The notes under the pieces: model-generated
What the model saw: the letters and a program-made list of their open reading frames with translations, nothing else
Told to the model about the DNA's origin: nothing
The model's database searches: none
Program-made: the position numbers and the translations under genes
DNA from: Streptomyces sp. NBC_00289
GTDB lineage: Bacteria > Actinomycetota > Actinomycetes > Streptomycetales > Streptomycetaceae
DNA length: 64,000 nucleotides
Reading direction: 5' to 3'
Assembly (NCBI RefSeq): GCF_041435115.1
Contig: NZ_CP108049.1
Span: forward strand, 1 to 64,000
Part shown: positions 1 to 64,000 of the stretch, one piece after another
Position numbering within the stretch: position 1 is the first letter of the stretch
Layout of the letters: each line of letters begins with the position of its first letter

Positions 1-120
1 TACCACATCGCTGCGCGATGTGCAAGGGAGGCGGTCGCTGCGCTCCCGCTGCCCACGCGATGCGCGTGGGCGGATCCCTTCGCTGCGCTCCGGGATCCGG
101 TGGGGCCGGCCGCTGCGCGG
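1..120. other. left telomere of a linear replicon (palindromes II onward)
   Basis: A run of consecutive hairpins is visible. CACATCG (4-10) pairs with CGATGTG (16-22). GGGAG (26-30) pairs with CTCCC (43-47). GCCCACGCG (51-59) pairs with CGCGTGGGC (63-71) around ATG. CGGATCCC (71-78) pairs with GGGATCCG (92-99). CCGC repeats follow to about 120. GCTGCGC-type loops recur (11-16, 81-87, 111-117). This arrangement, and the opening TACCACATCGCTGCGCGATG, match the archetypal Streptomyces telomere, where these bases follow the terminal palindrome CCCGCGGAGCGGG. That terminal 13-mer is absent, so the sequence probably stops just short of the true end. In such telomeres the folded 3' overhang is the substrate for Tap/Tpg end patching, and both genes are present at 14.8-17.7 kb. 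Confidence 0.85.
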
Positions 121-823
121 CGCGGCGCGGCGCGCGGTGCGCGCTCGCCCGTTGAGGGTGTGTCAGGTGCGGCTAGTCGGGTGTGCGGTTGGGGAGTTGG
201 GGAGTCCTGCGGACTCCTGGGCGGGTCCGCTGTGCTCCCCCGCCTGACGGTCCTTCCGGCTGCGCCTCCAGAACCTTGGGGCCCGCTGGCGCGGGCGGGC
301 TGGCTACGAGGGGTGGGGGGTCGCTCGTTCGTGTGGGTTCCAGTGTAGCGCGTGCATCAGGTTGATGCAGCATGTACCGTTGGCGGAAACACGGGACACC
401 CCCCAACCACCCGGGCGGGGCGCACCTTTTGCTGAATGGTCAGCGCCGGAATTCCGTTCACCCACTCACGCGAGGAACAACGAATTGGGGAGCTGCGGAC
501 CCGAGCCACAGAACTGGACCTCAGATATCGGAAAGGCCGAATTCCTGGGTGCGGAGGTACCGGAGCCGAACGGCCCCCGGGGCCGGGCGGCGGAACCGCC
601 CACCGGCACCGGCCGCGCTTCCTTGCTTGTGAACGTCACGGTCGGCACCACCCGAGACTCAGAGCCGCTGCTGCTGTCCACTGCCCGCACCGAGCCGCAG
701 AGCCGCACGCGAAGCGAGCTCAGCCACGGAGGCCGGCTCCCCCGATCCCGCTGGTCGGCTGCGGCGTCAGGCCCACCGCTGCCAGCTGCTTGCTTCCTAA
801 GCACCGGCGGCGTGTCGGTGATT
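121..823. other. subtelomeric stretch without a convincing gene
   Basis: GC-rich subterminal DNA follows the telomere to about 340. Several open frames cross 360-820 on both strands, but none shows steady third-position GC bias, a ribosome binding site or a recognisable domain. A frame opening at 436 looks protein-like for its first ~40 codons (Arg/Glu-rich) and then loses codon bias. I see no gene that can be supported. Confidence 0.5.
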
Positions 824-923
824 GATCAGAGCCGCAAGATCAGGTATCACGCGCGCACACGCTCTAGAGGGGGAGCGAGATTCCGCATCGCCCCAGGTCA
901 GGGCGTTTTGGTGCCGTTCCGGG

Positions 924-1181
924 TATCACCCCGGGGTGATAAATCGAGGGGCCAGTTATCGCCCCGGGGTTATAAAACCACGTCGGTTTGTGCACCAGGG
1001 GGACAATCTGCGAACGGGTGGCGCGGTGACGGTCGGGCAGGTTGTGCACTGGGGGGACATTCGAGGTGGGTCGGTCGTCGCGGTCGCCTGCGGGTCGGCA
1101 GGGGGGAGAAATCACCCCCGGGTGATAACGACACGCCGAAAGTGCAGCTGGGGGACACGAAAGTGCACCAGGGGGACAATC
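924..1181 (+). repeat. iterons and 18-bp palindromes (candidate replication origin)
   Basis: Two repeat families interleave. The palindrome TATCACCCCGGGGTGATA is perfect at 924-941 and recurs with changes at 957-974 and about 1110-1127; a half copy lies near 845. A 21-base direct repeat with consensus GTGCACCAGGGGGACAATC occurs at 988-1008, 1042-1062, 1140-1160 and 1161-1181, the last two directly in tandem. The array ends about 50 bases before the start of two adjacent winged-helix genes, which is the usual layout of an iteron-type origin with its initiator. Function is inferred from layout only. Confidence 0.6.
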
Positions 1182-1233
1182 GCGTATGCTGCCGTTGCCT
1201 GGCCCTACCGATCTTGAGGAGCGGACCCCCGCG

Positions 1234-1893
1234 ATGACTGCACAGCCCCAGCAGCAGCCGCGCCGGAGGCCGGCCGCGCCCGGAGCCCCGCCGCCTCCGC
1301 CGCCCAGTGCGTTCCGGGCACCTGGGGCGCTTCGGCGCACCAACGTGGTCAACCTGCCGGACGGCTACCGGGCCAGTGTCGAGCCGCCCGTCACCAGCGA
1401 TGGCTTCCTGGGCGAGGACTTCGTCATGGACAGCCAGGAGTTCCTGTGCTGGCTGTCGGACTACTACCGCGACGACATCGTGACGCTGCGGCTGATCATC
1501 CGGATGATGGGGATCCAGAAGCCCGGCGGGACTGTCGAGGCGACCCAGAGCAAGCTGGCCGGGCTGCTGAAGGTCAAGCAGTCGCAGATTTCACGGTCGC
1601 TCAAGGACACCGGGAACCTCGGAGTCACCGCCAAGGTCAAGGCCGGGCTCTACCAGTTGCACCCGCGGCTGTCGTTGCGCGGCGGCAAGGTGCCGGTGGA
1701 GCCGAAGCCGGGTATGCGGGCGCAGGGGACACTGAAGGTGGACCAGCTGTCGCTGCTGGACGCCATCGAGGACAATCCGGATCTGCCCGAGGTGTTCAGG
1801 GAACTGCGGCAGCTCCCGAAGCCGGCGGAGAAGCCGCTCCGGGAAGACAAGGCGCGCGCCCAGGCCCGCGCTGAGGAGGATGGGACGTCATGA
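1234..1893 (+). CDS. putative winged-helix plasmid replication protein (first of pair)
   Basis: 219-residue protein. The first ~50 residues are Pro/Gln/Arg-rich and disordered. A helix-turn-helix is visible around TQSKLAGLLKVKQSQISRSL in the middle, followed by a basic wing-like segment and an acidic, charged C-terminus. I know of no enzymatic motif. It sits immediately downstream of iterons and overlaps the next gene by ATGA, so the two are co-translated. The pair resembles the two small DNA-binding replication proteins seen near origins on Streptomyces linear plasmids; that role is inferred from context. The ATG at 1234 follows GAGGAG (1216-1221, spacing 12). An in-frame ATG at 1186 lies inside the last iteron and is less likely. 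Confidence 0.6.
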   Translation: MTAQPQQQPRRRPAAPGAPPPPPPSAFRAPGALRRTNVVNLPDGYRASVEPPVTSDGFLGEDFVMDSQEFLCWLSDYYRDDIVTLRLIIRMMGIQKPGGTVEATQSKLAGLLKVKQSQISRSLKDTGNLGVTAKVKAGLYQLHPRLSLRGGKVPVEPKPGMRAQGTLKVDQLSLLDAIEDNPDLPEVFRELRQLPKPAEKPLREDKARAQARAEEDGTS

Positions 1894-2366
1894 CGATCGC
1901 TGTGGAGCCCGCGGCCCCCGAGTACGTCTGGACGGCCAACAACGCCCTCGTGTTCGCTCCGCGCGGCATGCCGCCGGCCTCCTACCCGGTGCTGCTCCAC
2001 CTCCTGGGCCGCCAGGAGCCCGGCGGGCGCTGCCTGGTCACCCATGGCACCCTCGCCGCCGAGATCGGCATCACCCGCCCCAAAGTGACCCGCGCGCTCC
2101 AGCACCTCGGCTTCGCACGGATGGTCTGGAAGGAAGGCAACGGCGCCTACCGCCTCAGCCCGCTGATCGCCGGATTCCGTACGCCCGCCGAACAGCTCCA
2201 GGCCATCGGCGCGATGGACGACGACGACCGCTTCGACCACCCCGACTTCCAAGAGCGCTACGAGCAGCAGATCGAGGCGTACGAGGAAGAGAAGCAAGCG
2301 AAGGCAGCCGAGAGGCAAAGGCGGCTGGAGCCTCCGATCGACCTGGCCGCCCGCCGGCGAACCTGA
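1890..2366 (+). CDS. putative winged-helix plasmid replication protein (second of pair)
   Basis: 158 residues. A winged-helix/MarR-like core is visible: THGTLAAEIGITRPKVTRAL (HTH), then LGFARMVWKEGNGAYRLSP (wing). The tail is a long charged helix (residues ~110-150, Glu/Lys/Gln-rich) likely to form a coiled coil. The start overlaps the upstream gene stop as ATGA with GAGGAGG about 10 bases before it, so the two proteins are translationally coupled and probably act together at the 924-1181 repeats. No catalytic motif is visible. It could equally be a transcriptional regulator of the first gene. Confidence 0.6.
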   Translation: MTIAVEPAAPEYVWTANNALVFAPRGMPPASYPVLLHLLGRQEPGGRCLVTHGTLAAEIGITRPKVTRALQHLGFARMVWKEGNGAYRLSPLIAGFRTPAEQLQAIGAMDDDDRFDHPDFQERYEQQIEAYEEEKQAKAAERQRRLEPPIDLAARRRT

Positions 2367-2562
2367 CCTTCTGCCTCACTGAAGCGGCGTTGCACCTCAC
2401 CGGTGCGGCGCCGCTTCTCGCGTGTGGGGCAGGTACGGCCGGAGCGATACATCGTTCCCCTCCAGGGGAAAGCCGCAGGCAGGACGGCCCGTACGAGCGT
2501 TCCCGGACGGTGGTGCCGCGCGTCGCCCGCCCGAGCGTCGGCCGACGCGGTACGAGTGGGGC

Positions 2563-2994
2563 GTGACCCACAACTTCGGCCTCCACTTCACCCAGGAGCT
2601 GGGCAACCACTTCGGCTTCCCCACCGACAGCTGGCCCGCGAGCGCGGAGCAGGTGACCCCGTTCTTCGCGATCGTCGTCAACGCACTGGGCATGGACGAC
2701 GCGGCGCGGTGGTTCGAGGCGGCCCGCAAGGCGCACCAGCGTGTGGAGACCGCGGAGCGGGACCGGGCCCATCATTTCGGCTTCGCTCACCACCTGGACT
2801 TCGAGACCGAGGCCCACCGGAAGGTCACCCTCCCCGTCGTGGCGGCCTTCGAGGCGACGAAGGGGCTGTACGAGATCACCCGCCGGGACTCCAGCGTCGA
2901 CGTCGACGTGTTCTTCGACTGCGCGCTGAGGGCGTGCTCGCGCGGCAGCGGCCGGCCCGACAGCACGCCGGTGGCAGCAGGCGCGAACGTGTAG
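2563..2994 (+). CDS. hypothetical protein, 143 aa
   Basis: Not recognised. The GTG at 2563 begins VTHNFGLHFTQELGNHFGF; upstream codons in the same frame have poor codon bias, so the shorter start is preferred, although no strong ribosome binding site precedes it. The protein is soluble, rich in His, Phe and acidic residues, with a helical middle (ARKAHQRVETAERDRAHHFG) and no membrane segment. It lies alone between the replication-type pair and the palindrome-rich noncoding locus. A Streptomyces-specific plasmid protein of unknown role is the safest reading. Confidence 0.5.
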   Translation: MTHNFGLHFTQELGNHFGFPTDSWPASAEQVTPFFAIVVNALGMDDAARWFEAARKAHQRVETAERDRAHHFGFAHHLDFETEAHRKVTLPVVAAFEATKGLYEITRRDSSVDVDVFFDCALRACSRGSGRPDSTPVAAGANV

Positions 2995-3177
2995 CTGCCC
3001 CGGACGCAGCGGCCGACCGCTGCAGTCGAGCGAGGGTGCAGCCCCGGAGGAAGGGCGCGGTGATGCGGGGACTCCGGGCCGGTGCCGGACGGCGGGCAGC
3101 GGGCCGGGTGGTAGCACCAGGTAAACCGGTTTGTTCTGGAGCAGCAGAACAACCGACGGCTGCTCGGGGTGCGCACG

Positions 3178-3524
3178 CTGCATGCAGCAGCTGTGCATAG
3201 ATCTCGCCGGAACATCGCAGATCTGCGATCTTATGCAGCCGCCGGGACGGGTCCGCAGCACTGCCGCTGGCCTTGGAGCAGCGGGCGCCGGCTGCATGCA
3301 GCGAGGCCGTGCAGCGAGCAGCTGCTACTCGGTTTGGCGGGCCTGCTGCACGTGCAGCACCCGTGTGCCGTCCGGGTCGTGCGAATACTGCGCCACACAC
3401 CCGAACCCGAGCAGCAACCGGCGTTGCACCCTTCACCACCAGGAGCAGCAGCCGGTTGCGCAACGGGCGCTGCACAGTGCAGGCCGGAAAGGGTGCAACG
3501 GACTGCAACGTGCAGTCCGTTGCA
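3178..3524. repeat. cluster of TGCA-centred palindromes
   Basis: Gene-free DNA carrying several perfect palindromes: CTGCATGCAG at 3178-3187 and again at 3292-3301, ATCGCAGATCTGCGAT at 3214-3229, TGCTGCACGTGCAGCA at 3344-3359, and a 14-bp inverted repeat TGCAACGGACTGCA (3494-3507) / TGCAGTCCGTTGCA (3511-3524) around a 3-base centre. Many loose TGCAGC words lie between. This density is far above the surroundings and suggests protein-binding DNA (origin, centromere or recombination site). Confidence 0.7.
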
Positions 3525-3587
3525 GCAACGGCGGACTTCACCGGGAGCGCCGGCGCCCTACGAGGACGGGGCCGATCGACACCGGCG

Positions 3588-3665
3588 TTGCACCCCAATA
3601 GTGGTTAGTACAGATAGCGGTCCGGTGCAGGTAGTAGATCCCTCCCCCCTGAGAGCAGAGCTCGC
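3588..3665 (+). repeat. 78-bp inverted repeat, left arm
   Basis: Pairs with 3928-4005 on the opposite strand. The outer 26 bases (TTGCACCCCAATAGTGGTTA onward) are identical. A 21-base core (3614-3634) differs almost completely. The inner 31 bases through CCCCCCTGAGAGCAGAGCTC are identical but for one base. The intervening 262 bases hold no supportable gene. Confidence 0.85.
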
Positions 3666-3927
3666 TCCGGGGCAACCAGGAACCGCAGCGGGACGACGAT
3701 GGCGGCGAGACGGTCGCGGAGCCATCCCCGAGGGGATCAGCGGCACCTTCGGTCCCTGGAGGCGCTGTACGGCACCGTGAGCGCCTCGGGCGGCCCTGAT
3801 CGCCGCTCGGGAGCCCCGAGGGCGTCAAAACGCCGCAGGCGGCCGTACCGGGCCGGGAAGGATCATGTGCGCCGAACGCTGGCGGGCCGTCGTCACAGGT
3901 GAGGGCAGATGATCGGGTCCCGTTTCT

Positions 3928-4005
3928 GCGAGCTCTGCTCTCAGGGGGGAAGGATCTACAACCCGCACATAGGTACTACCTGTACTAACCACTATTGGGG
4001 TGCAA
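3928..4005 (-). repeat. 78-bp inverted repeat, right arm
   Basis: Inverted copy of 3588-3665. Its outer end overlaps the last codons and TAG stop (3992-3994) of the minus-strand gene that follows, so the repeat extends into coding sequence. Confidence 0.85.
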
Positions 4006-4537
4006 GACCGCCGTCGTGCCGCAGGCGCATGGCGAGCGTCTCGCAGTACGTGAGTGATGTTGTCGCCACCCCGAGGTCGCCCCGGGCGGCGGCTTTCCGA
4101 GCCACGTCCGTCATCACCAGCATGCTCTGGAGCGGGCTCTCCTCGCCGACGGCCGAAGCCTCTTCGACCCGGGCGACCAGCACGCGGTCGGCCTGGTCCA
4201 GGACGTCGGACCACACACCGCCGTACGCGGCTGGGTCGACGCCGGTCAGGGGCGTCAGCCACAGGTCGGCGTGCGACTGGAGGAGCTGTTCGCCGGAGCG
4301 GTAGTCGAGAACGGTTCCGCACGGCATCGTGCCGTTGTCGGCGTGGTCCGCGGCGCCGGGCCACCCGTCCAGGTCCACGACGTGCACGGGGCAGAGGTAC
4401 GCGAGCCAGGCCGCGCCCGGACCGGAGTCCTGCGCCGGGCCTTCGCGGAGCACGGTGGCCTTGAAGGGGCACTCCACCACCGTGCGCAGCCCGCCGAGAT
4501 CGCGGTGGCCGGAGAGCTCCTGGACGATGGACGGCAC
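3992..4537 (-). CDS. hypothetical protein, 181 aa
   Basis: Not recognised. The GTG start at 4537 is preceded by GAAGGAG at good spacing and begins VPSIVQELSGHRD; longer in-frame starts run into sequence without codon bias. Two conserved-looking cysteines lie in CPF and CPVHVVDLDGW, followed by an acidic region and a C-terminal helical part ending RLRHDGGLAPQ. No membrane segment or signal peptide. The final four codons and the stop lie in the right arm of the 78-bp inverted repeat, which suggests the repeat or the gene end was acquired by rearrangement. Confidence 0.55.
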   Translation of the reverse strand: MPSIVQELSGHRDLGGLRTVVECPFKATVLREGPAQDSGPGAAWLAYLCPVHVVDLDGWPGAADHADNGTMPCGTVLDYRSGEQLLQSHADLWLTPLTGVDPAAYGGVWSDVLDQADRVLVARVEEASAVGEESPLQSMLVMTDVARKAAARGDLGVATTSLTYCETLAMRLRHDGGLAPQ

Positions 4538-4693
4538 TGTGGCTCCTTCGCTGGTCAGATTTCGATGTACGCGACGACCACGACGGTTATCTGCGGTCCT
4601 GATCTGGCGCTTGTTGTGTGAGGCACATGGGCTCACCGGTTCGTGTGACTGTGGGATATCTGCTGGTTGTGAGGCACGTGCTGACGGTCAGTC

Positions 4694-5848
4694 ATGGGTG
4701 TCATGAAGTTCCGTGCTGCATGTGCAGAGTCCCCCGTGGACGGGCGTCTGTTGTGGGTTGTGGTCGATGAGTCGTACGGGCTCCACCACGAGGCATGCCT
4801 GTTCGCGGCTTCGTTGCGGGACATGGGCCGGTCGTTCAACACCGAGAAGGCGTACAGCATCCGGGCCGCGCTGCTGTTGACCTGGTGCTCCGCGCGAGGG
4901 CTGGACTGGAAGCAGATCACGCTCCTGGACCTGGCCCGGTTCCTGCGGTGGCTGGCGGACGAGCCGCTGCCGCCACGCAGTCCGCGGGTCACGGCCCCGC
5001 CGCGGTTCCGGCTGGAGAAGTCGGCGAACCAGGTGATGACCGGCGTCTTCGAGTTCCTGCGGTTCTGCTCGCGCAACGAGTGGGTGGATGCGGAGCTGGT
5101 GGCCCGGCTGACGGAGACGAAGTACCTGAACTGGCTGCCGCCGGGCAAAGACGCGGGCGAGGACGGCCAGTTCCGCACCGTGAGAGCAAAGATCCTCAAG
5201 CTGCCCGAGCCTGTCGAAGAGGCCGTGGAGTATCTGTCCCCGGAGGAGGCCGACCAGCTGTTCCAGGTCGCCACCCGGGCCCGCGACCGGTTCCTCGTCG
5301 CCTTGCTCGGCTGCACGGGAGAGCGGATCAGCGAGGCCTTGGGACTGCGGCGCCAGGACATGCACCTGCTCAGCGACTCGCGGATGCTCGGCTGCCGGGT
5401 CGAAGGCCCGCACATCCACGTCCGGCGGCGGGCGAACAACGCCAACGGAGCCCTGGCCAAGTCCCGCATCGCCCGGGTCATCCCGGTCACCGAGGACATC
5501 GCCGGACTCTATGCGGACTACCAGCTCGAACGGGACGAGGTTCCTGAGGCGACCGGCTGCGACATGGTCTTCGTGAACCTCTTCCATGCCCCGCTGGGGC
5601 GGCCGATGCGCTACGGCACGGCGAAGGAGCTCTTCGACCGGCTGGCAAAGAAGACCCAGCTCACCGCGCGTCCGCACATGCTGCGGCACGGGGCGGCCAC
5701 GGCCTGGGTCCGCGCCGGCGTCGACGAGGACGTGGTCCAGGACCTGATGGGGCACGTCTCCAGGTCCTCGCTGACGCCCTACCTGCACGCCAGTGAGGCG
5801 GACAAGCGGGCGGCGGTCGAGCTGGTGGCGGCAGGGAGGCGGTCGTGA
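4694..5848 (+). CDS. tnpA: tyrosine recombinase, TnpA-like
   Basis: 384 residues. The N-terminal SAM-like core-binding domain (about 40-150) is followed by a catalytic domain. Visible active-site residues are Arg in CTGERISEALGL (~214), the box II HMLRHGAAT with His and Arg, the MGH box, and the nucleophile Tyr in TPYLHA near the C-terminus. These are the site-specific integrase signatures. TnpA cuts and rejoins DNA during insertion of Tn554-family elements. The stop overlaps tnpB by GTGA, implying coupled translation. The start is uncertain: ATG 4694 and ATG 4703 are both possible and neither has a strong ribosome binding site. Confidence 0.85.
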   Translation: MGVMKFRAACAESPVDGRLLWVVVDESYGLHHEACLFAASLRDMGRSFNTEKAYSIRAALLLTWCSARGLDWKQITLLDLARFLRWLADEPLPPRSPRVTAPPRFRLEKSANQVMTGVFEFLRFCSRNEWVDAELVARLTETKYLNWLPPGKDAGEDGQFRTVRAKILKLPEPVEEAVEYLSPEEADQLFQVATRARDRFLVALLGCTGERISEALGLRRQDMHLLSDSRMLGCRVEGPHIHVRRRANNANGALAKSRIARVIPVTEDIAGLYADYQLERDEVPEATGCDMVFVNLFHAPLGRPMRYGTAKELFDRLAKKTQLTARPHMLRHGAATAWVRAGVDEDVVQDLMGHVSRSSLTPYLHASEADKRAAVELVAAGRRS

Positions 5849-8355
5849 CCAGTCCCGCCCCGATCACAGCGGAGCCGCTCTCCGACGTCGTTCCGCTCGA
5901 CCTGACAGCCTGGACGAACTGGCTGCGAGACCAGGTTGATCCCCTCTGGCGGCCAGGTGAATGGTCCCAGCAGGCTTGGTTCTTCGACGGCGACGTGGAC
6001 AACCCGCGCACCTCGGCCTCGAAGTGCATCACCGCCTCGTGCTCGACCGTGATGCCCTCGCGGGGGCTGCTCTGCCGGCACTGCCTGGAAGCCCACAAGG
6101 CCAGCACACTGAGCCGGGAGGAGTTCGCCGCCACCTACGAACGGCCCCGCCGGATCCGCACCCAATGGGGGTCCGAGCGCGAGCCATGCGTCCTGGAACG
6201 TCCCTCCGGCAGATGCGAGCGGCCTGCCTACAGCGGCGGGCTCTGCCGCACCCACTACTCGCGTTGGCGACGACGCCCGGATCAGCAGGCCACGGTCGAG
6301 GATTGGCTGGCCACCACCACCGCGGAGCCGCTGGAAGCAAAGCCGACCTGCATCGTCCGGGGCTGCTTCAACCAGCGGGTGATCTCCGGACTCTGCACTC
6401 CGCACCTCCAGCAGTGGGACCGCGAGAAGCGGGTGGGCGCTACCCGCGACCCCGAGCGATGGGCCAGCCAGACCGCCAGCCGCCTGCTCACCAACCAGTT
6501 CACCCTGCGGGGCCTGGCCGAACCTGTCCGCTGGGAGTTCCTCTACGGCCTGCAGCAACGGGATGCCCGCGGCGGCGTCATCGAGCCGATGGCCACCCGC
6601 CAGCTGACCCGCCGGCTCGAGGGGGTCCCGAGCCTGCTGACCGTGGACGTCGAGTCCTTCGTCGAGGGGATCACCAACCACCACAACCTCGTGGCCTTGA
6701 TCCGGGAGACCGTCCGGGGACTACGACGGGCCTCACTGTCGTTCCGGGGCCTGACGCCTACCGACGCCGACACCTGGGACCTGGGCTGGATGAACCTGCG
6801 GTCCACGGCACTGGGCGGGCGCCGCCACCGGCCGGGACAGGTCGACGCCTCTGCCATCCGTCAGCCGTGGCTCCGGGAAGTGATCAAGACATGGGCCACC
6901 GCCGTCAGCCTGGAAAGCGGCAGATTCAAGCGGGTGTTCGCCGCTTGCGTCGTCGCCTCCGACGCCTTGCACGCCCGGCCCGGCGGGGGCCAGGACTACA
7001 CGAACCTGCGGTTCGCCGACATGCAGGCGGTCTTCACCGCGATGAGCCGCATCCGCCGCGCCGCCGATGACGAACTCGCCAGCCGGAGCCATCGCCAGCA
7101 GGCGTTCGGCAGCTTCATCGAGATCGTCGACTTCGGCCGCAAGACGGACATGCTGACCGGCATGCCTGGCAGCTTCGACCGGGACAAGACACTGGTCCTG
7201 CCGCCCGAGGAGACGAGCGAGGACGCCGCCGGCCGAGCCGTCCCCGAGCCCGTCATCGACCAGCTCGATGCCCACCTTGCCCTGATGGGCGTCGGCTTCT
7301 CCTACGGCGAGATGGAGCCGGCGGATATCGAGCTAATGATGCAGACGGCCTACCTGGTCCTGCGCGAGACCGGACGCCGCCCCGTCGAGATCGCCAGCCT
7401 GCGGCTGAAGTGCCTGGAGACCCGCAAGGGCGAGAACACCCTCATCTGGGACAACGTCAAGAAGCGCCGCTACGGCCGCAAGCTGCCCATCACCCGCGAG
7501 ACCGCCGCAGTGATCAGAACCTGGCAGACCCGTCGACGACAGCTGGAGGTTCCCTCCCGCAGCCGGAAGTACCTGTTCCCGTCGATCACCAACCGCAGCG
7601 GGATCGCACACATGGGGTCCAGCCTGGCCAACGCGATGCGGGAATGGGTCGCGGCGATCCCGGTGCTGCTGAGCGACGAACTGGACGATCAGGGAAACAG
7701 GTTGCCGTTCGACCGCTCGCTGATCTTCCCCTACGCGTTCCGGCACGCCTATGCCCAGCGCCATGCCGACGCCGGCATCCCGGTTGACGTGCTGAAAGAG
7801 CTCATGGACCACCGGTCGATCGTCACCACGATGTCGTACTACCAGGTGTCCCTGAAGCGGAAACGCGAAGCCATCACCACCATGCGGAGGCACACCATCG
7901 ACCGTTCCGGCCGTCCGGCACCGTTCACCAGCACCACCGACTACGAGGCCCAGTCGGTCGCCGTCCCGTTCGGCAACTGCCGCGAGCCCAGCAACGTCAA
8001 GGCCGGCGGCAAGGCATGCCCGATCCGCTTCCAGTGCGCCGGCTGCGGCTTCTACCGTCCCGACCCGTCCTACCTGCCCGCCATCGAACAGCATGTCAAC
8101 GACCTGCGGGCCGACCTCGAGACCGCCAAGGCGATGGACGCCGACGACTTCGTCGTCCGCAACCTCACCGACCAGATCGCCGCGTTCACGAACGTCGGCG
8201 ACACCATGCGCAACCGGCTCAGCAGCCTCCCCGAGGACGAACGCGAGGATATCGAGGAGGCCAGCGCGGTCCTGCGGAAGGTCCGCGCGAGCCGGGACCA
8301 CAAGCTGCTGCCGCTGACCGTGATCCGCAAGGAACCCCGGGACGATGTCGGCTGA
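5845..8355 (+). CDS. tnpB: large tyrosine recombinase with zinc-type clusters, TnpB-like
   Basis: 836 residues. The N-terminal ~200 residues carry three Cys clusters (CITASC...CRHC, CVLERPSGRC...CRTH, CIVRGC...CTPH), probably zinc ribbons for DNA contact. The catalytic domain spans roughly 450-700: Arg in LRETGRRPVEIASL, Lys in VKKRRYGRKLP, FRHAYAQRHADAG, the MDH box and Tyr in TTMSYYQ. A fourth Cys cluster (CPIRFQCAGCGFY) lies after the catalytic domain, then a helical tail. This matches Tn554 TnpB, which works with TnpA, although it is longer than the ~630 residues of the original. The GTG start at 5845 overlaps tnpA, and the end overlaps tnpC by 11 bases. Confidence 0.85.
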   Translation: MTSPAPITAEPLSDVVPLDLTAWTNWLRDQVDPLWRPGEWSQQAWFFDGDVDNPRTSASKCITASCSTVMPSRGLLCRHCLEAHKASTLSREEFAATYERPRRIRTQWGSEREPCVLERPSGRCERPAYSGGLCRTHYSRWRRRPDQQATVEDWLATTTAEPLEAKPTCIVRGCFNQRVISGLCTPHLQQWDREKRVGATRDPERWASQTASRLLTNQFTLRGLAEPVRWEFLYGLQQRDARGGVIEPMATRQLTRRLEGVPSLLTVDVESFVEGITNHHNLVALIRETVRGLRRASLSFRGLTPTDADTWDLGWMNLRSTALGGRRHRPGQVDASAIRQPWLREVIKTWATAVSLESGRFKRVFAACVVASDALHARPGGGQDYTNLRFADMQAVFTAMSRIRRAADDELASRSHRQQAFGSFIEIVDFGRKTDMLTGMPGSFDRDKTLVLPPEETSEDAAGRAVPEPVIDQLDAHLALMGVGFSYGEMEPADIELMMQTAYLVLRETGRRPVEIASLRLKCLETRKGENTLIWDNVKKRRYGRKLPITRETAAVIRTWQTRRRQLEVPSRSRKYLFPSITNRSGIAHMGSSLANAMREWVAAIPVLLSDELDDQGNRLPFDRSLIFPYAFRHAYAQRHADAGIPVDVLKELMDHRSIVTTMSYYQVSLKRKREAITTMRRHTIDRSGRPAPFTSTTDYEAQSVAVPFGNCREPSNVKAGGKACPIRFQCAGCGFYRPDPSYLPAIEQHVNDLRADLETAKAMDADDFVVRNLTDQIAAFTNVGDTMRNRLSSLPEDEREDIEEASAVLRKVRASRDHKLLPLTVIRKEPRDDVG

Positions 8356-8929
8356 GACGTCCGAGAAGCCCTCCAGGACGCCCGCAGAGGTCCTGAAAGC
8401 CGCACGTCAGCGGGACAGCGCCGATAAACGCGGACGCGTCCTCAAGGCCATCCAGGACATGCTCCGCGACAACCGGCGCATCACCTTCGCCGCGGTCGCC
8501 CGCGAAGCGGACGTCTCCAGCTGGCTCGTCTATGCCCCCGGCCTGCGCGAACGCATCGACCAGGCACGAGCACGCCAGGCCGCCCAGGGCCACCAGGACC
8601 AGCAGAGCGGGCGGAAGGTCTCTACCGCCAGCGAGCAGACCGACCTGCTTCTCGCCCGCCAGGAGATCAAACGGCTCCGGACCGAGAACGGCCAGCTGCG
8701 GCAACAGGCCCGCGTTCACCTCGGGCAACAGGTCGAACAACTCGGCAACCACGACCTGGTTGACCGCATCAACGAGCTCACCGAGGAAAACCTCCGGCTG
8801 TCCACCGCGGAACGGCAGGCAACCACCCAGAACGCGGAACTGCAGCAGCGAATCGCCGAGCTTGAGGACGATCTCACAGCAGCCCGCACCAGCCTCCGCC
8901 GCATGATCCGCAACGAGAACCGTGCCTAG
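8345..8929 (+). CDS. tnpC: TnpC-like coiled-coil protein (DUF6262 type)
   Basis: 194 residues. An N-terminal HTH-like stretch (RRITFAAVAREADVSSWLVY) is followed by a long heptad-rich region (about 95-185) with LLLARQEIKRLRTENGQLR and ELQQRIAELEDDL, a clear coiled coil. Small HTH-plus-coil proteins of this kind follow the two recombinases in Tn554-like elements, where TnpC influences orientation and efficiency of transposition. It overlaps the end of tnpB by 11 bases. The family label DUF6262 is from memory of this gene order and should be treated as probable. Confidence 0.75.
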   Translation: MSAETSEKPSRTPAEVLKAARQRDSADKRGRVLKAIQDMLRDNRRITFAAVAREADVSSWLVYAPGLRERIDQARARQAAQGHQDQQSGRKVSTASEQTDLLLARQEIKRLRTENGQLRQQARVHLGQQVEQLGNHDLVDRINELTEENLRLSTAERQATTQNAELQQRIAELEDDLTAARTSLRRMIRNENRA

Positions 8930-8951
8930 GGCCCTAGCCAGGGCCGGACGG

Positions 8952-9476
8952 TCACGCGAGTGACGGCCACCGATCGGTAGCCCACTCCAGCCAGCCTGAC
9001 CACCCAGGAGGCGGACCTCCAACCCCATGGCCCTCGAGTTCCGCGGCATCGGGCTCCTCGAACAGCGTCCTCCAGTGCACGAGGTCCGTCTCGCTCATCG
9101 CGAAGGTCTGATGAGGGGTGGTCGACTGGCGATGGGCGACCCGAGCACGTTGGGTCTCATGGTCCACCGGCACATACACAAGCTGAAAGGACGCGCCCAC
9201 AGACATCACCAACCAGCGGATCGCGGACCTCTCGTCACGAGACCAGCATCCGAAATCCAGGACCACGTTCGTTCCCAGCTTCAGCGCTTCCAGACCAAGC
9301 CAGAGCAGCCGTCCTTCCAGCACATCGCGCTTCCCCTCAGGCTGCGGATCGCCGAACAGCGGGCGCATCCACTCATCCGGCGTCAGCCTCAGAGCGCTGT
9401 GCTCCTTGGCCAGCTGCCGAGCTCTCGTGGTCTTTCCGGCCCCGGGCAGGCCGACCGTCAGGAACAACATCGTCAC
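8952..9476 (-). CDS. P-loop ATP-binding kinase (AAA_33 / zeta-like)
   Basis: 174 residues. The N-terminus MLFLTVGLPGAGKTTRARQL contains a perfect Walker A (GLPGAGKT, residues 9-16). DEWMRPLFGD, VLDFGCWSRDERSAIRW and a lid-like Arg-rich segment (THE...RARVAHRQS) are typical of the AAA_33 group, which phosphorylates small molecules or nucleic acid ends. No membrane segment. The gene faces the Tn554-type module and ends 22 bases from tnpC. The substrate cannot be told from sequence; zeta-toxin-like and chloramphenicol phosphotransferase-like relatives share this fold. Confidence 0.75.
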   Translation of the reverse strand: MTMLFLTVGLPGAGKTTRARQLAKEHSALRLTPDEWMRPLFGDPQPEGKRDVLEGRLLWLGLEALKLGTNVVLDFGCWSRDERSAIRWLVMSVGASFQLVYVPVDHETQRARVAHRQSTTPHQTFAMSETDLVHWRTLFEEPDAAELEGHGVGGPPPGWSGWLEWATDRWPSLA

Positions 9477-9521
9477 ACCCAGATCTTGTCACGAAGGCCA
9501 AGAGCCCGTGCCTAACGTCCC

Positions 9522-9821
9522 TCACGCAGCTACATGGCGTTGACCTGCACTAACACCCTGGGAACCCCAGATAACGCCGGTGCGCAAAGCACTCACCCAG
9601 TACAAGAGGCGTACGCGCTCGACTTCGTCGGCGTACTGGCGCAGTTGGGGGCCGGCGGTGTCGCCGGGCAGAGGTTCGCCTATGTCCGGGTCCACGGAGA
9701 TGACGACCAGGGCGCGGTCCAGGGCATGGATGTCCGCCTCGCTGGTGATGTTCTCCAGCTGCTTCGCGGCGGAGTCGGAGAAGGCGATACGGGCGCGGCG
9801 CGGGCCCTGCTGCGAGGGCAT
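9522..9821 (-). CDS. putative ParE/RelE-like toxin
   Basis: 99 residues. The basic N-terminus (MPSQQGPRRARIAFSDSAAK) with predicted beta-alpha start, a helical middle (ALDRALVVISVDPDIGEPLP) and the strand pattern RQYADEVERVRLLYWVSALR resemble RelE/ParE-fold toxins, in which a late strand carries basic residues. The ATG at 9821 overlaps the stop of the upstream 77-residue gene as ATGA, the usual antitoxin-toxin coupling. The assignment rests on size, order and secondary-structure pattern, not on a firm motif. If correct it would stabilise the plasmid after cell division. Confidence 0.55.
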   Translation of the reverse strand: MPSQQGPRRARIAFSDSAAKQLENITSEADIHALDRALVVISVDPDIGEPLPGDTAGPQLRQYADEVERVRLLYWVSALRTGVIWGSQGVSAGQRHVAA

Positions 9822-10054
9822 CAGGCGACGGCCGGGCGCTGGGCGGCGAGCCGGGCGAGGTGGGCCTCGCGCAGTTCCTCCCACGGCGTGCAGTCCTCCA
9901 CCGAGGGCAGCCCGTTGGTGGCGATGTCCTCCAGGACGGCGGCGAACTGGTCGGCGTTGGCGCGGGTCTTGGCCGCGTACGCGCGCAACCCGTCGGCGGC
10001 CGCGGGCTCCAGCTGCTGACGGGCGTGGTCGGCGGGGGCCGGCTGTTCGCTCAT
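9821..10054 (-). CDS. putative antitoxin, 77 aa
   Basis: 77 residues starting MSEQPAPADHARQQLEPAAA at ATG 10054, with GGAG about 9 bases upstream. The protein is helical, Ala/Glu-rich and acidic, with a likely toxin-binding C-terminal helix (EDCTPWEELREAHLARLAAQ). The last base pairs overlap the toxin start as ATGA. The upstream 730 bases hold repeats that could be its operator. No DNA-binding fold is recognisable. Confidence 0.5.
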   Translation of the reverse strand: MSEQPAPADHARQQLEPAAADGLRAYAAKTRANADQFAAVLEDIATNGLPSVEDCTPWEELREAHLARLAAQRPAVA

Positions 10055-10156
10055 CGAGGGCTCCAGGGGCAGAACTGTCGTCTGCTTCAACGGTATCGGC
10101 CGCCCCCGGCCCTGGGGACCACTCCGGACGAACCCGGCCGCATGAGGGTGCAGGAT

Positions 10157-10600
10157 CCAGGGACCCAGGTGGACCCAGCAGCCGTTGCGGATCGTGTCCG
10201 CCAGCGAAAACACCGGTCCGAGGACCCAGGGACCCAGGTTCTGGGGCGGTTGCTGGGTCCAGCTGGGTCCGCCCGCGCGATGACACAGATCAGCTGATCA
10301 GTGACACAGATGAGCGTGCCCACCTGGGGAAACAGGGGGTTGATGACACAGATGACACAGGTCTGCCGGACTGTTCAGGCAGGGATGCCGGGCACGACCT
10401 GCCTGACTACGGTCCGTACTGCTCAGGAGTGCGCGCGCGAGGCATGATCAAAAGTGTCACGCTCCACCCCCGAATCCGCCCGGGAGAGGCCTCCAGGCCC
10501 CGGGAATAGGACATAAGGGAACATATTCGAGGTGGCGTGACACTTTTCCAGAGGGGCGTGACAGGTGGTGTCACGCTCACGCTCTGTCAGCGTGACATCT
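10157..10600. repeat. three-family repeat locus (candidate second origin or centromere)
   Basis: Within the gene-free interval 10055-10784: GGACCCAG occurs at 10161, 10171, 10223 and 10230 and inverted as CTGGGTCC at 10253 and 10263. TGACACAG occurs at 10281, 10302, 10344 and 10353. AGCGTGACAC/GTGTCACGCT words occur at about 10454, 10534, 10554, 10568 and 10589. AAAAGTGTCACGC (10450-10462) is a perfect inverted copy of GCGTGACACTTTT (10535-10547). A relatively AT-rich patch (10504-10530) lies inside that inverted pair. Confidence 0.7.
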
Positions 10601-10784
10601 TTCGGAAGCGCGCGGCGCCCTGCGACCTCACAGGGTTACAGGTCGCCTCCCGGAAGCGCGTCTGCCTGAGGAAACGGCCTCACAGGCTCGCAGGCGAACA
10701 GGGTGAACAGGGCATTTCCGGCCCCGGACCTCGCAGGTCGGCCCGATGGGATCGGGGAGGCCTGTGACCTTGCGGAGAGTGAGA

Positions 10785-11546
10785 TCAGCTCTGCCCGGGC
10801 CGGGCGCGGGCGAGGAACGCGGCGAGGTCGCCGGTGGCCTCGGGGTCGGCGGCGGCGAGCCGGGCCGCGAACGCCAGCTGGTCGACGTCGGCGCCCGGCG
10901 CGAGGTGCGCGAGTTCGGTGAGCAGCGCGGCGTGGGCGAGCAGCTGCGTCGGCAGCAGATCGGCTGCGGCCTGGCGGGCGGCCGGGTCCCGGTAGTGCCC
11001 GAGGTGCGCGGCCAGGGCGTGGGCGAGCCAGGCGTCGACGTCCTTCTGCATGTACGAGCCGGCCCGCCGGGTGAGTTCGTCCCGGGCGGCTTCGTCGCCC
11101 TCGCGGGGCTCGGTCTGCTCCAGCGTGCCGAGCTCGCGCAGCGCCTGGAGCTCATCGGCGCGGGCCGCGACCCGGGCGGCTTCGCGCAGCTCGGCTTCCC
11201 GGGCGGCGGCGGCCGCGGCGTCGGCGGCGAGCTCCGCCTGGACGACGTCGTCGGCGTCCGGGTCGTAGACGGTGTCCGGGGCCGCGTCGGCGAGCAGCTG
11301 CTCGATGCGTTCCCACTCCGCGAGCTCCGCCGGGCCGCGGACGTCGTCGGCCAGGTCCTCGTGCCGGGAGGCCTGCCGGGCGTCGAACCGCGCTTCCTCG
11401 AGGGCCGCCGCGACGGCGCCGGCGTCCATCCCCTTCGCCCGGCGCCGGACGACGCGGCGACCGATGCGGGCGGGGTCGACCGGCTCGCGGGACGCAGCGA
11501 CGCGCGGGGCGAGCGGACGGCGGGCGGTGCGCCAGGGCGTGGTCAT
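10785..11546 (-). CDS. hypothetical Ala/Glu-rich helical protein
   Basis: 253 residues, almost entirely charged and Ala-rich with no recognisable domain. The first ~45 residues are basic (MTTPWRTARRPLAPRVAASR), and the rest alternates Glu/Asp/Arg/Ala in heptad-like patterns, so a mainly helical, perhaps coiled-coil, protein is likely. The start at 11546 has GAGG 7-8 bases upstream. It lies just downstream of the second tpg-like gene on the same strand, with a gap of about 100 bases, so the two may be cotranscribed. Function unknown. Confidence 0.6.
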   Translation of the reverse strand: MTTPWRTARRPLAPRVAASREPVDPARIGRRVVRRRAKGMDAGAVAAALEEARFDARQASRHEDLADDVRGPAELAEWERIEQLLADAAPDTVYDPDADDVVQAELAADAAAAAAREAELREAARVAARADELQALRELGTLEQTEPREGDEAARDELTRRAGSYMQKDVDAWLAHALAAHLGHYRDPAARQAAADLLPTQLLAHAALLTELAHLAPGADVDQLAFAARLAAADPEATGDLAAFLARARPGQS

Positions 11547-11648
11547 CGTCGGCCTCGTATTCGTGGTGCGGATTCGGAGCGGGCCGCCGCCAGAGCGTTG
11601 TCGGCGGCCCGCCGATACGTTTTATAGCAGGCTCTGAATTCCGCGTGT

Positions 11649-12242
11649 TCAGAACTGGAAATCTATCGACTGTACGTCCGTGAAATCTGCTCGGAGCCCG
11701 TCGGCGCGGCTGCCCCACTCCGTGAAATACGACTCGGTTATGGCCTCGGCGACGACCGGATGCAGGTCTTCCTCTGTCGCACCGGCCTCCTGTAGGCGGA
11801 GGATCTCCTTGACGTAGGTGGGCGAGATCGGCGTGGTGATGGTGCGCTCGCGGCCGTCGTCCGAGCTGCCTGTGCAGGTGAATCCGAAGTAGGCCGTCAC
11901 CTCCACCATCATGCCGCCGGAGGTCGCCGCGCGCTCCCGCGCCTGTGCCCTGACCTGCGGTTGCCACTGAGATTCCGTCGCCTCCACCAGCGTGGCCTGC
12001 AGGCGCTTCTGAGGCTTCGTCTGCTGTCCGGCGCGGTAGCGCTGCACGGTGCGGGTCGAGACGCCCAGCTGTTGGGCCAGGGCCTTCGTGGACTGCTTCG
12101 TGCGCGTGTAGAGGAATTCCATCTGGGCCTTCGCGGATTTCGGCGCGGGCCGGGTGAACACCTTGCGCTCCGCCCGCTTGAGGGCGTCCAGGACCCTGTT
12201 GCGGCGCGGGGCCGGCGGCTGCGTGTCGTCGCTGTCGATCAT
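11649..12242 (-). CDS. divergent second terminal protein (Tpg-like)
   Basis: 197 residues. It aligns along its length with the canonical Tpg at 14770-15327: VFTRPAPKSAKAQMEFLYTR against AFTRPAPKNAGPQMRYLVKQ, LGVSTRTVQRYRAGQQTKPQ against LRISQRTVERYVKDQIKKPR, WQPQVRAQARERAATSGGMM against WQPQIRAKARAKAATTGGIV, and a shared C-terminal AGATEEDLHPVVAEAI. The HTH (STRTVQRY) and the segment around SGGMMVEV are kept. Tpg primes telomere end synthesis and stays covalently bound to the 5' ends. The ATG at 12242 abuts GGAGGA with almost no spacing; GTG 12257, with AGGGGA upstream, is the alternative start (202 residues). Confidence 0.8.
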   Translation of the reverse strand: MIDSDDTQPPAPRRNRVLDALKRAERKVFTRPAPKSAKAQMEFLYTRTKQSTKALAQQLGVSTRTVQRYRAGQQTKPQKRLQATLVEATESQWQPQVRAQARERAATSGGMMVEVTAYFGFTCTGSSDDGRERTITTPISPTYVKEILRLQEAGATEEDLHPVVAEAITESYFTEWGSRADGLRADFTDVQSIDFQF

Positions 12243-12372
12243 TCCTCCAGCACACACCCGTTCCCCTGTGGACAGATTTCCGTGCCCGGGCGTCCCCCGT
12301 CGCAGGCGGGGTTGACGGAGTGGATCAGCGGGTCTTGGGTGGAGGGCCACGTCCAGAGCAAGGGGACTGGCC

Positions 12373-12681
12373 ATGGATCTGCTCAGGCTTTCCGACCGGC
12401 TGCCGCAGTGTTCACGCTGCCGGGGCGACCTCATCATGAGCGGGGTGGCGCCACAGAACGACAAACACGGGCGGCCGATCCACCTGGAGCTGTGCCCGGT
12501 GTGCGACACCGGAGACGTGGACCGCCCGGCGGCCGGCCTTCTCGTGCAGTGGTTCGCCGACCGTGGCGGTCATGACGAGAGCCGCATCCAGGAGGGCTCA
12601 CACCTGCTGATGGAGTGGACGAAGGAGTGCATGGCCACCCACGGCTGGTACTTGCACGACACCCCGCCCGACCAGCCCTGA
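12373..12681 (+). CDS. small zinc-ribbon protein (DUF6300-like)
   Basis: 102 residues. Two CxxC pairs (CSRCRGDL near residue 13 and CPVCDTGD near 42) suggest a zinc ribbon. The following PAAGLLVQWFADRGGHDESR is a helix typical of a Streptomyces-only family I remember as DUF6300. ATG 12373 follows AAGGGG at acceptable spacing. Neighbours are the second tpg on the opposite strand and two further small Streptomyces-type genes. The role is unknown; zinc binding is an inference from the cysteines. Confidence 0.65.
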   Translation: MDLLRLSDRLPQCSRCRGDLIMSGVAPQNDKHGRPIHLELCPVCDTGDVDRPAAGLLVQWFADRGGHDESRIQEGSHLLMEWTKECMATHGWYLHDTPPDQP

Positions 12682-12768
12682 GCCGTCATCAGCAGAAGCC
12701 GCCCGGGCGCACAGCGCCGCCGCGTCGTACGGGCAGTACGGCCGCCGGGTCGAACTACTGTTGGGGCC

Positions 12769-13128
12769 GTGGCGACAACGTACGACTACCCCGGCGACCT
12801 CATCGCAGCGCAGCAGGCACTCACCCAGGTGCGGGCCGACCTCACCGCCCTGTACAAGCGGCTGCCCTACTCCGTCGAACCGATGGAAGGCTGGCAGCGC
12901 CCCGAGGGCTACTGGCGCACCCCTCGCGCTTACCCGGACTCGCCCGGCTGGTCGGAGCAGGAGCAGCAGGACGTCGCCGCGCTGCGCAAGCGGGAACGCG
13001 ACCTCACCGCCGCGATCGTCACGCACGCCTTCTGGAACGAGGTCCCCGGGCCTGAACGGCTCGATGCCCGCTCCCAACTCAAGCACGCTCTCGCACGCGA
13101 GGACCGCGAGGGCCAGGAGGCGGCGTAG
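12769..13128 (+). CDS. hypothetical protein, 119 aa
   Basis: 119 residues with a GTG start. The helical pattern AAQQALTQVRADLTALYKRL followed by aromatic-rich EGWQRPEGYWRTPRAYPDSP and a second helix SEQEQQDVAALRKRERDLTA is typical of small Streptomyces proteins of unknown function. It ends 2 bases before the next gene, so the two are probably one operon. No cysteine cluster, membrane segment or catalytic motif is seen. Confidence 0.6.
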   Translation: MATTYDYPGDLIAAQQALTQVRADLTALYKRLPYSVEPMEGWQRPEGYWRTPRAYPDSPGWSEQEQQDVAALRKRERDLTAAIVTHAFWNEVPGPERLDARSQLKHALAREDREGQEAA

Positions 13129-13130
13129 CC

Positions 13131-13652
13131 GTGGCGGACACGCCACCCGAGCCGGAGCCGCCGCCCATCATCGTGGTTCTGCCCGACGGCCAGGAGGTCA
13201 CCGGCCGCCTCCAGGAGCGACAGCAGGTCCCGGACGCCTGGCTGTACAAGGTGGCCGTCCCGGCCTGGCAGAACACGCCTTCCGGGCAGGTGGAGCCCGC
13301 CTGGTACGTGGTGTGGGTGCAGGCCCCCGACCACGTGAAGCCCGTGCCCGGCGTCTCGTACGACGACGTCCCCACGACCCGGCTGCCACCGCCGACAACA
13401 GAGCAGCAGATTCTCGGGGAGCGCCGGCCTTCGGGCTGGGTCCTGCAGAAGCTGGACGGCGGCCGCGGTCCCGGCCGGGGCGTCATCCACGCAGTCGACT
13501 GCGAGGAAGCACCCGCCGGAGCACCGGTGCTCAGCTTGGACAGGGCGCTGGACGCTGCGGAGCATCCCGGTACTCGGCTGTGTTCTTTGTGCGGCGCGGC
13601 GCAGGAGCTGGATCCCGTGCTCAAAGGGTTCGACCACAGCGACGGCGAATAG
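13131..13652 (+). CDS. DUF6233-like protein
   Basis: 173 residues with a GTG start. The N-terminal half has IIVVLPDGQEVTGRLQERQQ, a beta-rich LPDGxxVxGxL motif, with VPAWQNTPSGQ after it. The C-terminal half has VIHAVDCEEAPAGAPVLSLD and LCSLCGAAQEL, matching the HAGDC...CxxC pattern of the Streptomyces family I recall as DUF6233. Three or four cysteines/histidines could bind a metal. It follows the 119-residue gene with a 2-base gap. No function is known for the family. Confidence 0.65.
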   Translation: MADTPPEPEPPPIIVVLPDGQEVTGRLQERQQVPDAWLYKVAVPAWQNTPSGQVEPAWYVVWVQAPDHVKPVPGVSYDDVPTTRLPPPTTEQQILGERRPSGWVLQKLDGGRGPGRGVIHAVDCEEAPAGAPVLSLDRALDAAEHPGTRLCSLCGAAQELDPVLKGFDHSDGE

Positions 13653-14531
13653 GCCCGCTCCTCTGGCAAGGGCCGAAGGCGACATGCGCCAGGGCCTCTT
13701 GCGCAACGCGGTTCGCTTCGGAGAGGTAAAAGGAGAGAGCTCCGTAGCGAAGACGAACCGTTTCGCAGTGCGCGGAGAAGCCGGAGACACGTCCTGCACG
13801 AAGTCGGATGCGCTGCTTGCGTTGAAACCGCCGACTCCGGCGAAGAGTTCTACCGACTCCGCAAAGAGAGCGACGATGTTTCGCTTCCCAACCTTGCCAC
13901 GGACGGGTGTTTCAGTGGTTCAAGGCCTCAGTTTTCGCGCCTCAGAGAGGGCTCTGCAACGTGTTCCTGAGCGTTCTCAAGGCTTGTCGGCTCCGCTTCG
14001 GTATTAGCGGGCATCAGCTTTCACATTCGGCGACCTCACATCTCGGACGGCATCGCCGCAGGTGGGAGGCTTGCAATCTTCGGTGACTTGACAAGCGGCA
14101 GCGCCTAGCACATGTGCGGTGACTCCGCTGAGGTGCCTTCCCCGGGCTGAGTTGTCCTTCGATGCCGTACAGAGGCAGAGGGAAGGTCGGGCCGTGATGT
14201 GCGTAGGCTTCTGAGTCGACGGCAGCGGCAGTGCTTCCTGGGTTCTGCAGCCGCTCCAACGGTGCAGTCGTCAATGCGTAGTTCGACCGCTTCAACCGGA
14301 AGGAGACAAAGCAGTGGCCCCCTGCTCCAACAAGGGGCCACTCGCGTAGTCCGACAGCTCCACCCCGTACCAGAACGCATTCCAAGATGGGAGAAGAACC
14401 ATCAGGTTCGAGCCCGAGCCTACGGGGCGCCGTGTGCTGCCGTCGAGTCAAGGCAGTCCCGGCACGCCCGCAGGCATAGCCGCACAAGCCCGTCACCACA
14501 CCTCCTGTATGAACAGGGAGAGGCGGGCTTC
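13653..14531. other. intergenic stretch with no supportable gene
   Basis: Base composition drops relative to neighbours and open frames (such as 13684-14007) lack codon bias and ribosome binding sites. A strong hairpin AGTGGCCCC/GGGGCCACT lies at 14313-14342. The stretch resembles eroded coding or chromosomal DNA. Confidence 0.5.
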
Positions 14532-14684
14532 GTGAACAACGACCAGATCAGCGTGCGCACGGTGGTGCTGTTGCTGGTGGGCGCGTTAACCGTCGTCGTC
14601 GCTCTCCAAAAGCCGGCGCTCGGAGCGGCGATCGGCGTCGGCGTCGTTGTTGTCGCCCTGCTCAACGAGCTGATGGGCAGATAG
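14532..14684 (+). CDS. small two-helix membrane protein, 50 aa
   Basis: 50 residues from GTG 14532, preceded by GGGAGAGG. The sequence VNNDQISVRTVVLLLVGALT begins the first hydrophobic segment (residues ~9-24). A second follows at ~29-43 (GAAIGVGVVVVALLNEL). Short membrane proteins of this form are common in actinomycetes and are usually missed by annotation. It is convergent with tpg and shares the terminator at 14718-14746. Confidence 0.6.
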   Translation: MNNDQISVRTVVLLLVGALTVVVALQKPALGAAIGVGVVVVALLNELMGR

Positions 14685-14717
14685 CCGGCGACCATCCCAC
14701 CCTCGCGGATACGCGAG

Positions 14718-14746
14718 CGAGCCCCGGACCACATCGGTCCGGGGCT
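14718..14746. terminator. bidirectional terminator hairpin between small membrane gene and tpg
   Basis: GAGCCCCGGACC (14718-14729) pairs perfectly with GGTCCGGGGCTC (14735-14746) around a 5-base loop, between two convergent genes. Confidence 0.8.
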
Positions 14747-14769
14747 CGCGGGCTGTTCGGGGCACGTTG

Positions 14770-15327
14770 CTACAGGTCGAACTCGAGGTGCTCGATGTCC
14801 GTGAACCGGACCTCTTCCAGGCTTCCGGCGCGGCGGCCGCCGTCCTGGAAGTAGACCTCCTTGAGCGCTTCGGCGGCGATCTCCTTCAGCTGCTGGTCGG
14901 TGGCGCCGGCTTCCTGGGCGTCGAAGAGTCGGGCGGCGTAGCGCGGCGGCAGGGCGACGGTGAGGTGGCGGATGCGGTCCTGGTCCGTCGATCCGATGGG
15001 TGCGGTGTAGCCGAGCCTGGCGCGGGTGTCGACGACGATGCCGCCGGTGGTCGCCGCCTTCGCGCGGGCCTTCGCCCGGATCTGCGGCTGCCACCGCTTC
15101 TTCACCTCGCGCTCCAGGCGCACGGCAAGGTCGGCGCGCGGCTTCTTGATCTGGTCCTTCACGTACCGCTCCACGGTGCGCTGCGAGATGCGCAGCATCT
15201 GGGCGACCGCCTTGGTGCCGCCCAACTGCTTGACCAGGTAGCGCATCTGCGGGCCCGCGTTCTTGGGTGCCGGGCGGGTGAATGCCTTCTGCACCGCGGC
15301 GTCCAGGCCGTCCCCGAACAGGCTCAT
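14770..15327 (-). CDS. tpg: terminal protein Tpg
   Basis: 185 residues, the normal length of Streptomyces Tpg. The N-terminus MSLFGDGLDAAVQKAFTRPA, the HTH MLRISQRTVERYVKDQIKKP, WQPQIRAKARAKAATTGGIV, LGYTAPIGSTDQDRIRHLTV and the ending FTDIEHLEFDL match the family closely. Tpg is covalently linked to the 5' telomere ends and primes fill-in of the 3' overhang after bidirectional replication. It is recruited by Tap, whose gene lies 12 bases upstream on the same strand, so the two form an operon. Its presence agrees with the telomere at position 1. Confidence 0.95.
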   Translation of the reverse strand: MSLFGDGLDAAVQKAFTRPAPKNAGPQMRYLVKQLGGTKAVAQMLRISQRTVERYVKDQIKKPRADLAVRLEREVKKRWQPQIRAKARAKAATTGGIVVDTRARLGYTAPIGSTDQDRIRHLTVALPPRYAARLFDAQEAGATDQQLKEIAAEALKEVYFQDGGRRAGSLEEVRFTDIEHLEFDL

Positions 15328-15339
15328 CGTCGCCTTCTC

Positions 15340-17658
15340 CTACTCTCCGTTGTCGACGTCGGTGACGGTGCCGTCCTTGATGTACCGCGCGAGGTTGAGC
15401 TGCGGTGCGTTGAACCGCTCGCGGACCTCTTCGCCCCACAGGACTTCCTGGGTGCCCTCGTGCTTGACCAGGCCCGGGTTGATGCCGAGCTTGAAGCCGC
15501 CGGGCAGCGGCTTGCCCTCCTTGTAGGGCAGGAAGTCCAGCGGGCTCTCGCCGTTGGCGGCGTAGACGACGCAGTCGGACAGGACCGCGATCGGGTACTG
15601 CCCGGTGAAACTGGCGTGCTTGACGATCTTGCGGTGCAGGTTGATCCGGGTGCGGGAGATGACAGCCGCGCGGATGTCCGGACGCCAGGTCGGGCGGGAC
15701 AGCGCGCGCCACGGCTCGCCCGGACGCCAGCCCTCACCCCGGGGCCGCTCGCGCAGCTTGCCCAGGCCGCCCTTCACCGTCGCCTTGACCGCGGAGACGA
15801 CGATCGCCAGCTCCGGGTCACGGCCGCGGTATCCGTCCATCGCCGCCAGGAAGTCGGCCGGCTCCAGGTCGGCATCGACACCCAGGTCGGCCATCGTGGC
15901 GAGGAAGGCGTCGCGCAGCCGGTTGTACCAGCCGTCCAGGTAGCGGCCGTTCTCGTAGCGGACGTACGCCTCGATCGGCGTGACCTCGTAGCCGAGCTCC
16001 ACCGCGTACGCCACGGTCGGCGTCGCGTACCAGGCCGGGCCTTCGGGGCGCTCGCCCTTGGGCGTGAACGGGCTGGGCAGCAGACTCGCGTCCAGGTCCG
16101 CCCACTTGTCCTTGCCGACCTTCACCCGCGACAGGTCCACATGGGAGAGGTCGACCAGCCAGGAGCCGGGCAGCTTTGGGTCGAACACCGGTGCCTTGAC
16201 GTGGGTGGGCGCACCGATGCCGACGGTCAGGCCGTTGGCACCGGCGGCAAAGGCCATGTTCACGTCGATGCCGACCAGGTGGCGCAGGGTGCACTCGGCA
16301 TCGGTCATCGGCCGCGCCCAGTCGTACGCCTCCTCGAACAACTTCTCCGCAGGGCCGCGGACGTGGAAACGCGGCAGGTCCTTGAGGAGCGGGTGCCCGT
16401 CGGGGGCCTCGCACGGCGCGCAGTCCACCGGCTCCTTGCCCAGCGAGCCGGGGTTGTGCTCGGAGTGCCGCTTACCGTCGGCGTCCGGCTCGGAGGCCCG
16501 GGTCGGCGGGTGTAGCGCGGTCATCAGCTCCAGGCCCGTCACGGCGGTCGATCCGCGCGGCGTCATCACCCGCGACGCGTACACGCCCAGCACGCGCGCG
16601 AGTTCCGCCGGCGGAAGCTGCCCGGCCTCGCCCCAGTGCCGGGTGTCCAGCGCGTTCCACGACGGGATGCACAGCTGCACGCAGGCCCGCTCCGAACCCT
16701 GCGCGGGACGGTAGATCCGCGCCCACGGCCCGAACCCGCGCTTGGTCAGCTTCCACTCCGCGCGGACCAGCTGCTTGATGACCTTGTGGCCCTCCGGGAT
16801 CCGCCCGGCGAGGCGCTCCTCATCCGTGAGGGCGACCGGCAGGCCGTAGCGCTCCAGCACGGACGGGGTGAGGACGATCAGCGGGTCGGCGTCCTTGCCC
16901 GGGCCGGACAGCTTCGGCTGCCCGAGTTTCGCCTCGCGCAGCGTCCAGTCGACCAGGGACGGGATCGACTTGGCGGGCACGTCCAGGACCAGGCCGCCGG
17001 TGCAGTACGCGAGGACCTGGCCGTCGGCGTCGACGTCGATGACCGCGAGCGGTCCGTTCTCGAACCGTGGGTCGGTGCCGCCTGCCGGGGTTCCGGCCGG
17101 GGCCGCCTTCTTCGCGCCCGGTCGGCGCGACGTCGACGACGGCCTGGTGGTGCGCGCCGGACTCGTCGCGGCGCCCGGAGCAGCGGCGGCAGGCGCTTCC
17201 GCCGGGTCGGCGGAGCCCGCCGGGGCCGCCTCCTGCGCCCCAGGACGGCGCGACGTCGGCGTGACCCTGGTGGTGCGGCGGGTCGGGTAAAGGGCTTCGA
17301 CCATGTCGTCGATCGCAGCGTCCGGAACCTCTGGCATTTCGCCTGTCGGGTCGGGCGCGCCGGTGAACGTGGCCGACACCGCGGCGTCCTTGACGGGTGC
17401 GGCCACGTCGGCCGGAGTGGCGGGGTAGAGCTCCGCGAGTTTGTCCAGCAGCCGGGCGTAGGCGTCGCGCTCCGGCGGGCGGGGCTCGGTCTTGCCGGAC
17501 TCCCAGCCGGACACCGTGGCCCGGCGCACCTTCAGCGCGGTGGCCACCTCATCGATCGTCAGGCCGTGTGCGGCACGCAGCCGCTTGCGCTCTGCCGGTG
17601 GGGGGAGTGTGGCGCGGGACGCGAGCAGGGCATCGACCGCGTCGAACAACTCGGACAT
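15340..17658 (-). CDS. tap: telomere-associated protein Tap
   Basis: 772 residues, close to the ~740 of S. coelicolor Tap. An N-terminal XRE-type HTH (about 27-60: LRAAHGLTIDEVATALKVRR) precedes an Ala/Pro-rich linker (~70-195). A large C-terminal region contains GLPVALTDEERLAGRIPEGH and MAFAAGANGLTVGIGAPTHV. Tap binds folded telomere DNA and recruits Tpg for end patching. The start at 17658 has GGAGGT 6 bases upstream. It is the first gene of the tap-tpg operon. The Ala/Pro linker, with near-repeats of RRTTRVTPTSRRPGAQEAAP and RTTRPSSTSRRPGAKKAAPA, looks internally duplicated. Confidence 0.95.
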   Translation of the reverse strand: MSELFDAVDALLASRATLPPPAERKRLRAAHGLTIDEVATALKVRRATVSGWESGKTEPRPPERDAYARLLDKLAELYPATPADVAAPVKDAAVSATFTGAPDPTGEMPEVPDAAIDDMVEALYPTRRTTRVTPTSRRPGAQEAAPAGSADPAEAPAAAAPGAATSPARTTRPSSTSRRPGAKKAAPAGTPAGGTDPRFENGPLAVIDVDADGQVLAYCTGGLVLDVPAKSIPSLVDWTLREAKLGQPKLSGPGKDADPLIVLTPSVLERYGLPVALTDEERLAGRIPEGHKVIKQLVRAEWKLTKRGFGPWARIYRPAQGSERACVQLCIPSWNALDTRHWGEAGQLPPAELARVLGVYASRVMTPRGSTAVTGLELMTALHPPTRASEPDADGKRHSEHNPGSLGKEPVDCAPCEAPDGHPLLKDLPRFHVRGPAEKLFEEAYDWARPMTDAECTLRHLVGIDVNMAFAAGANGLTVGIGAPTHVKAPVFDPKLPGSWLVDLSHVDLSRVKVGKDKWADLDASLLPSPFTPKGERPEGPAWYATPTVAYAVELGYEVTPIEAYVRYENGRYLDGWYNRLRDAFLATMADLGVDADLEPADFLAAMDGYRGRDPELAIVVSAVKATVKGGLGKLRERPRGEGWRPGEPWRALSRPTWRPDIRAAVISRTRINLHRKIVKHASFTGQYPIAVLSDCVVYAANGESPLDFLPYKEGKPLPGGFKLGINPGLVKHEGTQEVLWGEEVRERFNAPQLNLARYIKDGTVTDVDNGE

Positions 17659-17690
17659 GGGTTACCTCCTGACCAACATCCTACCCCATG

Positions 17691-17735
17691 AAACGTACGA
17701 AACGCGTACGTTTCCCGTACGAAGTGCGTACGAAG
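17691..17735. promoter_or_regulatory. probable tap operator
   Basis: Upstream of tap, GAAACGTACG is mirrored by CGTACGTTTC, then CGTACGAAG is repeated twice (about 17718-17736). The CGTACG core occurs four times in 45 bases, suggesting binding by an XRE-type protein, possibly Tap itself. Confidence 0.55.
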
Positions 17736-17801
17736 GTCTGTTCGGGGGGTGAGGTGCCGTTTCGCGCTCGGCAGCCGGGCGTGCTCGGTACGGTGGCGAC
17801 C

Positions 17802-18107
17802 GTGGCGGAACACGGCGAGACGCAGGGCGGAGCGGAGCGGGCACGGCTGGGTGGCGCTGTCGAGCCGCTGCCGGGTGCGCCTCCCGGCACGGTGCGAGTC
17901 GTCACCGGCACGGCAGCCCGGCAGGTGAACGACCAGGAGGCGCACGACTTCGGCATCTCCACCGAACGGATCTGCCTGGAGATCGAGCACGTCTTCTACG
18001 ACGCCGACGACGACGTCCTGCGGCACACGGTCACCGTCGACTACAGCGGCCACCCGTACGTGACCCGCTACCAGCCCACCCCCGAGGACCTGGCGCGCCG
18101 CGAATAG
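17802..18107 (+). CDS. hypothetical protein with UTRA-like C-terminus
   Basis: About 101 residues; GTG at 17781, 17793 and 17802 are all in frame and the last is chosen arbitrarily among weak candidates. The second half (ICLEIEHVFYDADDDVLRHT, then VTVDYSGHPYVTRYQPT) resembles the effector-binding UTRA strand pattern of GntR regulators, but there is no DNA-binding domain. It is divergent from tap and convergent with the kinase-DnaJ gene, whose stop is 31 bases away. It may be a remnant of a regulator or a small stand-alone sensor. Confidence 0.5.
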   Translation: MAEHGETQGGAERARLGGAVEPLPGAPPGTVRVVTGTAARQVNDQEAHDFGISTERICLEIEHVFYDADDDVLRHTVTVDYSGHPYVTRYQPTPEDLARRE

Positions 18108-18138
18108 CCGGCCATCTGCCCTTGCTCTTCCTGCTGAA

Positions 18139-19308
18139 TCAGTCAGTGACGTGCACGGTGACGTACAGGTCTCCGGGCGCTCCGCCGTGCTTACCCGGCG
18201 CGCCGAATTCCTTGAGCCGGATCTTCTGCCCGTTCCGGACACCGGCGGGAATGCGGATCTTGAAGGTGCGCCGCTTGCTGGCGACCCTGCCCTCGCCTCT
18301 GCAGACGGTGCAGTCCAACACCCTCGTCTCGTCTCCTGTGGTGGCGCAGGCAGGGCAGTTCTCGCTGGCGGTCATGCGTATGGGGATGACCGCACCACCG
18401 GCGGCTTCGTCCGGGCGGAGGTGGACCTCGGACGTGACGTCGGCCCCGCGGCTGGGGATGGGCGAAGTGTCGCCGAAGTAGCGGTCGTTGATCTTTTCCA
18501 GGAGGTCGTAGACCTCTTCGGCGTTGTCCGGGCGCTGGGCCGGGTTCTTGGCCAGGAGTTGGCTGACCAGTTGTTCCAGTTCCACGGGAGCGTCCGGACG
18601 CAGGGTGCGCAGCAGGGCGGGAGGCTCTTTGAGGTGCTGGTTGATCAGCTGCCAGGACGTGCCGGTGAAGGGCCGGCGGCCGGTGACCGCCTCGAAGAGC
18701 ACGCATCCGAGCGAGTACAGGTCGGAGCGGTGGTCGAAGGAGCCGGACAGCGCTTCGGGCGCCATGTAGGCCGGGGTGCCGATCAGGACGCCGGTGGTGG
18801 TGATGTCGTGCCGTGCGTCGTTCCCCTTGGTGATGCCGAAGTCCACGACCGTCGCCTGGCCGTCATTCCGGACCATGATGTTGGACGGCTTGATGTCCCG
18901 GTGGGTGAGGCCCGCCTCGTGCGCGGCGTCCAGGGCGTCGGCGACACAGGATGCCGCGTACAGGGCCATCGGCAGGGGCAGCGGGCCGGCCTCGAGGACG
19001 GAGCTGAGGGATTTGCCGGGGAGCAGCTGCATCACCAGGTAGGCGTACGGCCGCCCGCTGTGCATCGCGGAGCCGAAGTCGTGCACGGTGACGATGCGCG
19101 GATGAGCGAGGCCGCCGGCGACCGCGGCCTCACGGGCGAACCGGGCCACCTGCCGGTCGTGGTCCGCGTCGCCGTCCCCGGTGAGGACCTTGACCGCCAC
19201 CAGCCGGTCGACCTTCGGATCGTGGGCCTTCCAGACCTGCCCGAACCCGCCCGCCCCGACTGGCTCGATCAGCCGATAGCGGCCGTCCAGCACAGTCCCT
19301 GCCCGCAC
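18139..19308 (-). CDS. Ser/Thr protein kinase fused to DnaJ zinc-finger and C-terminal domain
   Basis: 389 residues from GTG 19308 (GGGGGAG 4 bases upstream). The kinase domain is complete: GAGGFGQV (18-25), Lys40 in VAVK, HRDIKPSN (137-144), DFG (156-158), GTPAYMAPE (178-185) and Arg259. After residue ~290 there is no transmembrane segment. Instead CPAC (318-321) and CTVCRGEG (333-340) form half of a DnaJ-type zinc finger, followed by IRIPAGVRNGQKIRLKEFG and GDLYVTVHV, the DnaJ substrate-binding C-terminal domain. The J domain itself is absent. It may phosphorylate or regulate a protein delivered through a chaperone-like clamp. The gene is monocistronic and convergent with its neighbour. Confidence 0.9.
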   Translation of the reverse strand: MRAGTVLDGRYRLIEPVGAGGFGQVWKAHDPKVDRLVAVKVLTGDGDADHDRQVARFAREAAVAGGLAHPRIVTVHDFGSAMHSGRPYAYLVMQLLPGKSLSSVLEAGPLPLPMALYAASCVADALDAAHEAGLTHRDIKPSNIMVRNDGQATVVDFGITKGNDARHDITTTGVLIGTPAYMAPEALSGSFDHRSDLYSLGCVLFEAVTGRRPFTGTSWQLINQHLKEPPALLRTLRPDAPVELEQLVSQLLAKNPAQRPDNAEEVYDLLEKINDRYFGDTSPIPSRGADVTSEVHLRPDEAAGGAVIPIRMTASENCPACATTGDETRVLDCTVCRGEGRVASKRRTFKIRIPAGVRNGQKIRLKEFGAPGKHGGAPGDLYVTVHVTD

Positions 19309-19417
19309 GACTCCCCCTTCTGGGTGCGCAACGCGACGCACGATCTACCAGACGTGTACTCGTCACGCTACGCCGGGACAACCACCAGTAACAGGGGGTG
19401 CTGATCTATGAGTTGGC

Positions 19418-20248
19418 TCAGGCTGTGGTCCGCAGGGCAGCCGGCTCGGGGTCTGCGGCCGCCGTACCGGACGTCCGGGCGGCGCGCTCTTGTCGGGCCC
19501 GGCGTAGCGCGGCGGCCTCGGTCGCCGCGGCCTGGCGGCGGCGCTGCGCGCGGGCCTGCTCGATCGGGGCGGGCGTATCGTCCGGCATCGTCTCGGGGTC
19601 GGGGAACGCGCGGCGGCTGAGCTCGCGCATCGCACGGGTCTGCCGCTCCACCGCCTCCGCGATTCCGGGATCCACCCGGGACGGCGGCGCGGACTCACGG
19701 TGCGCGGCGAGGGCGCGGTGGTAGCCGTCGCACGCGGCCTCGCTGGTCTTCGCCGGGCCTGTCGGCGCGTCCGAGCTGGTCGGTGCGGTGTCGTCCGGCT
19801 CGGGCGCGGGGACGGAGCCGGGCGCCAGGATTCGCAAGGCGCGCACGACCGTCCGGCCTGCTGCCTTGTTGGCGGCGTCGACGATGCGGGTCTGCTCCAG
19901 GCGTGTCTTCGTCGCCCAGGCCGCCGACTCGGGGCACACGGTGAGCTGGCCGGAGTCGGCGTTGTACCCCACGGCCGCGACGTGCCCCGCGAGTTCGGGG
20001 GCGATGGCCGCCCACCGCTGGCGCAGCGTGGCGCCGGCGGCCGGGAGCTCCCAGGCCCGCTCGGTGACCAGCGCGCCGATCGCCGCTCCAAGGCCCATCG
20101 GCTCGCGACCGTCCCGGCGCCCCGTACGGACCACGCGCGGCGGCTTCTGCTTCGTCCTCTGGCCGCCGCCGTTCTTCCGGGCCTGCTCCATCGCGGCCCG
20201 CAGCGCGACCCGGGCCAGGTCGACGCCGGACACCTCGCCGCCGCTCAT
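19418..20248 (-). CDS. DciA-like (DUF721) helicase-loader protein
   Basis: 276 residues. The N-terminal GVDLARVALRAAMEQARKNG, basic linker, MGLGAAIGALVTERAWELPA, LRQRWAAIAPELAGHVAAVG, GQLTVCPESAAWATKTRLEQ and TVVRALRILAP follow the DUF721/DciA pattern closely. DciA loads the replicative helicase DnaB in bacteria that lack DnaC. The C-terminal ~110 residues are an Ala/Arg/Glu-rich tail not present in short chromosomal DciA. Its start overlaps the end of the 755-residue winged-helix gene as ATGA, so the two are coupled. A plasmid copy probably helps load the host helicase at the plasmid origin. Confidence 0.85.
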   Translation of the reverse strand: MSGGEVSGVDLARVALRAAMEQARKNGGGQRTKQKPPRVVRTGRRDGREPMGLGAAIGALVTERAWELPAAGATLRQRWAAIAPELAGHVAAVGYNADSGQLTVCPESAAWATKTRLEQTRIVDAANKAAGRTVVRALRILAPGSVPAPEPDDTAPTSSDAPTGPAKTSEAACDGYHRALAAHRESAPPSRVDPGIAEAVERQTRAMRELSRRAFPDPETMPDDTPAPIEQARAQRRRQAAATEAAALRRARQERAARTSGTAAADPEPAALRTTA

Positions 20249-22512
20249 GCCTGCCCCCAGGTGGTGTGCCCGAGGACCAGGTGGCGGATGCCGGACAGGC
20301 GCTGTGTCTGGTCGACCAGCTGGTTGCTGAACAGGCGCCTCGCGGACGTCTCGCCGTACTGGTCGATGTGGTCGAAGACGACCTGGTGGTCCTTCATCGC
20401 CTTCACCCGCCAGTCGCGGACCTGCTCGCGGGTCAGGTCCTCGAGGACCAGCTCCTGGTCGCCGTCGACGTCAGCGGTCTCCGGCTCCGGGGCGGGGACG
20501 ACGGTGGCCGGACGCGGTGCGGGCAGCACGACCGGGGCCACCGGAGCGGCCGGGACGCCGGGGGCCGGCCGCGAGGCCGCTGCTTCGGCGCGGGCCTGAG
20601 CTGCGGCGGCCTTCCGGGCGCGGTACTGCTCCCACTCGCGGGCCTTCGCCCACGCCCTGGCCGTCACGGTCTCGTGCAGCTGCTGTTCGGCGGCCGTACG
20701 GCGCTCAGCCTCGGAGGCTCCGGGCATCGCGGCGTCGACGGCGGCCGCCACCGCCTGACGCTGGGCATGGCTGCTGGCCTGCCGGTCCTCGCAGCGCGGG
20801 CAGTCCCGGCCGGAGTCGAGCAGCATGCGGTCGTCGCACAACTTGTCGCCGCACTCCTGCCGCTGGGGCAGGCCCTTCCCGATCAGCCAGCCCACCGGGT
20901 TCTTGATCGGCCCGCCCAGCCGCAGCTGGTCGTCCAGGCGCCGGGCGAGCCGGTCGGCGAGGACCTGCGGGCCGTCCATGGGGCCGACGAACCCGTTCAC
21001 CGTGGCCAGCTCGGCACGCGCGGCGGACTCCACCAGGCGGCGGGTGGCCGGACGCTCCAGACGCGCCCACAGCAGCCGGACCGGCTCGAAGATCACCCGC
21101 AGGTTCTCCGGCGGCAGGACCCCCCTCCCCTGCTGCTGCCTGCCCTGACCCGTACCGTCCACGACCCGCACCGGGGCGCCGGCCACCGGCCCGCAGTTGC
21201 CGTTCTCGCTGATCGACGACGGGGACTTCTTCGGCTGTTCCCCGCGGAGCGGGCCGTCCTCGCCGTCGACCAGGCGCAGCCCGGCGACAGCGTCAGCGTC
21301 CATGGCCTGGTCCTCGCGCTCGCACGCGCGGTCCGGCAGATCACCGCACCCACCACGGCCTTCGCCGGAAAAGCCACCGGAGAGCGAGAGAGAACCACCA
21401 GCAGTAACCACAGGAGCGTGAGAGGCGTGAAGGTGTGCAGCAACGGCGAGGTCTGCGGAACCGGCCTCCCCGCCCTCCTTGGCGCCCTTCACCCCAGTAA
21501 CCACACGGGTCCCAGGACCCCCGGCCGTCTCATGATCTCCGGATGCACTACCGGCGAGGTCTGAAAACACGGAGGCAGCGGCCTCGCGGGCCTCCCGGAC
21601 GAGCACACCGTGGGCCCGGGCAACCGGGAGCAGCCGCACCCGGCTGCGCGCGTTCAGTCCGGACGCCGTCTCGCGGCGGTCCACCGTCAGCACGTCCTGC
21701 TTCTGGAGCCGCGACAGGACCTTTGCTCCAGCGGCCGGCGAGCAGCCCAGCAGCCGCCCGGCCGTCGCTGCCGGGCGGCCCCGCTCGGTGTCCACGCTGC
21801 CGGAGCACAGCTGCAGCCAGCCCTTGGCGTTCGAGGACAGCACCATCAGCAGCAGCCCGAGCCGGTCCGTCGCCGCCCCGCGCCCCGTACGGTCCGCGAG
21901 CATCCCGTCCCGGGTGATGCGCCCGTCCTTGCCCGTCCAGCCCGGCGCGAACAGCGCCTCGATCAGCTTCAGCAGGACGGCCAGCTCCACCCGCTCCAGC
22001 GCCAGGACGTGCCGCCGGTCCCCGCCGTGCTGCGCCCGGTACATCGGGATCACCCAGCACTCCAGGCCCGTCATCCGCCCGGCCGCACTGGTCTTCTCGA
22101 TCGACCCGACCACGCCGCGCCCACGCAGTTCCGGCAGCACCTTGTGCGCGATCCGGGACGTCTTCAGCCCCACCCACCGACCCAGCTCCTTGGCGGTGAT
22201 CCGGGTGCTGTAGTCGGCCGCGACCTTCGCCTTCGCCATCAGCACCACCGCCGCGAGCCGCGCGGGGTCACCAGCACCCTTCAGCGCCGGGTCCGACACC
22301 AGCGCGCGCACCGCAGCGAGCAACCGGGCCCGCATCGTCTTGGTCAGCTGGAGCGGGTTGCCCAGCTCCAGCGGGACGGCCGGACCGGCCTGCGCCGGCA
22401 CCGACCGCAGCCAACGCGGCGAGCGCCCGGCCGGAGCCCAGCCGACAGAGTCGTCGATGGGTGCCCACAGGGGGTGGTCGAGCGTGGCGGCCGACGCCGC
22501 TCCCGCGCTCAC
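20245..22512 (-). CDS. large winged-helix replication-associated protein
   Basis: 755 residues. The N-terminal third has a winged-helix region (AKVAADYSTRITAKELGRWV, then HKVLPELRGRGVVGSIEKTS) and a second HTH-like segment (RPAATAGRLLGCSPAAGAKV). A low-complexity Gly/Ser/Glu middle (about 330-460) follows. The C-terminal part has a Cys motif (CGDKLCDD...CPRCEDRQ, ~600-625), a long Ala/Arg/Gln helix, and a distinctive end (LTREQVRDWRVKAMKDHQVV, LVDQTQRLSGIRHLVLGHTT). It is coupled to the DciA-like gene by ATGA. Coupling to a helicase loader argues for a role in replication initiation; repressor activity is also possible. I do not know a named family. Confidence 0.65.
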   Translation of the reverse strand: MSAGAASAATLDHPLWAPIDDSVGWAPAGRSPRWLRSVPAQAGPAVPLELGNPLQLTKTMRARLLAAVRALVSDPALKGAGDPARLAAVVLMAKAKVAADYSTRITAKELGRWVGLKTSRIAHKVLPELRGRGVVGSIEKTSAAGRMTGLECWVIPMYRAQHGGDRRHVLALERVELAVLLKLIEALFAPGWTGKDGRITRDGMLADRTGRGAATDRLGLLLMVLSSNAKGWLQLCSGSVDTERGRPAATAGRLLGCSPAAGAKVLSRLQKQDVLTVDRRETASGLNARSRVRLLPVARAHGVLVREAREAAASVFSDLAGSASGDHETAGGPGTRVVTGVKGAKEGGEAGSADLAVAAHLHASHAPVVTAGGSLSLSGGFSGEGRGGCGDLPDRACEREDQAMDADAVAGLRLVDGEDGPLRGEQPKKSPSSISENGNCGPVAGAPVRVVDGTGQGRQQQGRGVLPPENLRVIFEPVRLLWARLERPATRRLVESAARAELATVNGFVGPMDGPQVLADRLARRLDDQLRLGGPIKNPVGWLIGKGLPQRQECGDKLCDDRMLLDSGRDCPRCEDRQASSHAQRQAVAAAVDAAMPGASEAERRTAAEQQLHETVTARAWAKAREWEQYRARKAAAAQARAEAAASRPAPGVPAAPVAPVVLPAPRPATVVPAPEPETADVDGDQELVLEDLTREQVRDWRVKAMKDHQVVFDHIDQYGETSARRLFSNQLVDQTQRLSGIRHLVLGHTTWGQA

Positions 22513-22574
22513 AGGAACATTCCCGAGGTCGGGTGGCCCGCCGAACCGGCGTCATCCGTGTGACAGCGAGGGGG

Positions 22575-22590
22575 TGTGATGTACGTCACA
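22575..22590. promoter_or_regulatory. near-palindromic operator TGTGA-N6-TCACA
   Basis: TGTGATGTACGTCACA sits about 65 bases upstream of the 755-residue gene start, with two GC-rich hairpins (CCCGCCAGGCGGG, CCGCAACCTGCGG) just beyond it. The half-sites fit a CRP-like or winged-helix dimer. Confidence 0.4.
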
Positions 22591-23467
22591 ATCCCGCCAG
22601 GCGGGACACCGCAACCTGCGGTAATCCCCCCAGAGGGGGTACTGGCCTGGTCGTGGTCGACCTGACAAGTCGACTGACGCTCGTGCACTATGGCGATACC
22701 GACCTTCCATATGGATCAACGCAGTGGGGCCCCTTGGCCGGGGCCGATCTCGATGGCTCGTGTGGCGGGACAGGTGAGCCCCCTCCGTGAGGAGCGGGCG
22801 ACAGTGCGAAGGCCAGAGGCGGATTTCCTTTCCGTGGACGGTTTTGGTGCTGGTGTTCCGAAAGCCCTTGGCGGGGCCTCGGAACGAACCGCGAAGCCCC
22901 TTGGCGGGGGCCCGCGGGTACTGCATGGCCCTGATGAGGGGCCGGATCGATATGAGCGGCTTGATAAGCCGCGGCTCAGGACCGGTTACAGCCGGGATCT
23001 GAGCGGACCGCTCTGGTGGCTATTTCCAGGCGGTAGACGGGCCGCGCGAGGCCGAAGGGGATGGCTAGTCCACCTTTTCTTGGCGCGCGCGGCCGATGGC
23101 CACTAGGTCATCCCAACCCCCTGAATCTGGAGGCTGGCGTCAGCATGCGCGCGTACAGCCCGGATGGCGTGATCGCGGTTGAGGAACGGCGTAGCTGCGC
23201 GTGTGGTTCCACGCGTACGGGTAGCCTTCATCCCGCGAGCACCTCCCATCAAGGTGTGTCGCCCAACGGAGCATCGCCCCGTTCGAGAGCCCCCAGTGGA
23301 CCAGGCCCGGTCCCGGGGGTTCTCGCCGTTATGGATCACGTCTGCGAACAGCCTAACCGCACGAACGGACAGAACTGCGAGGCGAATTCGCACAACGCCC
23401 GAGGTGCCCGGAATGCCGCGCCCGCCGGACGGGAAGCGCGCAGTAAATTGCCCGCCACACGGGAAAG
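22591..23467. other. intergenic stretch with short repeats, no supportable gene
   Basis: Three similar GC blocks (22726-22745, 22862-22882, 22894-22917) share CCCTTGGCSGGGGCC. A possible plus-strand promoter CTGACA-18-CACTAT lies near 22665-22695. Frames on both strands lack codon bias. Confidence 0.45.
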
Positions 23468-24697
23468 TCACTGGCCGCCCCGCAGTTCGCGAAGATGGGT
23501 GACGAACTCCTGCGCCTCGGAGGCGTGCCCGTAGTGAGTCTGGAGGGCCTGCCCGAGGTCGGCGGCCACCATGGCGAGTGACGGCAAGGACTTCCGCTCC
23601 CCCGTCAGGGCCCGTTCCCCGTAAGCGAGTGCGGTGTCCAGGTCGCCTTCGCGCGCAGCGACCACGCCAAGCGTGACGCGGGCCTCCGCGATCCGCATGG
23701 GTGACCGCTCCGTCCCGTCGAAATCCGTGCCCGCCCGGATGACCTCATTGGCCAGCTGCTCAGCGAGTCGGTTTTCGCCGGACTTCCTGAGCGCGTCCAT
23801 GCGGTAGAAGTCATATTTCGCGGGGTCGACGACGAAATGGTTCTCGATGTTCTCCGGATAAGGCTGCCGCTCCAGGATCTGACGGCCCTGATCGAGCGCG
23901 ACTTCGGTCTGCGATCGGTCTCCCAGCCGGGCCCACGCCTTGGCTTTCTGCGCGTACAGCTGCGCCGCGACACTCTCATTCGGCGCCACGGCGATGCCGG
24001 CCTCTGCGGCGGCGATGACGCCGCGGTAGTCGCCCCGCGTCAGCGCGAACCACGCCCGCATCTCGTGTGCCCAGCCCTGCACGCTCAGCTCCCCCGACTC
24101 CTGACCGAGCATCAGCGCGGCCTGCCGGGTGGCTTCAGCGTCACGGGGACGACCGGAGTCGTACTCGACACAGCCCACCAGGAGCGACAACTTCCCGGCG
24201 AGCGCGATGATCTCGCGATGCTGAGCCAGGCTGACCCGCTGATGCTGGAGGCCGACGACGCGGGCCAACCATGCTTTGCCTTCCAGGAGCAGCTGGTCGG
24301 CGGGCAGGTACGCGTACTCGCAGCACAGCCGATCCGCCGTAATCCGCAGCGCGTCCAGCGTCGCGACGTCGACGTCACTCGCGCGCAGCCGGGCGATGAT
24401 GTCCACGGTGTCCATGCCGCTGACCTGCAAGATTTCCGCCCTACCGTCACGGCGGCTGCGCTCAGGGAAGAAGGCGCCGGTCGTCGTTCCAAAGGTGCTG
24501 GCGATGGCCGACCTGTATTTCGTGGGCTGCGCGTCGCCCCGTTCCCACCTTTTCCACTGGCGGAGAAGATCCTGCTCGCTGACGTCCTGGTCCTCGGGGA
24601 GCCGGACCATCAGCGCGCGGACCGCATCGGCCTGCGACCATTCGCGCGCCACACGCTCTTCGACCATCCGGCGTGCCCAGTCGGGACGTTCATCCAT
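23468..24697 (-). CDS. XRE-type transcriptional regulator with TPR-like repeats
   Basis: 409 residues from ATG 24697 (AAGGAG 7 bases upstream). The N-terminal HTH (~5-75) is REWSQADAVRALMVRLPEDQ to LLRQWKRWERGDAQPTKYRS. The remainder is helical repeats, including LLLEGKAWLARVVGLQHQRV, REIIALAGKLSLLVGCVEYD, ALMLGQESGELSVQGWAHEM and AQKAKAWARLGDRSQTEVAL, typical of the actinobacterial XRE-TPR regulators that sense peptides or other ligands. A perfect palindrome at 24829-24853 lies about 130 bases upstream and is the likely autoregulatory site. Confidence 0.85.
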   Translation of the reverse strand: MDERPDWARRMVEERVAREWSQADAVRALMVRLPEDQDVSEQDLLRQWKRWERGDAQPTKYRSAIASTFGTTTGAFFPERSRRDGRAEILQVSGMDTVDIIARLRASDVDVATLDALRITADRLCCEYAYLPADQLLLEGKAWLARVVGLQHQRVSLAQHREIIALAGKLSLLVGCVEYDSGRPRDAEATRQAALMLGQESGELSVQGWAHEMRAWFALTRGDYRGVIAAAEAGIAVAPNESVAAQLYAQKAKAWARLGDRSQTEVALDQGRQILERQPYPENIENHFVVDPAKYDFYRMDALRKSGENRLAEQLANEVIRAGTDFDGTERSPMRIAEARVTLGVVAAREGDLDTALAYGERALTGERKSLPSLAMVAADLGQALQTHYGHASEAQEFVTHLRELRGGQ

Positions 24698-24828
24698 CGC
24701 CGGTCTCCTTCCCCGTACGGTCCTGCGGCGCAGCCTGTGCCCGGACAGGGTGATGCCCGCGAAGCGGAGGCTGGCCCTTCTGCGGCCGAGCATGGCACGG
24801 CACCTTGATCGCGCGGAGGTGACAAGTG

Positions 24829-24853
24829 CTGGTGACATTCGAGATGTCACCAG
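24829..24853. promoter_or_regulatory. perfect 10-bp palindrome upstream of the XRE-TPR gene
   Basis: CTGGTGACAT (24829-24838) and ATGTCACCAG (24844-24853) flank TCGAG. It is a clean dimeric operator shape in an otherwise gene-free promoter region. Confidence 0.6.
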
Positions 24854-25062
24854 CCGTCGTCACTTTCCGCAGCGGCTCATGGGGCGCACGGTGTGTGCGA
24901 TCCACACGAGTTGATCCGCGACCCAGCGGGAGGCGAACCGAGCATGCTGAGCCACTTACGACGTCACCAGCGAACTCGCGAAGGGCTGAGCACAGAGGGT
25001 GCTTCACGACTCCTCCTTCGCGACGGCTGCAAGATCCAGGACAAGCGGGACGGCCAAGCGCC

Positions 25063-25395
25063 TTACGTGACGTTTCCTTCGGAGGCCGCGCGCTGGGCTT
25101 GGAGGACGTACGCATACGCCGCCCCAAGGTGTCCGTACTGGTCACTGGCGTCTGCGGTGAGAGCCGAAGCCGCCGATTCTGCTGCGCGCTCGAGTTGGCG
25201 GGCGACGGCGGCCGGGATGGTGGGGGCTGTCGCGAACTTCTGCAGCAGGTCGGCCACTTCCGCGAGCCCGGCGTCGTCAGACAAGCCAGCCGGCCCCGCC
25301 GGACGCGAGAGTGCGGGGATCCACCCGTCGGTCACGTCCAGGGAGCTGCGGAGCTCTTCCACAAGCTCAGGGGTGGTGAGGCGCTTCTCGTTCAT
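25063..25395 (-). CDS. hypothetical helical protein, 110 aa
   Basis: 110 residues. LTTPELVEELRSSLDVTDGW is followed by a Pro/Gly break and helices LAEVADLLQKFATAPTIPAA and ARQLERAAESAASALTADAS. It is acidic with no cysteines and no membrane segment. It lies between the XRE-TPR gene and the UTRA-only gene, all on the minus strand, and could belong to the same regulatory block. Not recognised. Confidence 0.6.
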   Translation of the reverse strand: MNEKRLTTPELVEELRSSLDVTDGWIPALSRPAGPAGLSDDAGLAEVADLLQKFATAPTIPAAVARQLERAAESAASALTADASDQYGHLGAAYAYVLQAQRAASEGNVT

Positions 25396-25474
25396 GCGGG
25401 GATCGGTCTCCAGAAGTCCAGAGGGGCCAGCTGCGGAGGCGCCCCGGCGAGGCCGGGGCGCCCAGGGCGGTTCT

Positions 25475-26035
25475 TCAGGCGAGCGGGGCGGCGTACCGCA
25501 GCTTCCAGCCCTTGCCCAGAACGTGCTGGGTGACCTCGACTACGCGCCCGTCGGCCGTCGCGCCGATGTGGTTGATGGTCACGACCTCCGCGCCGTCGGG
25601 CAGGCCAAGAGTGGCGGACTCCTCCGAGGTCGCGGTGCGGAGCTCGATGTCTTCGACGGCGGTGTCGCCCTGGTCGTACCCGGCTTCCTTCATGCGGCTG
25701 ATGATGCCGCCGACACCGGTGTCGACCTGCTCGATTCCCGCAGCCTCAGCGACGTCGACGGGGATGTACGTGGTGGCGATCTGGATGACGCGGTCGCCAT
25801 CGAACATCTGCCGAGCTCGTACGACGACGTCGCCTTCGACGCCCAGGAGCTCAGCGACGTCGGCCGGCGCCGCGGCCCGGCTGACGGTGACCTCGGTACG
25901 CGGGCTGCGGCCGGATCGGCGCAGCTCAGCGTCGAACGCCCCGTGCGCACCGTTTTCTTCGCGCTGCCCGGTGGTGTACCGAGTGCGAGCGTCGCGCAGG
26001 ATCACGCCGTTGTCGTCGATTCGGTTGCTAGCCAT
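25475..26035 (-). CDS. UTRA-domain protein lacking a DNA-binding domain
   Basis: 186 residues with AAGGAG 10 bases before the ATG. A short N-terminal segment (MASNRIDDNGVILRDARTRY) leads directly into a complete UTRA effector-binding domain: VTVSRAAAPADVAELLGVEG, VVRARQMFDGDRVIQIATTY, IISRMKEAGYDQGD and VEVTQHVLGKGWKLRY. The N-terminal winged helix of GntR/HutC regulators is missing, and no frameshifted remnant is seen in the 84 bases to the next gene. It is a paralogue of the full-length GntR protein immediately upstream, so it may heterodimerise with it or act as a ligand sink. Confidence 0.75.
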   Translation of the reverse strand: MASNRIDDNGVILRDARTRYTTGQREENGAHGAFDAELRRSGRSPRTEVTVSRAAAPADVAELLGVEGDVVVRARQMFDGDRVIQIATTYIPVDVAEAAGIEQVDTGVGGIISRMKEAGYDQGDTAVEDIELRTATSEESATLGLPDGAEVVTINHIGATADGRVVEVTQHVLGKGWKLRYAAPLA

Positions 26036-26119
26036 GTACTGAATGCTCCTTGCTGGTGTGGATATGGGTACTTGTTCCGTTCGGATGCTCGCGGTGTCAG
26101 CGCGGGCACTTTCTGCCGG

Positions 26120-26932
26120 TCAGCCGGAGTCGGTCGCGTCGATGACCCACTCGTATGCCAGCCTCCATTTGGAACGCGGCAGGACGTGCAAGCCGATCTC
26201 GACGACGCGACCTTCAGCGGTCAGCCCCTTGTGCGTGATCTCCATGACGGCCTGCTCAACCGGGATGCCGAGCGCCGCCGCTTCCTCTGCGGTCGGGGAT
26301 CTGACCTCGATCTCCTCTCGCAACCGGACCTGCTTGAATCCGGCTTCCGCCATGCGGGACTTGCTCCCCCCTGTACCCGTGTTCTTCTCAGCGAGTACAG
26401 GGCAGGCGTCTGCAACGTCCGGCGGGAACCACGAAGTGGCGACCTGAACGACCTCTTCGGCTTCATCGTTGCCGGGCAGACCCACGGGCATGATCCGTTC
26501 CCGCTTGAGGGTCTTTGCGCGGTGGTGCATCCCGAAGATCTCGGCGACCTTCCTGGGCGGCACATCTCTGGCGATGGTGAGAGTCGCTGGCCGTGTCTCG
26601 AACCCCATCGCTCGCATCTCAGCCTCGAAGGCGCCGACCGCTCCGCCGGCCTCCCTCAACTTCGGGAGGTAGCGCTGATTTCGCTCAGACACGATCTTGC
26701 CGAGCACCAGCGAGACGAAGGTGCCCTTCCCCTGCCGAGAGAACAGCAGGCCTTCGCTCTCCAGGAGGCCGTAGATGTCACGGGCCGTCTGGTACGCGAT
26801 GCCGTGCTCTTTCTGAAGCTGAGGCACGCCGGGCAGTCGCGACCCAGGCGCAAGCACGCCCCGCGCGATCTTGTCCCGGATCTCAGACGAGATCCGTTCG
26901 ACCTTCCCTGGTTCCTTCTGCTTAGCGGCCAC
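26120..26932 (-). CDS. GntR-family (HutC/UTRA) transcriptional regulator, likely transfer-gene repressor
   Basis: 270 residues from GTG 26932. The winged helix spans ~8-75 (ISSEIRDKIARGVLAPGSRL, GIAYQTARDIYGLLESEGLL, then FSRQGKGTFVS). A UTRA domain follows (~100-265, ending GLTAEGRVVEIGLHVLPRSK). GntR/HutC proteins such as KorA, KorSA and TraR repress transfer genes on Streptomyces conjugative plasmids, and this gene stands at the head of, and divergent from, the transfer region starting at 27443. An upstream ATG at 26953 is a possible longer start. It is transcribed in the same direction as the UTRA-only gene 84 bases downstream. Confidence 0.85.
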   Translation of the reverse strand: MAAKQKEPGKVERISSEIRDKIARGVLAPGSRLPGVPQLQKEHGIAYQTARDIYGLLESEGLLFSRQGKGTFVSLVLGKIVSERNQRYLPKLREAGGAVGAFEAEMRAMGFETRPATLTIARDVPPRKVAEIFGMHHRAKTLKRERIMPVGLPGNDEAEEVVQVATSWFPPDVADACPVLAEKNTGTGGSKSRMAEAGFKQVRLREEIEVRSPTAEEAAALGIPVEQAVMEITHKGLTAEGRVVEIGLHVLPRSKWRLAYEWVIDATDSG

Positions 26933-26997
26933 TGCTCCCCCTCTCGTGCGCATCGTGTCGCTAGCGGATCTCGCTACCCGACGCGCACAGCATCGCA

Positions 26998-27126
26998 TGT
27001 CTAGTTGTTTCCCGAAAGCCGAGACTCGCTGACGTTTAATAACGGCAAGAAACTAGCAGGTCAGAGCGGGTGTCAGAAACTACTTAGCTAGACAGGTTGA
27101 CCCTGGGGGGATAGCAGGGTTCTAAT
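26998..27126. promoter_or_regulatory. divergent promoter region with GntR-type operators
   Basis: Related words TCTAGTTGTTTC (26999-27010), GAAACTAGC (~27049) and GAAACTACTTAGCTAGACAG (~27076) recur. A plus-strand promoter TTGACC (27097-27102), 17-base spacer, TTCTAA (27120-27125) overlaps the last copy. The stretch is AT-rich for this replicon. It would serve the plus-strand transfer genes, with a ~300-base leader before 27443; the remaining 27127-27442 shows no gene. Confidence 0.6.
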
Positions 27127-27442
27127 CGAGATGCGCCAGCAAGCGGTGAGTAGCCGGATGCAGGGCGTAGCCGGTGCTGTACCTGCACGTTTCGGGTACC
27201 TCGCCGGTCGCAAGACCGCAGTAGTCGTCCGCCCTCCGGGGCGGCCGGAGTAGTCCTCGGGTAACTGAGGGCGCGAGAGCACCATCGAACTCCTCCGGAG
27301 CCTGACGGCCGCGACAACTGCGTGCACGTCGCAGCGCTGTGCGCTGTCTGTCCTACGGGACGCCGGCCTCGTGCCGTGCGGCCCGGAGGGCAGAGAGAGC
27401 ATCGCGACGCGCTCCCCGCCACTCCGTCCATGAGGAGTTCAG

Positions 27443-28054
27443 ATGTCTGCTTCGACCCTTGAGCGCACCGCCCGCCCCCGCCGGAGCCGGACCCGCTCCC
27501 GCACCGTCAACGCCCGCCCGGCACTCGTCATCTCCACCCTCAAGCCCCACCAGTACGACCTGCGCCCGGCCTGCGCGTCGCTGATCTGCCCCGACTGCGA
27601 GACCTGGGTGCCGATCACCGGCCTCCAGACCCAGAAGCCCAAGGTCGTGCCGCACGACACCGGCCGCGCAGGCAAGGACGCGGCCGTGCGCTGCCGCCTG
27701 GGCAGCAACCGCCTGGTCACCGTCGACATGACGGTCAAGAAGTGGCAGGAGCGCCTGGAGGACGGCAACTCGGAGACCGTTCACCGCCGCCCGACCACCG
27801 TCCTGCGCAAGCCGAAGGTCGCGCCCGCCCTGGCCGTCAGCCAGATCGCCGCGAAGAAGCAGACGGCGACGACGGATGACGAGCCCAGCGACGGCCGGCC
27901 CCTGTGGCTCCTGCGCGAGATGAAGTGGGCGTCGACCGCGTCCGCGGTCAGCGACGCCGACACCCGGCGCGCGCAGCTGCCCGACGGTGAAGCGCCGCTG
28001 GGCGCGCCGCCGGTGCCGCTCACGACGCTGCACCCCGAGCGCCGCGCGAGCTGA
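27443..28054 (+). CDS. hypothetical zinc-ribbon protein at the head of the transfer region
   Basis: 203 residues. GAGGAG lies 7 bases before the ATG. The first ~30 residues are strongly basic (TLERTARPRRSRTRSRT). ACASLICPDCETWVPITGLQ carries a CxxxCxxC cluster, with a later Cys in RCRLGS. The C-terminal half is charged and disordered. It is the first gene after the divergent regulatory region and is closed by two strong hairpins. Similar proteins precede tra genes on Streptomyces plasmids, but I know no function. Confidence 0.65.
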   Translation: MSASTLERTARPRRSRTRSRTVNARPALVISTLKPHQYDLRPACASLICPDCETWVPITGLQTQKPKVVPHDTGRAGKDAAVRCRLGSNRLVTVDMTVKKWQERLEDGNSETVHRRPTTVLRKPKVAPALAVSQIAAKKQTATTDDEPSDGRPLWLLREMKWASTASAVSDADTRRAQLPDGEAPLGAPPVPLTTLHPERRAS

Positions 28055-28072
28055 CCCGCTCCGGACGAACAA

Positions 28073-28178
28073 CCACGGCCCCGACCGCCCCCGCATCAAG
28101 GGGGCGGCCGGGGCCGTGGCTGCTCGTACGACCAGCCAAAACGACGACAGCCCCGGCGACTTGAGACCCCCGGGGCTG
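28073..28178 (+). terminator. two consecutive GC-rich hairpins
   Basis: CCACGGCCCC (28073-28082) pairs with GGGGCCGTGG (28110-28119), with an inner stem between. CAGCCCCGG (28148-28156) pairs with CCGGGGCTG (28170-28178). They separate the 203-residue gene from the small-gene cluster. Confidence 0.7.
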
Positions 28179-28202
28179 TCCAGGACCTGACTGGAGGACC
28201 TG

Positions 28203-28397
28203 ATGCACCACAGCATGACACGCCCCGGAAGCCAGCCGGGCGCCACCCGCCCGCTGGTGGCGCGGGAGGACGACCCGCTGTTCGACGCGGATCACTCGCG
28301 TTGCCCGTCGGGTACCGAGCGCCGCGCGTCGATCACGGTCGCCGATGTCGAGGAGATCGCACGCAGGGCCGACGCGGCGGCGGGGGTGAGGGCGTGA
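28203..28397 (+). CDS. small hypothetical protein, 64 aa
   Basis: 64 residues with GGAGG just before CTGATG. The N-terminus has several His and Pro residues (MHHSMTRPGSQPGATRPLVA), then an acidic stretch and SITVADVEEIARRADAAAGV, probably a helix. Its stop overlaps the next start as GTGA. It is the first gene of a three-gene cluster of tiny proteins; function unknown. Confidence 0.5.
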   Translation: MHHSMTRPGSQPGATRPLVAREDDPLFDADHSRCPSGTERRASITVADVEEIARRADAAAGVRA

Positions 28398-28483
28398 TCA
28401 CCAGCCTGACCGACGCGGAGCGCGCGGAGCTCTCGCGGAAGAACGCGGAGCAGAACAAGAGGTCGGAGAACAACCGCCGATGA
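28394..28483 (+). CDS. very small protein, 29 aa
   Basis: 29 residues from GTG 28394. The sequence VITSLTDAERAELSRKNAEQ continues as a charged helix ending NKRSENNRR. It overlaps the preceding gene by GTGA and the following gene by ATGA, so it is held between two coupled genes, which supports translation despite its size. The helix is amphipathic and basic at the end. Function unknown. Confidence 0.5.
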   Translation: MITSLTDAERAELSRKNAEQNKRSENNRR

Positions 28484-28668
28484 GTGCCCGACCGACCGAC
28501 GACCTGTTCGTCCGCTACATGAAGGCGTTCGAGGACTCCACCGAGCACACCGCCGACTGCCCGGCCTGCCAGGGCGAGACGCCGTGTGCGGAGGGGATGC
28601 CGATCCACGAGCGGTTCGCGCGTCTCCAGGACGCCTACACCGCGCGCCAGAAGCAGCAGCGCCGCTGA
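28480..28668 (+). CDS. small Cys-containing protein, 62 aa
   Basis: 62 residues. Helix DLFVRYMKAFEDSTEHTADC runs into CPACQGETPCAEG, three or four cysteines that could bind zinc, then a basic helix (ERFARLQDAYTARQKQQRR). It overlaps the 29-residue gene by ATGA. Proteins of this layout are common near transfer and regulator genes in Streptomyces. It is followed by a hairpin-rich gap before the WhiB-like gene. Confidence 0.6.
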   Translation: MSARPTDDLFVRYMKAFEDSTEHTADCPACQGETPCAEGMPIHERFARLQDAYTARQKQQRR

Positions 28669-28770
28669 TCTCCGGCATTGCCCGTCGTCTCCGCCCCTCG
28701 CCGGGCGGGGCCGGCGGAGAGCGTCGGGATGTCACCCCGCTCCGGCCGTCCGGCCGCCGCTAGAACGCAC

Positions 28771-28800
28771 ACAGCCCCAGGGTGGCCGCCCTGGGGCTGT
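28771..28800 (+). terminator. terminator-type hairpin before the WhiB-like gene
   Basis: ACAGCCCCAGG (28771-28781) pairs with CCTGGGGCTGT (28790-28800). Confidence 0.65.
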
Positions 28801-28837
28801 CTCGTACACCACGCAACGGACCTTCTGGGAGGCCCTG

Positions 28838-29161
28838 ATGAACCGCTCCTCCATCGTACGCACCGCCCAGTCCCCCTCCGCCGACCTGCCGGTCAACAGC
28901 AACTGGCGGGTCCTGGGCGCTTGTGCCCAGGAGGACCCCGAGCTGTTCTTCCCCATCGGCAACACCGGCCCGGCGCTGCTCCAGATTGATGAGGCCAAAG
29001 CGGTCTGCCGCAGGTGCCCGGTGTTGGAGACGTGCGCGGCCTGGACGCTGGAGACCGGTCAGACGCACGGCGTGTCGGGTGGCATGAGCGAGAACGAGCG
29101 CCGCCGCATCAAGCGCCGCGAGGCCCGCGACCGCCAGCGCGCCCGCAACGCCTCCGCCTGA
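28838..29161 (+). CDS. WhiB-like transcription factor
   Basis: 107 residues with GGGAGG before CTGATG. The WhiB iron-sulfur ligands are all present: Cys in LGACAQEDPELFFPI, then CRRCPVLETC (CxxCxxxxxC), giving four cysteines. The family GxWGG turn is changed to HGVSGGMSENERR, and the basic C-terminus (RRIKRREARDRQRARNASA) fits DNA contact. WhiB-like proteins bind a [4Fe-4S] cluster and partner with the principal sigma factor. Plasmid-borne copies are common and probably control transfer or host genes. A conserved structured element follows 11 bases after the stop. Confidence 0.9.
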   Translation: MNRSSIVRTAQSPSADLPVNSNWRVLGACAQEDPELFFPIGNTGPALLQIDEAKAVCRRCPVLETCAAWTLETGQTHGVSGGMSENERRRIKRREARDRQRARNASA

Positions 29162-29172
29162 TCCGTTCTGGC

Positions 29173-29238
29173 GGCTGCCTGATCCGCCCGCACCGACCGC
29201 TGCACCCTGGCGGCCGGGACGGGCGGTGACGGGGAGCC
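29173..29238 (+). ncRNA. candidate structured RNA element, family 1 copy A
   Basis: GGCT (29173-29176) pairs with AGCC (29235-29238). Conserved internal loop GCCTGAT / TGACGGGG. CCGCCCG (29184-29190) pairs with CGGGCGG (29220-29226), closed by a variable 29-base apical part. Copies B (29535-29600) and C (41053-41107) keep the loop bases and the pairing. Confidence 0.55.
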
Positions 29239-29272
29239 GGACAGCCCGGACCGACAGCCCAGGGAGGCCCTG

Positions 29273-29533
29273 ATGGGCACGACGACCCTCCAGCTCGACA
29301 CCGCGACGACCGACGCCGGCACCACGCTGTTGCCGGACTCGCTGTGCACGCACACGCCGCACTGCCCGTCGGCCTCCAGCCCGGCGGCGGAGGCCGCCCG
29401 CGTCGTGGCGAGTCACCCGGAGCAGGGATGGAGCCTGCTGTGCAACGCCGTGGTGGTCTTCGACGACACCGGCGAGCTGCTCCCCGACGGCCGGGTCATC
29501 GACCCGCACCGTCCCCTCGCGATCACGGCCTGA
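29273..29533 (+). CDS. DUF5999 family protein
   Basis: 86 residues with GGGAGG before CTGATG. CTHTPHCPSASSPAAEAARV, ASHPEQGWSLLCNAVVVFDD and TGELLPDGRVIDPHRP match the short Streptomyces family DUF5999 almost word for word, with conserved Cys and His residues at the N-terminus. Function of the family is unknown. It lies between two copies of the structured intergenic element: copy A in its 5' leader and copy B immediately after its stop. Confidence 0.8.
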   Translation: MGTTTLQLDTATTDAGTTLLPDSLCTHTPHCPSASSPAAEAARVVASHPEQGWSLLCNAVVVFDDTGELLPDGRVIDPHRPLAITA

Positions 29534-29534
29534 C

Positions 29535-29600
29535 GGCTGCCTGATCCGCTCGCGCCGGCCGCCGCACCACGGCGCCGGTTTCGGGCGGTGACGGGGAGTC
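29535..29600 (+). ncRNA. candidate structured RNA element, family 1 copy B
   Basis: GGCT (29535-29538) pairs with AGTC (29597-29600, one G-U). CCGCTCG (29546-29552) pairs with CGGGCGG (29582-29588, one G-U). The internal loop GCCTGAT / TGACGGGG is identical to copy A. The rest of the interval to 29850 contains TTTCGGGAGC repeats and no firm gene. Confidence 0.55.
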
Positions 29601-29850
29601 GGACAGTCCCTTTCGCTCCCGCCCGGCGGGAGCCACGGACAGTTTCGAGCCCGCCCCTCAGCACTCCCCCGGACCCGCCGCCCGCACCACGGGCGGCCGG
29701 CCTTTCAGCACGGCCCGCTCCGGGAAGGCAACGGCCCCTTGGGGCCGATTTCGGCTCCGCCGACCGCCGTTTCGGGAGCAGCCGCCCGCGTTTCGGGAGC
29801 GGCCCCCACTGCTTCGCCCACACCCGGAATGACCCCCTCTGGAGGCCCTC

Positions 29851-31572
29851 ATGACGATCACCGACATGCCGCAGAACGCGGCACCCGACACCCCTGTTTC
29901 GCGGACGCCGACCGCCGTTTCGGATGCACCCGAGTTCGTTTCGGGAGCGGCCGGGGGCGTTTCGGAGACACGGAAGCGGAAGCCGATCAAGCCCAAGCGG
30001 GACCGCTTCACGGCCGCCCTGCCGTACGTCGCAGCGGTCTTCGGCACGCTGGTCGGCGCCATCGGCTTCGCCATGTCGTACGACACCCTCGCCAAAGTTG
30101 CTTTGAGCTGGGGATTCAGCGAGGGCCTCGCGCCCTGGTTCCCGATCGGCGTGGACGCTTCGATCCTGGCGTTCCTGGCCCTGGACCTCTACCTGATCCT
30201 CAAGGGCATCCCGTGGCCGGTGCTGCGGATGGCCGCGCACGGCATGACCGGCGCCACCGTGTGGTTCAACGCGTCCTCGCAGGGCGAGATCGGCCACGAC
30301 CCGGTCCAGTCCGCCTCGCACGGCGTCATGCCGGTCCTCTTCGTGATCGGTGTGGAGGCGGCACGGCGGCTGTTCATCAAGAAGGCGCAGCTCGAAGCGG
30401 GTACGCACGCCGACCGCATCCCGCTGCACCGCTGGATCCTCGCCCCGCTGGCGACCCCGAAGTTCTACCGCCGGATGAGGCTGTACGGGGTCACCTCCTA
30501 CCCGGAGATGATCCGGCGTCAGCAGGACCTCACCGCCTACGAGCAGTGGCTCAAGCGCAAGTACAAGGGCGACCTGAGCAAGGCGTCCGAGGATGAGCGG
30601 CTGCCGATGAAGATGGCCGCCTACGGCTACACCGTCGCGCAGGCCCTCGCGATGCCTGAGCAGCAGGAACGCCAGGCTGAGGAGCGGGCGGAGGAAGCCG
30701 AGCGCCGGCACCTGGACGCGGAGACGCGGCGGGAGGTCGCGCAGAAGAAGGCCGAAGCCGACCGGCTGGAGGCAGGCGGCGAACTCGAGGCCGTCCGCGC
30801 CCGGGTGGAAGGCACGACCGCTCAGGCCCGCGCCCACGCCCGAGCCCAGGCCAGCGCCGCAGAGCGGGCCGCTGAGCTGGAGGAGAAGGCGCTGGAGACG
30901 GCCCTGGTCGCCGAAGCCCGCGCCCGAGAGGCGGAGGCGGAGCGCAAGGAAGCCCAGGAGCGCCGCACGGCGGCTGCCACCGACCTGGAGACGGCCGAAC
31001 TGGAGCGGCGCGCGGCGGAGAAGCGGAAGGCAGCGGCGGAGGCCGATCGGGTCGCCGCGGCGGAGGCACAGGCGATCGAGACGGCGGAGATCGCTGAGGC
31101 TCGCGAGCGTGCTGCCGAAGCCGATCGGCGCGCTGCCGAAACGGAGATGGTCGCTGCCGAAACGCGCCGCCGCGCTGCCGAAGCCGACCGGCTGGCGGCG
31201 CAGGAGAACGACCGCAAGGCGACTGCTGACGCCAACGTCCAGGCCGCCCGGCTGCGCGAGGCCGAAACGGAGATGGCTGCTGCCGAAACGCGGCTCGCCG
31301 TCGCCGAAGTCGAGCGGCGTGCGGTCGAAATGGAAGACGAGGCGAAGCTCACCTCGCGTGAGCGGGCGGTCCGCAAGGTCGCGCGCATGGCGCTCGCGGC
31401 CGGCCTGGTGACGGTCGGCCTGGGCGCCGACGAAATCCACCCCGCGCTGTCCCGGGTGGTCTCGATCGCCGACGTCCAGCGCGAGACGGCGGTGTCCTCC
31501 ACGGACACGGCCTCGAAGTACCGCCAGGAGGCGGCCGAACTGCTCGCTGGCGGCTACCGCCCCGGGCAGTGA
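29851..31572 (+). CDS. DUF2637 membrane protein with long coiled coil
   Basis: 573 residues. After a Ser/Thr-rich N-terminus and basic RKRKPIKPKRDR there are four hydrophobic segments (about 55-76, 96-117, 121-139, 157-175), the DUF2637 signature of actinobacterial transfer regions. From ~265 to ~500 an Ala/Glu/Arg heptad-rich coiled coil contains repeats of AEADR and AAETEMVAAETRR. The C-terminus has a short helical cap. Such proteins accompany FtsK-type Tra and are thought to act in intermycelial plasmid spreading at the membrane. The repetitive coil probably evolved by internal duplication. Confidence 0.8.
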   Translation: MTITDMPQNAAPDTPVSRTPTAVSDAPEFVSGAAGGVSETRKRKPIKPKRDRFTAALPYVAAVFGTLVGAIGFAMSYDTLAKVALSWGFSEGLAPWFPIGVDASILAFLALDLYLILKGIPWPVLRMAAHGMTGATVWFNASSQGEIGHDPVQSASHGVMPVLFVIGVEAARRLFIKKAQLEAGTHADRIPLHRWILAPLATPKFYRRMRLYGVTSYPEMIRRQQDLTAYEQWLKRKYKGDLSKASEDERLPMKMAAYGYTVAQALAMPEQQERQAEERAEEAERRHLDAETRREVAQKKAEADRLEAGGELEAVRARVEGTTAQARAHARAQASAAERAAELEEKALETALVAEARAREAEAERKEAQERRTAAATDLETAELERRAAEKRKAAAEADRVAAAEAQAIETAEIAEARERAAEADRRAAETEMVAAETRRRAAEADRLAAQENDRKATADANVQAARLREAETEMAAAETRLAVAEVERRAVEMEDEAKLTSRERAVRKVARMALAAGLVTVGLGADEIHPALSRVVSIADVQRETAVSSTDTASKYRQEAAELLAGGYRPGQ

Positions 31573-31713
31573 CCTGCACGAACCGCTGTTTCGACGGTTC
31601 CACCGGCCCCCGAGCTGCTGCTGACAACTCGGGGACGCGGTGAAGGCGCCGAAACGCCGCCCCAAGCCTCCCCCGATCCGGATCGCACCACCCAGTAAAG
31701 GAGCAAAACCCTG

Positions 31714-32184
31714 ATGAGCGAGACGAGGAAGCCCAACAAAGGCGTGTGGACGCCTGACCTGCTTGCGGAAGGCCCGGAGAAGCGACGCGTGTTCATCGAG
31801 CAGCGTCGGCAGTACCTCGCCCCCCTGCTCGCAGAGTCGAAGGCCCTGCTCGCCGAGATCGAGGCCGACCTGAAAGAGGCCGACAAGCTGCCCGGTGACC
31901 TGCCGTTTCAGGCGAAACTGCGGGCGCACCACACGGTCCGTCCGCTCGAGAAGGTCGTCGCGGACCTTGAGGACGTGATCGTCCAGCTCACCACGTACAG
32001 CGCGCGGTACCGGCGCAGCTACGAGGAACTGCCCGAGAAGCGGGCCGAGAAGGAAGCTGAGCGGCAGCGCCTGAAGGAGCTGAAGGCCGGCGGCGGGCAG
32101 CCGCAGATCAGCGCGCCCGAGCCGAAAGCGGAACCCGCTGAGGACCCGCACCCGTTCTTCGCGCACCTCAACAAGGGCGCGTGA
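31714..32184 (+). CDS. hypothetical coiled-coil protein, 156 aa
   Basis: 156 residues with AAAGGAG upstream of the ATG. Helices KRRVFIEQRRQYLAPLLAES and LLAEIEADLKEADKLPGDLP, then VRPLEKVVADLEDVIVQLTT, suggest a helical bundle or coiled coil. The C-terminus is charged and Pro-rich (PEPKAEPAEDPHPFFAHLNK). It overlaps the next start. It belongs to the transfer block between the DUF2637 protein and the Gly/Lys-rich protein. Not recognised. Confidence 0.65.
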   Translation: MSETRKPNKGVWTPDLLAEGPEKRRVFIEQRRQYLAPLLAESKALLAEIEADLKEADKLPGDLPFQAKLRAHHTVRPLEKVVADLEDVIVQLTTYSARYRRSYEELPEKRAEKEAERQRLKELKAGGGQPQISAPEPKAEPAEDPHPFFAHLNKGA

Positions 32185-32387
32185 TGCCGGGCAAGGACCC
32201 CGCGCGGACGAAGCGCCTCACCTTCGAGCTGTGGTCGCCCCGGATCAACGGGGCGGCCACAGCTCGCGACCGGGTCGTCGTCCTCCTCGACGCGGCCCGG
32301 GCGCACCTTCCCGACGACGATCCGATGTGGGAGGCGATGGCCGACCAGCTCGGCAAGTACCTGAAGGAGAAGGGCTTCGGCTCGTAA
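32184..32387 (+). CDS. small hypothetical protein, 67 aa
   Basis: 67 residues; starts at ATG 32184 (TGATG overlap) or GTG 32181 (GTGA overlap) with the previous gene. RTKRLTFELWSPRINGAATA and DRVVVLLDAARAHLPDDDPM, then a helix ADQLGKYLKEKGFGS. The end is rich in Lys and Gly. It is coupled to the 156-residue gene and followed by an AT-richer gap; not recognised. Confidence 0.6.
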   Translation: MPGKDPARTKRLTFELWSPRINGAATARDRVVVLLDAARAHLPDDDPMWEAMADQLGKYLKEKGFGS

Positions 32388-32508
32388 CGCTCCGCGTTCA
32401 AAATCAACGTTCAAATCAAGGAATCTGCCGCACCAGCCGGTCGCCAGACGCGCGCGTCACGCGCGCGCGTACGCGAGGCGGGCGGTTACGTCAAGTGAGG
32501 ACGAAAAG
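32388..32508. promoter_or_regulatory. AT-richer gap with CGTTCAAA repeats and alternating CG tract
   Basis: CGTTCAAA occurs twice (32394, 32407), followed by TCAA both times, and an alternating purine-pyrimidine tract (ACGCGCGCGT-type words) spans 32450-32470. It could be an internal promoter or a protein-binding site ahead of the 659-residue gene. Confidence 0.4.
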
Positions 32509-34488
32509 ATGACCGACGACGGTCGGGGCGCGGACGTCATCACGCTCCCCATGCTCAACCTGGCGCCCCCTGGCGGCGCTCCCGATGACGGGGTTCCGCC
32601 CCCGCCTGAAGCCGGTGACCTGGCCCCGCCGCCCGGGTTCTCCCTGCCGTTCCCGACCCCCGGTGACGACGACGATTCGAGCACCGTCGACCCCGACGAC
32701 GTCGCCCCGCAGATGGTCGCCAACGCCTCAAGCGGAACCGGAACACCGGCCCGCGCGACAGCCTCGATGGCGATGGTCACGATGGCAGCGATCGCCGTCG
32801 CGGCGCTGCGCGGCACGTGGTCGATGGCGAACTACCTGAAGGCGCGGCGCGAGCATCACGACGCCGTCGCCGACAAGGCGCGCGAGGCGGCCGACAAGCA
32901 GAAGGTCGCGAACGCGGCGGCCGGAGCGAAGAAGGGCGTGCAGTCCGGGCCCGAGTTCGGACGCGGCGCGACCGGCAAGGGCGGCGGCGGTCGCTCGGGC
33001 GGGTCCGGCACCGGCGGCGGCTCGGGGCGGGGCGCCTTCGGGCAGCAGCAGAAGCCCGCATCGAAGGCCGGCGGCCGGGGCAGCTCAGCCAACGGCGCGA
33101 CCGGCGCCAGCGGCCGCGGTACGGGCGCGGGCGCGGGACCGAAGGGGTCGAAGAACGGACCTACCAGCGGCTCGCGCACCCCGGGGCCGGGCTCATCGGG
33201 CAAGGGCTCGAAGGGCGCGGCCGGAGGCGGCACCGGATCGTCAGGCCCGGGCTCGGGATCGAGTAAGGGCTCAGCGAGCGGGGCGAAGAAGGGCCCGGGC
33301 ACGCTCGGGAAGCTCGCGACCGGCCGACAGCAGCGCAAGAACGACGAAGCGAAGGCCGGGCGCCAGGCTGCGGCCGATGAGCGCAAGGCCGACCTGGCCG
33401 ACCGCGCGGCGGCCAGGAAGGAAGCGGCAGCCGCGGCCGCCGACCGGCGCAAGCGGAAGGCAGAGAAGCGGAAGGCGAAGCGCGAGCGCGAGAAGGCCGG
33501 CGCCACCGACCCGAAGGCCACCAAGGACCCGAAGGAGACCGGCAAGGGCAAGCCCGACGAGAAGGTCGACCTGACCAAGAAGCCCAAGCCCGGTGACGGC
33601 ACCGGGGCGAAGAAGGACACCGAGAAGGTCGACCTGACCAAGAAGCCCAAGCCCGGTGACGGCACCGGGGCGAAGAAGGACACCGAGAAGGTCGACCTCA
33701 CCAAGAAGCCCGGCAGCTCGAAGGGCAGGACCAAGAAGACGCCGAAGCCGCCCCGGAAGAAGAGGCCGCACAGCTGGCGCCGGAAGCCGAAGGGAGGCAC
33801 GACGGGACCGAAGACGGGTCGACGGCGCAGGAAGGGCCGCACTACGAGCGACCCCGGGCCGATGCCCGGCGGCGACGGCGAGTGGCTGCGCCCCCCGCCC
33901 GGCTGGGACGTCACCTACAAGGTCGACGTCGAGGTCATCCGGCCCGAACCGCGGCGACGCCAGCCCGCTGGCATCACCACAGGTCGCAGGGAGCTGCCCG
34001 CCGGATCATCCGGTCAGGTCAAGCCCACCCGATCCGTACCGAAAGAGAGCCCGATCGTCATGGGTACAGCCGTTGCAGTCGGCGAGGTCGGCGACACCCA
34101 GTTCGTCGACGCCGACCTGACCGTGTACGACCTGATCGAGTCCGACGAAGAGATGGGCGAGCAGATCCTTCAGGGCGTCGATCACATGAACCTCGTTGCC
34201 GCGAAGTGCGAGGGCCTGAAGTCCGGGCTCGAATCGCTGTACGCGATGTGCATCGAGAAGAAGGTCCCCGGCGTCCTCGTGATGTGGTGCATCCGCCTCA
34301 TGGAGCGGGCCGGGAGCGTGCAGGACAAGGCCGAAGCGCTGCGCGACTCCCTGCCGCGCGCGTCCGAGGCGATCCTGTCGGCGCGCGACACCGCCATCGA
34401 GGCCGACAAGCTGCGCGCCGACCGGGTGAAGGAAGCCGGCCACGTGGCACCGGCTGAGCGTGAGTACCACGACCGAAGTGGGGCCTGA
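32509..34488 (+). CDS. large Gly/Lys-rich low-complexity protein of the transfer region
   Basis: 659 residues with GTGAGG upstream. A Pro-rich, acidic N-terminus and one hydrophobic segment (about 84-104, ASMAMVTMAAIAVAALRGTW) precede ~350 residues dominated by Gly, Ser, Lys and Arg. Three copies of a 21-residue unit beginning EKVDLTKKPKPGDGTGAKKD occur at ~350-415 (63-base direct repeats starting 33561, 33624 and 33687). The last ~150 residues are ordered: GDTQFVDADLTVYDLIESDE, then helices including VAAKCEGLKSGLESLYAMCI. The basic middle could bind DNA or cell-wall polymers. It sits between the DUF2637 and Tra genes; role inferred as transfer accessory. Confidence 0.7.
   Translation: MTDDGRGADVITLPMLNLAPPGGAPDDGVPPPPEAGDLAPPPGFSLPFPTPGDDDDSSTVDPDDVAPQMVANASSGTGTPARATASMAMVTMAAIAVAALRGTWSMANYLKARREHHDAVADKAREAADKQKVANAAAGAKKGVQSGPEFGRGATGKGGGGRSGGSGTGGGSGRGAFGQQQKPASKAGGRGSSANGATGASGRGTGAGAGPKGSKNGPTSGSRTPGPGSSGKGSKGAAGGGTGSSGPGSGSSKGSASGAKKGPGTLGKLATGRQQRKNDEAKAGRQAAADERKADLADRAAARKEAAAAAADRRKRKAEKRKAKREREKAGATDPKATKDPKETGKGKPDEKVDLTKKPKPGDGTGAKKDTEKVDLTKKPKPGDGTGAKKDTEKVDLTKKPGSSKGRTKKTPKPPRKKRPHSWRRKPKGGTTGPKTGRRRRKGRTTSDPGPMPGGDGEWLRPPPGWDVTYKVDVEVIRPEPRRRQPAGITTGRRELPAGSSGQVKPTRSVPKESPIVMGTAVAVGEVGDTQFVDADLTVYDLIESDEEMGEQILQGVDHMNLVAAKCEGLKSGLESLYAMCIEKKVPGVLVMWCIRLMERAGSVQDKAEALRDSLPRASEAILSARDTAIEADKLRADRVKEAGHVAPAEREYHDRSGA
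33561..33712 (+). repeat. 63-bp tandem direct repeats within the Gly/Lys-rich gene
   Basis: GAAGGTCGACCTGACCAAGA recurs at 33561, 33624 and (one base different) 33687, an exact 63-base period. The first two units are nearly identical; the third is partial. Confidence 0.9.
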
Positions 34489-34490
34489 TC

Positions 34491-35027
34491 ATGAGCACTG
34501 AATCCGAAAGCGGCGGTGCGATCGAGCCGACGAACGTCCAGAGCAGCGCGGAGGTCACCGCGTCCGGTGCGTCCAACCTGCCCGCCCCCGGCGAGGGGAT
34601 GGACGCTGCGGCCGATCTGCCCGCTGAGCGCAGCGGCCGCATCGTCGACGTCATCGCGGACGCATTGACGTTCATGCTCGTCATCGCGCGCCTTGGGATC
34701 GCGGCGGTGGCGATGCGGATGCTGTCGCAGGCCGTGAAGGGCGCGTACTCGTATGTCGAGGACTGCGCACAGACCGTCGACGGGCTCGCCGACGTCGCCG
34801 CGTCGTTGGCCGTCGACGACTCGGTCACCTCCGCGCACCATGACGCGGCAGCCACGATGCGTGCGTCCCTCGCGCTCGCCGACGCGCTCGCCTCTGAAGC
34901 GGCGGAGATGTCGACCGAGTTCGACAACGCGGCCCGTGACCACGAGAGCGACTACGGCGACGTGAACGAGGCGATGCAGTCCGGCACCGCCGCCGTCGCC
35001 GAACGTGAGTGGTACAGCAACCGCTAA
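34491..35027 (+). CDS. hypothetical protein with one hydrophobic segment
   Basis: 178 residues, starting 2 bases after the preceding stop. The first ~45 residues are Ser/Glu/Ala-rich. A hydrophobic helix follows (~53-75, DVIADALTFMLVIARLGIAA), then helical acidic repeats (ASLAVDDSVTSAHHDAAATM, SLALADALASEAAEMSTEFD). It shares the helical style of the C-terminus of the upstream protein and may pair with it. A strong terminator hairpin follows. Not recognised. Confidence 0.6.
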   Translation: MSTESESGGAIEPTNVQSSAEVTASGASNLPAPGEGMDAAADLPAERSGRIVDVIADALTFMLVIARLGIAAVAMRMLSQAVKGAYSYVEDCAQTVDGLADVAASLAVDDSVTSAHHDAAATMRASLALADALASEAAEMSTEFDNAARDHESDYGDVNEAMQSGTAAVAEREWYSNR

Positions 35028-35042
35028 CCCGAATCCGCCCTG

Positions 35043-35078
35043 AAGGCGCCCGGCCCCGCACGAGGGGCCGGGCGCCTT
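35043..35078 (+). terminator. strong hairpin upstream of the membrane protein-tra pair
   Basis: AAGGCGCCCGGCCCC (35043-35057) pairs perfectly with GGGGCCGGGCGCCTT (35064-35078). Confidence 0.8.
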
Positions 35079-35104
35079 CCGCATACCTGAAAGGAGTGCC
35101 GGCG

Positions 35105-35965
35105 ATGCCGCTGCGCACGTACATCCAGACCACCCGCCGCGCGGGTTCGGCCGCAATCAGCGGCGTCGGCCGGCTCGCGACCATCGCGGGCGGCGGCGCC
35201 ATGACGGCGGGGCTGTTCACCGACGCCGGCACCCTGCCCGCGATCCTCACCACGATCGCGGCCGGGCTGGGCGGGGCGTTCCTGTCGCCCCGGCTTCAGC
35301 TCGCCCACCCGATGAAGAAGCCGATCGTGTTCACGGTCTACCTGGCGCCGCACTCCGTGCTGGTCTCGAACCTCGTCACCGAGCTGGTGTGGGACGCGAC
35401 CGAGGGCCGCTTGGTCCAGGGCGGCGTCGCCGTGCTGTGGACGGCCGGAGTGTGGTGGCTGCGCCCCGGGCGGCTCGCCAAGCGGGTCGCGAAGTGGCCC
35501 GAGCCCGTCATCGAGACCGACGGCACCGAGGCCGACCAGGACGCCGCAGGCGCTGAACTCGAGGTCGCCATCGAGATTCCCGACGATCCGGCGGGCCGGT
35601 GGTGGGCCCTGAACGCGGCGAAGAAGGACGGCGTCGCTGAGGGCACGCGCGTGATCGCTGTTCGGGCGATCGAGGACCGGCGCCGCGTCGCCGTCGCGCT
35701 CGCCGCGATCGAGAAGGGCGAGCCCGTACCCGACATCAAGATCAGGCGCCTGTCGGCCCTGATGAACGTGCCCGAGGAACTGCTGGAGGTAGAGGCGATC
35801 CCCGGGCACGGTGCCGGAGTTGCGATGCTGCTGATCGGTCCCAAGCCCGAGGCCGGCCCGACGCCCGACGTGGACGTGTGGACCGAGATCGGCCGGTCCG
35901 CGCTGCCCGGCGTGACTCTCACCGAGATCAACGAGTACGACATGTCGAAGGAGGTCAACCCGTGA
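35105..35965 (+). CDS. transfer-associated membrane protein
   Basis: 286 residues from ATG 35105 (AAAGGAG upstream). Hydrophobic segments lie at about 14-36, 40-60, 76-95 and 105-120 (VSNLVTELVWDATEG, GGVAVLWTAGVWWL), followed by a cytoplasmic domain (~135-286) containing LEVAIEIPDDPAGRWWALNA and VAVALAAIEKGEPVPDIKIR. The stop overlaps tra by GTGA, so the two are translationally coupled. By position it may anchor or couple the Tra motor at the membrane, like the Spd/transfer membrane proteins of Streptomyces plasmids. Confidence 0.7.
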   Translation: MPLRTYIQTTRRAGSAAISGVGRLATIAGGGAMTAGLFTDAGTLPAILTTIAAGLGGAFLSPRLQLAHPMKKPIVFTVYLAPHSVLVSNLVTELVWDATEGRLVQGGVAVLWTAGVWWLRPGRLAKRVAKWPEPVIETDGTEADQDAAGAELEVAIEIPDDPAGRWWALNAAKKDGVAEGTRVIAVRAIEDRRRVAVALAAIEKGEPVPDIKIRRLSALMNVPEELLEVEAIPGHGAGVAMLLIGPKPEAGPTPDVDVWTEIGRSALPGVTLTEINEYDMSKEVNP

Positions 35966-37395
35966 CGCCGGCAGCCCTCGCGAAGAAGCACGTTGAGGCA
36001 AAGCAGGAGGTGATGCGCGAGTACATGCTGCGCACCAGGCCGGGCGGCGTGAAGGGCGCCGACCATGACGCCCTGTGCGACCTCCTGGAGGTCGACGACC
36101 CCTCGCGCGTGATTTTCGAGCAGGGGCGGGGCCGCCAGGCGGTCGTCCGTGTCTTCCCGGTGAACCCGCTCGCGAAGATGCGTGCGATCACCCTCGAAGA
36201 CCTCCAGCTGGATGAGAACGGCTGTATCCGTATCGGCTCGTACTACGACGGCGAGCCGCTGCGGATGCGGGTGCACGACCCCGAGACCGGCAACGCGCAG
36301 CGCATCATCATCTTCGGCACGACTGGCGCCGGTAAGAGCCGTGCTCTTCAGGCGTTCCTCGCCGCGTGCAAGCGCGCCGGGATCGTCGTGCACCTGGCCG
36401 ACCTGAAGGGCGGGCAGTCCGTACCCGAGGCGAAGGACAACGTCGCCACGCACGTGCGGACGCTGGAAAAGGCGATGGGCCTGCTGCGGGCCGCCGTCGT
36501 GAAGGCCGAAGCGCGGTTCAACGAGTACGCCGACATGGGCCGCTCGGGCTTCCTGATCAACAACCCGGACCCGCTCGAATACGTCGTCATCGATGAAGCC
36601 AACCGCCTGCTGGAGAAGGGCAGCCCGTTCCGGGCTGAGGCGGCTCGGCTGATCAAGGAGATCGGTCGGACCGGGCGCAGCGTCGGCATCGGCATCGTCC
36701 TCGCGGCGCAGGCCGGGCACCTTGACGAGCTCGGTGGCAGCGACACCCTGCGGGCCATGCTGAAGGAAGGCGAGGTCATCCTCCTTCGGTGGAGCTCGCA
36801 GATGATGGCCTCGCTCGTTGGCGACGGCCTGCTGCCGACCGGCGAAAACCTTCAGCCCATCCCGAAGATTCTCGGTGCCGCCCGTCGTATCCAGCGATGG
36901 GGCCAGCCCGTCGACCGCAGCAAGGAGAAGCCGAACAGCCAGGGCATGTGCTACCACCTGACGTCGGCCCGGCCGACCTCGATGGCGCGCTTCTTCCTGG
37001 TCGGCTCGCTCTCGCCGCACGAGGGGTACGACCCGGTGATCCGGCAGCTCTACGGCTCCGCGCCGCCCCCGGGCGAGCCCCTGAAGCTGATCTTCCCGCC
37101 GCCCAAGGAGGGCAAGGGAGGCCAGGCGGCCGGCGACGCCGACGACTGGGAGTACGGCGAGGGCGACGAAGGCGAGAACGAATCGCTGCCGCCGATGCCC
37201 AGGACGCTGAAGGAGAGGATCCTCGCGGCACTTGAGTCCGGCCCCCTGTCCGAGGCAGACCTTCGGGCGGCCCTCGATGAGGACGGCGGGAAGGACGCCA
37301 AGCTCGGTTCCGTGCGCACCACGATCAGCACCCTGCGCGGCGAGGAAAAGCTCGCCCCGAGGGACGCTTCCGGCCTGATCAGCCTGCCCATGTGA
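35962..37395 (+). CDS. tra: FtsK/SpoIIIE-type conjugal DNA translocase (Tra)
   Basis: 477 residues from GTG 35962 with AAGGAGG 7 bases upstream. The motor domain has Walker A FGTTGAGKS (118-126), Walker B YVVIDEAN (207-214) and an Arg-finger region EIGRTGRSVGIGIVLAAQ. A C-terminal winged helix (about 415-475: LKERILAALESGPLSEADLR) would recognise short clt repeats, as in Streptomyces TraB proteins. This single protein moves double-stranded plasmid DNA between hyphae. There are no obvious membrane segments, which agrees with a partner membrane protein encoded upstream. An acidic Gly-rich linker precedes the winged helix. Confidence 0.92.
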   Translation: MTPAALAKKHVEAKQEVMREYMLRTRPGGVKGADHDALCDLLEVDDPSRVIFEQGRGRQAVVRVFPVNPLAKMRAITLEDLQLDENGCIRIGSYYDGEPLRMRVHDPETGNAQRIIIFGTTGAGKSRALQAFLAACKRAGIVVHLADLKGGQSVPEAKDNVATHVRTLEKAMGLLRAAVVKAEARFNEYADMGRSGFLINNPDPLEYVVIDEANRLLEKGSPFRAEAARLIKEIGRTGRSVGIGIVLAAQAGHLDELGGSDTLRAMLKEGEVILLRWSSQMMASLVGDGLLPTGENLQPIPKILGAARRIQRWGQPVDRSKEKPNSQGMCYHLTSARPTSMARFFLVGSLSPHEGYDPVIRQLYGSAPPPGEPLKLIFPPPKEGKGGQAAGDADDWEYGEGDEGENESLPPMPRTLKERILAALESGPLSEADLRAALDEDGGKDAKLGSVRTTISTLRGEEKLAPRDASGLISLPM

Positions 37396-37436
37396 TCAAG
37401 GGGCGCCCGAGACCGACCAGGGCGTCCCAGCCCCCT

Positions 37437-37470
37437 GCGCCCTCCCCGCCACCACGGCCGGGGAGGGCGC
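37437..37470 (+). terminator. hairpin downstream of tra
   Basis: GCGCCCTCCCC (37437-37447) pairs with GGGGAGGGCGC (37460-37470). The hairpin at 37735-37767 shares its left arm and loop-proximal bases (GCGCCCTCCCCGCCACC). Confidence 0.75.
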
Positions 37471-37520
37471 CCCCCGTATCGCCGTCATCTACGCCGACCT
37501 TCCCGAAGGAGCTCTCCACC

Positions 37521-37712
37521 GTGGCGCTGACCGTCTCCCTGGTCGTCCTCGCCGGAATCGCCGTGCTGATCCTGGTCCGCACCGGCTACCTGCGTATCTG
37601 GCCCGGCCTCGCCGCCGCCCTGTTCGGCTTCACTCTCGCCTCCACCGGCATCGCCCCCGCCATCACCAGCGGCATCAGCAGCCTCGCCGGAATGCTCAGC
37701 AGCATCGGCTGA
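37521..37712 (+). CDS. small two-span membrane protein, 63 aa
   Basis: 63 residues from GTG 37521 with AAGGAG upstream. Hydrophobic segments lie at about 3-21 (LTVSLVVLAGIAVLILVRTG) and 28-50 (PGLAAALFGFTLASTGIAPA). It resembles small Spd-type transfer proteins that surround tra genes in Streptomyces plasmids. Terminator-like hairpins lie on both sides, so it is probably expressed as its own unit or by read-through from tra. Confidence 0.65.
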   Translation: MALTVSLVVLAGIAVLILVRTGYLRIWPGLAAALFGFTLASTGIAPAITSGISSLAGMLSSIG

Positions 37713-37734
37713 ACCGCCCCACTCCCCCGCCCCT

Positions 37735-37767
37735 GCGCCCTCCCCGCCACCCCGGCAGGGAGGGCGC
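37735..37767 (+). terminator. hairpin, near copy of that at 37437
   Basis: GCGCCCTCCC (37735-37744) pairs with GGGAGGGCGC (37758-37767). Confidence 0.7.
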
Positions 37768-37795
37768 CCCCGCATCTGCCCGGATGGAGAACACC

Positions 37796-38293
37796 GTGGA
37801 CTTCGAGCACCTCACCCGCCCGCTGACCGACGCCGAAGCCAAGGCCGAAGCCCAGCGGATCATCGAAGAGAACTTCCGCCCCGAGGTGCCCGTCGTGCGG
37901 CACATGCCGACGTCGTTCCGCGACGACAGCCCGCTGCCCCCGTACGGCGACACCCCGCCCGTCCATCAGGACGACAAGCGGATCGTGCCCGCCTGGGCAG
38001 CAGGGATCGCCGTCGCGAGCATCGGCGTCGGCGCCGGCGTCACCGGCATCGGCTGCGGCGCCTGGCTGGTCCTCCAGGGCCTGGCCTCCGTCACGCTCTA
38101 CGGCGTCCTCATGGTGACCCTCCCCTTCGCGGGCGTCGCCATGGTCGCCACCGCGATCGGCGGCGCGATCAACAAGGCCCGCAACGCGGTCACCAAGAAC
38201 GTGTTCGAGGGCCCCGTCGTGCAGAACACGCAGATCAACAACACCAGCAACCAGCGCGGGATGTTCTCCCGCACCCGCAACGACGTCCGCTGA
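37796..38293 (+). CDS. membrane protein of the transfer region, 165 aa
   Basis: 165 residues from GTG 37796 (GGAG 6 bases upstream; ATG 37784 is an alternative). A soluble N-terminus (VDFEHLTRPLTDAEAKAEAQ) is followed by two or three hydrophobic stretches (~66-100 and ~105-128: AAGIAVASIGVGAGVTGIGC, GVLMVTLPFAGVAMVATAIG), then a polar tail (VVQNTQINNTSNQRGMFSRT). Gly-rich membrane proteins like this are typical of actinobacterial transfer clusters. Followed by structured element family 2 copy 1. Confidence 0.65.
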   Translation: MDFEHLTRPLTDAEAKAEAQRIIEENFRPEVPVVRHMPTSFRDDSPLPPYGDTPPVHQDDKRIVPAWAAGIAVASIGVGAGVTGIGCGAWLVLQGLASVTLYGVLMVTLPFAGVAMVATAIGGAINKARNAVTKNVFEGPVVQNTQINNTSNQRGMFSRTRNDVR

Positions 38294-38296
38294 ACT

Positions 38297-38367
38297 CCGG
38301 ACGCCCTGCCTCGCAGCCGACACCCCGCCGCATCGGCCGGGCTTCGGGTGCGGGACAGGCCCTCCGG
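38297..38367 (+). ncRNA. candidate structured RNA element, family 2 copy 1
   Basis: CCGGA (38297-38301) pairs with TCCGG (38363-38367). GGGACAGGCC precedes the closing strand. The internal stem is less regular than in copies 2 and 3. Located 3 bases after a stop codon. Confidence 0.4.
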
Positions 38368-38526
38368 CCTCACGGCCAGTCGCAGCCGATCCCGACGCCG
38401 CCCAGGTCACCGACCTCGGCATCCCGGATCTGCCCGCCGACCGCAGCCGTCGCCTCCGGGCCCGCCGCTCACAGCCTGGCCCACTCGCACGCCCCGAACA
38501 GCCCATCGACACCCTGGAGTTGCCCC

Positions 38527-39285
38527 GTGCAGTCCCACGACCACACCCCCGGCCCCAACCGCCAGGAGCTCACCTACCTCCCGGTGCCCTTCCCGAAGGC
38601 GCCGCCCAAGGAGCCGCGGTTCGCCGCGCTGCGCACCTGGTGGAACGAGGCCTGGGAAGACAACGGCGTCCTGCACCAGATGTGGGAAGACGTGCTCAGC
38701 GTCCCCGAGACCGGCTTCCGGCACATGGCCCCGTGGCTCCGCGCCGTCCTGATGGTGGCCGGAGTCTCCTTCGCCGTGCTGATGGCCAAGGCCGCCGGCG
38801 ACGTCGTCCTCGAGGCGCTGCACCAGCTGCTCACCGCCGTGCCCAAGGTGCAGGTCGGCGTCGACACATCCAGCGGCGTGGCCGCCGTCGTCGACCAGCC
38901 GGTCCGCACGTACATCGCGCAGCACGCCGCCGGCCTCCCGGTCGAAGGCTCCACCGTCTACACGCTGTGGCTGCTCACCGGCATCGTCGGCCTGGTCCTC
39001 GGCTACCTCTCCCGGAACAACGGAGTGCGCGCGATGTGGACGGCACACGGCGCGGCCACCGTGTGGATGGTCTGGACGGCCACCCCCGACACCAGCCGCA
39101 CCGTCGCGGTCGCCCTCGCCGTCCTCGCCTGGACGTTCCTCTCCGCGTTCGCGATGCGCGGCCTGACCCTGCGCCGCCCCGCCGCCCGCCCGGTGGAGGT
39201 CACCGTCCGGCCCGAGATCCACATCCCGGTGCCGCCCCCGGCCGCGCCCGCCGACCAGCACAACGGCTGCCCCTTCCGGGAGTGA
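38527..39285 (+). CDS. polytopic membrane protein, 252 aa
   Basis: 252 residues from GTG 38527. A Pro-rich N-terminus and helix (ALRTWWNEAWEDNGVLHQMW) precede transmembrane segments at about 68-88, 138-158, 168-180 and 190-208 (AVLMVAGVSFAVLMAKAAGD, VYTLWLLTGIVGLVLGYLSR, TVAVALAVLAWTFLSAFAMR). The tail is Pro-rich and ends with Cys (NGCPFRE). It is part of the post-tra membrane-protein run and is probably involved in plasmid spread. Followed directly by structured element family 2 copy 2. Confidence 0.65.
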   Translation: MQSHDHTPGPNRQELTYLPVPFPKAPPKEPRFAALRTWWNEAWEDNGVLHQMWEDVLSVPETGFRHMAPWLRAVLMVAGVSFAVLMAKAAGDVVLEALHQLLTAVPKVQVGVDTSSGVAAVVDQPVRTYIAQHAAGLPVEGSTVYTLWLLTGIVGLVLGYLSRNNGVRAMWTAHGAATVWMVWTATPDTSRTVAVALAVLAWTFLSAFAMRGLTLRRPAARPVEVTVRPEIHIPVPPPAAPADQHNGCPFRE

Positions 39286-39288
39286 CCT

Positions 39289-39357
39289 CCGGACGCTCCG
39301 CCTGGTCCTCGCCCACCCGCTCCGGCGCGGTGGGCGAGGACCGGACAGGCCGTCCGG
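39289..39357 (+). ncRNA. candidate structured RNA element, family 2 copy 2
   Basis: CCGGACG (39289-39295) pairs with CGTCCGG (39351-39357). GGTCCTCGCCCAC (39304-39316) pairs with GTGGGCGAGGACC (39330-39342). CTCCGCC and GGACAGGC lie between the two stems. Copy 3 at 40296-40359 preserves both stems with compensatory changes. Confidence 0.6.
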
Positions 39358-39404
39358 CCTCACGCACCACCGCCCCTGTCCCCCGCCGCGCAAGGAGATT
39401 CGTC

Positions 39405-39617
39405 ATGCCGCAGAACACCCAGACCCCGAAGCCGGTGTACGGCTGGTTCATCCCCGCGCAGACCACCGCCCCGGCCAAGCCGAAGCTGTCGCTGCTGAAG
39501 CGTCTCGCGCTGGCCGCCGCGGCCGTCCTCGCGATCGTGCTCGGCTCCCACACCAGCGCGGACGGTCAGCCCGCCACCCCCTCCCCGGGCCCGTCGGCCA
39601 CGACGACCGGGCGGTGA
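39405..39617 (+). CDS. small single-span membrane protein, 70 aa
   Basis: 70 residues, AAGGAG upstream of ATG 39405. N-terminal MPQNTQTPKPVYGWFIPAQT, one hydrophobic helix (~35-49, LALAAAAVLAIVLGS), then a Thr/Pro/Ser-rich extracellular tail. The end overlaps the next start as GTGA. A small membrane anchor or spread-type protein; not recognised further. Confidence 0.6.
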   Translation: MPQNTQTPKPVYGWFIPAQTTAPAKPKLSLLKRLALAAAAVLAIVLGSHTSADGQPATPSPGPSATTTGR

Positions 39618-40288
39618 CCTCCGTGGACATCAAACTCCCGTGGATGAGCCGCTCCGACCGGCGCAGCTGGCGGTCCGCCCGGACCATCGGCGACCTCGGT
39701 GAGCTGATGGCCCTCTGGCTGGAGGGGAAGATCGCTTCCCGTCCCGGCTACCAGCCGCGCCACGGGCCCGACGATGAGACCGCGCACCTGGTGCCCACAC
39801 TCGCCGCCCTGTGTCGGGCCGGATACGTCACCACTCAGTCCCAGCCCGGGTTCGCCGGCACCGGTGCGGCCGGCCTGTGGTGGGAACAGCGAGCCGCAGT
39901 CGAGCTGGTGGTCACCGACCCGACGCTGTTCCACCGTCTGGTCGACGCCGCGTACGCCGCCGGGATGACCGTCCGGATCAACGACTACCGCCCCAACGGT
40001 GGCGTCCAGGAGCAGCCCGTCGTCGCCACCACCTGCGACGGCGAGGCCATGACCGCGTTCGGCGGACGAATCAGCCGCGCGGACATGGCCATTCAGTGGC
40101 CCGGACTGGACCGCGACCTCTACGGCGAGGTCAGCACCGGCACGTACGTCTCGATCATCGCCCCCGAGTACGGCTTGGCCGGCGAACGGCTGTGGGTCGC
40201 GCTCGACTTCCTCACCGGCCTGCGCCAGCACGACCCCGACAACCCGTGGAACAGCCCGGCCCCGGGCGAGCCCGCCCGGGAACGCTGA
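39614..40288 (+). CDS. DUF6919-like protein
   Basis: 224 residues from GTG 39614, coupled by GTGA to the upstream gene. TIGDLGELMALWLEGKIASR, PGYQPRHGPDDETAHLVPTL, LCRAGYVTTQSQPGF and QRAAVELVVTD follow a Streptomyces family I recall as DUF6919. Members are widespread on plasmids and the chromosome, with no known activity. No membrane segment. Conserved aspartates and the SQPG turn suggest an enzyme-like or binding fold. Followed by structured element family 2 copy 3. Confidence 0.7.
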   Translation: MTSVDIKLPWMSRSDRRSWRSARTIGDLGELMALWLEGKIASRPGYQPRHGPDDETAHLVPTLAALCRAGYVTTQSQPGFAGTGAAGLWWEQRAAVELVVTDPTLFHRLVDAAYAAGMTVRINDYRPNGGVQEQPVVATTCDGEAMTAFGGRISRADMAIQWPGLDRDLYGEVSTGTYVSIIAPEYGLAGERLWVALDFLTGLRQHDPDNPWNSPAPGEPARER

Positions 40289-40295
40289 CACACCT

Positions 40296-40359
40296 CCGGT
40301 CGCTCCGCCCGGTGCTCGCCCGCCGCTCACGGTGGGCGAGCACCGGACAGGCCGACCGG
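40296..40359 (+). ncRNA. candidate structured RNA element, family 2 copy 3
   Basis: CCGGTCG (40296-40302) pairs with CGACCGG (40353-40359). CGGTGCTCGCCC (40310-40321) pairs with GGGCGAGCACCG (40334-40345). CTCCGCC and GGACAGGC are kept. Versus copy 2, one pair flips A-T to T-A in the outer stem and one flips C-G to G-C in the inner stem. Confidence 0.6.
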
Positions 40360-40444
40360 CCGCCAGCACCGCCCTGCGTCCCGCCGACGAACACCGTCGG
40401 CGGGACGCACTGCTTCTGCCCACCGACGCCTGGAGGACCCGCCC

Positions 40445-40552
40445 GTGCTCATCCCCAGACCACGCCGCCGGATCGGCCGACCCCGCCCCTTTCGCCCCGG
40501 ACCCCGCTACCCGCAGCAGCCCCGTCAACTCCCCGGCGCCTGGAGGCCGTGA
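40445..40552 (+). CDS. tiny Pro/Arg-rich protein, 35 aa
   Basis: 35 residues from GTG 40445, with GGAGG 7 bases upstream. The sequence VLIPRPRRRIGRPRPFRPGP continues Pro/Arg-rich to GAWRP. The stop TGA shares its last base with the next ATG (TGATG), so translation would be coupled to the RRQRL-type zinc protein. A strongly cationic Pro-Arg peptide could bind RNA or ribosomes, or it may only be a leader peptide. Coding status is uncertain. Confidence 0.45.
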   Translation: MLIPRPRRRIGRPRPFRPGPRYPQQPRQLPGAWRP

Positions 40553-41028
40553 TGGACCGCCCAGACGAAGACGACCTGGTCGACGTCGACCTCTACGACG
40601 ACGGCAGCTTCCCGGAGTACGGCTTTCGACAAGCCCCAGGTGCCGCCGCAGTGTTCGCAGCGTTACGCGGGACCGGGCCCGTACCCGAGACGGGACTCGT
40701 GACCCGCCGCCAGCTACGCGCGCTGGGCTTGAGCCCCGGCGGCCAGAAGCCCGTGGCGGGACTCACGTGGCGCAACGGGCTGCGAAAGGCCTGGTTCTAC
40801 CGCATCGAACTGGCGGCACCGAAGCGGATTCCCACTCTGGCTCAGGAGATGGCGCTGGATCGGGCGATGGCCGCGAGGCAGACCTGCCCCACCTGCCGAA
40901 TTCGGTACTACGCGTGCCTGCCGCTGCGTACCCAAGGCCAGTGCGAACCGTGTGACAAGGGCTACCAGCCCAGTCCCGACACCGTCATGACATACCCGGC
41001 CCCGGCCACACACCGACTCGCCGCCTGA
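40552..41028 (+). CDS. RRQRL-motif zinc-binding protein
   Basis: 158 residues from ATG 40552 (TGGAGG upstream). An acidic N-terminus precedes TRRQLRALGLSPGGQKPVAG, the RRQxRxxGL motif, then a helical segment, and CPTCRIRYYACLPLRTQGQC with a further CEPC: a four-Cys zinc site. This is the Streptomyces plasmid family often named for its RRQRL motif; function unknown. It lies at the junction between the membrane-protein run and the accessory block. Confidence 0.8.
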   Translation: MDRPDEDDLVDVDLYDDGSFPEYGFRQAPGAAAVFAALRGTGPVPETGLVTRRQLRALGLSPGGQKPVAGLTWRNGLRKAWFYRIELAAPKRIPTLAQEMALDRAMAARQTCPTCRIRYYACLPLRTQGQCEPCDKGYQPSPDTVMTYPAPATHRLAA

Positions 41029-41052
41029 CCCGGCAGCGCCCCGAGCGCTGAC

Positions 41053-41107
41053 GGCTGCCTGATCCGCCCGTCCCGCCGCCCGGTGGTCCGGGCGGTGAAG
41101 GGGAGCC
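41053..41107 (+). ncRNA. candidate structured RNA element, family 1 copy C
   Basis: GGCT (41053-41056) pairs with AGCC (41104-41107). CCGCCCG (41064-41070) pairs with CGGGCGG (41089-41095). The internal loop GCCTGAT / TGAAGGGG is conserved with one change. An alternative inner hairpin CCGCCCGG/CCGGGCGG with TGGT loop (41075-41095) competes for the same strand. Confidence 0.5.
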
Positions 41108-41148
41108 GGAACACCCCGGTCACCCCACACCATCAAGGGGGAAAGCCC

Positions 41149-41901
41149 GTGATCAGCATCATCCGCCAGTCCACCCGCCGCACGTACGAGGAAGCGGTGG
41201 AGACCGCGAAGCGTGTCCCTGGCCTGGAAGGCGAACTCGCCCAGGAACGCGGCAGGGCAGACGACTTCGAGCAGAAGAACTTCAACCTGGAGCAGCTCCT
41301 GGAGGAGCGCGACGGGACGATCGAGAAGCTCCGCACCAAGCTCGACAGCCTTCGCAGGGCCAGTGACGAGATCGCCGCGCTGATGGCCACCGGCCTCTCG
41401 CCCGCGGCCGCCGGCTACCACGCCGCCCGCGTCCTGCTCGCCCACGCCGACCAGTTCCGCCTCGCCGACACGGCCGAAGGTCGCGCCGGGCTGGAAGCGA
41501 TGCGCGAGCTGACCGAGCCGCAAAAGGTGACCCTCCTCTACCGCTACCGCCGACTGCAGTCGGCCCACGCCACCGAGGCAGCAGCCAAGGCGGAGGCCGA
41601 ACGGCAGGGTGCTCCTGCTGGTGGCTGGGGGCCCGTCACCACGTACACCGAGCGCTGTGACCCTGGCGTGCTCGATCATCCCTGGACCTTCGCCACTCTC
41701 CGAGTGGACGCCGCCGCACCTTGGAGCACCCCATGGGACTTCGGCATCGTGTACGTCCTGATGAACGGCGGAGTGCCGTACGCCGCGTTCAGCGACCCGG
41801 ACGACGCGATCCGTGAGCAGGACCGCCTGGGCATCCCGCGCACCGCCGACAGCCTGATCCGCATGGAACTGGCGACGGACGACGCCACGGCCGCCGCGTA
41901 A
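41149..41901 (+). CDS. hypothetical coiled-coil protein, 250 aa
   Basis: 250 residues from GTG 41149 (GGGGGAAA upstream). Residues ~10-75 form a heptad-rich coil (ELAQERGRADDFEQKNFNLE, then EERDGTIEKLRTKLDSLRRA). The C-terminal domain (~160-250) is ordered: GPVTTYTERCDPGVLDHPWT, WDFGIVYVLMNGGVPYAAFS, REQDRLGIPRTADSLIRMEL. The structured element copy C lies 41 bases upstream, and its GTG is in frame with this gene, so a 15-codon N-terminal extension beginning VKGSRN is possible. Not recognised. Confidence 0.6.
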   Translation: MISIIRQSTRRTYEEAVETAKRVPGLEGELAQERGRADDFEQKNFNLEQLLEERDGTIEKLRTKLDSLRRASDEIAALMATGLSPAAAGYHAARVLLAHADQFRLADTAEGRAGLEAMRELTEPQKVTLLYRYRRLQSAHATEAAAKAEAERQGAPAGGWGPVTTYTERCDPGVLDHPWTFATLRVDAAAPWSTPWDFGIVYVLMNGGVPYAAFSDPDDAIREQDRLGIPRTADSLIRMELATDDATAAA

Positions 41902-41940
41902 CCCGCGCCCGCCTCATCGCCCGATCCTCCGGCACCTGAC

Positions 41941-41977
41941 GGCTGCCTGACCTACCGAGACTCCCGAAAGAGAAGCC
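41941..41977 (+). ncRNA. degenerate copy of structured element family 1
   Basis: GGCTGCCTGA is retained, with AGCC at 41974-41977, but the CCGCCCG stem is missing. It lies directly before the next gene start. Confidence 0.3.
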
Positions 41978-41982
41978 ACCTC

Positions 41983-42522
41983 ATGAGTTCTGGCCTGCTC
42001 AACCGCCGACCCACCGCGCCCGCCCCGGAGACGTGGACGCCCGAAGGCACGATCGTCCTCCAGCGCTATCGCAACGCCCTCGGACCGGCGGAGGGCGCGA
42101 TCGTCCTCGTCTACACCGCCGATACCCTCCGCTCCCGCTACGCCGTCGCCTGCCTCGGCTGCAGCTACCGCGAGGCCGGCACCGGCTCGGGATGGTTCAC
42201 GGAGAACGACGCCGGCCGCGACGCCAACGCCCACGCCACCCACTGCCGGGCGCTGAACCGCGGCGTGCCCGAGCGGCCCGATGCCGACACGGCAGAGGCC
42301 CTGATCCGCGCCCAGGTGGAGAACACGCGAGATCCCGTCAAGGCCGGCCCGGTGCACCTGGGCGACTTCCACGGTCTGCGCGTCGACCTCCAGCGCACCA
42401 CCGACTGGATCAAGCACGCCCTGTTCCGCATCGCGCAGTCCCAGCCGGACCTCCTCACCGCCACACCCGCGAGCCCCGGCGGCGGCACCCGCTTCGATGT
42501 CCAGCCCTACTCGGTCGCCTGA
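41983..42522 (+). CDS. hypothetical protein, 179 aa
   Basis: 179 residues with GAGAAG upstream of the ATG. A beta-rich centre (GAIVLVYTADTLRSRYAVAC, LGCSYREAGTGSGWF) contains CxxC-like cysteines and a later HATHCRAL, so zinc binding is possible. The C-terminus is helical (LQRTTDWIKHALFRIAQSQP). Genes of this type recur in Streptomyces plasmid accessory blocks. The next gene starts 3 bases after its stop. Not recognised. Confidence 0.6.
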   Translation: MSSGLLNRRPTAPAPETWTPEGTIVLQRYRNALGPAEGAIVLVYTADTLRSRYAVACLGCSYREAGTGSGWFTENDAGRDANAHATHCRALNRGVPERPDADTAEALIRAQVENTRDPVKAGPVHLGDFHGLRVDLQRTTDWIKHALFRIAQSQPDLLTATPASPGGGTRFDVQPYSVA

Positions 42523-42525
42523 GCC

Positions 42526-42810
42526 GTGCGCGCCCGAACTGCTCTGCTACTCGCGGCCGTCGTACCGCTCACGGTCACGGCGGGCGCCGTCGCGCTCAAG
42601 GCCGGCGCCTGGAGACTGAACATCTCCCGGCACGTCATCCGTCTCCACCCCAGGCCCCGACCGGGCTGCCCGGACTGCCGGGGCGAGGGCGGCTGGTGGT
42701 CCGAGGGCCCGTACCCGGGCGGCGAGCTGTGCTGGTGCTGGGACCGCCCCGTGCGCACCTTCCGGCTCCTGCCGGTCCGGGACCCCTGGCCGGACGAACC
42801 GCCGTTCTGA
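42526..42810 (+). CDS. small membrane-anchored Cys protein, 94 aa
   Basis: 94 residues from GTG 42526. An N-terminal hydrophobic helix (~3-25, ARTALLLAAVVPLTVTAGAV) is followed by basic residues and a cytoplasm- or wall-facing module with CPDCRGEGGWWSEG and CWCWDRPV, probably a zinc ribbon. It may be a membrane-tethered zinc ribbon. A strong terminator hairpin follows. Not recognised. Confidence 0.55.
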   Translation: MRARTALLLAAVVPLTVTAGAVALKAGAWRLNISRHVIRLHPRPRPGCPDCRGEGGWWSEGPYPGGELCWCWDRPVRTFRLLPVRDPWPDEPPF

Positions 42811-42835
42811 CACCCCGACGCACCGAAGCCACCCT

Positions 42836-42864
42836 GGGCGGCCCGCTCACCACGCGGGCCGCCC
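42836..42864 (+). terminator. hairpin terminator
   Basis: GGGCGGCCCGC (42836-42846) pairs with GCGGGCCGCCC (42854-42864), followed by CCCTT. Confidence 0.75.
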
Positions 42865-42894
42865 CCTTCACGTTCCGCAAGGAGGACCCCGCCC

Positions 42895-43359
42895 ATGACG
42901 ACCATCACGGTCCCCACCTCCGTGACCGACAAGAACCTGGACTCCGCCTGTGCCGCCGTCGTCAACGAGATCGGACGCACGGACGGCAAGTCGTCCTTAC
43001 TGCTCGCCTTCAACGGTGCCGTCCTCGCCGGCCTCGCATCCGTCGCCGACAAGGACCTGCCGACCGCGGCCAAGGTCTTCGGCGCTCTCGCCGTCCTCGC
43101 CCTGGGCGCGGCCGCCGTGCTGCTGCTCCTGGTCGTGAGGCCCCGTTTGCGCGGCGACGACAAAGCGTCCTTCCCCTACTGGGCACGCCTGGACGAAGAC
43201 GAGATCCGCGCCTGCATGGACAGGGACACCCGGGCCGCCCGCCTCCGGGTCCTGTCCACCCTCGCCGTACGGAAGTTCACCCACCTGCGGCGCGCGGTCG
43301 ACCTGTCGCTCGCCGCCCTGGTCCTGCTCGCGCTGGCCGCCGCCGGCCTCGCGCTGTGA
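42895..43359 (+). CDS. Pycsar-TM-like (DUF5706) membrane protein
   Basis: 154 residues with AAGGAGG upstream of the ATG. The N-terminal amphipathic helix and GRTDGKSSLLLAFNGAVLAG match the xDxKAxxLLAFNG signature of the DUF5706 family (Pycsar effector transmembrane proteins). Hydrophobic segments lie at about 34-48, 58-80 and 132-154 (AVLALGAAAVLLLLVV, DLSLAALVLLALAAAGLAL). Such effectors damage the membrane when a uridylate or cytidylate cyclase signals phage infection. No cyclase gene is adjacent; the nearest nucleotide-cyclase-like gene is the degenerate GGDEF protein 2.2 kb downstream. It may be an orphan effector or serve another membrane role. Confidence 0.7.
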   Translation: MTTITVPTSVTDKNLDSACAAVVNEIGRTDGKSSLLLAFNGAVLAGLASVADKDLPTAAKVFGALAVLALGAAAVLLLLVVRPRLRGDDKASFPYWARLDEDEIRACMDRDTRAARLRVLSTLAVRKFTHLRRAVDLSLAALVLLALAAAGLAL

Positions 43360-43712
43360 CGGCGGCCTTGGTGACCCGCACACGTCTGGAACGCGTCCGT
43401 GCCTCGGTCGGAATTGCCTCCCTGGCCCTTCAACAGATCCAGGACGACCTCACCGCCGACGACGTCGACCAGGAGGAGCTCGCCGCGATCCTGCGCGAGC
43501 TCATCGAGGACACCGACCCGCCCGGCGGATTCATGGCCGCCGTCGCGCAGCTGCTCACCGCCGCCGCGAAGCGAGCCGAGCAGATCGAGCCCGACCGCGA
43601 CGGCGACGCCTCGTGCCCGCTGCACGAGGCCGCCGCCCTCGTCACCGACGACGCCGGGCAGCGACTCATCTGGGCTGCCAACTCCCTCCACCCGCAAGGA
43701 GACTTCGAATGA
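43356..43712 (+). CDS. hypothetical helical protein, 118 aa
   Basis: 118 residues from GTG 43356, overlapping the Pycsar-TM-like gene by GTGA (GTG 43371 is an alternative). Helices SVGIASLALQQIQDDLTADD, QEELAAILRELIEDTDPPGG and AAVAQLLTAAAKRAEQIEPD suggest a compact helical protein; it has one Cys. The stop overlaps the kinase start as ATGA. The three genes 42895-44668 are therefore one coupled unit. Not recognised. Confidence 0.6.
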   Translation: MTAALVTRTRLERVRASVGIASLALQQIQDDLTADDVDQEELAAILRELIEDTDPPGGFMAAVAQLLTAAAKRAEQIEPDRDGDASCPLHEAAALVTDDAGQRLIWAANSLHPQGDFE

Positions 43713-44668
43713 CCGCGCCGATGCCGCAGTACCCGGAGCTGCCGGACAACGCCCTGATCGTGCTGATCGGCGCGTCCGGAGCGGGGAAGACGACGCTGGC
43801 TGGCACCTGGCCCGTCTCCCAGGTCCTCTCGCTCGATGGCCTGCGCGGCGTGATCAGCGACGACCCGGGCTGCCAGGACGCCACGCACGACGCCGCCGAC
43901 GTCCTCAAGCTCATCCTGGAACGCAGGATGGCCCGGAAGCTGAACACGGTGATCGACGCGACCAATCTCGAACAGCCGGTACGGGTCGAACTGGTCATGG
44001 CCGCGAAGCGGCACGGGATGCCGACCATCGCGGTCATCGTCGCGACGCCGCTCTCGCTCTGCCTCGCCCGGCAGGACGGCCGCCCGGACAACCGGCGCGT
44101 GCCCGAGGACACCGTCCGCACCCAGCACAAGGCCATGACCTACTCCCACCAGGGCCTGGCCACCGAGGGGTTCAACACCATCGTGTTCGCCGAATCCCTG
44201 TACCGGCTGGAGCCGCACCTGCGCCGCCTGAGCGAGGCCCGCAGCGCCGACCTCGGACTGGACGGCGGCGACGGCCTGGGCGATCTGCTCCTGCCCCGCC
44301 GCATCTTCGGCCCGGAGATCCTGCCCATGTGGCGGTGGAAGGACGGCTCCGACGTCGCGGCCGGCGACCGGGTCGCGGAGATCCGCCTCGGTCAGCAGTA
44401 CCTCACCCTCGCCCTGCGCACGGACGTCGACGGTGAAGGCGACATCGGGTTCGACGTCATGGTGCCCTGCCCGTTCGACCCCGAGTGCGGCGGCTACGCG
44501 TGGGCGCCGGCCTTCAGCATCAACTGCCTCCACCGTGCGCTCACCGGCGAGCTGGACAGCCACGAGGACGTCGTCTGCACCGCCCACGGTGGCTGGGACG
44601 ACGTCGACCAGGAGGCCGACGACCACGCACGGGAGGCACTCCGCGAAGCAGCCGAGAGCCTGGGATGA
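43709..44668 (+). CDS. P-loop kinase (AAA_33 / polynucleotide-kinase-like) with C-terminal domain
   Basis: 319 residues. Walker A is LIGASGAGKTTLAG (near residue 20). The KTVI-type strand NTVIDATNLEQPVRVELVMA matches Pnkp/AAA_33 kinases, in which DATN and the following Arg bind substrate. RQDGRPDNRRVPEDTV forms the lid. The C-terminal ~110 residues (from about 210) have CPFDPECGGYAW and later conserved acidic residues, unlike short kinases. The likely reaction is phosphorylation of a nucleic acid 5' end or a small molecule; the substrate is unknown. It is coupled by ATGA to the preceding gene. Confidence 0.75.
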   Translation: MTAPMPQYPELPDNALIVLIGASGAGKTTLAGTWPVSQVLSLDGLRGVISDDPGCQDATHDAADVLKLILERRMARKLNTVIDATNLEQPVRVELVMAAKRHGMPTIAVIVATPLSLCLARQDGRPDNRRVPEDTVRTQHKAMTYSHQGLATEGFNTIVFAESLYRLEPHLRRLSEARSADLGLDGGDGLGDLLLPRRIFGPEILPMWRWKDGSDVAAGDRVAEIRLGQQYLTLALRTDVDGEGDIGFDVMVPCPFDPECGGYAWAPAFSINCLHRALTGELDSHEDVVCTAHGGWDDVDQEADDHAREALREAAESLG

Positions 44669-44706
44669 CCTTCCGGCGGCCCATCACCATCCGGTTCGAC
44701 TTCTGA
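44665..44706 (+). CDS. possible 13-residue coupled peptide
   Basis: MTFRRPITIRFDF opens at an ATGA overlap with the kinase stop and ends 10 bases before the next GTG start, across whose GAGGAGG it terminates. It may couple translation of kinase and downstream gene, or be accidental. Confidence 0.25.
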   Translation: MTFRRPITIRFDF

Positions 44707-44716
44707 GGAGGTCCTC

Positions 44717-45037
44717 GTGACCGCTCCCGCCCAGCACATCACCGTCAAGGTCGACATGTTCTCCGCGCTGACCATGTGCTTCACCGCGGACCTCGCCGCG
44801 ATCCTCGGTGAGGAACCGCCACGCTGCATCACCGCGACCGGCTTCATCGACATGGTGGAGCGCGCCATGCACGTCTTCGGCGCAGCGAACCGCGACCACC
44901 TGCAGCGCGCCAGCGAGGAACTGGACTACGCGGTCGGCCATCTCACCGAGGCGCTGACCCTCACCGGCAGCGACAAGCGCGATCGGCTGGCGAGGGCGCG
45001 CACGCATCTGCGGTACGCCATCGAAACAACCCGCTGA
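44717..45037 (+). CDS. hypothetical protein, 106 aa
   Basis: 106 residues from GTG 44717 with GAGGAGG 6 bases upstream. VTAPAQHITVKVDMFSALTM starts a probable beta-alpha fold. HLQRASEELDYAVGHLTEAL and DKRDRLARARTHLRYAIETT are helices. Two Cys (TMCFTADL, RCITATG). Soluble, slightly basic C-terminus. It precedes a terminator hairpin at 45065-45100. Not recognised. Confidence 0.6.
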   Translation: MTAPAQHITVKVDMFSALTMCFTADLAAILGEEPPRCITATGFIDMVERAMHVFGAANRDHLQRASEELDYAVGHLTEALTLTGSDKRDRLARARTHLRYAIETTR

Positions 45038-45064
45038 ATCCCCGTGTGCTGAGCGCACTCTGTG

Positions 45065-45100
45065 CCGCCCCGGACCCCGCAACCGCTGGGGCCGGGGCGG
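45065..45100 (+). terminator. hairpin terminator
   Basis: CCGCCCCGG (45065-45073) pairs with CCGGGGCGG (45092-45100). Confidence 0.65.
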
Positions 45101-45138
45101 TCGCAGTGGCCCCTCAACCACGAGAGGAGTTGGACGTC

Positions 45139-45441
45139 ATGCCCCTGCCCTTCTTCGAGGTCGACGTCCCGATCAAGAGCACCGACCAGCCCGACCGGCG
45201 CGGTGTGCACGTCTTCACCGGACCCGCCGACAGCCGCTCTTCAGCCGTCCGGATCGCGCACGAGGTCTACGACGCGGCACGCGCCGCGCAGGAGGCCGGA
45301 CTCGAGATTCCCGGCAAGCGGCCGGACGGCTGGGGAGCACGCGGCTACCGGCCCGGCTGGGAGCCCGACTGGCTCTCCGCCACGGCTGGCCGCTGGAACG
45401 ACCCGTACAGCTGGCTCCGCGTCAGCGACTTCGACCTGTAG
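45139..45441 (+). CDS. hypothetical protein, 100 aa
   Basis: 100 residues with GAGAGGAG upstream of the ATG. The N-terminus PLPFFEVDVPIKSTDQPDRR and VHVFTGPADSRSSAVRIAHE suggest a small alpha/beta fold. The C-terminus is Trp/Gly-rich (GWGARGYRPGWEPDWLSATA, then WNDPYSWLRVSDFDL). No Cys. Genes like this recur in Streptomyces plasmids; no function known. Terminator-type hairpins lie on both sides. Confidence 0.6.
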   Translation: MPLPFFEVDVPIKSTDQPDRRGVHVFTGPADSRSSAVRIAHEVYDAARAAQEAGLEIPGKRPDGWGARGYRPGWEPDWLSATAGRWNDPYSWLRVSDFDL

Positions 45442-45447
45442 CTCCGC

Positions 45448-45492
45448 CCCGGGACAGCCGCTCTGCTTGGCGGCTTCGACGGCTGCCCCGGG
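45448..45492 (+). terminator. hairpin terminator
   Basis: CCCGGGACAGCCG (45448-45460) pairs, with one bulge, with CGGCTGCCCCGGG (45480-45492). Confidence 0.65.
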
Positions 45493-45532
45493 CCCAACCC
45501 AACCCGTACGAGACGAGAGGGAGATCCTCATT

Positions 45533-46225
45533 ATGGGCTCAGCCCTGCGCGTGCAGGCCTTGTTTGGGCAGCGCGCACTCTTACTGACCACCGCCGCGGT
45601 TCCGTTGACCGGATGGACCGTGCACGCCATCGCGTTGCACCGGCGTCTGGCGTCGGCCCGCCGTGACCCGCTCACCGGTCTGCACGCCCGTCCCGGCTAC
45701 GTCCAGCACGCGACCCGTCGCCTGAACCGCCACGGCGACAAGGCGATGCTCGTGTTCCTGGACATGGTGGGCTTCAAGGCCGTCAACGATCGCCTTGGGC
45801 ACGACACCGGCAACGCGCTGATCGTTGCCGTCGCTGAACGACTGGAGCAGTGGGTCGGCGACGACGGGATCGCCGCGCGCCTGCACGGTGACGAGCTCGC
45901 CGCCGTCCTCACCTGCCCCGCGGCCGACCGCGCTCAGCGCCTGGAGCAGCTGCACTACCTGCTCCACCAGCCCGTTGACATCGACGGCCAGGCGGTCGAC
46001 GTCGCGGTTTCCATCGGCGCGTCCAGCCCCAGCGACCTCCACTCCCGTGACTACACCTACGTGCTCCGCGGAGCCGAGGGCGCGATGTACGAGCACAAGC
46101 GGGAGCGCACCGGCCTGTACCGCATCGCCACCCCGAAGCACGCCGACGAGCCGACCGTCAACGGTCGGCGCCTCGGGCGTACGGGCACCACCGCCCACCC
46201 CCTCGCTGCGGAGGACTCGCGATGA
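45533..46225 (+). CDS. GGDEF-domain protein with degenerate active-site motif
   Basis: 230 residues with AGAGGGAG upstream of the ATG. A short N-terminal hydrophobic segment (~14-30, LLLTTAAVPLTGWTVHAIAL) precedes the GGDEF domain: RRDPLTGLHARPGYV, VFLDMVGFKAVNDRLGHDTG, then LHGDELAAVL in place of GGDEF, and VAVSIGAS. The signature is HGDEL, so the first Gly is His and the final Phe is Leu. Activity as a diguanylate cyclase is doubtful but not excluded, since the catalytic Asp/Glu pair is kept. The stop overlaps the ASCH gene by ATGA. Confidence 0.85.
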   Translation: MGSALRVQALFGQRALLLTTAAVPLTGWTVHAIALHRRLASARRDPLTGLHARPGYVQHATRRLNRHGDKAMLVFLDMVGFKAVNDRLGHDTGNALIVAVAERLEQWVGDDGIAARLHGDELAAVLTCPAADRAQRLEQLHYLLHQPVDIDGQAVDVAVSIGASSPSDLHSRDYTYVLRGAEGAMYEHKRERTGLYRIATPKHADEPTVNGRRLGRTGTTAHPLAAEDSR

Positions 46226-46869
46226 CCCTCTCCCCCGTCGTGGACACCGCCCTGCTGGCCCGGCTGTCCCGCGAGGCCGTCCCCACCGGCGAGTACTTCC
46301 GCACCCGCACCCCGGTCGGGTCGCTGCCGCTGACCCCCCAGCAGCAGCGCACCAACTTCGAGGTGCTCGCCACGGTCTCCAGCCGTCCCCAGACCGCGCC
46401 GGATCACGACCTCACCCCGATCCGGTGCCTGACGGTCCGGCCGCCCTGGTCGGACCTGATCGCCCTCGAGGACGACCAGGTCGCCAAGCGCATCGAGAAC
46501 AGGGTGTGGAGCACCCGGTGGCGCGGCACCCTGCTCATCCACGCCGGATCCGAGGTCGACCTTCGGGCCCTGGCCTTGGACGCCGTCCGGGAGACGCTGG
46601 ACGGCGCCTACGAGCTGGTGCGCGGTGCGGTGGTCGCCGTCGCCGACCTCGCGGGCATCCACGCCGACGACGGCGAGTGCACGCGCTGGTCCCAACAGGG
46701 CTGCTTCCACTGGGAGCTGGCCCGGGTGCAGCGGCTGACCACACCCGTTCCGGCCCGCGGCTCCCAGCGTCTGTGGAAGCCAACGCCGAATCTGCTGCGG
46801 CGGATCACCGATGCGAACCCGCACCTGAGCGGTCGGCTCGCCGACACGAACGCGGGGGCCGGCGCATGA
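46222..46869 (+). CDS. ASCH-domain protein
   Basis: 215 residues, coupled by ATGA on both sides. The ASCH core runs from ~66: IRCLTVRPPWSDLIALEDDQ, KRIENRVWSTRWRGTLLIHA, GAVVAVADLAGIHADDGECT and GCFHWELARVQRLTTPVPAR. ASCH domains share the PUA-like fold and bind or process RNA or modified nucleosides. The conserved LxVRPPW, ENRxW and IHAG motifs are intact. It lies between the GGDEF-like protein and an ECF sigma factor in one coupled operon, so it may be part of a regulatory unit. Confidence 0.8.
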   Translation: MTLSPVVDTALLARLSREAVPTGEYFRTRTPVGSLPLTPQQQRTNFEVLATVSSRPQTAPDHDLTPIRCLTVRPPWSDLIALEDDQVAKRIENRVWSTRWRGTLLIHAGSEVDLRALALDAVRETLDGAYELVRGAVVAVADLAGIHADDGECTRWSQQGCFHWELARVQRLTTPVPARGSQRLWKPTPNLLRRITDANPHLSGRLADTNAGAGA

Positions 46870-47945
46870 CTGCCACAGACACGACGACACGGAAGACCTC
46901 CGAGGCGGAGGAGCCGGTGACCGCCATCGTCGATCGGGCCCGCGGCGGCGACCGCGAGGCGTTCGGTGTCCTGTACGTCCGCTACCGGCCGCAGATCTAC
47001 ACCTACCTGCTGCGTCGCACCCACGACCAGCAGCTGAGTGAGGACCTCACCAGTGACGTGTTCGTCCGGGCCCTGGCCCGGATCGGCGCGTTCACCTGGC
47101 GCGGCAGCGACTTCGGGGCCTGGCTGGCCACGATCGCCCGCAACCGGCTGCTCGATCACTACAAGAGCGCCCGGCACCGACGGGAAGTCCCCACGGGCGA
47201 CATGTACGACCAGGACCTGGCCGTCGGCGACATCGGCGAACAGGTCAGCGAGTACCTGGCCCGGACCGACGTCCTCACCGAACTCCGCAAGGCCCTGGCC
47301 GGGCTGACCCCCGACCAGTGGGAGTGCCTGTGGCTGCGCTACTGGCACGACCTGCCGTTCAGCGAGATCGGCGAGCACATGGACCGCAGCGTGCAAGCGG
47401 CCAAGATGCTCAAGGAACGCGCGCTGCAGAACCTGAGCGCCCCGGAGATCAAAGCCGCGCTGCTTCACGCCGCCTCCAGCTCCCGCACCAGCTCCCCCTC
47501 GAAGGCATGCGCCGCCCCGCAGACCTCCCCGCGTGTCCCGTCGCCGCGACGGCCCACGCCCTCCGACCATCTGGACTCTGGAAGGACCCGCCCCATGGCG
47601 ACCGACGCCATGCCCGCCACGCTCACCCCGCTCACGGCCAGCCAGGCCGTGGCGCTGGTCCTGCTGCGCGAGGGCTACCGCGAACGCAGCATCACCCAGC
47701 GCACCGACATCGCCGACGACACCCTGTACCGGCTCGCCGCCGCCCACGGCATCACCGCCCCGCACGGCACGGTCGAAGGCCACCGCTGCCACGAGGCCGC
47801 CGGCACCGAGCCGTGCGACGGATGCAGCCTCGCCGACGCCCGCGAACAGGCCCGCACACGAGCCCGGCACCGCAGGTCCGTCAGCTCCCTGCCGCGTGCA
47901 CTGCGCCGCCAGGCCACCGGACGCAGGAGGAGGGCGACACGATGA
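46866..47945 (+). CDS. ECF-type sigma factor fused to HTH/Cys C-terminal module
   Basis: 359 residues. Region 2 is visible at about 20-100 (GDREAFGVLYVRYRPQIYTY, DVFVRALARIGAF, FGAWLATIARNRLLDHYKSA). Region 4 is at ~140-190 (LRKALAGLTPDQWECLWLRY, FSEIGEHMDRSVQAAKMLKE). After a Ser/Pro linker the same frame continues from ~244 into LTASQAVALVLLREGYRERS, an HTH-like unit, and HRCHEAAGTEPCDGCSLADA, a three- to four-Cys/His cluster. An internal ATG at 47595 with GGAAGGAC upstream could start the C-terminal part as a separate 116-residue protein. It is coupled to the ASCH gene by ATGA and to the next gene by ATGATG. Confidence 0.8.
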   Translation: MTATDTTTRKTSEAEEPVTAIVDRARGGDREAFGVLYVRYRPQIYTYLLRRTHDQQLSEDLTSDVFVRALARIGAFTWRGSDFGAWLATIARNRLLDHYKSARHRREVPTGDMYDQDLAVGDIGEQVSEYLARTDVLTELRKALAGLTPDQWECLWLRYWHDLPFSEIGEHMDRSVQAAKMLKERALQNLSAPEIKAALLHAASSSRTSSPSKACAAPQTSPRVPSPRRPTPSDHLDSGRTRPMATDAMPATLTPLTASQAVALVLLREGYRERSITQRTDIADDTLYRLAAAHGITAPHGTVEGHRCHEAAGTEPCDGCSLADAREQARTRARHRRSVSSLPRALRRQATGRRRRATR

Positions 47946-48688
47946 TGGAGCGCATACCGTTCGCCCTCACCGGCTACCTCGACACCGACGCCGTGCCCGG
48001 CGACGCCGTCGGCACCGCCTCCTGGCGGCTGATCTCCTCCCCCGCCGACTGCGCGGCGGAGGAGGAGGCGGTCATCCCCTGCACCACCAGCCGACCGGAC
48101 CTCGCGCACACGCTGCTCACCGAGTGCCAGCCCAGCGACCTGCTGCGCGTCACCGGCCAGCTCGCCCTCCCCGACACCGCCGACGGCCGTCTCCGGCTGG
48201 ACGTCGACACCGTCGAAGTCATGTGGGAGGCACCGCTGCAGGAAACGCCAGAGGGGCCGGCTGACGACCACAGCGCCCGCGACCGGGCGATCCAGGCTCT
48301 GGCCGAAGCCCTCGCGGGACTTGCCTACGAGCCCGCTGCGGGCGAGCAGCCGGACATCCGCATCAACATCGGGCCCGTCGGCCTGCACGGCCTGGACGTC
48401 GCCCACTGTCACAGCATCGACGTCACCACGGCCAGCACGCACACACTCGCCGACGCCGTCGACGCCATGCTCGCGACGCTGAGCAGCCTGCCCCCGCAGG
48501 CCGGTATCGGCCTGGATCCGCTGACCATCGCCGAACTCACCGACTACTTCGACGAACTGGACCTCACCGAGCTCACCCGGGACGTCCTGGACGCGACCCG
48601 GCCCGAGGACCGCCTCGCGGTCACCCGCGCCCTGGATGACCTGTTCGGCGACATCCCCGTCACCGGCATCGACGACGGCGACCAGTAG
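47942..48688 (+). CDS. hypothetical protein, 248 aa
   Basis: 248 residues; ATG 47942 overlaps the sigma-factor stop, and ATG 47945 is an alternative. The N-terminal half is beta-rich (ERIPFALTGYLDTDAVPGDA, DLLRVTGQLALPDTADGRLR, DVDTVEVMWEAPLQ) and resembles an OB-like fold by pattern. The C-terminal half is helical and acidic (AIQALAEALAGLAYEPAAGE, LTDYFDELDLTELTRDVLDA). An OB-like module followed by dnaN downstream hints at single-strand DNA metabolism, but no motif proves it. Followed by an 18-bp perfect hairpin. Confidence 0.55.
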   Translation: MMERIPFALTGYLDTDAVPGDAVGTASWRLISSPADCAAEEEAVIPCTTSRPDLAHTLLTECQPSDLLRVTGQLALPDTADGRLRLDVDTVEVMWEAPLQETPEGPADDHSARDRAIQALAEALAGLAYEPAAGEQPDIRINIGPVGLHGLDVAHCHSIDVTTASTHTLADAVDAMLATLSSLPPQAGIGLDPLTIAELTDYFDELDLTELTRDVLDATRPEDRLAVTRALDDLFGDIPVTGIDDGDQ

Positions 48689-48722
48689 GCCGCCACCGCG
48701 CGGCCCCACACCTGCATCGACC

Positions 48723-48768
48723 GGGCCCGGGCGGGCCGCCTACACCTCGAGGCGGCCCGCCCGGGCCC
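48723..48768 (+). terminator. strong hairpin terminator upstream of dnaN
   Basis: Arms of 18 bp (48723-48740 and 48751-48768, GGGCCCGGGCGGGCCGCC and its complement) around a 10-base loop, followed by TTTC. Confidence 0.85.
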
Positions 48769-48803
48769 TTTCACGCTCCAGCAGCCACGACGAAAAGGCC
48801 CTG

Positions 48804-49946
48804 ATGAAACTCACCATCGACACCGACAAGCTCGCCGACGCCGCCCAGTGGGCGCTGCGTGCCGTCCCCGGCAACCCGCCCGCCCCGGTCCTGGCCGGCC
48901 TGCGCCTCGAAGCCGCCAGCGACAACACCCTGACCCTGGCCGGGTTCGACTACTACCGCTCCGCCCGCGCCCGCGAGGACTGCGAGGTGTCCGAGCCCGG
49001 CACGCTCCTGGTGCCCGGCCGCGTCTTCACCGACATCGTCAAGGCCTTCCCCAAGGGCAAACCGACCACGCTGGCCCTGGACGGCACCGACCTCGCCCTG
49101 TCCTGCGGCACCGCGCACATCCTCCTGCCGACCCTGCCGCTGGACGACTACCCGACCCTGCCGACGATCTCCGGCGCGAGCGGCACGGTCGACGGCGCCG
49201 CACTGGCCGCAGCCGGCGCCCGGGTCGCAGTGGCCGCCGCCACCGACGACACCATCCCGACGTTGACCGGCGTCCAGTTCGACCTCACCGACACCACGCT
49301 CACGCTGTCGGCGACCGACCGCTACGGCTTCCACGTCGCCGATGTGCCCTGGACCCCCAACCAGGCCCCCAAGGGCAAGGGGAAGAACAGGCCCCGCGTC
49401 GCGGGCAGCGCGCTCGTACCGGCCGACGCCGTGCGCGACGCCGCCCGCATCCTCGCCGACGCCGACAAGGCAGAACTCACCATCACCGAGTCCCAGTTCG
49501 CCATCAGCGTCCCCGGCCGGTGGGCCACCGGCAGCCTCATCGAGGGCGCACTCCCCGACTACACCCACTTGTTCCCCACCGAGTTCACGTCCGTCGCCAC
49601 CACCGGCGCCGAGGCTCTGACCGACGCCATCAAGCACATTCAGCCGCTGCTGGGCAAGGCCGACCCGATGGTCCTCGAAGTCACCGACGGCCAGATCACC
49701 GTGCGCGCCGGTACCGACGACAAGGGTCGCGGCCGCGACCAGGTCCACGCCGACATCGAAGGCGACCCGTTGACCATCGCCTTCAACCCCGGCCTGCTGC
49801 TCAAGACGCTCCAGCAGATCGACGGGCCCGTCGCGCAGTTCAACTTCACCACCGCGACCAAGCCCGCCCTCGTGCACGGCGTCGACCAGGCAGACGTCTT
49901 CCGAGGCCTGGTCATGCCGATCCGCCTCACCAGCATCAGCGGCTGA
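48804..49946 (+). CDS. dnaN: DNA polymerase III sliding clamp homologue (DnaN)
   Basis: 380 residues, the normal length of a bacterial beta clamp. Start MKLTIDTDKLADAAQWALRA; three repeated clamp domains are visible with typical strands: PVLAGLRLEAASDNTLTLAG, LLVPGRVFTDIVKAFPKGKP, ALSCGTAHILLPTLPLDDYP, LSATDRYGFHVADVPW (the YR-type motif), SLIEGALPDYTHLFP and the C-terminal GLVMPIRL, close to the conserved MP(M/I)R ending. The clamp tethers DNA polymerase III. A plasmid-encoded divergent copy could specialise the host polymerase for plasmid or telomere synthesis, or act as a dominant variant. Expressed alone between terminator hairpins. Confidence 0.92.
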   Translation: MKLTIDTDKLADAAQWALRAVPGNPPAPVLAGLRLEAASDNTLTLAGFDYYRSARAREDCEVSEPGTLLVPGRVFTDIVKAFPKGKPTTLALDGTDLALSCGTAHILLPTLPLDDYPTLPTISGASGTVDGAALAAAGARVAVAAATDDTIPTLTGVQFDLTDTTLTLSATDRYGFHVADVPWTPNQAPKGKGKNRPRVAGSALVPADAVRDAARILADADKAELTITESQFAISVPGRWATGSLIEGALPDYTHLFPTEFTSVATTGAEALTDAIKHIQPLLGKADPMVLEVTDGQITVRAGTDDKGRGRDQVHADIEGDPLTIAFNPGLLLKTLQQIDGPVAQFNFTTATKPALVHGVDQADVFRGLVMPIRLTSISG

Positions 49947-49980
49947 ACGACTCGCCCCGCCGACACCAGCCACACAACCC

Positions 49981-50018
49981 GGAGCGCCGCCCCCGCCACC
50001 CTGCGGGCGCGGCGCTCC
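49981..50018 (+). terminator. hairpin terminator downstream of dnaN
   Basis: GGAGCGCCGC (49981-49990) pairs with GCGGCGCTCC (50009-50018), followed by CCCTTTT. Confidence 0.8.
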
Positions 50019-50041
50019 CCCTTTTCACGAAGGAGCCACAC

Positions 50042-50935
50042 ATGCCCACCACCCCACCGACACCCGAGCGAGCCCAGCAACTGCTGGCGCAGCTGGAGCG
50101 GTACGGGTCCCGCGAGAACGGGCAGCTCGCCGTCGGCCGGCGCCTCTTGCAGGAGCACCCCGACCTGCCGCTGACCGGCTTCGCGATCTCCAGCAGCATG
50201 TGCCCCGAGCCGGGCCGTCCCCTGCACAGCCTGATCCTGCGCGTCGGTGAACACGACACCGACGGCATCACGGCGTGGGCGCGCGCTCTGGGCACCGAGC
50301 CGGCCATCGACGGCGCCCGCTACCGGCTCGACACTGTCCTGGACGGCATCGGGATCTGGGGGTCGGCGACGATCTCCGAGGCCGACTACGACATGGACCA
50401 GGCGGTGTTCGTCCCGTCCGGCGACGACGTCAGCTTCACCCTGCGGGGTCTGCTCGTGACCGAGTTCGGGGAGGACGGCGACCTGCTCTTCAGCGGCCAC
50501 CCGCCCGCGCGGGAAGTCCTGGCCGCCACGAGCGCCTACTACCGCCACATCTGCGGGCAGCGCCTGCGCCCGTTCGACGGGCGCGACCTCGCCGACAGCA
50601 TCACCCGCGGCTGGTGCCGGTTCGTCGCCTACCCCACCCGCACCGACTGGCGGATCCGCAGCGCATCACAGGACACCCCCGGCGCCCTCCCCGTCACCTG
50701 GATGTACGCCCAGGAGGGCGACACCCAGGACCTCAGCGACCCCGTCCACTGCCCGTCCTGCGGGCGCCCCAGCCGCGGACTCGACTACGACCACGTGACC
50801 GGCCAGCGCGTACACCTCTGTCCCTCACCCGACTGCCGGCACCAGTGGCCCGTCGACGACTCCCCGACACCCGCGCCGGACCCCGAGGTCACCGAACACC
50901 GCCAGGACCAGCGCGCCGCCCTCGCCGCCCGCTGA
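50042..50935 (+). CDS. hypothetical protein with C-terminal zinc ribbon, 297 aa
   Basis: 297 residues with GAAGGAG upstream of the ATG. The N-terminal helix ERAQQLLAQLERYGSRENGQ precedes mixed alpha/beta segments (LHSLILRVGEHDTDGITAWA, VSFTLRGLLVTEFGEDGDLL). Near the C-terminus HCPSCGRPSRGLDYDHVTGQ and LCPSPDCRHQW give a two-CxxC zinc ribbon. Soluble. It follows dnaN and precedes the RapZ-HIT fusion. Not recognised. Confidence 0.6.
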   Translation: MPTTPPTPERAQQLLAQLERYGSRENGQLAVGRRLLQEHPDLPLTGFAISSSMCPEPGRPLHSLILRVGEHDTDGITAWARALGTEPAIDGARYRLDTVLDGIGIWGSATISEADYDMDQAVFVPSGDDVSFTLRGLLVTEFGEDGDLLFSGHPPAREVLAATSAYYRHICGQRLRPFDGRDLADSITRGWCRFVAYPTRTDWRIRSASQDTPGALPVTWMYAQEGDTQDLSDPVHCPSCGRPSRGLDYDHVTGQRVHLCPSPDCRHQWPVDDSPTPAPDPEVTEHRQDQRAALAAR

Positions 50936-50996
50936 CCCCGCCTCACCCCGGAGCGGCGGCCCGGAGCCCCTCCTTCGTACGAGCCTGGAGACCCCC

Positions 50997-51779
50997 GTGT
51001 ACGACGTGTTCATCGACTCCTTCGGCGCCCGCTGGCAGGACCCGCCACCGCCCCGCTACCGAGCCGCCGTCCTCGCCATCAACCTCACCAACCAGTTACT
51101 GAACCCGCCGGACGACCCGGCCCTCGCCGACACCGTCGCCCGCCAGACCGGACAGGACGCCGACGTACGCGACTACGTCCTCGCGACGCTGGGCGCGGCC
51201 CGCATCATCGACGACGCCGTGCACGAACTCACCGCCCTGCGCGCCGCCACCGACGCCTACCACCCGGTCCAGCTCCTGGTGAACTGCTGGTACGGCCGCC
51301 ACCGGGCACCCGCCATCGCCGACGCGATCGGACGGCGCATGCAGGAGGCCGGCGCCACCGTCGCGGTCACCCACCACCACATCAACCGCCCGCCGGTACC
51401 CCGCAAACACCCGCGCCCCGACTGCCCGTTCTGCCGGATCATCCACGACGGCGCCCCGGCGACGATCGTCCGGGAGTGGGCCGACGCCCTCGCGATCAGG
51501 CCCCGCAGCGGCGGCTGCACCGACGGCCACCTCCTGGTCCTGCCGCACGGCCACGTCGCGGACTTCACGACCGACCCGGTCGTCTCCGCCACCGTCCAGC
51601 TGCGCGCCGCCGAACTCGCCCAGGAGCTGGGCGGCCAGTGGAACTACCTCACCTCCTGCGGCCCGGACGCGACACAGACCGTGCTCCACCTGCACGGCCA
51701 CCTCGTTCCCCGCGCCGCCGACGACGGCCTCGCCCTCCCCTGGATCAACCCCACCCGCGAACAGGAGCCCGCCCGATGA
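50997..51779 (+). CDS. RapZ-C-like domain fused to HIT-domain protein
   Basis: 260 residues from GTG 50997 (GGAG upstream). Residues ~20-135 follow the RapZ C-terminal domain: VRDYVLATLGAARIIDDAVH, LLVNCWYGRHRAPAIADAIG (matching the CTGGxHRSV pocket) and ATVAVTHHHINRP. Residues ~140-255 are a HIT hydrolase domain: CPFCRIIHDGAPATIVREWA, GGCTDGHLLVLPHGHVADFT and the catalytic triad HLHGHLVPR (His231, 233, 235). RapZ-C binds small RNA or GlcN6P in E. coli; HIT proteins hydrolyse or transfer nucleotidyl groups. The fusion suggests an RNA- or metabolite-sensing nucleotide hydrolase. It is coupled by ATGA to the next gene. Confidence 0.85.
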   Translation: MYDVFIDSFGARWQDPPPPRYRAAVLAINLTNQLLNPPDDPALADTVARQTGQDADVRDYVLATLGAARIIDDAVHELTALRAATDAYHPVQLLVNCWYGRHRAPAIADAIGRRMQEAGATVAVTHHHINRPPVPRKHPRPDCPFCRIIHDGAPATIVREWADALAIRPRSGGCTDGHLLVLPHGHVADFTTDPVVSATVQLRAAELAQELGGQWNYLTSCGPDATQTVLHLHGHLVPRAADDGLALPWINPTREQEPAR

Positions 51780-52465
51780 AGCGCCCCTCCCTCTTCCGCC
51801 GCTGCGGCAACGCCCCCGGAGCCCTCGCCCCCGAGGACCAGGCCACCGTCGACCAGTTCCGCGCCATGCTCACCGCCCTGCGTAACCCGGAGCCCTGGAC
51901 GCCCGGCCACTGCCAGGACGTCGCGGTGCGGGTCGGCGGGCTCCTCGAGCGCGCCCACACCCGGCCCGGCGACGACCACGGCCGCGACCTCATCGCCGTC
52001 GCCCTGGTCCACCCCGACACCCCGCACGCGTCGGCCTACCTCCGCGGCCACCAGCTCGGCTACACCGACAAGGGCTGGCTCCGATGCCCGACCAACACGA
52101 TCATCGGCGTCTGGCAGCCCGTCTACGCGATGCTCACCCACGCCGCGGCCGGGCTCGATCTCCCCGCCGACGTCGGCATGGCACCCGCCACGTACGGCCT
52201 CCACGTCCAAGCCCGGAAGCCGGACTGCACCGGCTACACGCTGCTCCGCATCGGTCCGTACACCCAGACCTGGCTCGCCAGTCGCGACGCCAGCCGCCTC
52301 AACAGCGAGCTGGACGGCCGGGCGGCCACCGTCCTCCCCGGGTACACCCTCATCGCGAAGGACGTGCCGTTCGACGTCAGCGACCACAAGCTCTACACCG
52401 ACCCGTACGACACCGACGTCGTCGCACTCCTGGAGACCGCCATCGAGGGGGCGAGCGCGGAATGA
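51776..52465 (+). CDS. hypothetical protein, 229 aa
   Basis: 229 residues, coupled by ATGA to the RapZ-HIT fusion and to the following gene. Segments include DQATVDQFRAMLTALRNPEP and QDVAVRVGGLLERAHTRPGD (helical), LIAVALVHPDTPHASAYLRG, and CTGYTLLRIGPYTQTWLASR with ATVLPGYTLIAKDVPFDVSD (beta). It has scattered Cys with no cluster. Tight coupling suggests it works with the RapZ-HIT protein. Not recognised. Confidence 0.55.
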   Translation: MKRPSLFRRCGNAPGALAPEDQATVDQFRAMLTALRNPEPWTPGHCQDVAVRVGGLLERAHTRPGDDHGRDLIAVALVHPDTPHASAYLRGHQLGYTDKGWLRCPTNTIIGVWQPVYAMLTHAAAGLDLPADVGMAPATYGLHVQARKPDCTGYTLLRIGPYTQTWLASRDASRLNSELDGRAATVLPGYTLIAKDVPFDVSDHKLYTDPYDTDVVALLETAIEGASAE

Positions 52466-52995
52466 CCGCCGCCACGACCCTCTACACGATCGAGACCAGC
52501 GAGGACGACGACGGCACGACTGTCCCCGCCGAAGGCATCTGGACCCCCGGCAGTGAGGATGCGGCCGACGCCGGGTTCATCGCCTACGGCGAGCTGTACG
52601 TCGCTGGCATCGGAACTCCGAACGACGACGGCCTTTACCCGGACAGGTTCGTCGTCCTCGGTCACCACCGGTGGGCAGACATCATTGGGTCCGCCACCGC
52701 GTACATGGACCGAGTCCACGGCTTGCGGAACTTGCACCTGTACCCCGGCGATGACCCCTCGGTGCTCATCCCCCGCATTCCGCGAGCCGTTCACGCTTTC
52801 GGGGTGTTCCTGAAGCATCCGCACCCGGACTATCCCTGCGGCTGCGAGTGGGAAAACACCTGGCGCATCGTCTGGGCGCCGCCCACCGAGCCCGGCGCCA
52901 TCCCGATCACCGCCATGCGGCACCCCGCAGCACCGGCGACCGCTGCCGGACTCCCCGATCCCGACCGGGGAGCACCCGCCACCTGGGCGCGCTGA
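52462..52995 (+). CDS. hypothetical protein, 177 aa
   Basis: 177 residues starting at an ATGA overlap. The acidic N-terminus (TIETSEDDDGTTVPAEGIWT), then FIAYGELYVAGIGTPNDDGL, RFVVLGHHRWADIIGSATAY and HPDYPCGCEWENTWRIVWAP, suggest a compact beta-rich protein with two Cys. It is the last gene of the RapZ-HIT operon, followed by a terminator with a T-tract. Not recognised. Confidence 0.55.
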   Translation: MTAATTLYTIETSEDDDGTTVPAEGIWTPGSEDAADAGFIAYGELYVAGIGTPNDDGLYPDRFVVLGHHRWADIIGSATAYMDRVHGLRNLHLYPGDDPSVLIPRIPRAVHAFGVFLKHPHPDYPCGCEWENTWRIVWAPPTEPGAIPITAMRHPAAPATAAGLPDPDRGAPATWAR

Positions 52996-53052
52996 AAGGC
53001 GGCCGCTGCTGCCGATCGGACCTCGGTCGGCTGAACCGCCCCACCGCACACG

Positions 53053-53098
53053 AGGCCCTGGCCCCGGCGATCAACTCGCCTGGGGGCAGGGCCTTTTT
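53053..53098 (+). terminator. intrinsic terminator with T-tract
   Basis: AGGCCCTG (53053-53060) pairs with CAGGGCCT (53087-53094), with a second inner stem, followed by TTTTT. It closes the accessory block before the partition operon. Confidence 0.85.
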
Positions 53099-53170
53099 GC
53101 GTTTACGGGGGCCGCCGCAGTCCCGGCCAGTGCCTCGCGCGGGGCATTGGCGCCCGCTTCCCCTCACTCA

Positions 53171-53216
53171 CGACCAAGATCATTCTTCTACAATTGTGGA
53201 AGAATGATCTTGGTCG
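53171..53216. promoter_or_regulatory. perfect 18-bp inverted repeat at the parA promoter
   Basis: CGACCAAGATCATTCTTC (53171-53188) and GAAGAATGATCTTGGTCG (53199-53216) flank TACAATTGTG, which contains a -10-like TACAAT (53189-53194). It is likely the operator and possibly a partition site for the par operon. Confidence 0.75.
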
Positions 53217-53228
53217 GGGAGTGGGTGG

Positions 53229-54137
53229 ATGTGGGCGCGCTGGGCAGAGAAGGGCGGCGCCCTGGATATCGTCCCTGCCATGACCGAAACCACGTCGGGC
53301 CCGCTCGCCGGTGCCCACGGGCTTCCCGCGCCTCGCGTCGGCAGGCCCGAGCAGACCCGCATCATCGCCATGTGCAACCAGAAGGGTGGCGTCGGCAAGA
53401 CGACCACCACCATCAACCTCGCCGGAGCGCTCGCAGAACACGGACGACGCGTCCTGCTCTGCGACTGCGACCCTCAGGGCAACGCCACGAGCTCCTTCAA
53501 GGTCCCCATGCTGGACGACGACAAGGGGCCCACGCAGGCCACCGTCGTCATCGACATGTCCGACCCTCACAAGCTGGTCGCCAAGACCAAGGTGGAGAAC
53601 ATCGACGTCCTGCCCGCCAGCATGGACATGGCCTTCCTGCCTTCCCGGCTGCGGGAGACGGGGTCGGCCAACCAGTTCTACGCCCGGATGCTGGAGCACT
53701 TCCAGGGCGAGTACGACGACATCCTGCTCGACATGCGTCCCGCTCTGGACACGGACACCGACTCGCAGACCGCCGCCGCGACGGCCGCGATCATCATGGT
53801 CGACGTCGACGAGTGGGCGATGAAGGCCGTCAAGATGCAGGTAGCCCAGCACAAGAAGATCATGACCGCTATGGGGCGCCCGTCTGACGACCTGGACATC
53901 CTCGGCATGGTCATCGGCCGCGTCATGAAGCCCATGGGCGACTTCGACGCCGCCGTCTACAAGCAGCTCCGCAACCACCCGCGCATCCCGCTCCTGGGAG
54001 AGATCCCCGTCCGGTCCGCCGACCTCAAGGAATCCCGCAACAAGGGACTGCCTGTCGTGTTCTACCGGCCCAAGACAGACACCGCCGGCTTCTTCCGCAC
54101 GATCGTCTCCAACGCCAAGCTGGTGACCGCCGCGTGA
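53229..54137 (+). CDS. parA: ParA partition ATPase
   Basis: 302 residues if started at ATG 53229 (GGGGAG 7 bases upstream); ATG 53280 (285 residues) also fits and has a weaker ribosome binding site. The deviant Walker A KGGVGKTT is in MCNQKGGVGKTTTTINLAGA. The A' motif is VLLCDCDPQGNATSS, and the switch strand DDILLDMRPALDTDT has Asp but a Pro-Ala in place of the usual Pro-Gly-Pro. Later helices (IIMVDVDEWAMKAVKMQVAQ, VVFYRPKTDTAGFFRTIVSN) follow the plasmid ParA pattern. ParA forms a dynamic gradient on the nucleoid to separate plasmid copies. A perfect inverted repeat overlaps its promoter. Confidence 0.92.
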   Translation: MWARWAEKGGALDIVPAMTETTSGPLAGAHGLPAPRVGRPEQTRIIAMCNQKGGVGKTTTTINLAGALAEHGRRVLLCDCDPQGNATSSFKVPMLDDDKGPTQATVVIDMSDPHKLVAKTKVENIDVLPASMDMAFLPSRLRETGSANQFYARMLEHFQGEYDDILLDMRPALDTDTDSQTAAATAAIIMVDVDEWAMKAVKMQVAQHKKIMTAMGRPSDDLDILGMVIGRVMKPMGDFDAAVYKQLRNHPRIPLLGEIPVRSADLKESRNKGLPVVFYRPKTDTAGFFRTIVSNAKLVTAA

Positions 54138-55051
54138 GCGACAAAGACTTCGAGCTGGACGGCTGGGACGACGACGATGCGTCCACGGACGCCGCCACCA
54201 GCCTGACCAAGACCGCTGAGCGCGTCGAAGAAGAGCGCCAGGCACTGACCGAGCAAGCCCTCGCCGAACGGATCACCGCGGCCGTCACCGCCGCCCGGCC
54301 CGGACTCGACAAGATCCCCGATCCCGTCGACCCGGCAGGCGCCGGTGACCTCACCACGGACGAGCAGGAACGCCTCGCCGCCTGCGTGGCCGGCATCGAG
54401 CTGCTCTCCACGGCGACGTGGGTCGCGGGCAAGTCCCTCGACACAGTCGCCACCGGCCGCCTGTTCCGGAAGATCCCGCACAAGCTGGAGCCCGAGCGCT
54501 GCTACAAGACCATCGAAGAATGGTCGGAGACCGAGCACGGGATCAGCCGCTCCCGGTGCAGCCAGCTCCGTGACGGCTGGGAGCTCGGTGAAGTGCTCGC
54601 CGTCCGCGGCCACAAAGCCCCCGAGGGGCAAGTACGCGAGCTCGTACCGTTCTTCAAGCAGCACGGCCTCAAGGCCGCCGTCGGCGTGTACGAGATGGTC
54701 GCCCAGGCCGTCGGCGCGAACAAGATCACGGCCAAGCGGCTACGTGAGACTGTGAAGCTGTTCCCCGGAGACCTCGCACTCAGCGATGAGGACGACGTCA
54801 ACGTCATCGCCCAGTCCCTCGCCGGAGTCATAGAGGGAGCTACGCCGCCGGCCCCCAAGCCGTCGACGGGGCTGGACGTCGAACTCAAGCGGGACGTCGA
54901 CCGGCGCTCCCTGGCTCTCGCAGACAGGCTTGACCGTCCACGCATCCCTCGGAACGAGGTCCTGACCCACATCCTGGCCGCCTTCGTCGACGACAAGGAC
55001 TCACGGGTCTTCGATGTCGTCTGCGAGAGGATGAAGACCAGCAACAGCTGA
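54134..55051 (+). CDS. ParA partner, non-canonical ParB-like protein
   Basis: 305 residues from GTG 54134, coupled by GTGA to parA. It lacks the ParB N-terminal nuclease-like motifs (no GERRxRA). The N-terminal ~80 residues are acidic and disordered, then HELICAL segments with a KorB-like HTH region: GISRSRCSQLRDGWELGEVL and AVRGHKAPEGQVRELVPFFK. The C-terminal LVxxILxAFVDDKDSRVFDV tail may dimerise. By position it should be the DNA-binding component of the partition system. The HTH assignment is by pattern only. A strong terminator follows. Confidence 0.65.
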   Translation: MSDKDFELDGWDDDDASTDAATSLTKTAERVEEERQALTEQALAERITAAVTAARPGLDKIPDPVDPAGAGDLTTDEQERLAACVAGIELLSTATWVAGKSLDTVATGRLFRKIPHKLEPERCYKTIEEWSETEHGISRSRCSQLRDGWELGEVLAVRGHKAPEGQVRELVPFFKQHGLKAAVGVYEMVAQAVGANKITAKRLRETVKLFPGDLALSDEDDVNVIAQSLAGVIEGATPPAPKPSTGLDVELKRDVDRRSLALADRLDRPRIPRNEVLTHILAAFVDDKDSRVFDVVCERMKTSNS

Positions 55052-55061
55052 AGTCCAAACA

Positions 55062-55104
55062 CGATGGGGCGCCCGACCAAGAGTGGTGGCCGGGCGCCCC
55101 ATCG
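55062..55104. terminator. bidirectional terminator after the partition operon
   Basis: CGATGGGGCGCCCG (55062-55075) pairs perfectly with CGGGCGCCCCATCG (55091-55104). Confidence 0.85.
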
Positions 55105-55175
55105 CGTCTACAAGCGCACCCTACTCGCCGACAGGCTGCAAGATCCCGTGAGTTGAGGAACGTCGTACCGGACAG

Positions 55176-55397
55176 CTAGTTCTGGAACTCCGTGCTGTTC
55201 ACGCCGAAGAACGACGGCTTGGCGGGGCGGACCTCGGACTGCTCCAACGCGTCGGCCAGCTTGACGAACCCCTCGCTGCGCCGGACGACGTTCAGGAACT
55301 TGCCCAGCGCCTCCTTGTCGTCCCACAGTTCCTGCGCGGTGCTGATGATCAGCGACTTCAGGTGTTCCGACTCGCTGACTGCCTCGTTCGCTGCCAT
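55176..55397 (-). CDS. small hypothetical protein, 73 aa
   Basis: 73 residues from ATG 55397 with GGAGGGGAG upstream. AANEAVSESEHLKSLIISTA and LWDDKEALGKFLNVVRRSEG are helices, followed by FVKLADALEQSEVRPAKPSF. It ends 72 bases beyond the par terminator, convergent with the par operon. Acidic N-terminus, basic middle. A regulator or antitoxin-like role is possible but unproven. Not recognised. Confidence 0.6.
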   Translation of the reverse strand: MAANEAVSESEHLKSLIISTAQELWDDKEALGKFLNVVRRSEGFVKLADALEQSEVRPAKPSFFGVNSTEFQN

Positions 55398-55558
55398 GAC
55401 TCTCCCCTCCTGGTCATCGAAACGATCAGCCAACCAACCGGCCCCGACGCCCGCAAGACCGCCAAGAGCCTCAAGTCCCCATGGACGCGGTGCCGGTTAC
55501 CGAATGACCCGACGGAAGGCGCAGCGGACCTGCTCAACCATGGAGGATGATCGAGGGC

Positions 55559-56440
55559 ATGCCCAAGAAGCCGCCGCCTCCGACCTACGTTGAGCATCTG
55601 CTGTCCGAACTGGCGGACACGGAAGCCTCCTACTCTGCCGTGCTGGAAAGCTCCCAGGTCCGGGCACGGCAGATGAGCGGCGGGGGTGTCCAAATCATCG
55701 GGCACCCCTGGGCCTGGGTGCCGAGCGCTCCGGACACCGAGGCCCGCAGAATGGAGCTGCTGCGACAGGTACGTGACTGGGCACCCCGCTTCCGGCTCCT
55801 CTTCCCCCACCCCACGCCAGATGTAGAACGCCGCATGGACGACGCGATCGGCCTGCTGGAGGACTGGCTGGTCCGGGACGGCCGGGCGAAGCATCGCGCG
55901 CCTCGGGACATCCCCGGGGCGATGACCCGGCTGGGTGAGGCTGCCGCAGTGCTCCGTGAGCTCGTTGAGCTGCTACCGGATGACGACTGGCGGGTGCGCG
56001 TGGTCGTGGACACCAACACCTTGATGGACGACCCCGACGTGGCGATCTACGGGGACATCGTCGGCCCGCGCTACATGGTGCACCTCTTGCCCGTCGTACT
56101 GCGCGAGGTGGACGACCTCAAACGCAGCGGCACACGGCCGGAGCGCCGGGAGGCCGCGAAGAAGGCCGACAAGAGGCTGAAGGCGATGCGCGACAACGGC
56201 GACGTACTCAAGGGCGCACGAGTCGCGGGCGATGTCTACGCCGTCTTCGAGCACATCGAACCACGCTCGGAGGGCCTTCCCTCCTGGCTCGACCTGGACG
56301 TCCCCGACGACCGCTTCATCGCTTCCACGCTGCTGCTGCAGTCCAGGCACCCCGGCTCCAAGTTGTATGCCGCGACCAACGACATCAACCTGCAGACCAA
56401 GCTCGCCGCAGTCGGCCTCCCCTACATCGAAAGAGCCTGA
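55559..56440 (+). CDS. PIN-domain protein
   Basis: 293 residues from ATG 55559 (ATG 55547 is an alternative; GGAGG lies 12 bases before the first). The N-terminal ~140 residues are helical. The PIN domain starts at VRVVVDTNTLMDDPDVAIYG (first catalytic Asp), continues with LPVVLREVDDLKRSG (Glu/Asp), DRFIASTLLLQSRHPGS (Asp) and ATNDINLQTKLAAVGLPYIE (last Asp), so all four acidic positions of a PIN nuclease are present. PIN domains cut RNA, often as VapC-type toxins, but the long N-terminal region and lack of a paired antitoxin argue for a cellular RNase. Confidence 0.85.
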   Translation: MPKKPPPPTYVEHLLSELADTEASYSAVLESSQVRARQMSGGGVQIIGHPWAWVPSAPDTEARRMELLRQVRDWAPRFRLLFPHPTPDVERRMDDAIGLLEDWLVRDGRAKHRAPRDIPGAMTRLGEAAAVLRELVELLPDDDWRVRVVVDTNTLMDDPDVAIYGDIVGPRYMVHLLPVVLREVDDLKRSGTRPERREAAKKADKRLKAMRDNGDVLKGARVAGDVYAVFEHIEPRSEGLPSWLDLDVPDDRFIASTLLLQSRHPGSKLYAATNDINLQTKLAAVGLPYIERA

Positions 56441-56505
56441 CCAGGGTCCATCCAACAGCCGCCGTGCCGCCCCAAACCAACTCACCACGAAGGAGCCGCA
56501 TTCGC

Positions 56506-57288
56506 ATGGGCGACGTCCCGACCCCCACGCAACGAGACCGAGCGATCTACCACCGGACCGGCCACTACATGGCCGACGTCGCCGAACTCCTCCTGCGCGA
56601 CGGCTACCCCGTGATCCATGCAGGCTCCTGCCAGCCCGAGCACATGAACGACCTCGAAGATGACGGCGGCGGGTACGTCGACCTCGCTCCCGAGGTCCTC
56701 ACCCAGGTGAACGGGGCGCACCAGAACGCCATGGAGCTGCACCTTGCATGGGACACCAGCAGCGGCTGGGCCCTCGTCACCGAGATCCCCAAAGCCAAAG
56801 ACGTCACCCGCTGGATGGGAGCCGGCCTCACCCCGGCCCCCGAGAAGGTGGCTGGGTTCTTCCTCTCCGGCCTCCTGGACTTTCACAGCGCCGGCAGCGA
56901 CGAACGCCCCTACTACCGGAAGCCCGGCCACGACCTCGACGGCCTGGCCGAACGCCTCGCGCCCTTCGACAGGAAAGGCTCCTTCAGGGATCGCTTCCAC
57001 CATGCGCGGAACGCCGCAGCCGAGCGCCTGGCTATCGACGCCATGCTCTCCGAAGACACCGTCGTCTCCATTCCAGTGCGCGCCGGGGAACTCAAGGCCC
57101 TCCAGCAGCTTGCCCAGTTCGTCGATATGAGCGAGGCACTGCGCGGTGTCGCCGTACAACTCATCGCGGACCTGAAAGCCAGAGCGTCCTCAACGAGTGA
57201 CGAGGGCCAGATCGAGTTCGTCAGGTCACACAGCACCGGAGTGGCACAGGCCAAGGAGATACGTCGGATAGGTCGCGGTCGCGGCTGA
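56506..57288 (+). CDS. hypothetical protein, 260 aa
   Basis: 260 residues with GAAGGAG upstream of the ATG. YHRTGHYMADVAELLLRDGY and PVIHAGSCQPEHMNDLEDDG open the protein. MELHLAWDTSSGWALVTEIP is a beta pair with Trp, and VTRWMGAGLTPAPEKVAGFF follows. The C-terminus is charged. Part resembles a Streptomyces DUF with a W-D-SGW motif, but I cannot name it securely. It follows the PIN gene by 65 bases and ends before a strong terminator. Confidence 0.6.
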   Translation: MGDVPTPTQRDRAIYHRTGHYMADVAELLLRDGYPVIHAGSCQPEHMNDLEDDGGGYVDLAPEVLTQVNGAHQNAMELHLAWDTSSGWALVTEIPKAKDVTRWMGAGLTPAPEKVAGFFLSGLLDFHSAGSDERPYYRKPGHDLDGLAERLAPFDRKGSFRDRFHHARNAAAERLAIDAMLSEDTVVSIPVRAGELKALQQLAQFVDMSEALRGVAVQLIADLKARASSTSDEGQIEFVRSHSTGVAQAKEIRRIGRGRG

Positions 57289-57306
57289 TCCTTCCGCAGC
57301 GCAGTA

Positions 57307-57346
57307 TTCGCACGGACCGAACCCAGCCGCGTTCGGTCCGTGCGAA
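57307..57346 (+). terminator. hairpin terminator before the relaxase gene
   Basis: TTCGCACGGACCGAAC (57307-57322) pairs with GTTCGGTCCGTGCGAA (57331-57346), a perfect 16-bp stem. Confidence 0.85.
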
Positions 57347-57544
57347 GCGCTCCAATTGGTGGGCTCCTCTTCGCCTTGAGCTCAGGGGCGCGACTCCGCA
57401 CGCGGCGTTGGCTACCCGTCCACGGCTGGCGTGACGGCCCGCCTGACGGGCGTGGCAGTAAAGATCCGGTGATGGTCTCCCGCCCGGCGGGAAGGACCCC
57501 GGATCACGCTTTTTCGCAGGTCAACGCCGGGGTTCCATGGGGCG

Positions 57545-59353
57545 ATGATCAGCATGTCGGAGGTTCGCCCGGGGAACGGGTGGCGCTATCTCTTCCGCGG
57601 TGTGATGGTCGGCGACGGCCACCGCCCCGCGGGCAAGCCACTGCTCGCCGCCCAGGACGAAGCCGGTGTCCCGCCCGGAGTCTGGAAAGGCCGGGGCCTG
57701 GCCGCGGTCGGCCTCACGCCCGGGGACGTGGTGACCGAGCGGCAGGCCGAACTGCTTCTGGGGGAGGGCCGGCACCCGGACGCCGACCGGATCGAGCGCG
57801 AGCGCCTGGCGGAGGGCAGGAGCCCGGCGCAGGCCCGGCGGGCGACCGTGCTGGGCAGGCCCATCGAGCACAACCAGTCGCCCAAGACCGACAAGGCCAA
57901 GGAGCGCACCCCCTGGCTGGGCTTCGACCTGACGTTCCGGCCCCCGCCGACGGCACACATCGCGTGGGCGCTGGGTGACTACGAGACCCGCCTGGTGCTG
58001 GAGCTGTGCCAGGACATCGCCCGGGACAAGACGCTGGCATGGCTGGAGGACTCGGTCGCGGAGGTCCGCTGGAAGGGCGGCGGCAAGCACCGCGCCCGGG
58101 TCAGGGACGGGCTGATCGTCGCGGTGTTCCGGCACTACGAGTCGAGAGCTGCCGAGTCGAAGCCCCTTCTCCACGATCATGCGGTGGTGTCGATCCGCGT
58201 CCGACGGCCGGACGATGCGGGGACGTGGGGCAACCTGTCGGCGGACTCGCTGATGGCCCACATTGTCGCGGCCGACACTCTCTACACCCTCTACTTCATG
58301 GAGGAGGTGTCCGCCCGGCTCGGGTGGGCGTGGGAGCCGCGCGAGGTAACGTCCGGCCGCAGGCCCGTCATGGAGATCGCGGGCATCGACCAGCGGCTCA
58401 TCGGCTGGCAGTCGACCCGCCGCCAGCAGATCGAGGACGCGCTGTCCGTCCTGACGGCCAAGTACGAGAAGAAGCAGGGGCACCCGCCGGGGGAGCGGGC
58501 CGGCTACGCGCTGGCCTGTCAGGCCGCCGACCAGACGCGCCCGCCCAAGCGCACGGAGCTGCTGTCGCTGACCGAGCTGCGCGAGCGATGGCGCGCCTCA
58601 GCGATCCGGGCCTACGGCGTTGACGTCATCGACCGTCTCGCGGAGCGGGCCCGGGCGGCGGCCGCGGCGGTGTGGGCGCGGGTGCGGCCGGTGGTCGACG
58701 TCGCCCTGGCCGCCGTCGACGTCGTCGCCGTGGTGTACGTGATGCGCGGCGCGTTCAAGCGCCACCACCTGCTCGCCGAAGCCCGCCGCCACCTCTCCTA
58801 CGTCCTGCGCGGCCGGCCCCACCAACCAGGCTTGGACGAACAGATCGTGCAGGCGGTCGTCGACGACTACACCCGTCCCGTCGGCCGGGGCCGGATGATG
58901 ACCGCCGACCTGCGCGCCCTGTACCCGCGCGACACCGAGGACCAGGCCGTGCTGCGCCCGCTTACCCGTAAACGTGCCGCCCCGCCGTACGAGCGGGCCC
59001 GCCTCGCCGCCGGTGCACTGAGGGCCAGAGTCCACGCGGTGCGCCGCGCGGACCGCCTGGGCTCCCGCCCACGGCCGCACACCGTCGCCGTGCCCGCTGC
59101 CTCGAAGTCCCGCCTGCGGCCGACCCGTACGGACCGGAAGGCCGACCGTGTCCCCGAGCAGGCGACCGACGTCGCCGCGATGGATCAGACCCGCCGGACG
59201 TTCGAGGCCGCCGCCAAGATGGCCGCCAAGCTCACCGACGGCGTCCGGGACCGCGCCGTCGCCCACGGCCCCCGACCGCAGCCCACCGCGCCGACGCACA
59301 CCCAGCAGCCCGACGCTCAGCCTGCGCCGGGCCGAACCCCAGGAGTCGCATGA
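57545..59353 (+). CDS. MobF/TrwC-type relaxase without helicase domain
   Basis: 602 residues. The N-terminus EVRPGNGWRYLFRGVMVGDG carries one candidate catalytic Tyr (15). GVPPGVWKGRGLAAVGLTPG and ERQAELLLGEGRHPDADRIE follow the TrwC N-terminal domain. The metal-binding triad is visible as FRH (His197) and LLHDH (His210, His212). Residues to ~390 complete the relaxase domain (GRRPVMEIAGIDQRLIGWQS). The rest is a basic Arg/Ala-rich tail with no RecD-like helicase motifs, unlike full-length TrwC/TraI (about 1,000 residues or more). It nicks one strand at oriT and stays bound to the 5' end. The stop overlaps the next gene by ATGA. Confidence 0.88.
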   Translation: MISMSEVRPGNGWRYLFRGVMVGDGHRPAGKPLLAAQDEAGVPPGVWKGRGLAAVGLTPGDVVTERQAELLLGEGRHPDADRIERERLAEGRSPAQARRATVLGRPIEHNQSPKTDKAKERTPWLGFDLTFRPPPTAHIAWALGDYETRLVLELCQDIARDKTLAWLEDSVAEVRWKGGGKHRARVRDGLIVAVFRHYESRAAESKPLLHDHAVVSIRVRRPDDAGTWGNLSADSLMAHIVAADTLYTLYFMEEVSARLGWAWEPREVTSGRRPVMEIAGIDQRLIGWQSTRRQQIEDALSVLTAKYEKKQGHPPGERAGYALACQAADQTRPPKRTELLSLTELRERWRASAIRAYGVDVIDRLAERARAAAAAVWARVRPVVDVALAAVDVVAVVYVMRGAFKRHHLLAEARRHLSYVLRGRPHQPGLDEQIVQAVVDDYTRPVGRGRMMTADLRALYPRDTEDQAVLRPLTRKRAAPPYERARLAAGALRARVHAVRRADRLGSRPRPHTVAVPAASKSRLRPTRTDRKADRVPEQATDVAAMDQTRRTFEAAAKMAAKLTDGVRDRAVAHGPRPQPTAPTHTQQPDAQPAPGRTPGVA

Positions 59354-59670
59354 GCACCCCGGAACAACCCAGCTTCGAGGACGCCCTCGCTCGCGCCCGC
59401 GAAGCCTCCAAGGAGTGGGCCGCCGTCCTCGAGGAGCCGCCGCCCTGGGAGCCGGTCTGGAAGCGGCCCCGGAAGCCGAAGTCGAAGGCGGAGACGAAGC
59501 GAGAGCTGCGCAAGCAGCGCAGGCGGCTCCAGGACGCCGGCCGCCGTCGCCTCGCCGCCACAGAATCCCGCCGGCCCCGCGCGCGGCAGGGCCGGATCGG
59601 CAACGCCGCCGCCCGCCGTGACGCTCGCGCCTTGTCCCGGGTGCGGCACTCCACCGCCTGGCTGTGGTGA
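59350..59670 (+). CDS. small basic relaxase-associated protein
   Basis: 106 residues, coupled to the relaxase by ATGA. An acidic helix (PSFEDALARAREASKEWAAV) is followed by Pro/Trp-rich EEPPPWEPVWKRPRKPKSKA and an Arg/Lys-rich helix (ETKRELRKQRRRLQDAGRRR). Likely a DNA-binding accessory of the relaxase, by size, charge and coupling. No fold is recognisable. The repeat array begins 19 bases after its stop. Confidence 0.6.
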   Translation: MSTPEQPSFEDALARAREASKEWAAVLEEPPPWEPVWKRPRKPKSKAETKRELRKQRRRLQDAGRRRLAATESRRPRARQGRIGNAAARRDARALSRVRHSTAWLW

Positions 59671-59688
59671 CGAAGACGCCGTAGCCGA

Positions 59689-60122
59689 TGCGCACCGCAC
59701 CGGATGCCCTGCATCGTCATGCGCACCACGATGTCCCGCACCGCACCCGGTGCGCACCATCGACGATGCCCGGCACTCCCGCGCGCACCACGATGCACCG
59801 CACTCGATGTTCCGCACCGCACCGGTGCGCACGCCGTCCGGCCGAACCTTGACCAGGTGCGGCCGGACGCGCGTCGTTCCTAGACCAGCCTCGCTACCGG
59901 CACGTTTCCCCATGTCAGCATCCGTCCCGGCCGCCGATCAGGTCGCGGACAAGGGGGTGTGTGATACAGGCGCGCGGCCGGATTCCGGTGCGCAACACGT
60001 GCGGTGCGCGGTGCGGGTGGTGCGGTCAACCGGCCGGCGGTGGTGCGCACCGGATGCGCGCGGTGCGCACCACCGTTGTCCCCAGGTGCGCACTACACGA
60101 TGGTCCGGCGCACCGGGTGCGC
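59689..60122. repeat. array of GGTGCGCACC palindromes (candidate oriT or operator cluster)
   Basis: GGTGCGCACC is perfect at 59749-59758, 60042-60051 and 60062-60071, with near copies (TGCGCACC, GGTGCGCA) at about 59689, 59720, 59782, 59823, 59987, 60003, 60084 and 60108. Copies before 59835 are often followed by ACGATG words. A gap without copies spans 59850-59980. The right end runs into the C-terminal codons of the minus-strand gene. It lies directly downstream of the relaxase pair. Confidence 0.75.
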
Positions 60123-60542
60123 TTCCATCGCCTGCTCCATTCCGACGGCCTCCAACTGGCGGAGCACGTCGGCGACGTCGCCGTGCTCCTCGGTGAGGAT
60201 GTTCTCGGTGAAGCGGACGATGGTCTGGGCGATGCCCGGCGGGAAAGCCAGGCAGGCGCCGTCGCCGTGGCACAGGACCTCCAGGAGCAGTCGCCCGAGC
60301 GCCGCTGCCAGGAAGGAGTGCGCGCACGGCTCCTCGTCACGGTCGTCCACGGCGGTGATCGGGATGAAGATGCGCGCGGCGACGTCCAGGAGCAGCCGGC
60401 GCATCTCGATGCCCGTGTCCTCGATGACCGCGCAGGCGGTGTCGATGTCCCCGGCCTGCATCGCCCGGATGTAGGCGAAGGCGCTGGCGATGTCGTCCGG
60501 TGCCATCGGAGCGAGCGGCGTGGTGACGGTGTTCTCGGGCAT
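60093..60542 (-). CDS. hypothetical protein, 149 aa
   Basis: 149 residues from ATG 60542 with GAGGAG upstream. Helical throughout: DIASAFAYIRAMQAGDIDTA, EMRRLLLDVAARIFIPITAV, SFLAAALGRLLLEVLCHGDG and IVRFTENILTEEHGDVADVL. Four Cys/His scattered. The C-terminal codons overlap the palindrome array, so the gene end may have co-evolved with it. Convergent with the relaxase pair. Not recognised. Confidence 0.6.
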   Translation of the reverse strand: MPENTVTTPLAPMAPDDIASAFAYIRAMQAGDIDTACAVIEDTGIEMRRLLLDVAARIFIPITAVDDRDEEPCAHSFLAAALGRLLLEVLCHGDGACLAFPPGIAQTIVRFTENILTEEHGDVADVLRQLEAVGMEQAMEAHPVRRTIV

Positions 60543-60803
60543 GACAGCTCCTCACGTACGGGCCGCCCCGCTGATCGCGGCGGCCTTGGAACTCATGCTC
60601 GGGGCGCGGCCCTGTGGACAGATTCCGCGCACCGTCGGTGAGTGCCACCTTGTGGCTGTCGCGCCGCGTTTCTCCTTGACCTGATCCGCTACGTGCGACA
60701 TACCGCCCATTTTGATGGGGGAGAAATCTCCGTCCCGGCACGCTGAGCGACGACCGAGGAAAAGCCGCTGCCGGGTGGGGCGCGCCGCTGGGAGACTTCG
60801 GGG
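60543..60803. promoter_or_regulatory. divergent intergenic region with a DnaA-box-like word
   Basis: CCCTGTGGACAGATT at 60610-60624 is identical to 12264-12278 and contains TGTGGACAG, one mismatch from a DnaA box. A weak promoter TTGACC (60676) with a -10-like CATACC lies toward the plus-strand gene. Confidence 0.4.
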
Positions 60804-61271
60804 ATGACCACGCAGCGGCTGCCGTTCCCGGTCCCGGACGAACGCGCCCACCTCTTCGTCGACAGCTACGCCGACATGCACGACCTCGTTGAGGACCTGG
60901 TCGTGCCCGACGGTGTGCCCGAGGCTGCGGCGACGGTCCTGCGTACGGCCCGCGAGCTGCTGCGCCAGTCGTACTACTGCTACGAGTTCTCCACCGTGGC
61001 GGTCATGCACTCCCTGATCGCGGTGGAGATCGTGCTGCGCGACCGCATCCCGGACGCGGGCAAGAAGCCGCTTTACCAGCTCATCAAGCAGGGGGCCGAT
61101 GACGGGATCCTGACGGCCCGGCAGGCTGAATACCTCGACTACGGCCGGCAGATCCGCAACGGCATGGCGCACGGCCAGACCACGCACGCGGTGATGCCTC
61201 CGGCCGCGGCGGTGCCGATGGTGACCACCTCGTTCACGATCGTCACCGAGCTCTGTACCGCTTCCGCCTGA
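60804..61271 (+). CDS. HEPN-like protein
   Basis: 155 residues. Helices YADMHDLVEDLVVPDGVPEA, ARELLRQSYYCYEFSTVAVM and SLIAVEIVLRDRIPDAGKKP are followed by AEYLDYGRQIRNGMAHGQTT, which contains RNGMAH, the Rx4-6H motif of HEPN RNases. HEPN proteins act in RNA defence or as toxins with a nucleotidyltransferase partner; no such partner is adjacent here, and the PIN protein is 5 kb away. A DUF4145-like relative without RNase activity is also possible. Confidence 0.65.
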   Translation: MTTQRLPFPVPDERAHLFVDSYADMHDLVEDLVVPDGVPEAAATVLRTARELLRQSYYCYEFSTVAVMHSLIAVEIVLRDRIPDAGKKPLYQLIKQGADDGILTARQAEYLDYGRQIRNGMAHGQTTHAVMPPAAAVPMVTTSFTIVTELCTASA

Positions 61272-61390
61272 TGATCACGTCTGGGTAAAGGCGTCCGATG
61301 GAATGTCACACGAGCAAGATCATCCGGACCTGTATTAGGTGACAGCGGATCTCTGTCGGGAGAGCCGCGCACCTGATGAGGAGCTCCACC

Positions 61391-62590
61391 GTGACGTACA
61401 CCAGCAGCGCCCGGCAGCCCGAACCGGAGCCGCGCCCCACCTCGACAAGGGGTGCTGAGCGCACTGGACGGGGCCCGGAAAGCAGTGCCGTATCCAGTGC
61501 CGCGAACGATTCCAACGTCGTTCCCATCACCGCAGCTCACACCGCCCGCCAGGGGGCCTCCCGGCACGCTGACACCTCTCTCCCTTCCCCTGAAGTGCCA
61601 GCGAAGGGGAAGAAGTCCACTCCCACGGCCGGGAAGGTGCGGGCCGATGCGCTGCGGTTGCTGGGGTGCGTGCGGATAGCCACGGCCCGGCAGATGGCTC
61701 AGGTGATCACGGCGGAGGATCGGGACGGCCGGTCGTATGTGCGCAGGGCGATGAATGAGTTGGCGGAGCTGGGGCTGGCGGAGACGAACGGCAAGGACGG
61801 CAAGCATCAGATCTGGAACCTGACGGTGGCTGGGCAGAAGGCTCTGGCCGACGGCAACGAGCTGCCGCCCCGCCCGAAGGCCGGCACCGGTGCGAAGGCC
61901 GTGAAGGCCGGGTTCGGCCCGCACGGCGTCGCGGTGACGGACACGATCCTCGCCTTCACCGCCACGTTCCCCGCCGGCGGCCGTGAGCATCTGACCGACT
62001 GGCAGGTGGAGGTGAACCACGCCATCAAGGAGACCGGCCTGAGCTTCAACACCGACGCCGTGCTGGCCGTGCCGACCCAGACCAGCGAGGTGCGCCTCTT
62101 CGAGCTCGACAACGGCACCATGTCCCAGGCCCGCCTCGCCAAGGAGGTCTGGGACTACGAGCGTTACGCCGGGCACCGCGTCTGGGAGGGAGCCCGCGGC
62201 ACCATCGGCCGCACGTTCCCGTTCTGGCAGCGCCACCGCTACACCCGCTCGGAGCGCTTCCCGCGGCTGCATGTCGTCCTGGCGGGCAAGGAGGAGCACC
62301 TGCTCGACAACCGCCTCCAGGCGCTCGCCGACGACGTGAAGGGCATCGCCATCGCGGTGTGGGTGAACACCCTGCCCCGGCTGCAGCGTGGCGAGTCCTG
62401 GTACGAGATCGGCGTCGACGCCCCGGACCGGCGCCACGACCGCTACGGAGCCCATAGGCCGCTGAGGGGGCGCAGCAGGCCCGCGGAGACGACGCCGCTC
62501 ACCCACAGCCGTGGGGAGCGGCGTCCGACCAGCACGGAACACGACTGCACTCCACCGAAGGACCGGCCCTCCGATACGGTCGCGCTATGA
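61391..62590 (+). CDS. replication-relaxation family protein (Replic_Relax type)
   Basis: 399 residues from GTG 61391 with GAGGAG 7 bases upstream. After a ~75-residue disordered N-terminus: ADALRLLGCVRIATARQMAQ and SYVRRAMNELAELGLAETNG (winged helix), HQIWNLTVAGQKALA, GFGPHGVAVTDTILAFTATF and RLFELDNGTMSQARLAKEVW, with RFPRLHVVLAGKEEHLLDNR. This is the actinobacterial replication-relaxation family, seen on plasmids and integrative elements near replication or transfer functions. It probably binds DNA through the N-terminal winged helix; the biochemical activity is not known to me. The stop overlaps the next gene as ATGA. Confidence 0.85.
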   Translation: MTYTSSARQPEPEPRPTSTRGAERTGRGPESSAVSSAANDSNVVPITAAHTARQGASRHADTSLPSPEVPAKGKKSTPTAGKVRADALRLLGCVRIATARQMAQVITAEDRDGRSYVRRAMNELAELGLAETNGKDGKHQIWNLTVAGQKALADGNELPPRPKAGTGAKAVKAGFGPHGVAVTDTILAFTATFPAGGREHLTDWQVEVNHAIKETGLSFNTDAVLAVPTQTSEVRLFELDNGTMSQARLAKEVWDYERYAGHRVWEGARGTIGRTFPFWQRHRYTRSERFPRLHVVLAGKEEHLLDNRLQALADDVKGIAIAVWVNTLPRLQRGESWYEIGVDAPDRRHDRYGAHRPLRGRSRPAETTPLTHSRGERRPTSTEHDCTPPKDRPSDTVAL

Positions 62591-63360
62591 CCGACGACCT
62601 GCGCCCTCCCCGAACCACGTGGGAGTACTGCCTGTCCGCCGCTGACGAGCTGGTGCTGTGGCACATGCGGCAGGGCGAGGATGTCCCGGAAGCCGACCGG
62701 CCCCGGGTGGTGACGCTGATCGGCGCCGCCGCGTACGGCCTCGCCTCCAGCATCAGCCTGGACGGGCCCGACGTCGCCGGCCTGCCGCTCACCGGACCCG
62801 ATGAGAGCCGGTCCGTCAGCGTCCGGGGCGTCCTGCAGCACCACGCCCTGCGCGCCCTTCAGACGAGCCCGTACGAAGTCCTGGGTGCTGCCGAGCGCGA
62901 GCAGCTGCTCGCCGCGTACGGCAGCCCCGTGTTCGACCTCGCGCGGGAGACGGCGGTCGCGGTCATCACCCACCACGCCCGGTCCTCCGGCCAGACGGGA
63001 CAGCCCCACCCGACGATCAGGGACCGCGCGCCCGCGATGGCCGGCGCCCCGGCGGCCGGACCACGAGTGGACGTCGACGTGGCCCGCAGCCGCCAGCAGT
63101 ACCTGACGGCGGCCGGGGTGATCTGGGTGGTCTACGACGGAGGGCTCAGCCGTCAGCCCGTCGTCTGCACCAACTGCCAGGCGCGCACCGGCCTGACGCT
63201 CCAGGCCGACGCCGACGCCGGGAGTGTCCGCGTCATCTGCCGGGAACTGCACACCACCCACGATCATCGCCTCACGGTCGCCGGGGTCCAGGAAGCGATC
63301 GCCCTCGCAGGGGCATCCCGGTCCGGGGACATCGAGATCAACGCGGGGGTGACGGCATGA
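62587..63360 (+). CDS. hypothetical protein, 257 aa
   Basis: 257 residues, coupled by ATGA to the replication-relaxation gene and to the following one. A helical N-terminus (WEYCLSAADELVLWHMRQGE), REQLLAAYGSPVFDLARETA, then an ordered C-terminal part with VIWVVYDGGLSRQPVVCTNC (CxxC), VRVICRELHTTHDHRLTVAG (His-rich). Zinc binding is plausible. Not recognised. The coupling suggests joint action with the replication-relaxation protein. Confidence 0.6.
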   Translation: MTDDLRPPRTTWEYCLSAADELVLWHMRQGEDVPEADRPRVVTLIGAAAYGLASSISLDGPDVAGLPLTGPDESRSVSVRGVLQHHALRALQTSPYEVLGAAEREQLLAAYGSPVFDLARETAVAVITHHARSSGQTGQPHPTIRDRAPAMAGAPAAGPRVDVDVARSRQQYLTAAGVIWVVYDGGLSRQPVVCTNCQARTGLTLQADADAGSVRVICRELHTTHDHRLTVAGVQEAIALAGASRSGDIEINAGVTA

Positions 63361-63659
63361 CCGGATTCCCCGGCCCCATCCCGATGCACGGCGACAGGGT
63401 CGAGATCCTGGCCAACACCTTCGTGGCGACCATCACCGGGAAGATCACGTCGCGGGCCGTCCTGCGCGACGGCCGCGGGTTCGTTGAACTCGTTCTGCCT
63501 GACGGTGACCCGCAGCAGCGCCGCGACCTGGAGCGGTCCGGGCGGTACCAGTACCGCCTCTACGACGGCGGTGTGCTGCTCTACTCGTCTCCGGACCTGC
63601 ACGTGCATGAGACCCGGCGCGAGGGCGACGGGGCGCTGGTGGTGATGGGATCTCCCTGA
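63357..63659 (+). CDS. hypothetical beta-rich protein, 100 aa
   Basis: 100 residues, coupled by ATGA. Beta-rich throughout: HGDRVEILANTFVATITGKI, TSRAVLRDGRGFVELVLPDG, YQYRLYDGGVLLYSSPDLHV. Possibly an OB- or barrel-like fold. No Cys. Third gene of the operon starting at 61391. Not recognised. Confidence 0.6.
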   Translation: MTGFPGPIPMHGDRVEILANTFVATITGKITSRAVLRDGRGFVELVLPDGDPQQRRDLERSGRYQYRLYDGGVLLYSSPDLHVHETRREGDGALVVMGSP

Positions 63660-63787
63660 CCCCGTCCCTGACGTAGCCACAGTGGCGGGGCCGCCCGGCG
63701 GGACGGCTCCCGAAGTCGCCGCGCCACCGCCCGGGACGAAGAGTCCGAACACGGCTGCACGTCTGTGCCGGACCGTAGACAGGGTTC

Positions 63788-64000
63788 ATGAGACGCAGCA
63801 GAGAAGAAGAACCCGCCTTGGACCTGCCGGGCAGCCTGTGGCACGCCCTGATCCGGCTCCAGCACACGCACCCCGACCCTGTGGGCCGGAAACCGCTCGC
63901 CCGGCCGGCCGGGCTGCTGTCCTTCACCACAGCCTCGGACACCATCCTCGCGGCCCGCGTCCATCTGTCCGGCGCGGAGACGATGGGAGAACTGCACGAG
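63788..64000 (+). CDS. hypothetical protein, N-terminal 71 codons, cut by window end
   Basis: Starts MRRSREEEPALDLPGSLWHA at ATG 63788 and stays open to the end of the window. A weak AGGG precedes the start. LIRLQHTHPDPVGRKPLARP and SFTTASDTILAARVHLSGAE show good third-position GC bias. Not recognised; length and product cannot be given. Confidence 0.55.
   Translation, partial: MRRSREEEPALDLPGSLWHALIRLQHTHPDPVGRKPLARPAGLLSFTTASDTILAARVHLSGAETMGELHE

Follow-up and report, generated by a model that had tools for sequence, protein, structure and literature searches.

The RNase III sites of phage T7 early mRNA are irregular hairpins with an internal loop that recur between cistrons. In Streptomyces, the hairpin between rpsO and pnp is also cut by RNase III, and we take it to be the structure listed in Rfam as Actino-pnp (RF01688). 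In S. coelicolor, the cuts made by the enzyme flank an internal loop of the [4/4] type (PMC10126417). Hairpins also mark transcript ends: of the 1,427 3' ends mapped in S. clavuligerus, 353 have a strong hairpin without U and were compared with I-shaped terminators (PMC8269248). Conjugative plasmids of the pIJ101 type carry a palindrome of another kind, the 12-bp sps, which lies in or near spdA genes and is bound by SpdA2 (PMC4170104).

Here we describe a family of palindromic elements with three copies in a 64,000-nt stretch of contig NZ_CP108049.1 of Streptomyces sp. NBC_00289 (referred to as the window; part of contig C4 in a genome of 11.0 Mb and six contigs). We tentatively read the element, at a probability of roughly 0.45, as an intercistronic hairpin that would segment or protect transfer-region mRNA on Streptomyces plasmids, and we prefer intercistronic processing or protection because the rpsO-pnp hairpin is the closest worked example. 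In the strain's own copy and the 30 best-scoring others, Actino-pnp stands on a 7-bp base followed by a C.A mismatch; more mismatches interrupt its upper helix, and its tip varies. The element is likewise intercistronic and of similar length, with a base of CCGGNCG/CGNCCGG compared with GCCGGTC/GACCGGC, a mismatched upper helix, and a variable tip. The two differ in that Actino-pnp was found in 120 of 121 genomes sampled (own copy on contig C1) and is invariant below the tip in the 31 loci compared, whereas the element varies, is found in 56 of 392 same-genus genomes, and lies behind many genes. No Actino-pnp match was found at positions 38200 to 40600 of the window even at an E value of ≤1, and the copies there are flanked by genes other than rpsO and pnp.

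With the T7 sites the element shares irregular hairpins repeated between cistrons, a likeness compared by description only. It resembles the U-lacking S. clavuligerus 3' ends ("HS-U-lack") in being a strong GC hairpin without a U tract, but differs in its fixed internal-loop bases, its location mostly in co-directional runs, and its status as one family across many plasmids, known here from sequence (PMC8269248). Like sps, it is a conserved palindrome on Streptomyces conjugative plasmids; it is set apart, by description, through its length of about 60 to 80 bp and its intergenic location, compared with the 12 bp in or near spdA (PMC4170104).

Three copies in a run of putative transfer genes

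All three copies lie on the forward strand. Copy 1 (38296..38370; 38.9 bits, E value of 3.3e-6 with our covariance model R1) is of type A, marked by CCCTGCC, and begins 2 nt past the stop codon of a gene for a 169-aa protein matching phrog_19266, of unknown function (37784..38293, +). Copy 2 (39288..39360; 86.8 bits) is of type B, marked by CTCCGCC/GGACAGGC, and begins 2 nt past the stop codon of a gene for a 252-aa protein (38527..39285, +) that has no match in Pfam, NCBIfam, or PHROG. Copy 3 (40295..40362; 82.5 bits), also of type B and like copy 2 a member of the R1 seed, begins 6 nt past the stop codon of a gene for a 224-aa DUF6919 protein (39614..40288, +). The nearest start codon downstream of copy 2, at 39405, opens a gene for a 70-aa small protein that looks membrane-like by eye (39405..39617, +), and copy 3 is followed by a gene for an RRQRL motif-containing zinc-binding protein (40552..41028, +). 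Upstream in the same co-directional run is a gene for an FtsK/TraB-like ATPase (35962..37395, +), a weak match under the TraB model cutoff whose start was set from homolog length. Judged by these predicted products (FtsK/TraB-like ATPase, DUF6919, and RRQRL zinc-binding protein), the genes around the copies are a co-directional run of transfer-type genes. A sigma-70-type promoter search of 34 to 46 kb returned no match, a weak test since the consensus is E. coli-like.

A reading of the window made from its letters alone (the sequence-only reading) had claimed three structured copies behind stop codons (at 38297 to 38367, 39289 to 39357, and 40296 to 40359), two compensatory changes between copies 2 and 3, and a looser likeness for copy 1, all of which the sequence and the open reading frames (ORFs) bear out. 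From copy 2 to copy 3, A-T becomes T-A in the outer stem and C-G becomes G-C in the inner stem. Copy 1 has CCCTGCC in place of CTCCGCC, a different inner stem, and six of the seven outer pairs; by its predicted build it is a sister type of copies 2 and 3. On the + strand, folding z scores are −3.8, −5.5, and −6.3 for copies 1, 2, and 3, respectively. The pattern CTCCGCC-N20-50-GGACAGGC occurs twice in the window, compared with a mean of 0.07 in 100 shuffles, none of which had two occurrences; in the whole genome, the bare CTCCGCC-N-GGACAGGC pattern is at chance level (13 occurrences versus 11 for the reversed pattern).

Other hairpins are present in these operons. Another perfect hairpin, unlike the element, was seen by eye 3' of copy 3 (40375..40409, +). 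In the window run, seven of eight gaps fold with a z score of ≤−2.25, three of them with elements, compared with 3 of 40 coding controls below −2. Seven annotated plasmid loci together have 32 gaps of 70 to 400 nt between cistrons, of which 23 fold with a z score below −2, compared with 6 of 52 coding controls; seven of those 23 gaps contain the element (one, in locus L349, inverted), and without the element-containing gaps 16 of 25 remain. Hairpins behind cistrons are thus common in these operons, and the element family is one of several kinds.

Anatomy of the element

Model R1 was built from 11 copies, so that the collected set leans towards the seed copies. It gave 205 hits, from which 115 sites (113 distinct) were taken after removal of echoes on the opposite strand, loci listed twice under different identifiers, and a few weak hits (e.g., L229 at 735 and 1558); 107 copies passed a 3'-motif filter, which dropped six, and 68 of them are nonredundant. 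Pairs were numbered by comparing the arms ungapped from either end, with pairs 0 to 6 forming the outer stem and pairs 13 to 23 the inner stem. Six pairs, five in the inner stem (15, 18, 20, 22, and 23) and one in the outer stem (4), have a pairing frequency above that in all 2,000 shuffles, which keep relatedness in. Between the stems, pair 7 is C.C in 88 of 107 copies and is paired in just five, and pair 12 is C.A in 71 of 107; within the inner stem, pair 14 is U.G in 85 of 107.

The constancy that the sequence-only reading had seen in CTCCGCC and GGACAGGC does not extend to the family, as the two are exact in just 43 and 66 of 113 copies, respectively. Its outer CCGGNCG/CGNCCGG stem is not constant either: it is complete, with G.U allowed, in 25 of 68 copies and has five or fewer pairs in 21 of 68, so that the evidence which that reading had named against itself, a broken outer stem or a lack of those bases in other copies, does occur in part. 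The steadier features are the unpaired C.C and a 3' GGCC-NNNN-GGCC, self-pairable in 60 of 68 copies. Of the two C residues that come next after this outer stem, one is conserved in 66 and the other in 65 of 68 copies, and over 24 positions the 3' arm holds 33.2 bits of information, compared with 30.7 bits for the 5' arm. For four 3' mini-hairpins, folding energies of −7.1 to −7.5 kcal/mol are predicted; the candidate in copy 2 is AGGCCGTCCGGCC (39347..39359, +; −7.5 kcal/mol with one base added). Such a mini-hairpin could compete with the outer stem, as the two share 3' bases and exclude each other.

Position behind genes and occupancy of a homologous slot

With ORF limits taken from a heuristic caller or from annotation, 98 of the 113 copies have the end of a co-directional ORF no more than 110 nt upstream, and in 75 of these cases the end lies at −6 to +15 nt. 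The remaining 23 of the 98 have stop distances of 43 to 110 nt; some of them, such as the one on SLP2, follow genes for TraB-like ATPases. In the antisense control, 49 of 113 copies have an ORF end in the same test, 14 of them within 15 nt, and the antisense ORF outscores the sense one in three only. The next called start is 3 to 319 nt away, often 25 to 45 nt. ORFs fall into 20 upstream and 42 downstream families (upper bounds from the heuristic caller), and thus the element is not tied to one gene. In four plasmid loci (L143, L144, L145, and L146), an annotated minus-strand gene ends 6 to 7 nt past the end of a type-A element, so that some copies lie between convergent genes.

The slot behind the gene for the 252-aa protein allowed occupancy to be followed across homologs. 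Homologs gave 55 matches in 49 of 343 same-genus genomes, the strain's own included, and we fetched 30 of these loci (L289 to L318), the other 25 all being weaker matches than the 27th. A same-strand element lies 4 to 385 nt past the end of the match in the window and in all 25 of the best relatives fetched (at least 209 of 252 residues matched). The loci L315 to L318, weaker or partial matches among the 30, have no same-strand element, and L315, L317, and L318 have element hits on the opposite strand. An inverted relative occupies the slot in L318, in S. rimosus plasmid pPZG101 (L349; 40.1 bits), which also has a forward element in the upstream slot, and in Streptomyces sp. HUAS 15-9 (L354; 35.5 bits), where the sequence is the same as in L315. 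In two distant homolog loci, the slot has no clear hairpin: L356 (z score of −0.32) and Embleya L355 (z score of −1.72 and no R1 match), the latter being rejected on these grounds as a kept hairpin of other sequence. The six pairs beyond all shuffles and the filled slot in the window and its 25 best relatives uphold the earlier claim of a recurrent, selected palindrome.

Distribution of the family

The sequence-only reading had proposed a covariance model and a search with it, and R1 found the family in about one in seven same-genus genomes (the 56 of 392 at an E value of ≤1e-4; 31 of 150 at ≤0.01). In a class-wide sample, R1 matched 6 of 296 genomes, which belong to 2 of the 114 genera covered; the sole match outside the genus (G574, one site on both strands) lacks the fixed 3' motif by eye and is probably due to chance. 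With copy 2 as the query, 115 plasmid records matched (E value of ≤0.01), every one from Streptomyces and including SLP2 (L244) and pSV2 (L145), and 208 of the 211 plasmid records matching the region are from Streptomyces. The element is not confined to plasmids, as 9 of 40 fetched regions with the element lie on chromosome-sized contigs of more than 5 Mb. In the strain's own genome, R1 marks the three window copies and single sites on C3 and C2; C1 has two weak sites, and the other rows are strand echoes.

Phage records searched with copy 3 gave no match. None of 4,227 Rfam models matched in the window at the gathering cutoff, two weak scores (to a microRNA family and a CRISPR-repeat family) being noise, and no mention of the element appeared in the titles or abstract openings of the open-license PMC literature among the matches listed. 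Within Rfam and the open-license literature searched, the family is apparently undescribed; it is one more kind of intercistronic hairpin, with unusual evolution.

Termination as the main RNA alternative

The main rival among RNA readings is a U-less ("I-shaped") partial terminator, possibly bidirectional, or a Rho-assisted 3' end, at which the hairpin would stop some RNA polymerases or mark the limit of 3' trimming. We consider this possible and yet rather unlikely. The element is not a classical intrinsic terminator, as no U tract follows the stem (T fraction of 0.10 in the next 20 nt), and no terminator-like site was called at the three elements. The earlier statement that it is not a plain terminator therefore holds for the U-dependent kind, with U-less termination retained as this rival. 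These 20 nt are rich in C (0.52) and poor in G (0.21), a composition that would suit the loading of Rho. Type-A copies between convergent stops in L143 to L146 and the antisense ORF ends within 15 nt of 14 of 113 copies also fit termination, and a two-way terminator would in addition explain the absent strand preference, and the many U-lacking hairpin 3' ends of S. clavuligerus offer a precedent (PMC8269248). Against termination, most copies are inside co-directional runs in which the next start is often 25 to 45 nt on, and the internal loop with its C.C and C.A would be superfluous in a plain terminator.

Selection on RNA or DNA

The main rival outside RNA, which we regard as improbable, is a strand-indifferent DNA palindrome, that is, a cruciform, a protein site of the REP/BIME kind, or a border of gene-module exchange, whose pairing would be kept by selection on DNA or by template-switch correction of quasi-palindromes. 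Pair changes between nearest neighbors bear on this reading directly, with G.U at 51 and A.C at 54 (one-sided, 48 and 47; neighbor pairs are not independent) and with 23 double swaps in the inner stem. Actino-pnp was considered as a matched wobble control and set aside, since its stem is invariant in 31 loci, and therefore tRNA stems of the same genome were used; they gave 10 G.U and 1 A.C, in a small control of 22 distinct tRNAs (30 loci fetched of 67 matches) and 17 neighbor pairs. The 51:54 ratio over all regions differs from the 10:1 ratio of the tRNA stems (Fisher p = 0.009, on pairs that are not independent). The equality leans on pair 17, however, which supplies 11 of 22 inner-stem A.C changes; without it the inner stem is at 19:11, not distinguishable from tRNA (Fisher p = 0.13). 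Plain counts over pairs 15 to 23 are 37 G.U and 26 A.C, and restricting the counts to those flanked by standard pairs gives 19 and 24, respectively.

In 55 of 68 copies, folding is better for the − strand than for the + strand, an effect that seems to come from the internal-loop C.A turning into G.U on the − strand, and the inner stem alone shows no strand difference; in Actino-pnp, the sense strand is better folded in 22 of 31 loci (own and 30 best-scoring). The inverted relatives in the homologous slot also fit a DNA palindrome, whereas the uniform strand among the 25 best relatives and the ratio of sense to antisense ORFs close to the element (75 to 14) speak against it. An RNA role is favored by how the element is oriented with respect to the gene before it and by its placement after stop codons, both read from predicted ORFs. 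The sequence-only reading had taken the compensatory changes as an argument for a selected RNA or cruciform; covariation and slot occupancy sustain the selected palindrome, which may act as RNA or as DNA given the G.U and A.C counts, the better-folding − strand, and the inverted relatives. A caution follows for similar cases, in that compensatory changes alone are no proof of an RNA structure, and the wobble-asymmetry test against tRNA returned no expected RNA preference.

Exchange of the element between sites is suggested by 41 dependent pairs of elements that are at least 88% identical without flank homology, the best being window copy 2 and a copy on S. glaucescens plasmid pSglau1 (96%), with no DNA similarity detected in either flank; the element thus seems to travel whole, through inheritance or exchange. 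The window and L142 have two extra genes flanked by copies 2 and 3, whereas L144 and other relatives have a single element at that place, a difference that appears cassette-like from gene order and that also fits a DNA-level reading. As in REP/BIME, a palindrome lies behind stop codons with fixed mismatch positions and with near-identical copies at unrelated sites, some of them inverted. Unlike REP, the element has a low copy number (9 R1 rows at an E value of ≤1 in 11 Mb, opposite-strand echoes counted) and occupies orthologous sites. Y1 transposases as its movers were rejected, as all 10 PF01797 matches in the genome are on contig C1 and none are on C2 to C4. Integron attC sites have a GTT core site at their outer ends; no such core is present at the outer ends of the element, which are mostly CCGG..CCGG by eye. 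A variant that we find more doubtful still would make the element a strand-indifferent, exchangeable DNA module bordering gene cassettes in the transfer regions of Streptomyces plasmids, with gain and loss of one or a few genes at the palindromes, kept by DNA-level selection or templated repair and doubling as an mRNA hairpin.

The least probable reading, a ribosome-responsive or protein-binding RNA switch in which a terminating ribosome would cover the 5' outer arm and allow the mini-hairpin to form, and its departure would restore the outer stem and alter translation of the next gene, draws on the shared 3' bases, the mini-hairpin that is pairable more often than the outer stem is complete (60 versus 25 of 68), the two kept C residues beyond that stem, and the 75 of 98 copies that have their stop codon no more than 15 nt away, but is very unlikely given the 23 of 98 stop codons that lie 43 to 110 nt off and the diverse downstream genes with starts 3 to 319 nt away.

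A putative intercistronic mRNA hairpin

We therefore return to the intercistronic mRNA hairpin as the preferred reading. The element would be transcribed with its operon and form a hairpin of about 60 to 80 nt right after the stop codon. Its base would have 7 bp, and above it would come an imperfect internal loop, in which the C.C is nearly fixed and the C.A usual, and then a variable upper helix. RNase III might cut at the internal loop, as in the S. coelicolor rpsO-pnp hairpin, or exonucleases might be halted at the hairpin; the cut or block would give neighboring cistrons separate half-lives. Like RNase III processing sites, the element is an intercistronic hairpin with an internal loop. 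Cutting by RNase III would leave a downstream message whose 5' end lies close to GGCC-NNNN-GGCC, and this sequence could fold as its own 5' mini-hairpin and would explain why several positions of the 3' arm are stricter than their 5' partners. Read-through transcription, the nuclease, the cut site, and the effect on expression are what we infer here from the position, structure, covariation, and slot occupancy of the element.

Points for the mRNA hairpin are the ORF ends upstream of most copies (98 of 113, 75 of them close), the many gene families on either side, the covariation, the filled slots, the hairpins behind most cistrons of such operons, the Actino-pnp-like build, the lack of a U tract, the weak promoter search without a match, and the 3' GGCC pairing in 60 of 68 copies. 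Points against it are the parity of G.U and A.C changes, which an RNA acting through one strand would not be expected to show but which leans on pair 17, the folding of the − strand, the inverted relatives, the exchange-like copies, and the hairpin-poor slots in L356 and L355.

SLP2 and pSV2, both well-studied plasmids, are among its carriers. Since the genes of transfer regions are mostly unnamed, the element may serve as a handle on how their long operons are split up for separate expression.

Genes and repeats around the element

Type-A copies of the element, those carrying CCCTGCC, are flanked by convergent stop codons in L143, L144, L145 (plasmid pSV2) and L146, in each of which an annotated gene on the minus strand lies directly behind the element (L143, 3097-3315; L144, 3096-3314; L145, 6095-6313; L146, 3093-3311). 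At the corresponding place in the window, the ORF listing contains no minus-strand ORF of at least 80 aa. Relatives of the element also occur in inverted orientation in L315, L318, L349 (S. rimosus pPZG101) and L354 (Streptomyces sp. HUAS 15-9), in each case 3' of the stop codon of a gene that is distantly homologous to the 252-aa gene; over this stretch, L315 and L354 are identical.

The window also contains hairpins of other kinds. Two related intercistronic hairpins, TGCGCCCTCCCCGCC ... GGGAGGGCGCC, lie 3' of the FtsK/TraB-like transfer ATPase gene (37422-37471) and 3' of the next small gene (37720-37769). A further class, CCACGG...CCGTGGCTG, was observed at 28060-28134, in L156 (1501-1582) and twice in L184 (421-485 and 1501-1583); it scores weakly with R1, our covariance model of the element, and, as judged by eye, could also form a 3' mini-hairpin. 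Among sequence repeats, CTGACGGCTGCCTGATCCGCC... occurs as two 80-nt copies with 83% identity (29168-29247 and 29530-29609) and a shorter third copy (41048-41082), and a tandem repeat with a 63-nt unit (33558-33746) resides within a 659-aa ORF (32509-34488), with two identical copies and a third at 63%.

An unannotated Arg/Pro-rich ORF of 35 codons (40445-40552, plus strand) ends in a stop codon that overlaps the RRQRL start codon (TGATG), and by eye it was also recognized in the DNA of L142, L144, L145, L147, L149, L160, L190, L209 and L231.

Possible gene gain between elements

Whereas L144-type plasmids have a single element, the window (at 39405-40288) and L142 have two genes and an additional element copy, and apparently the same combination is found in L209. 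This arrangement suggests a cassette-like gain of genes between elements.
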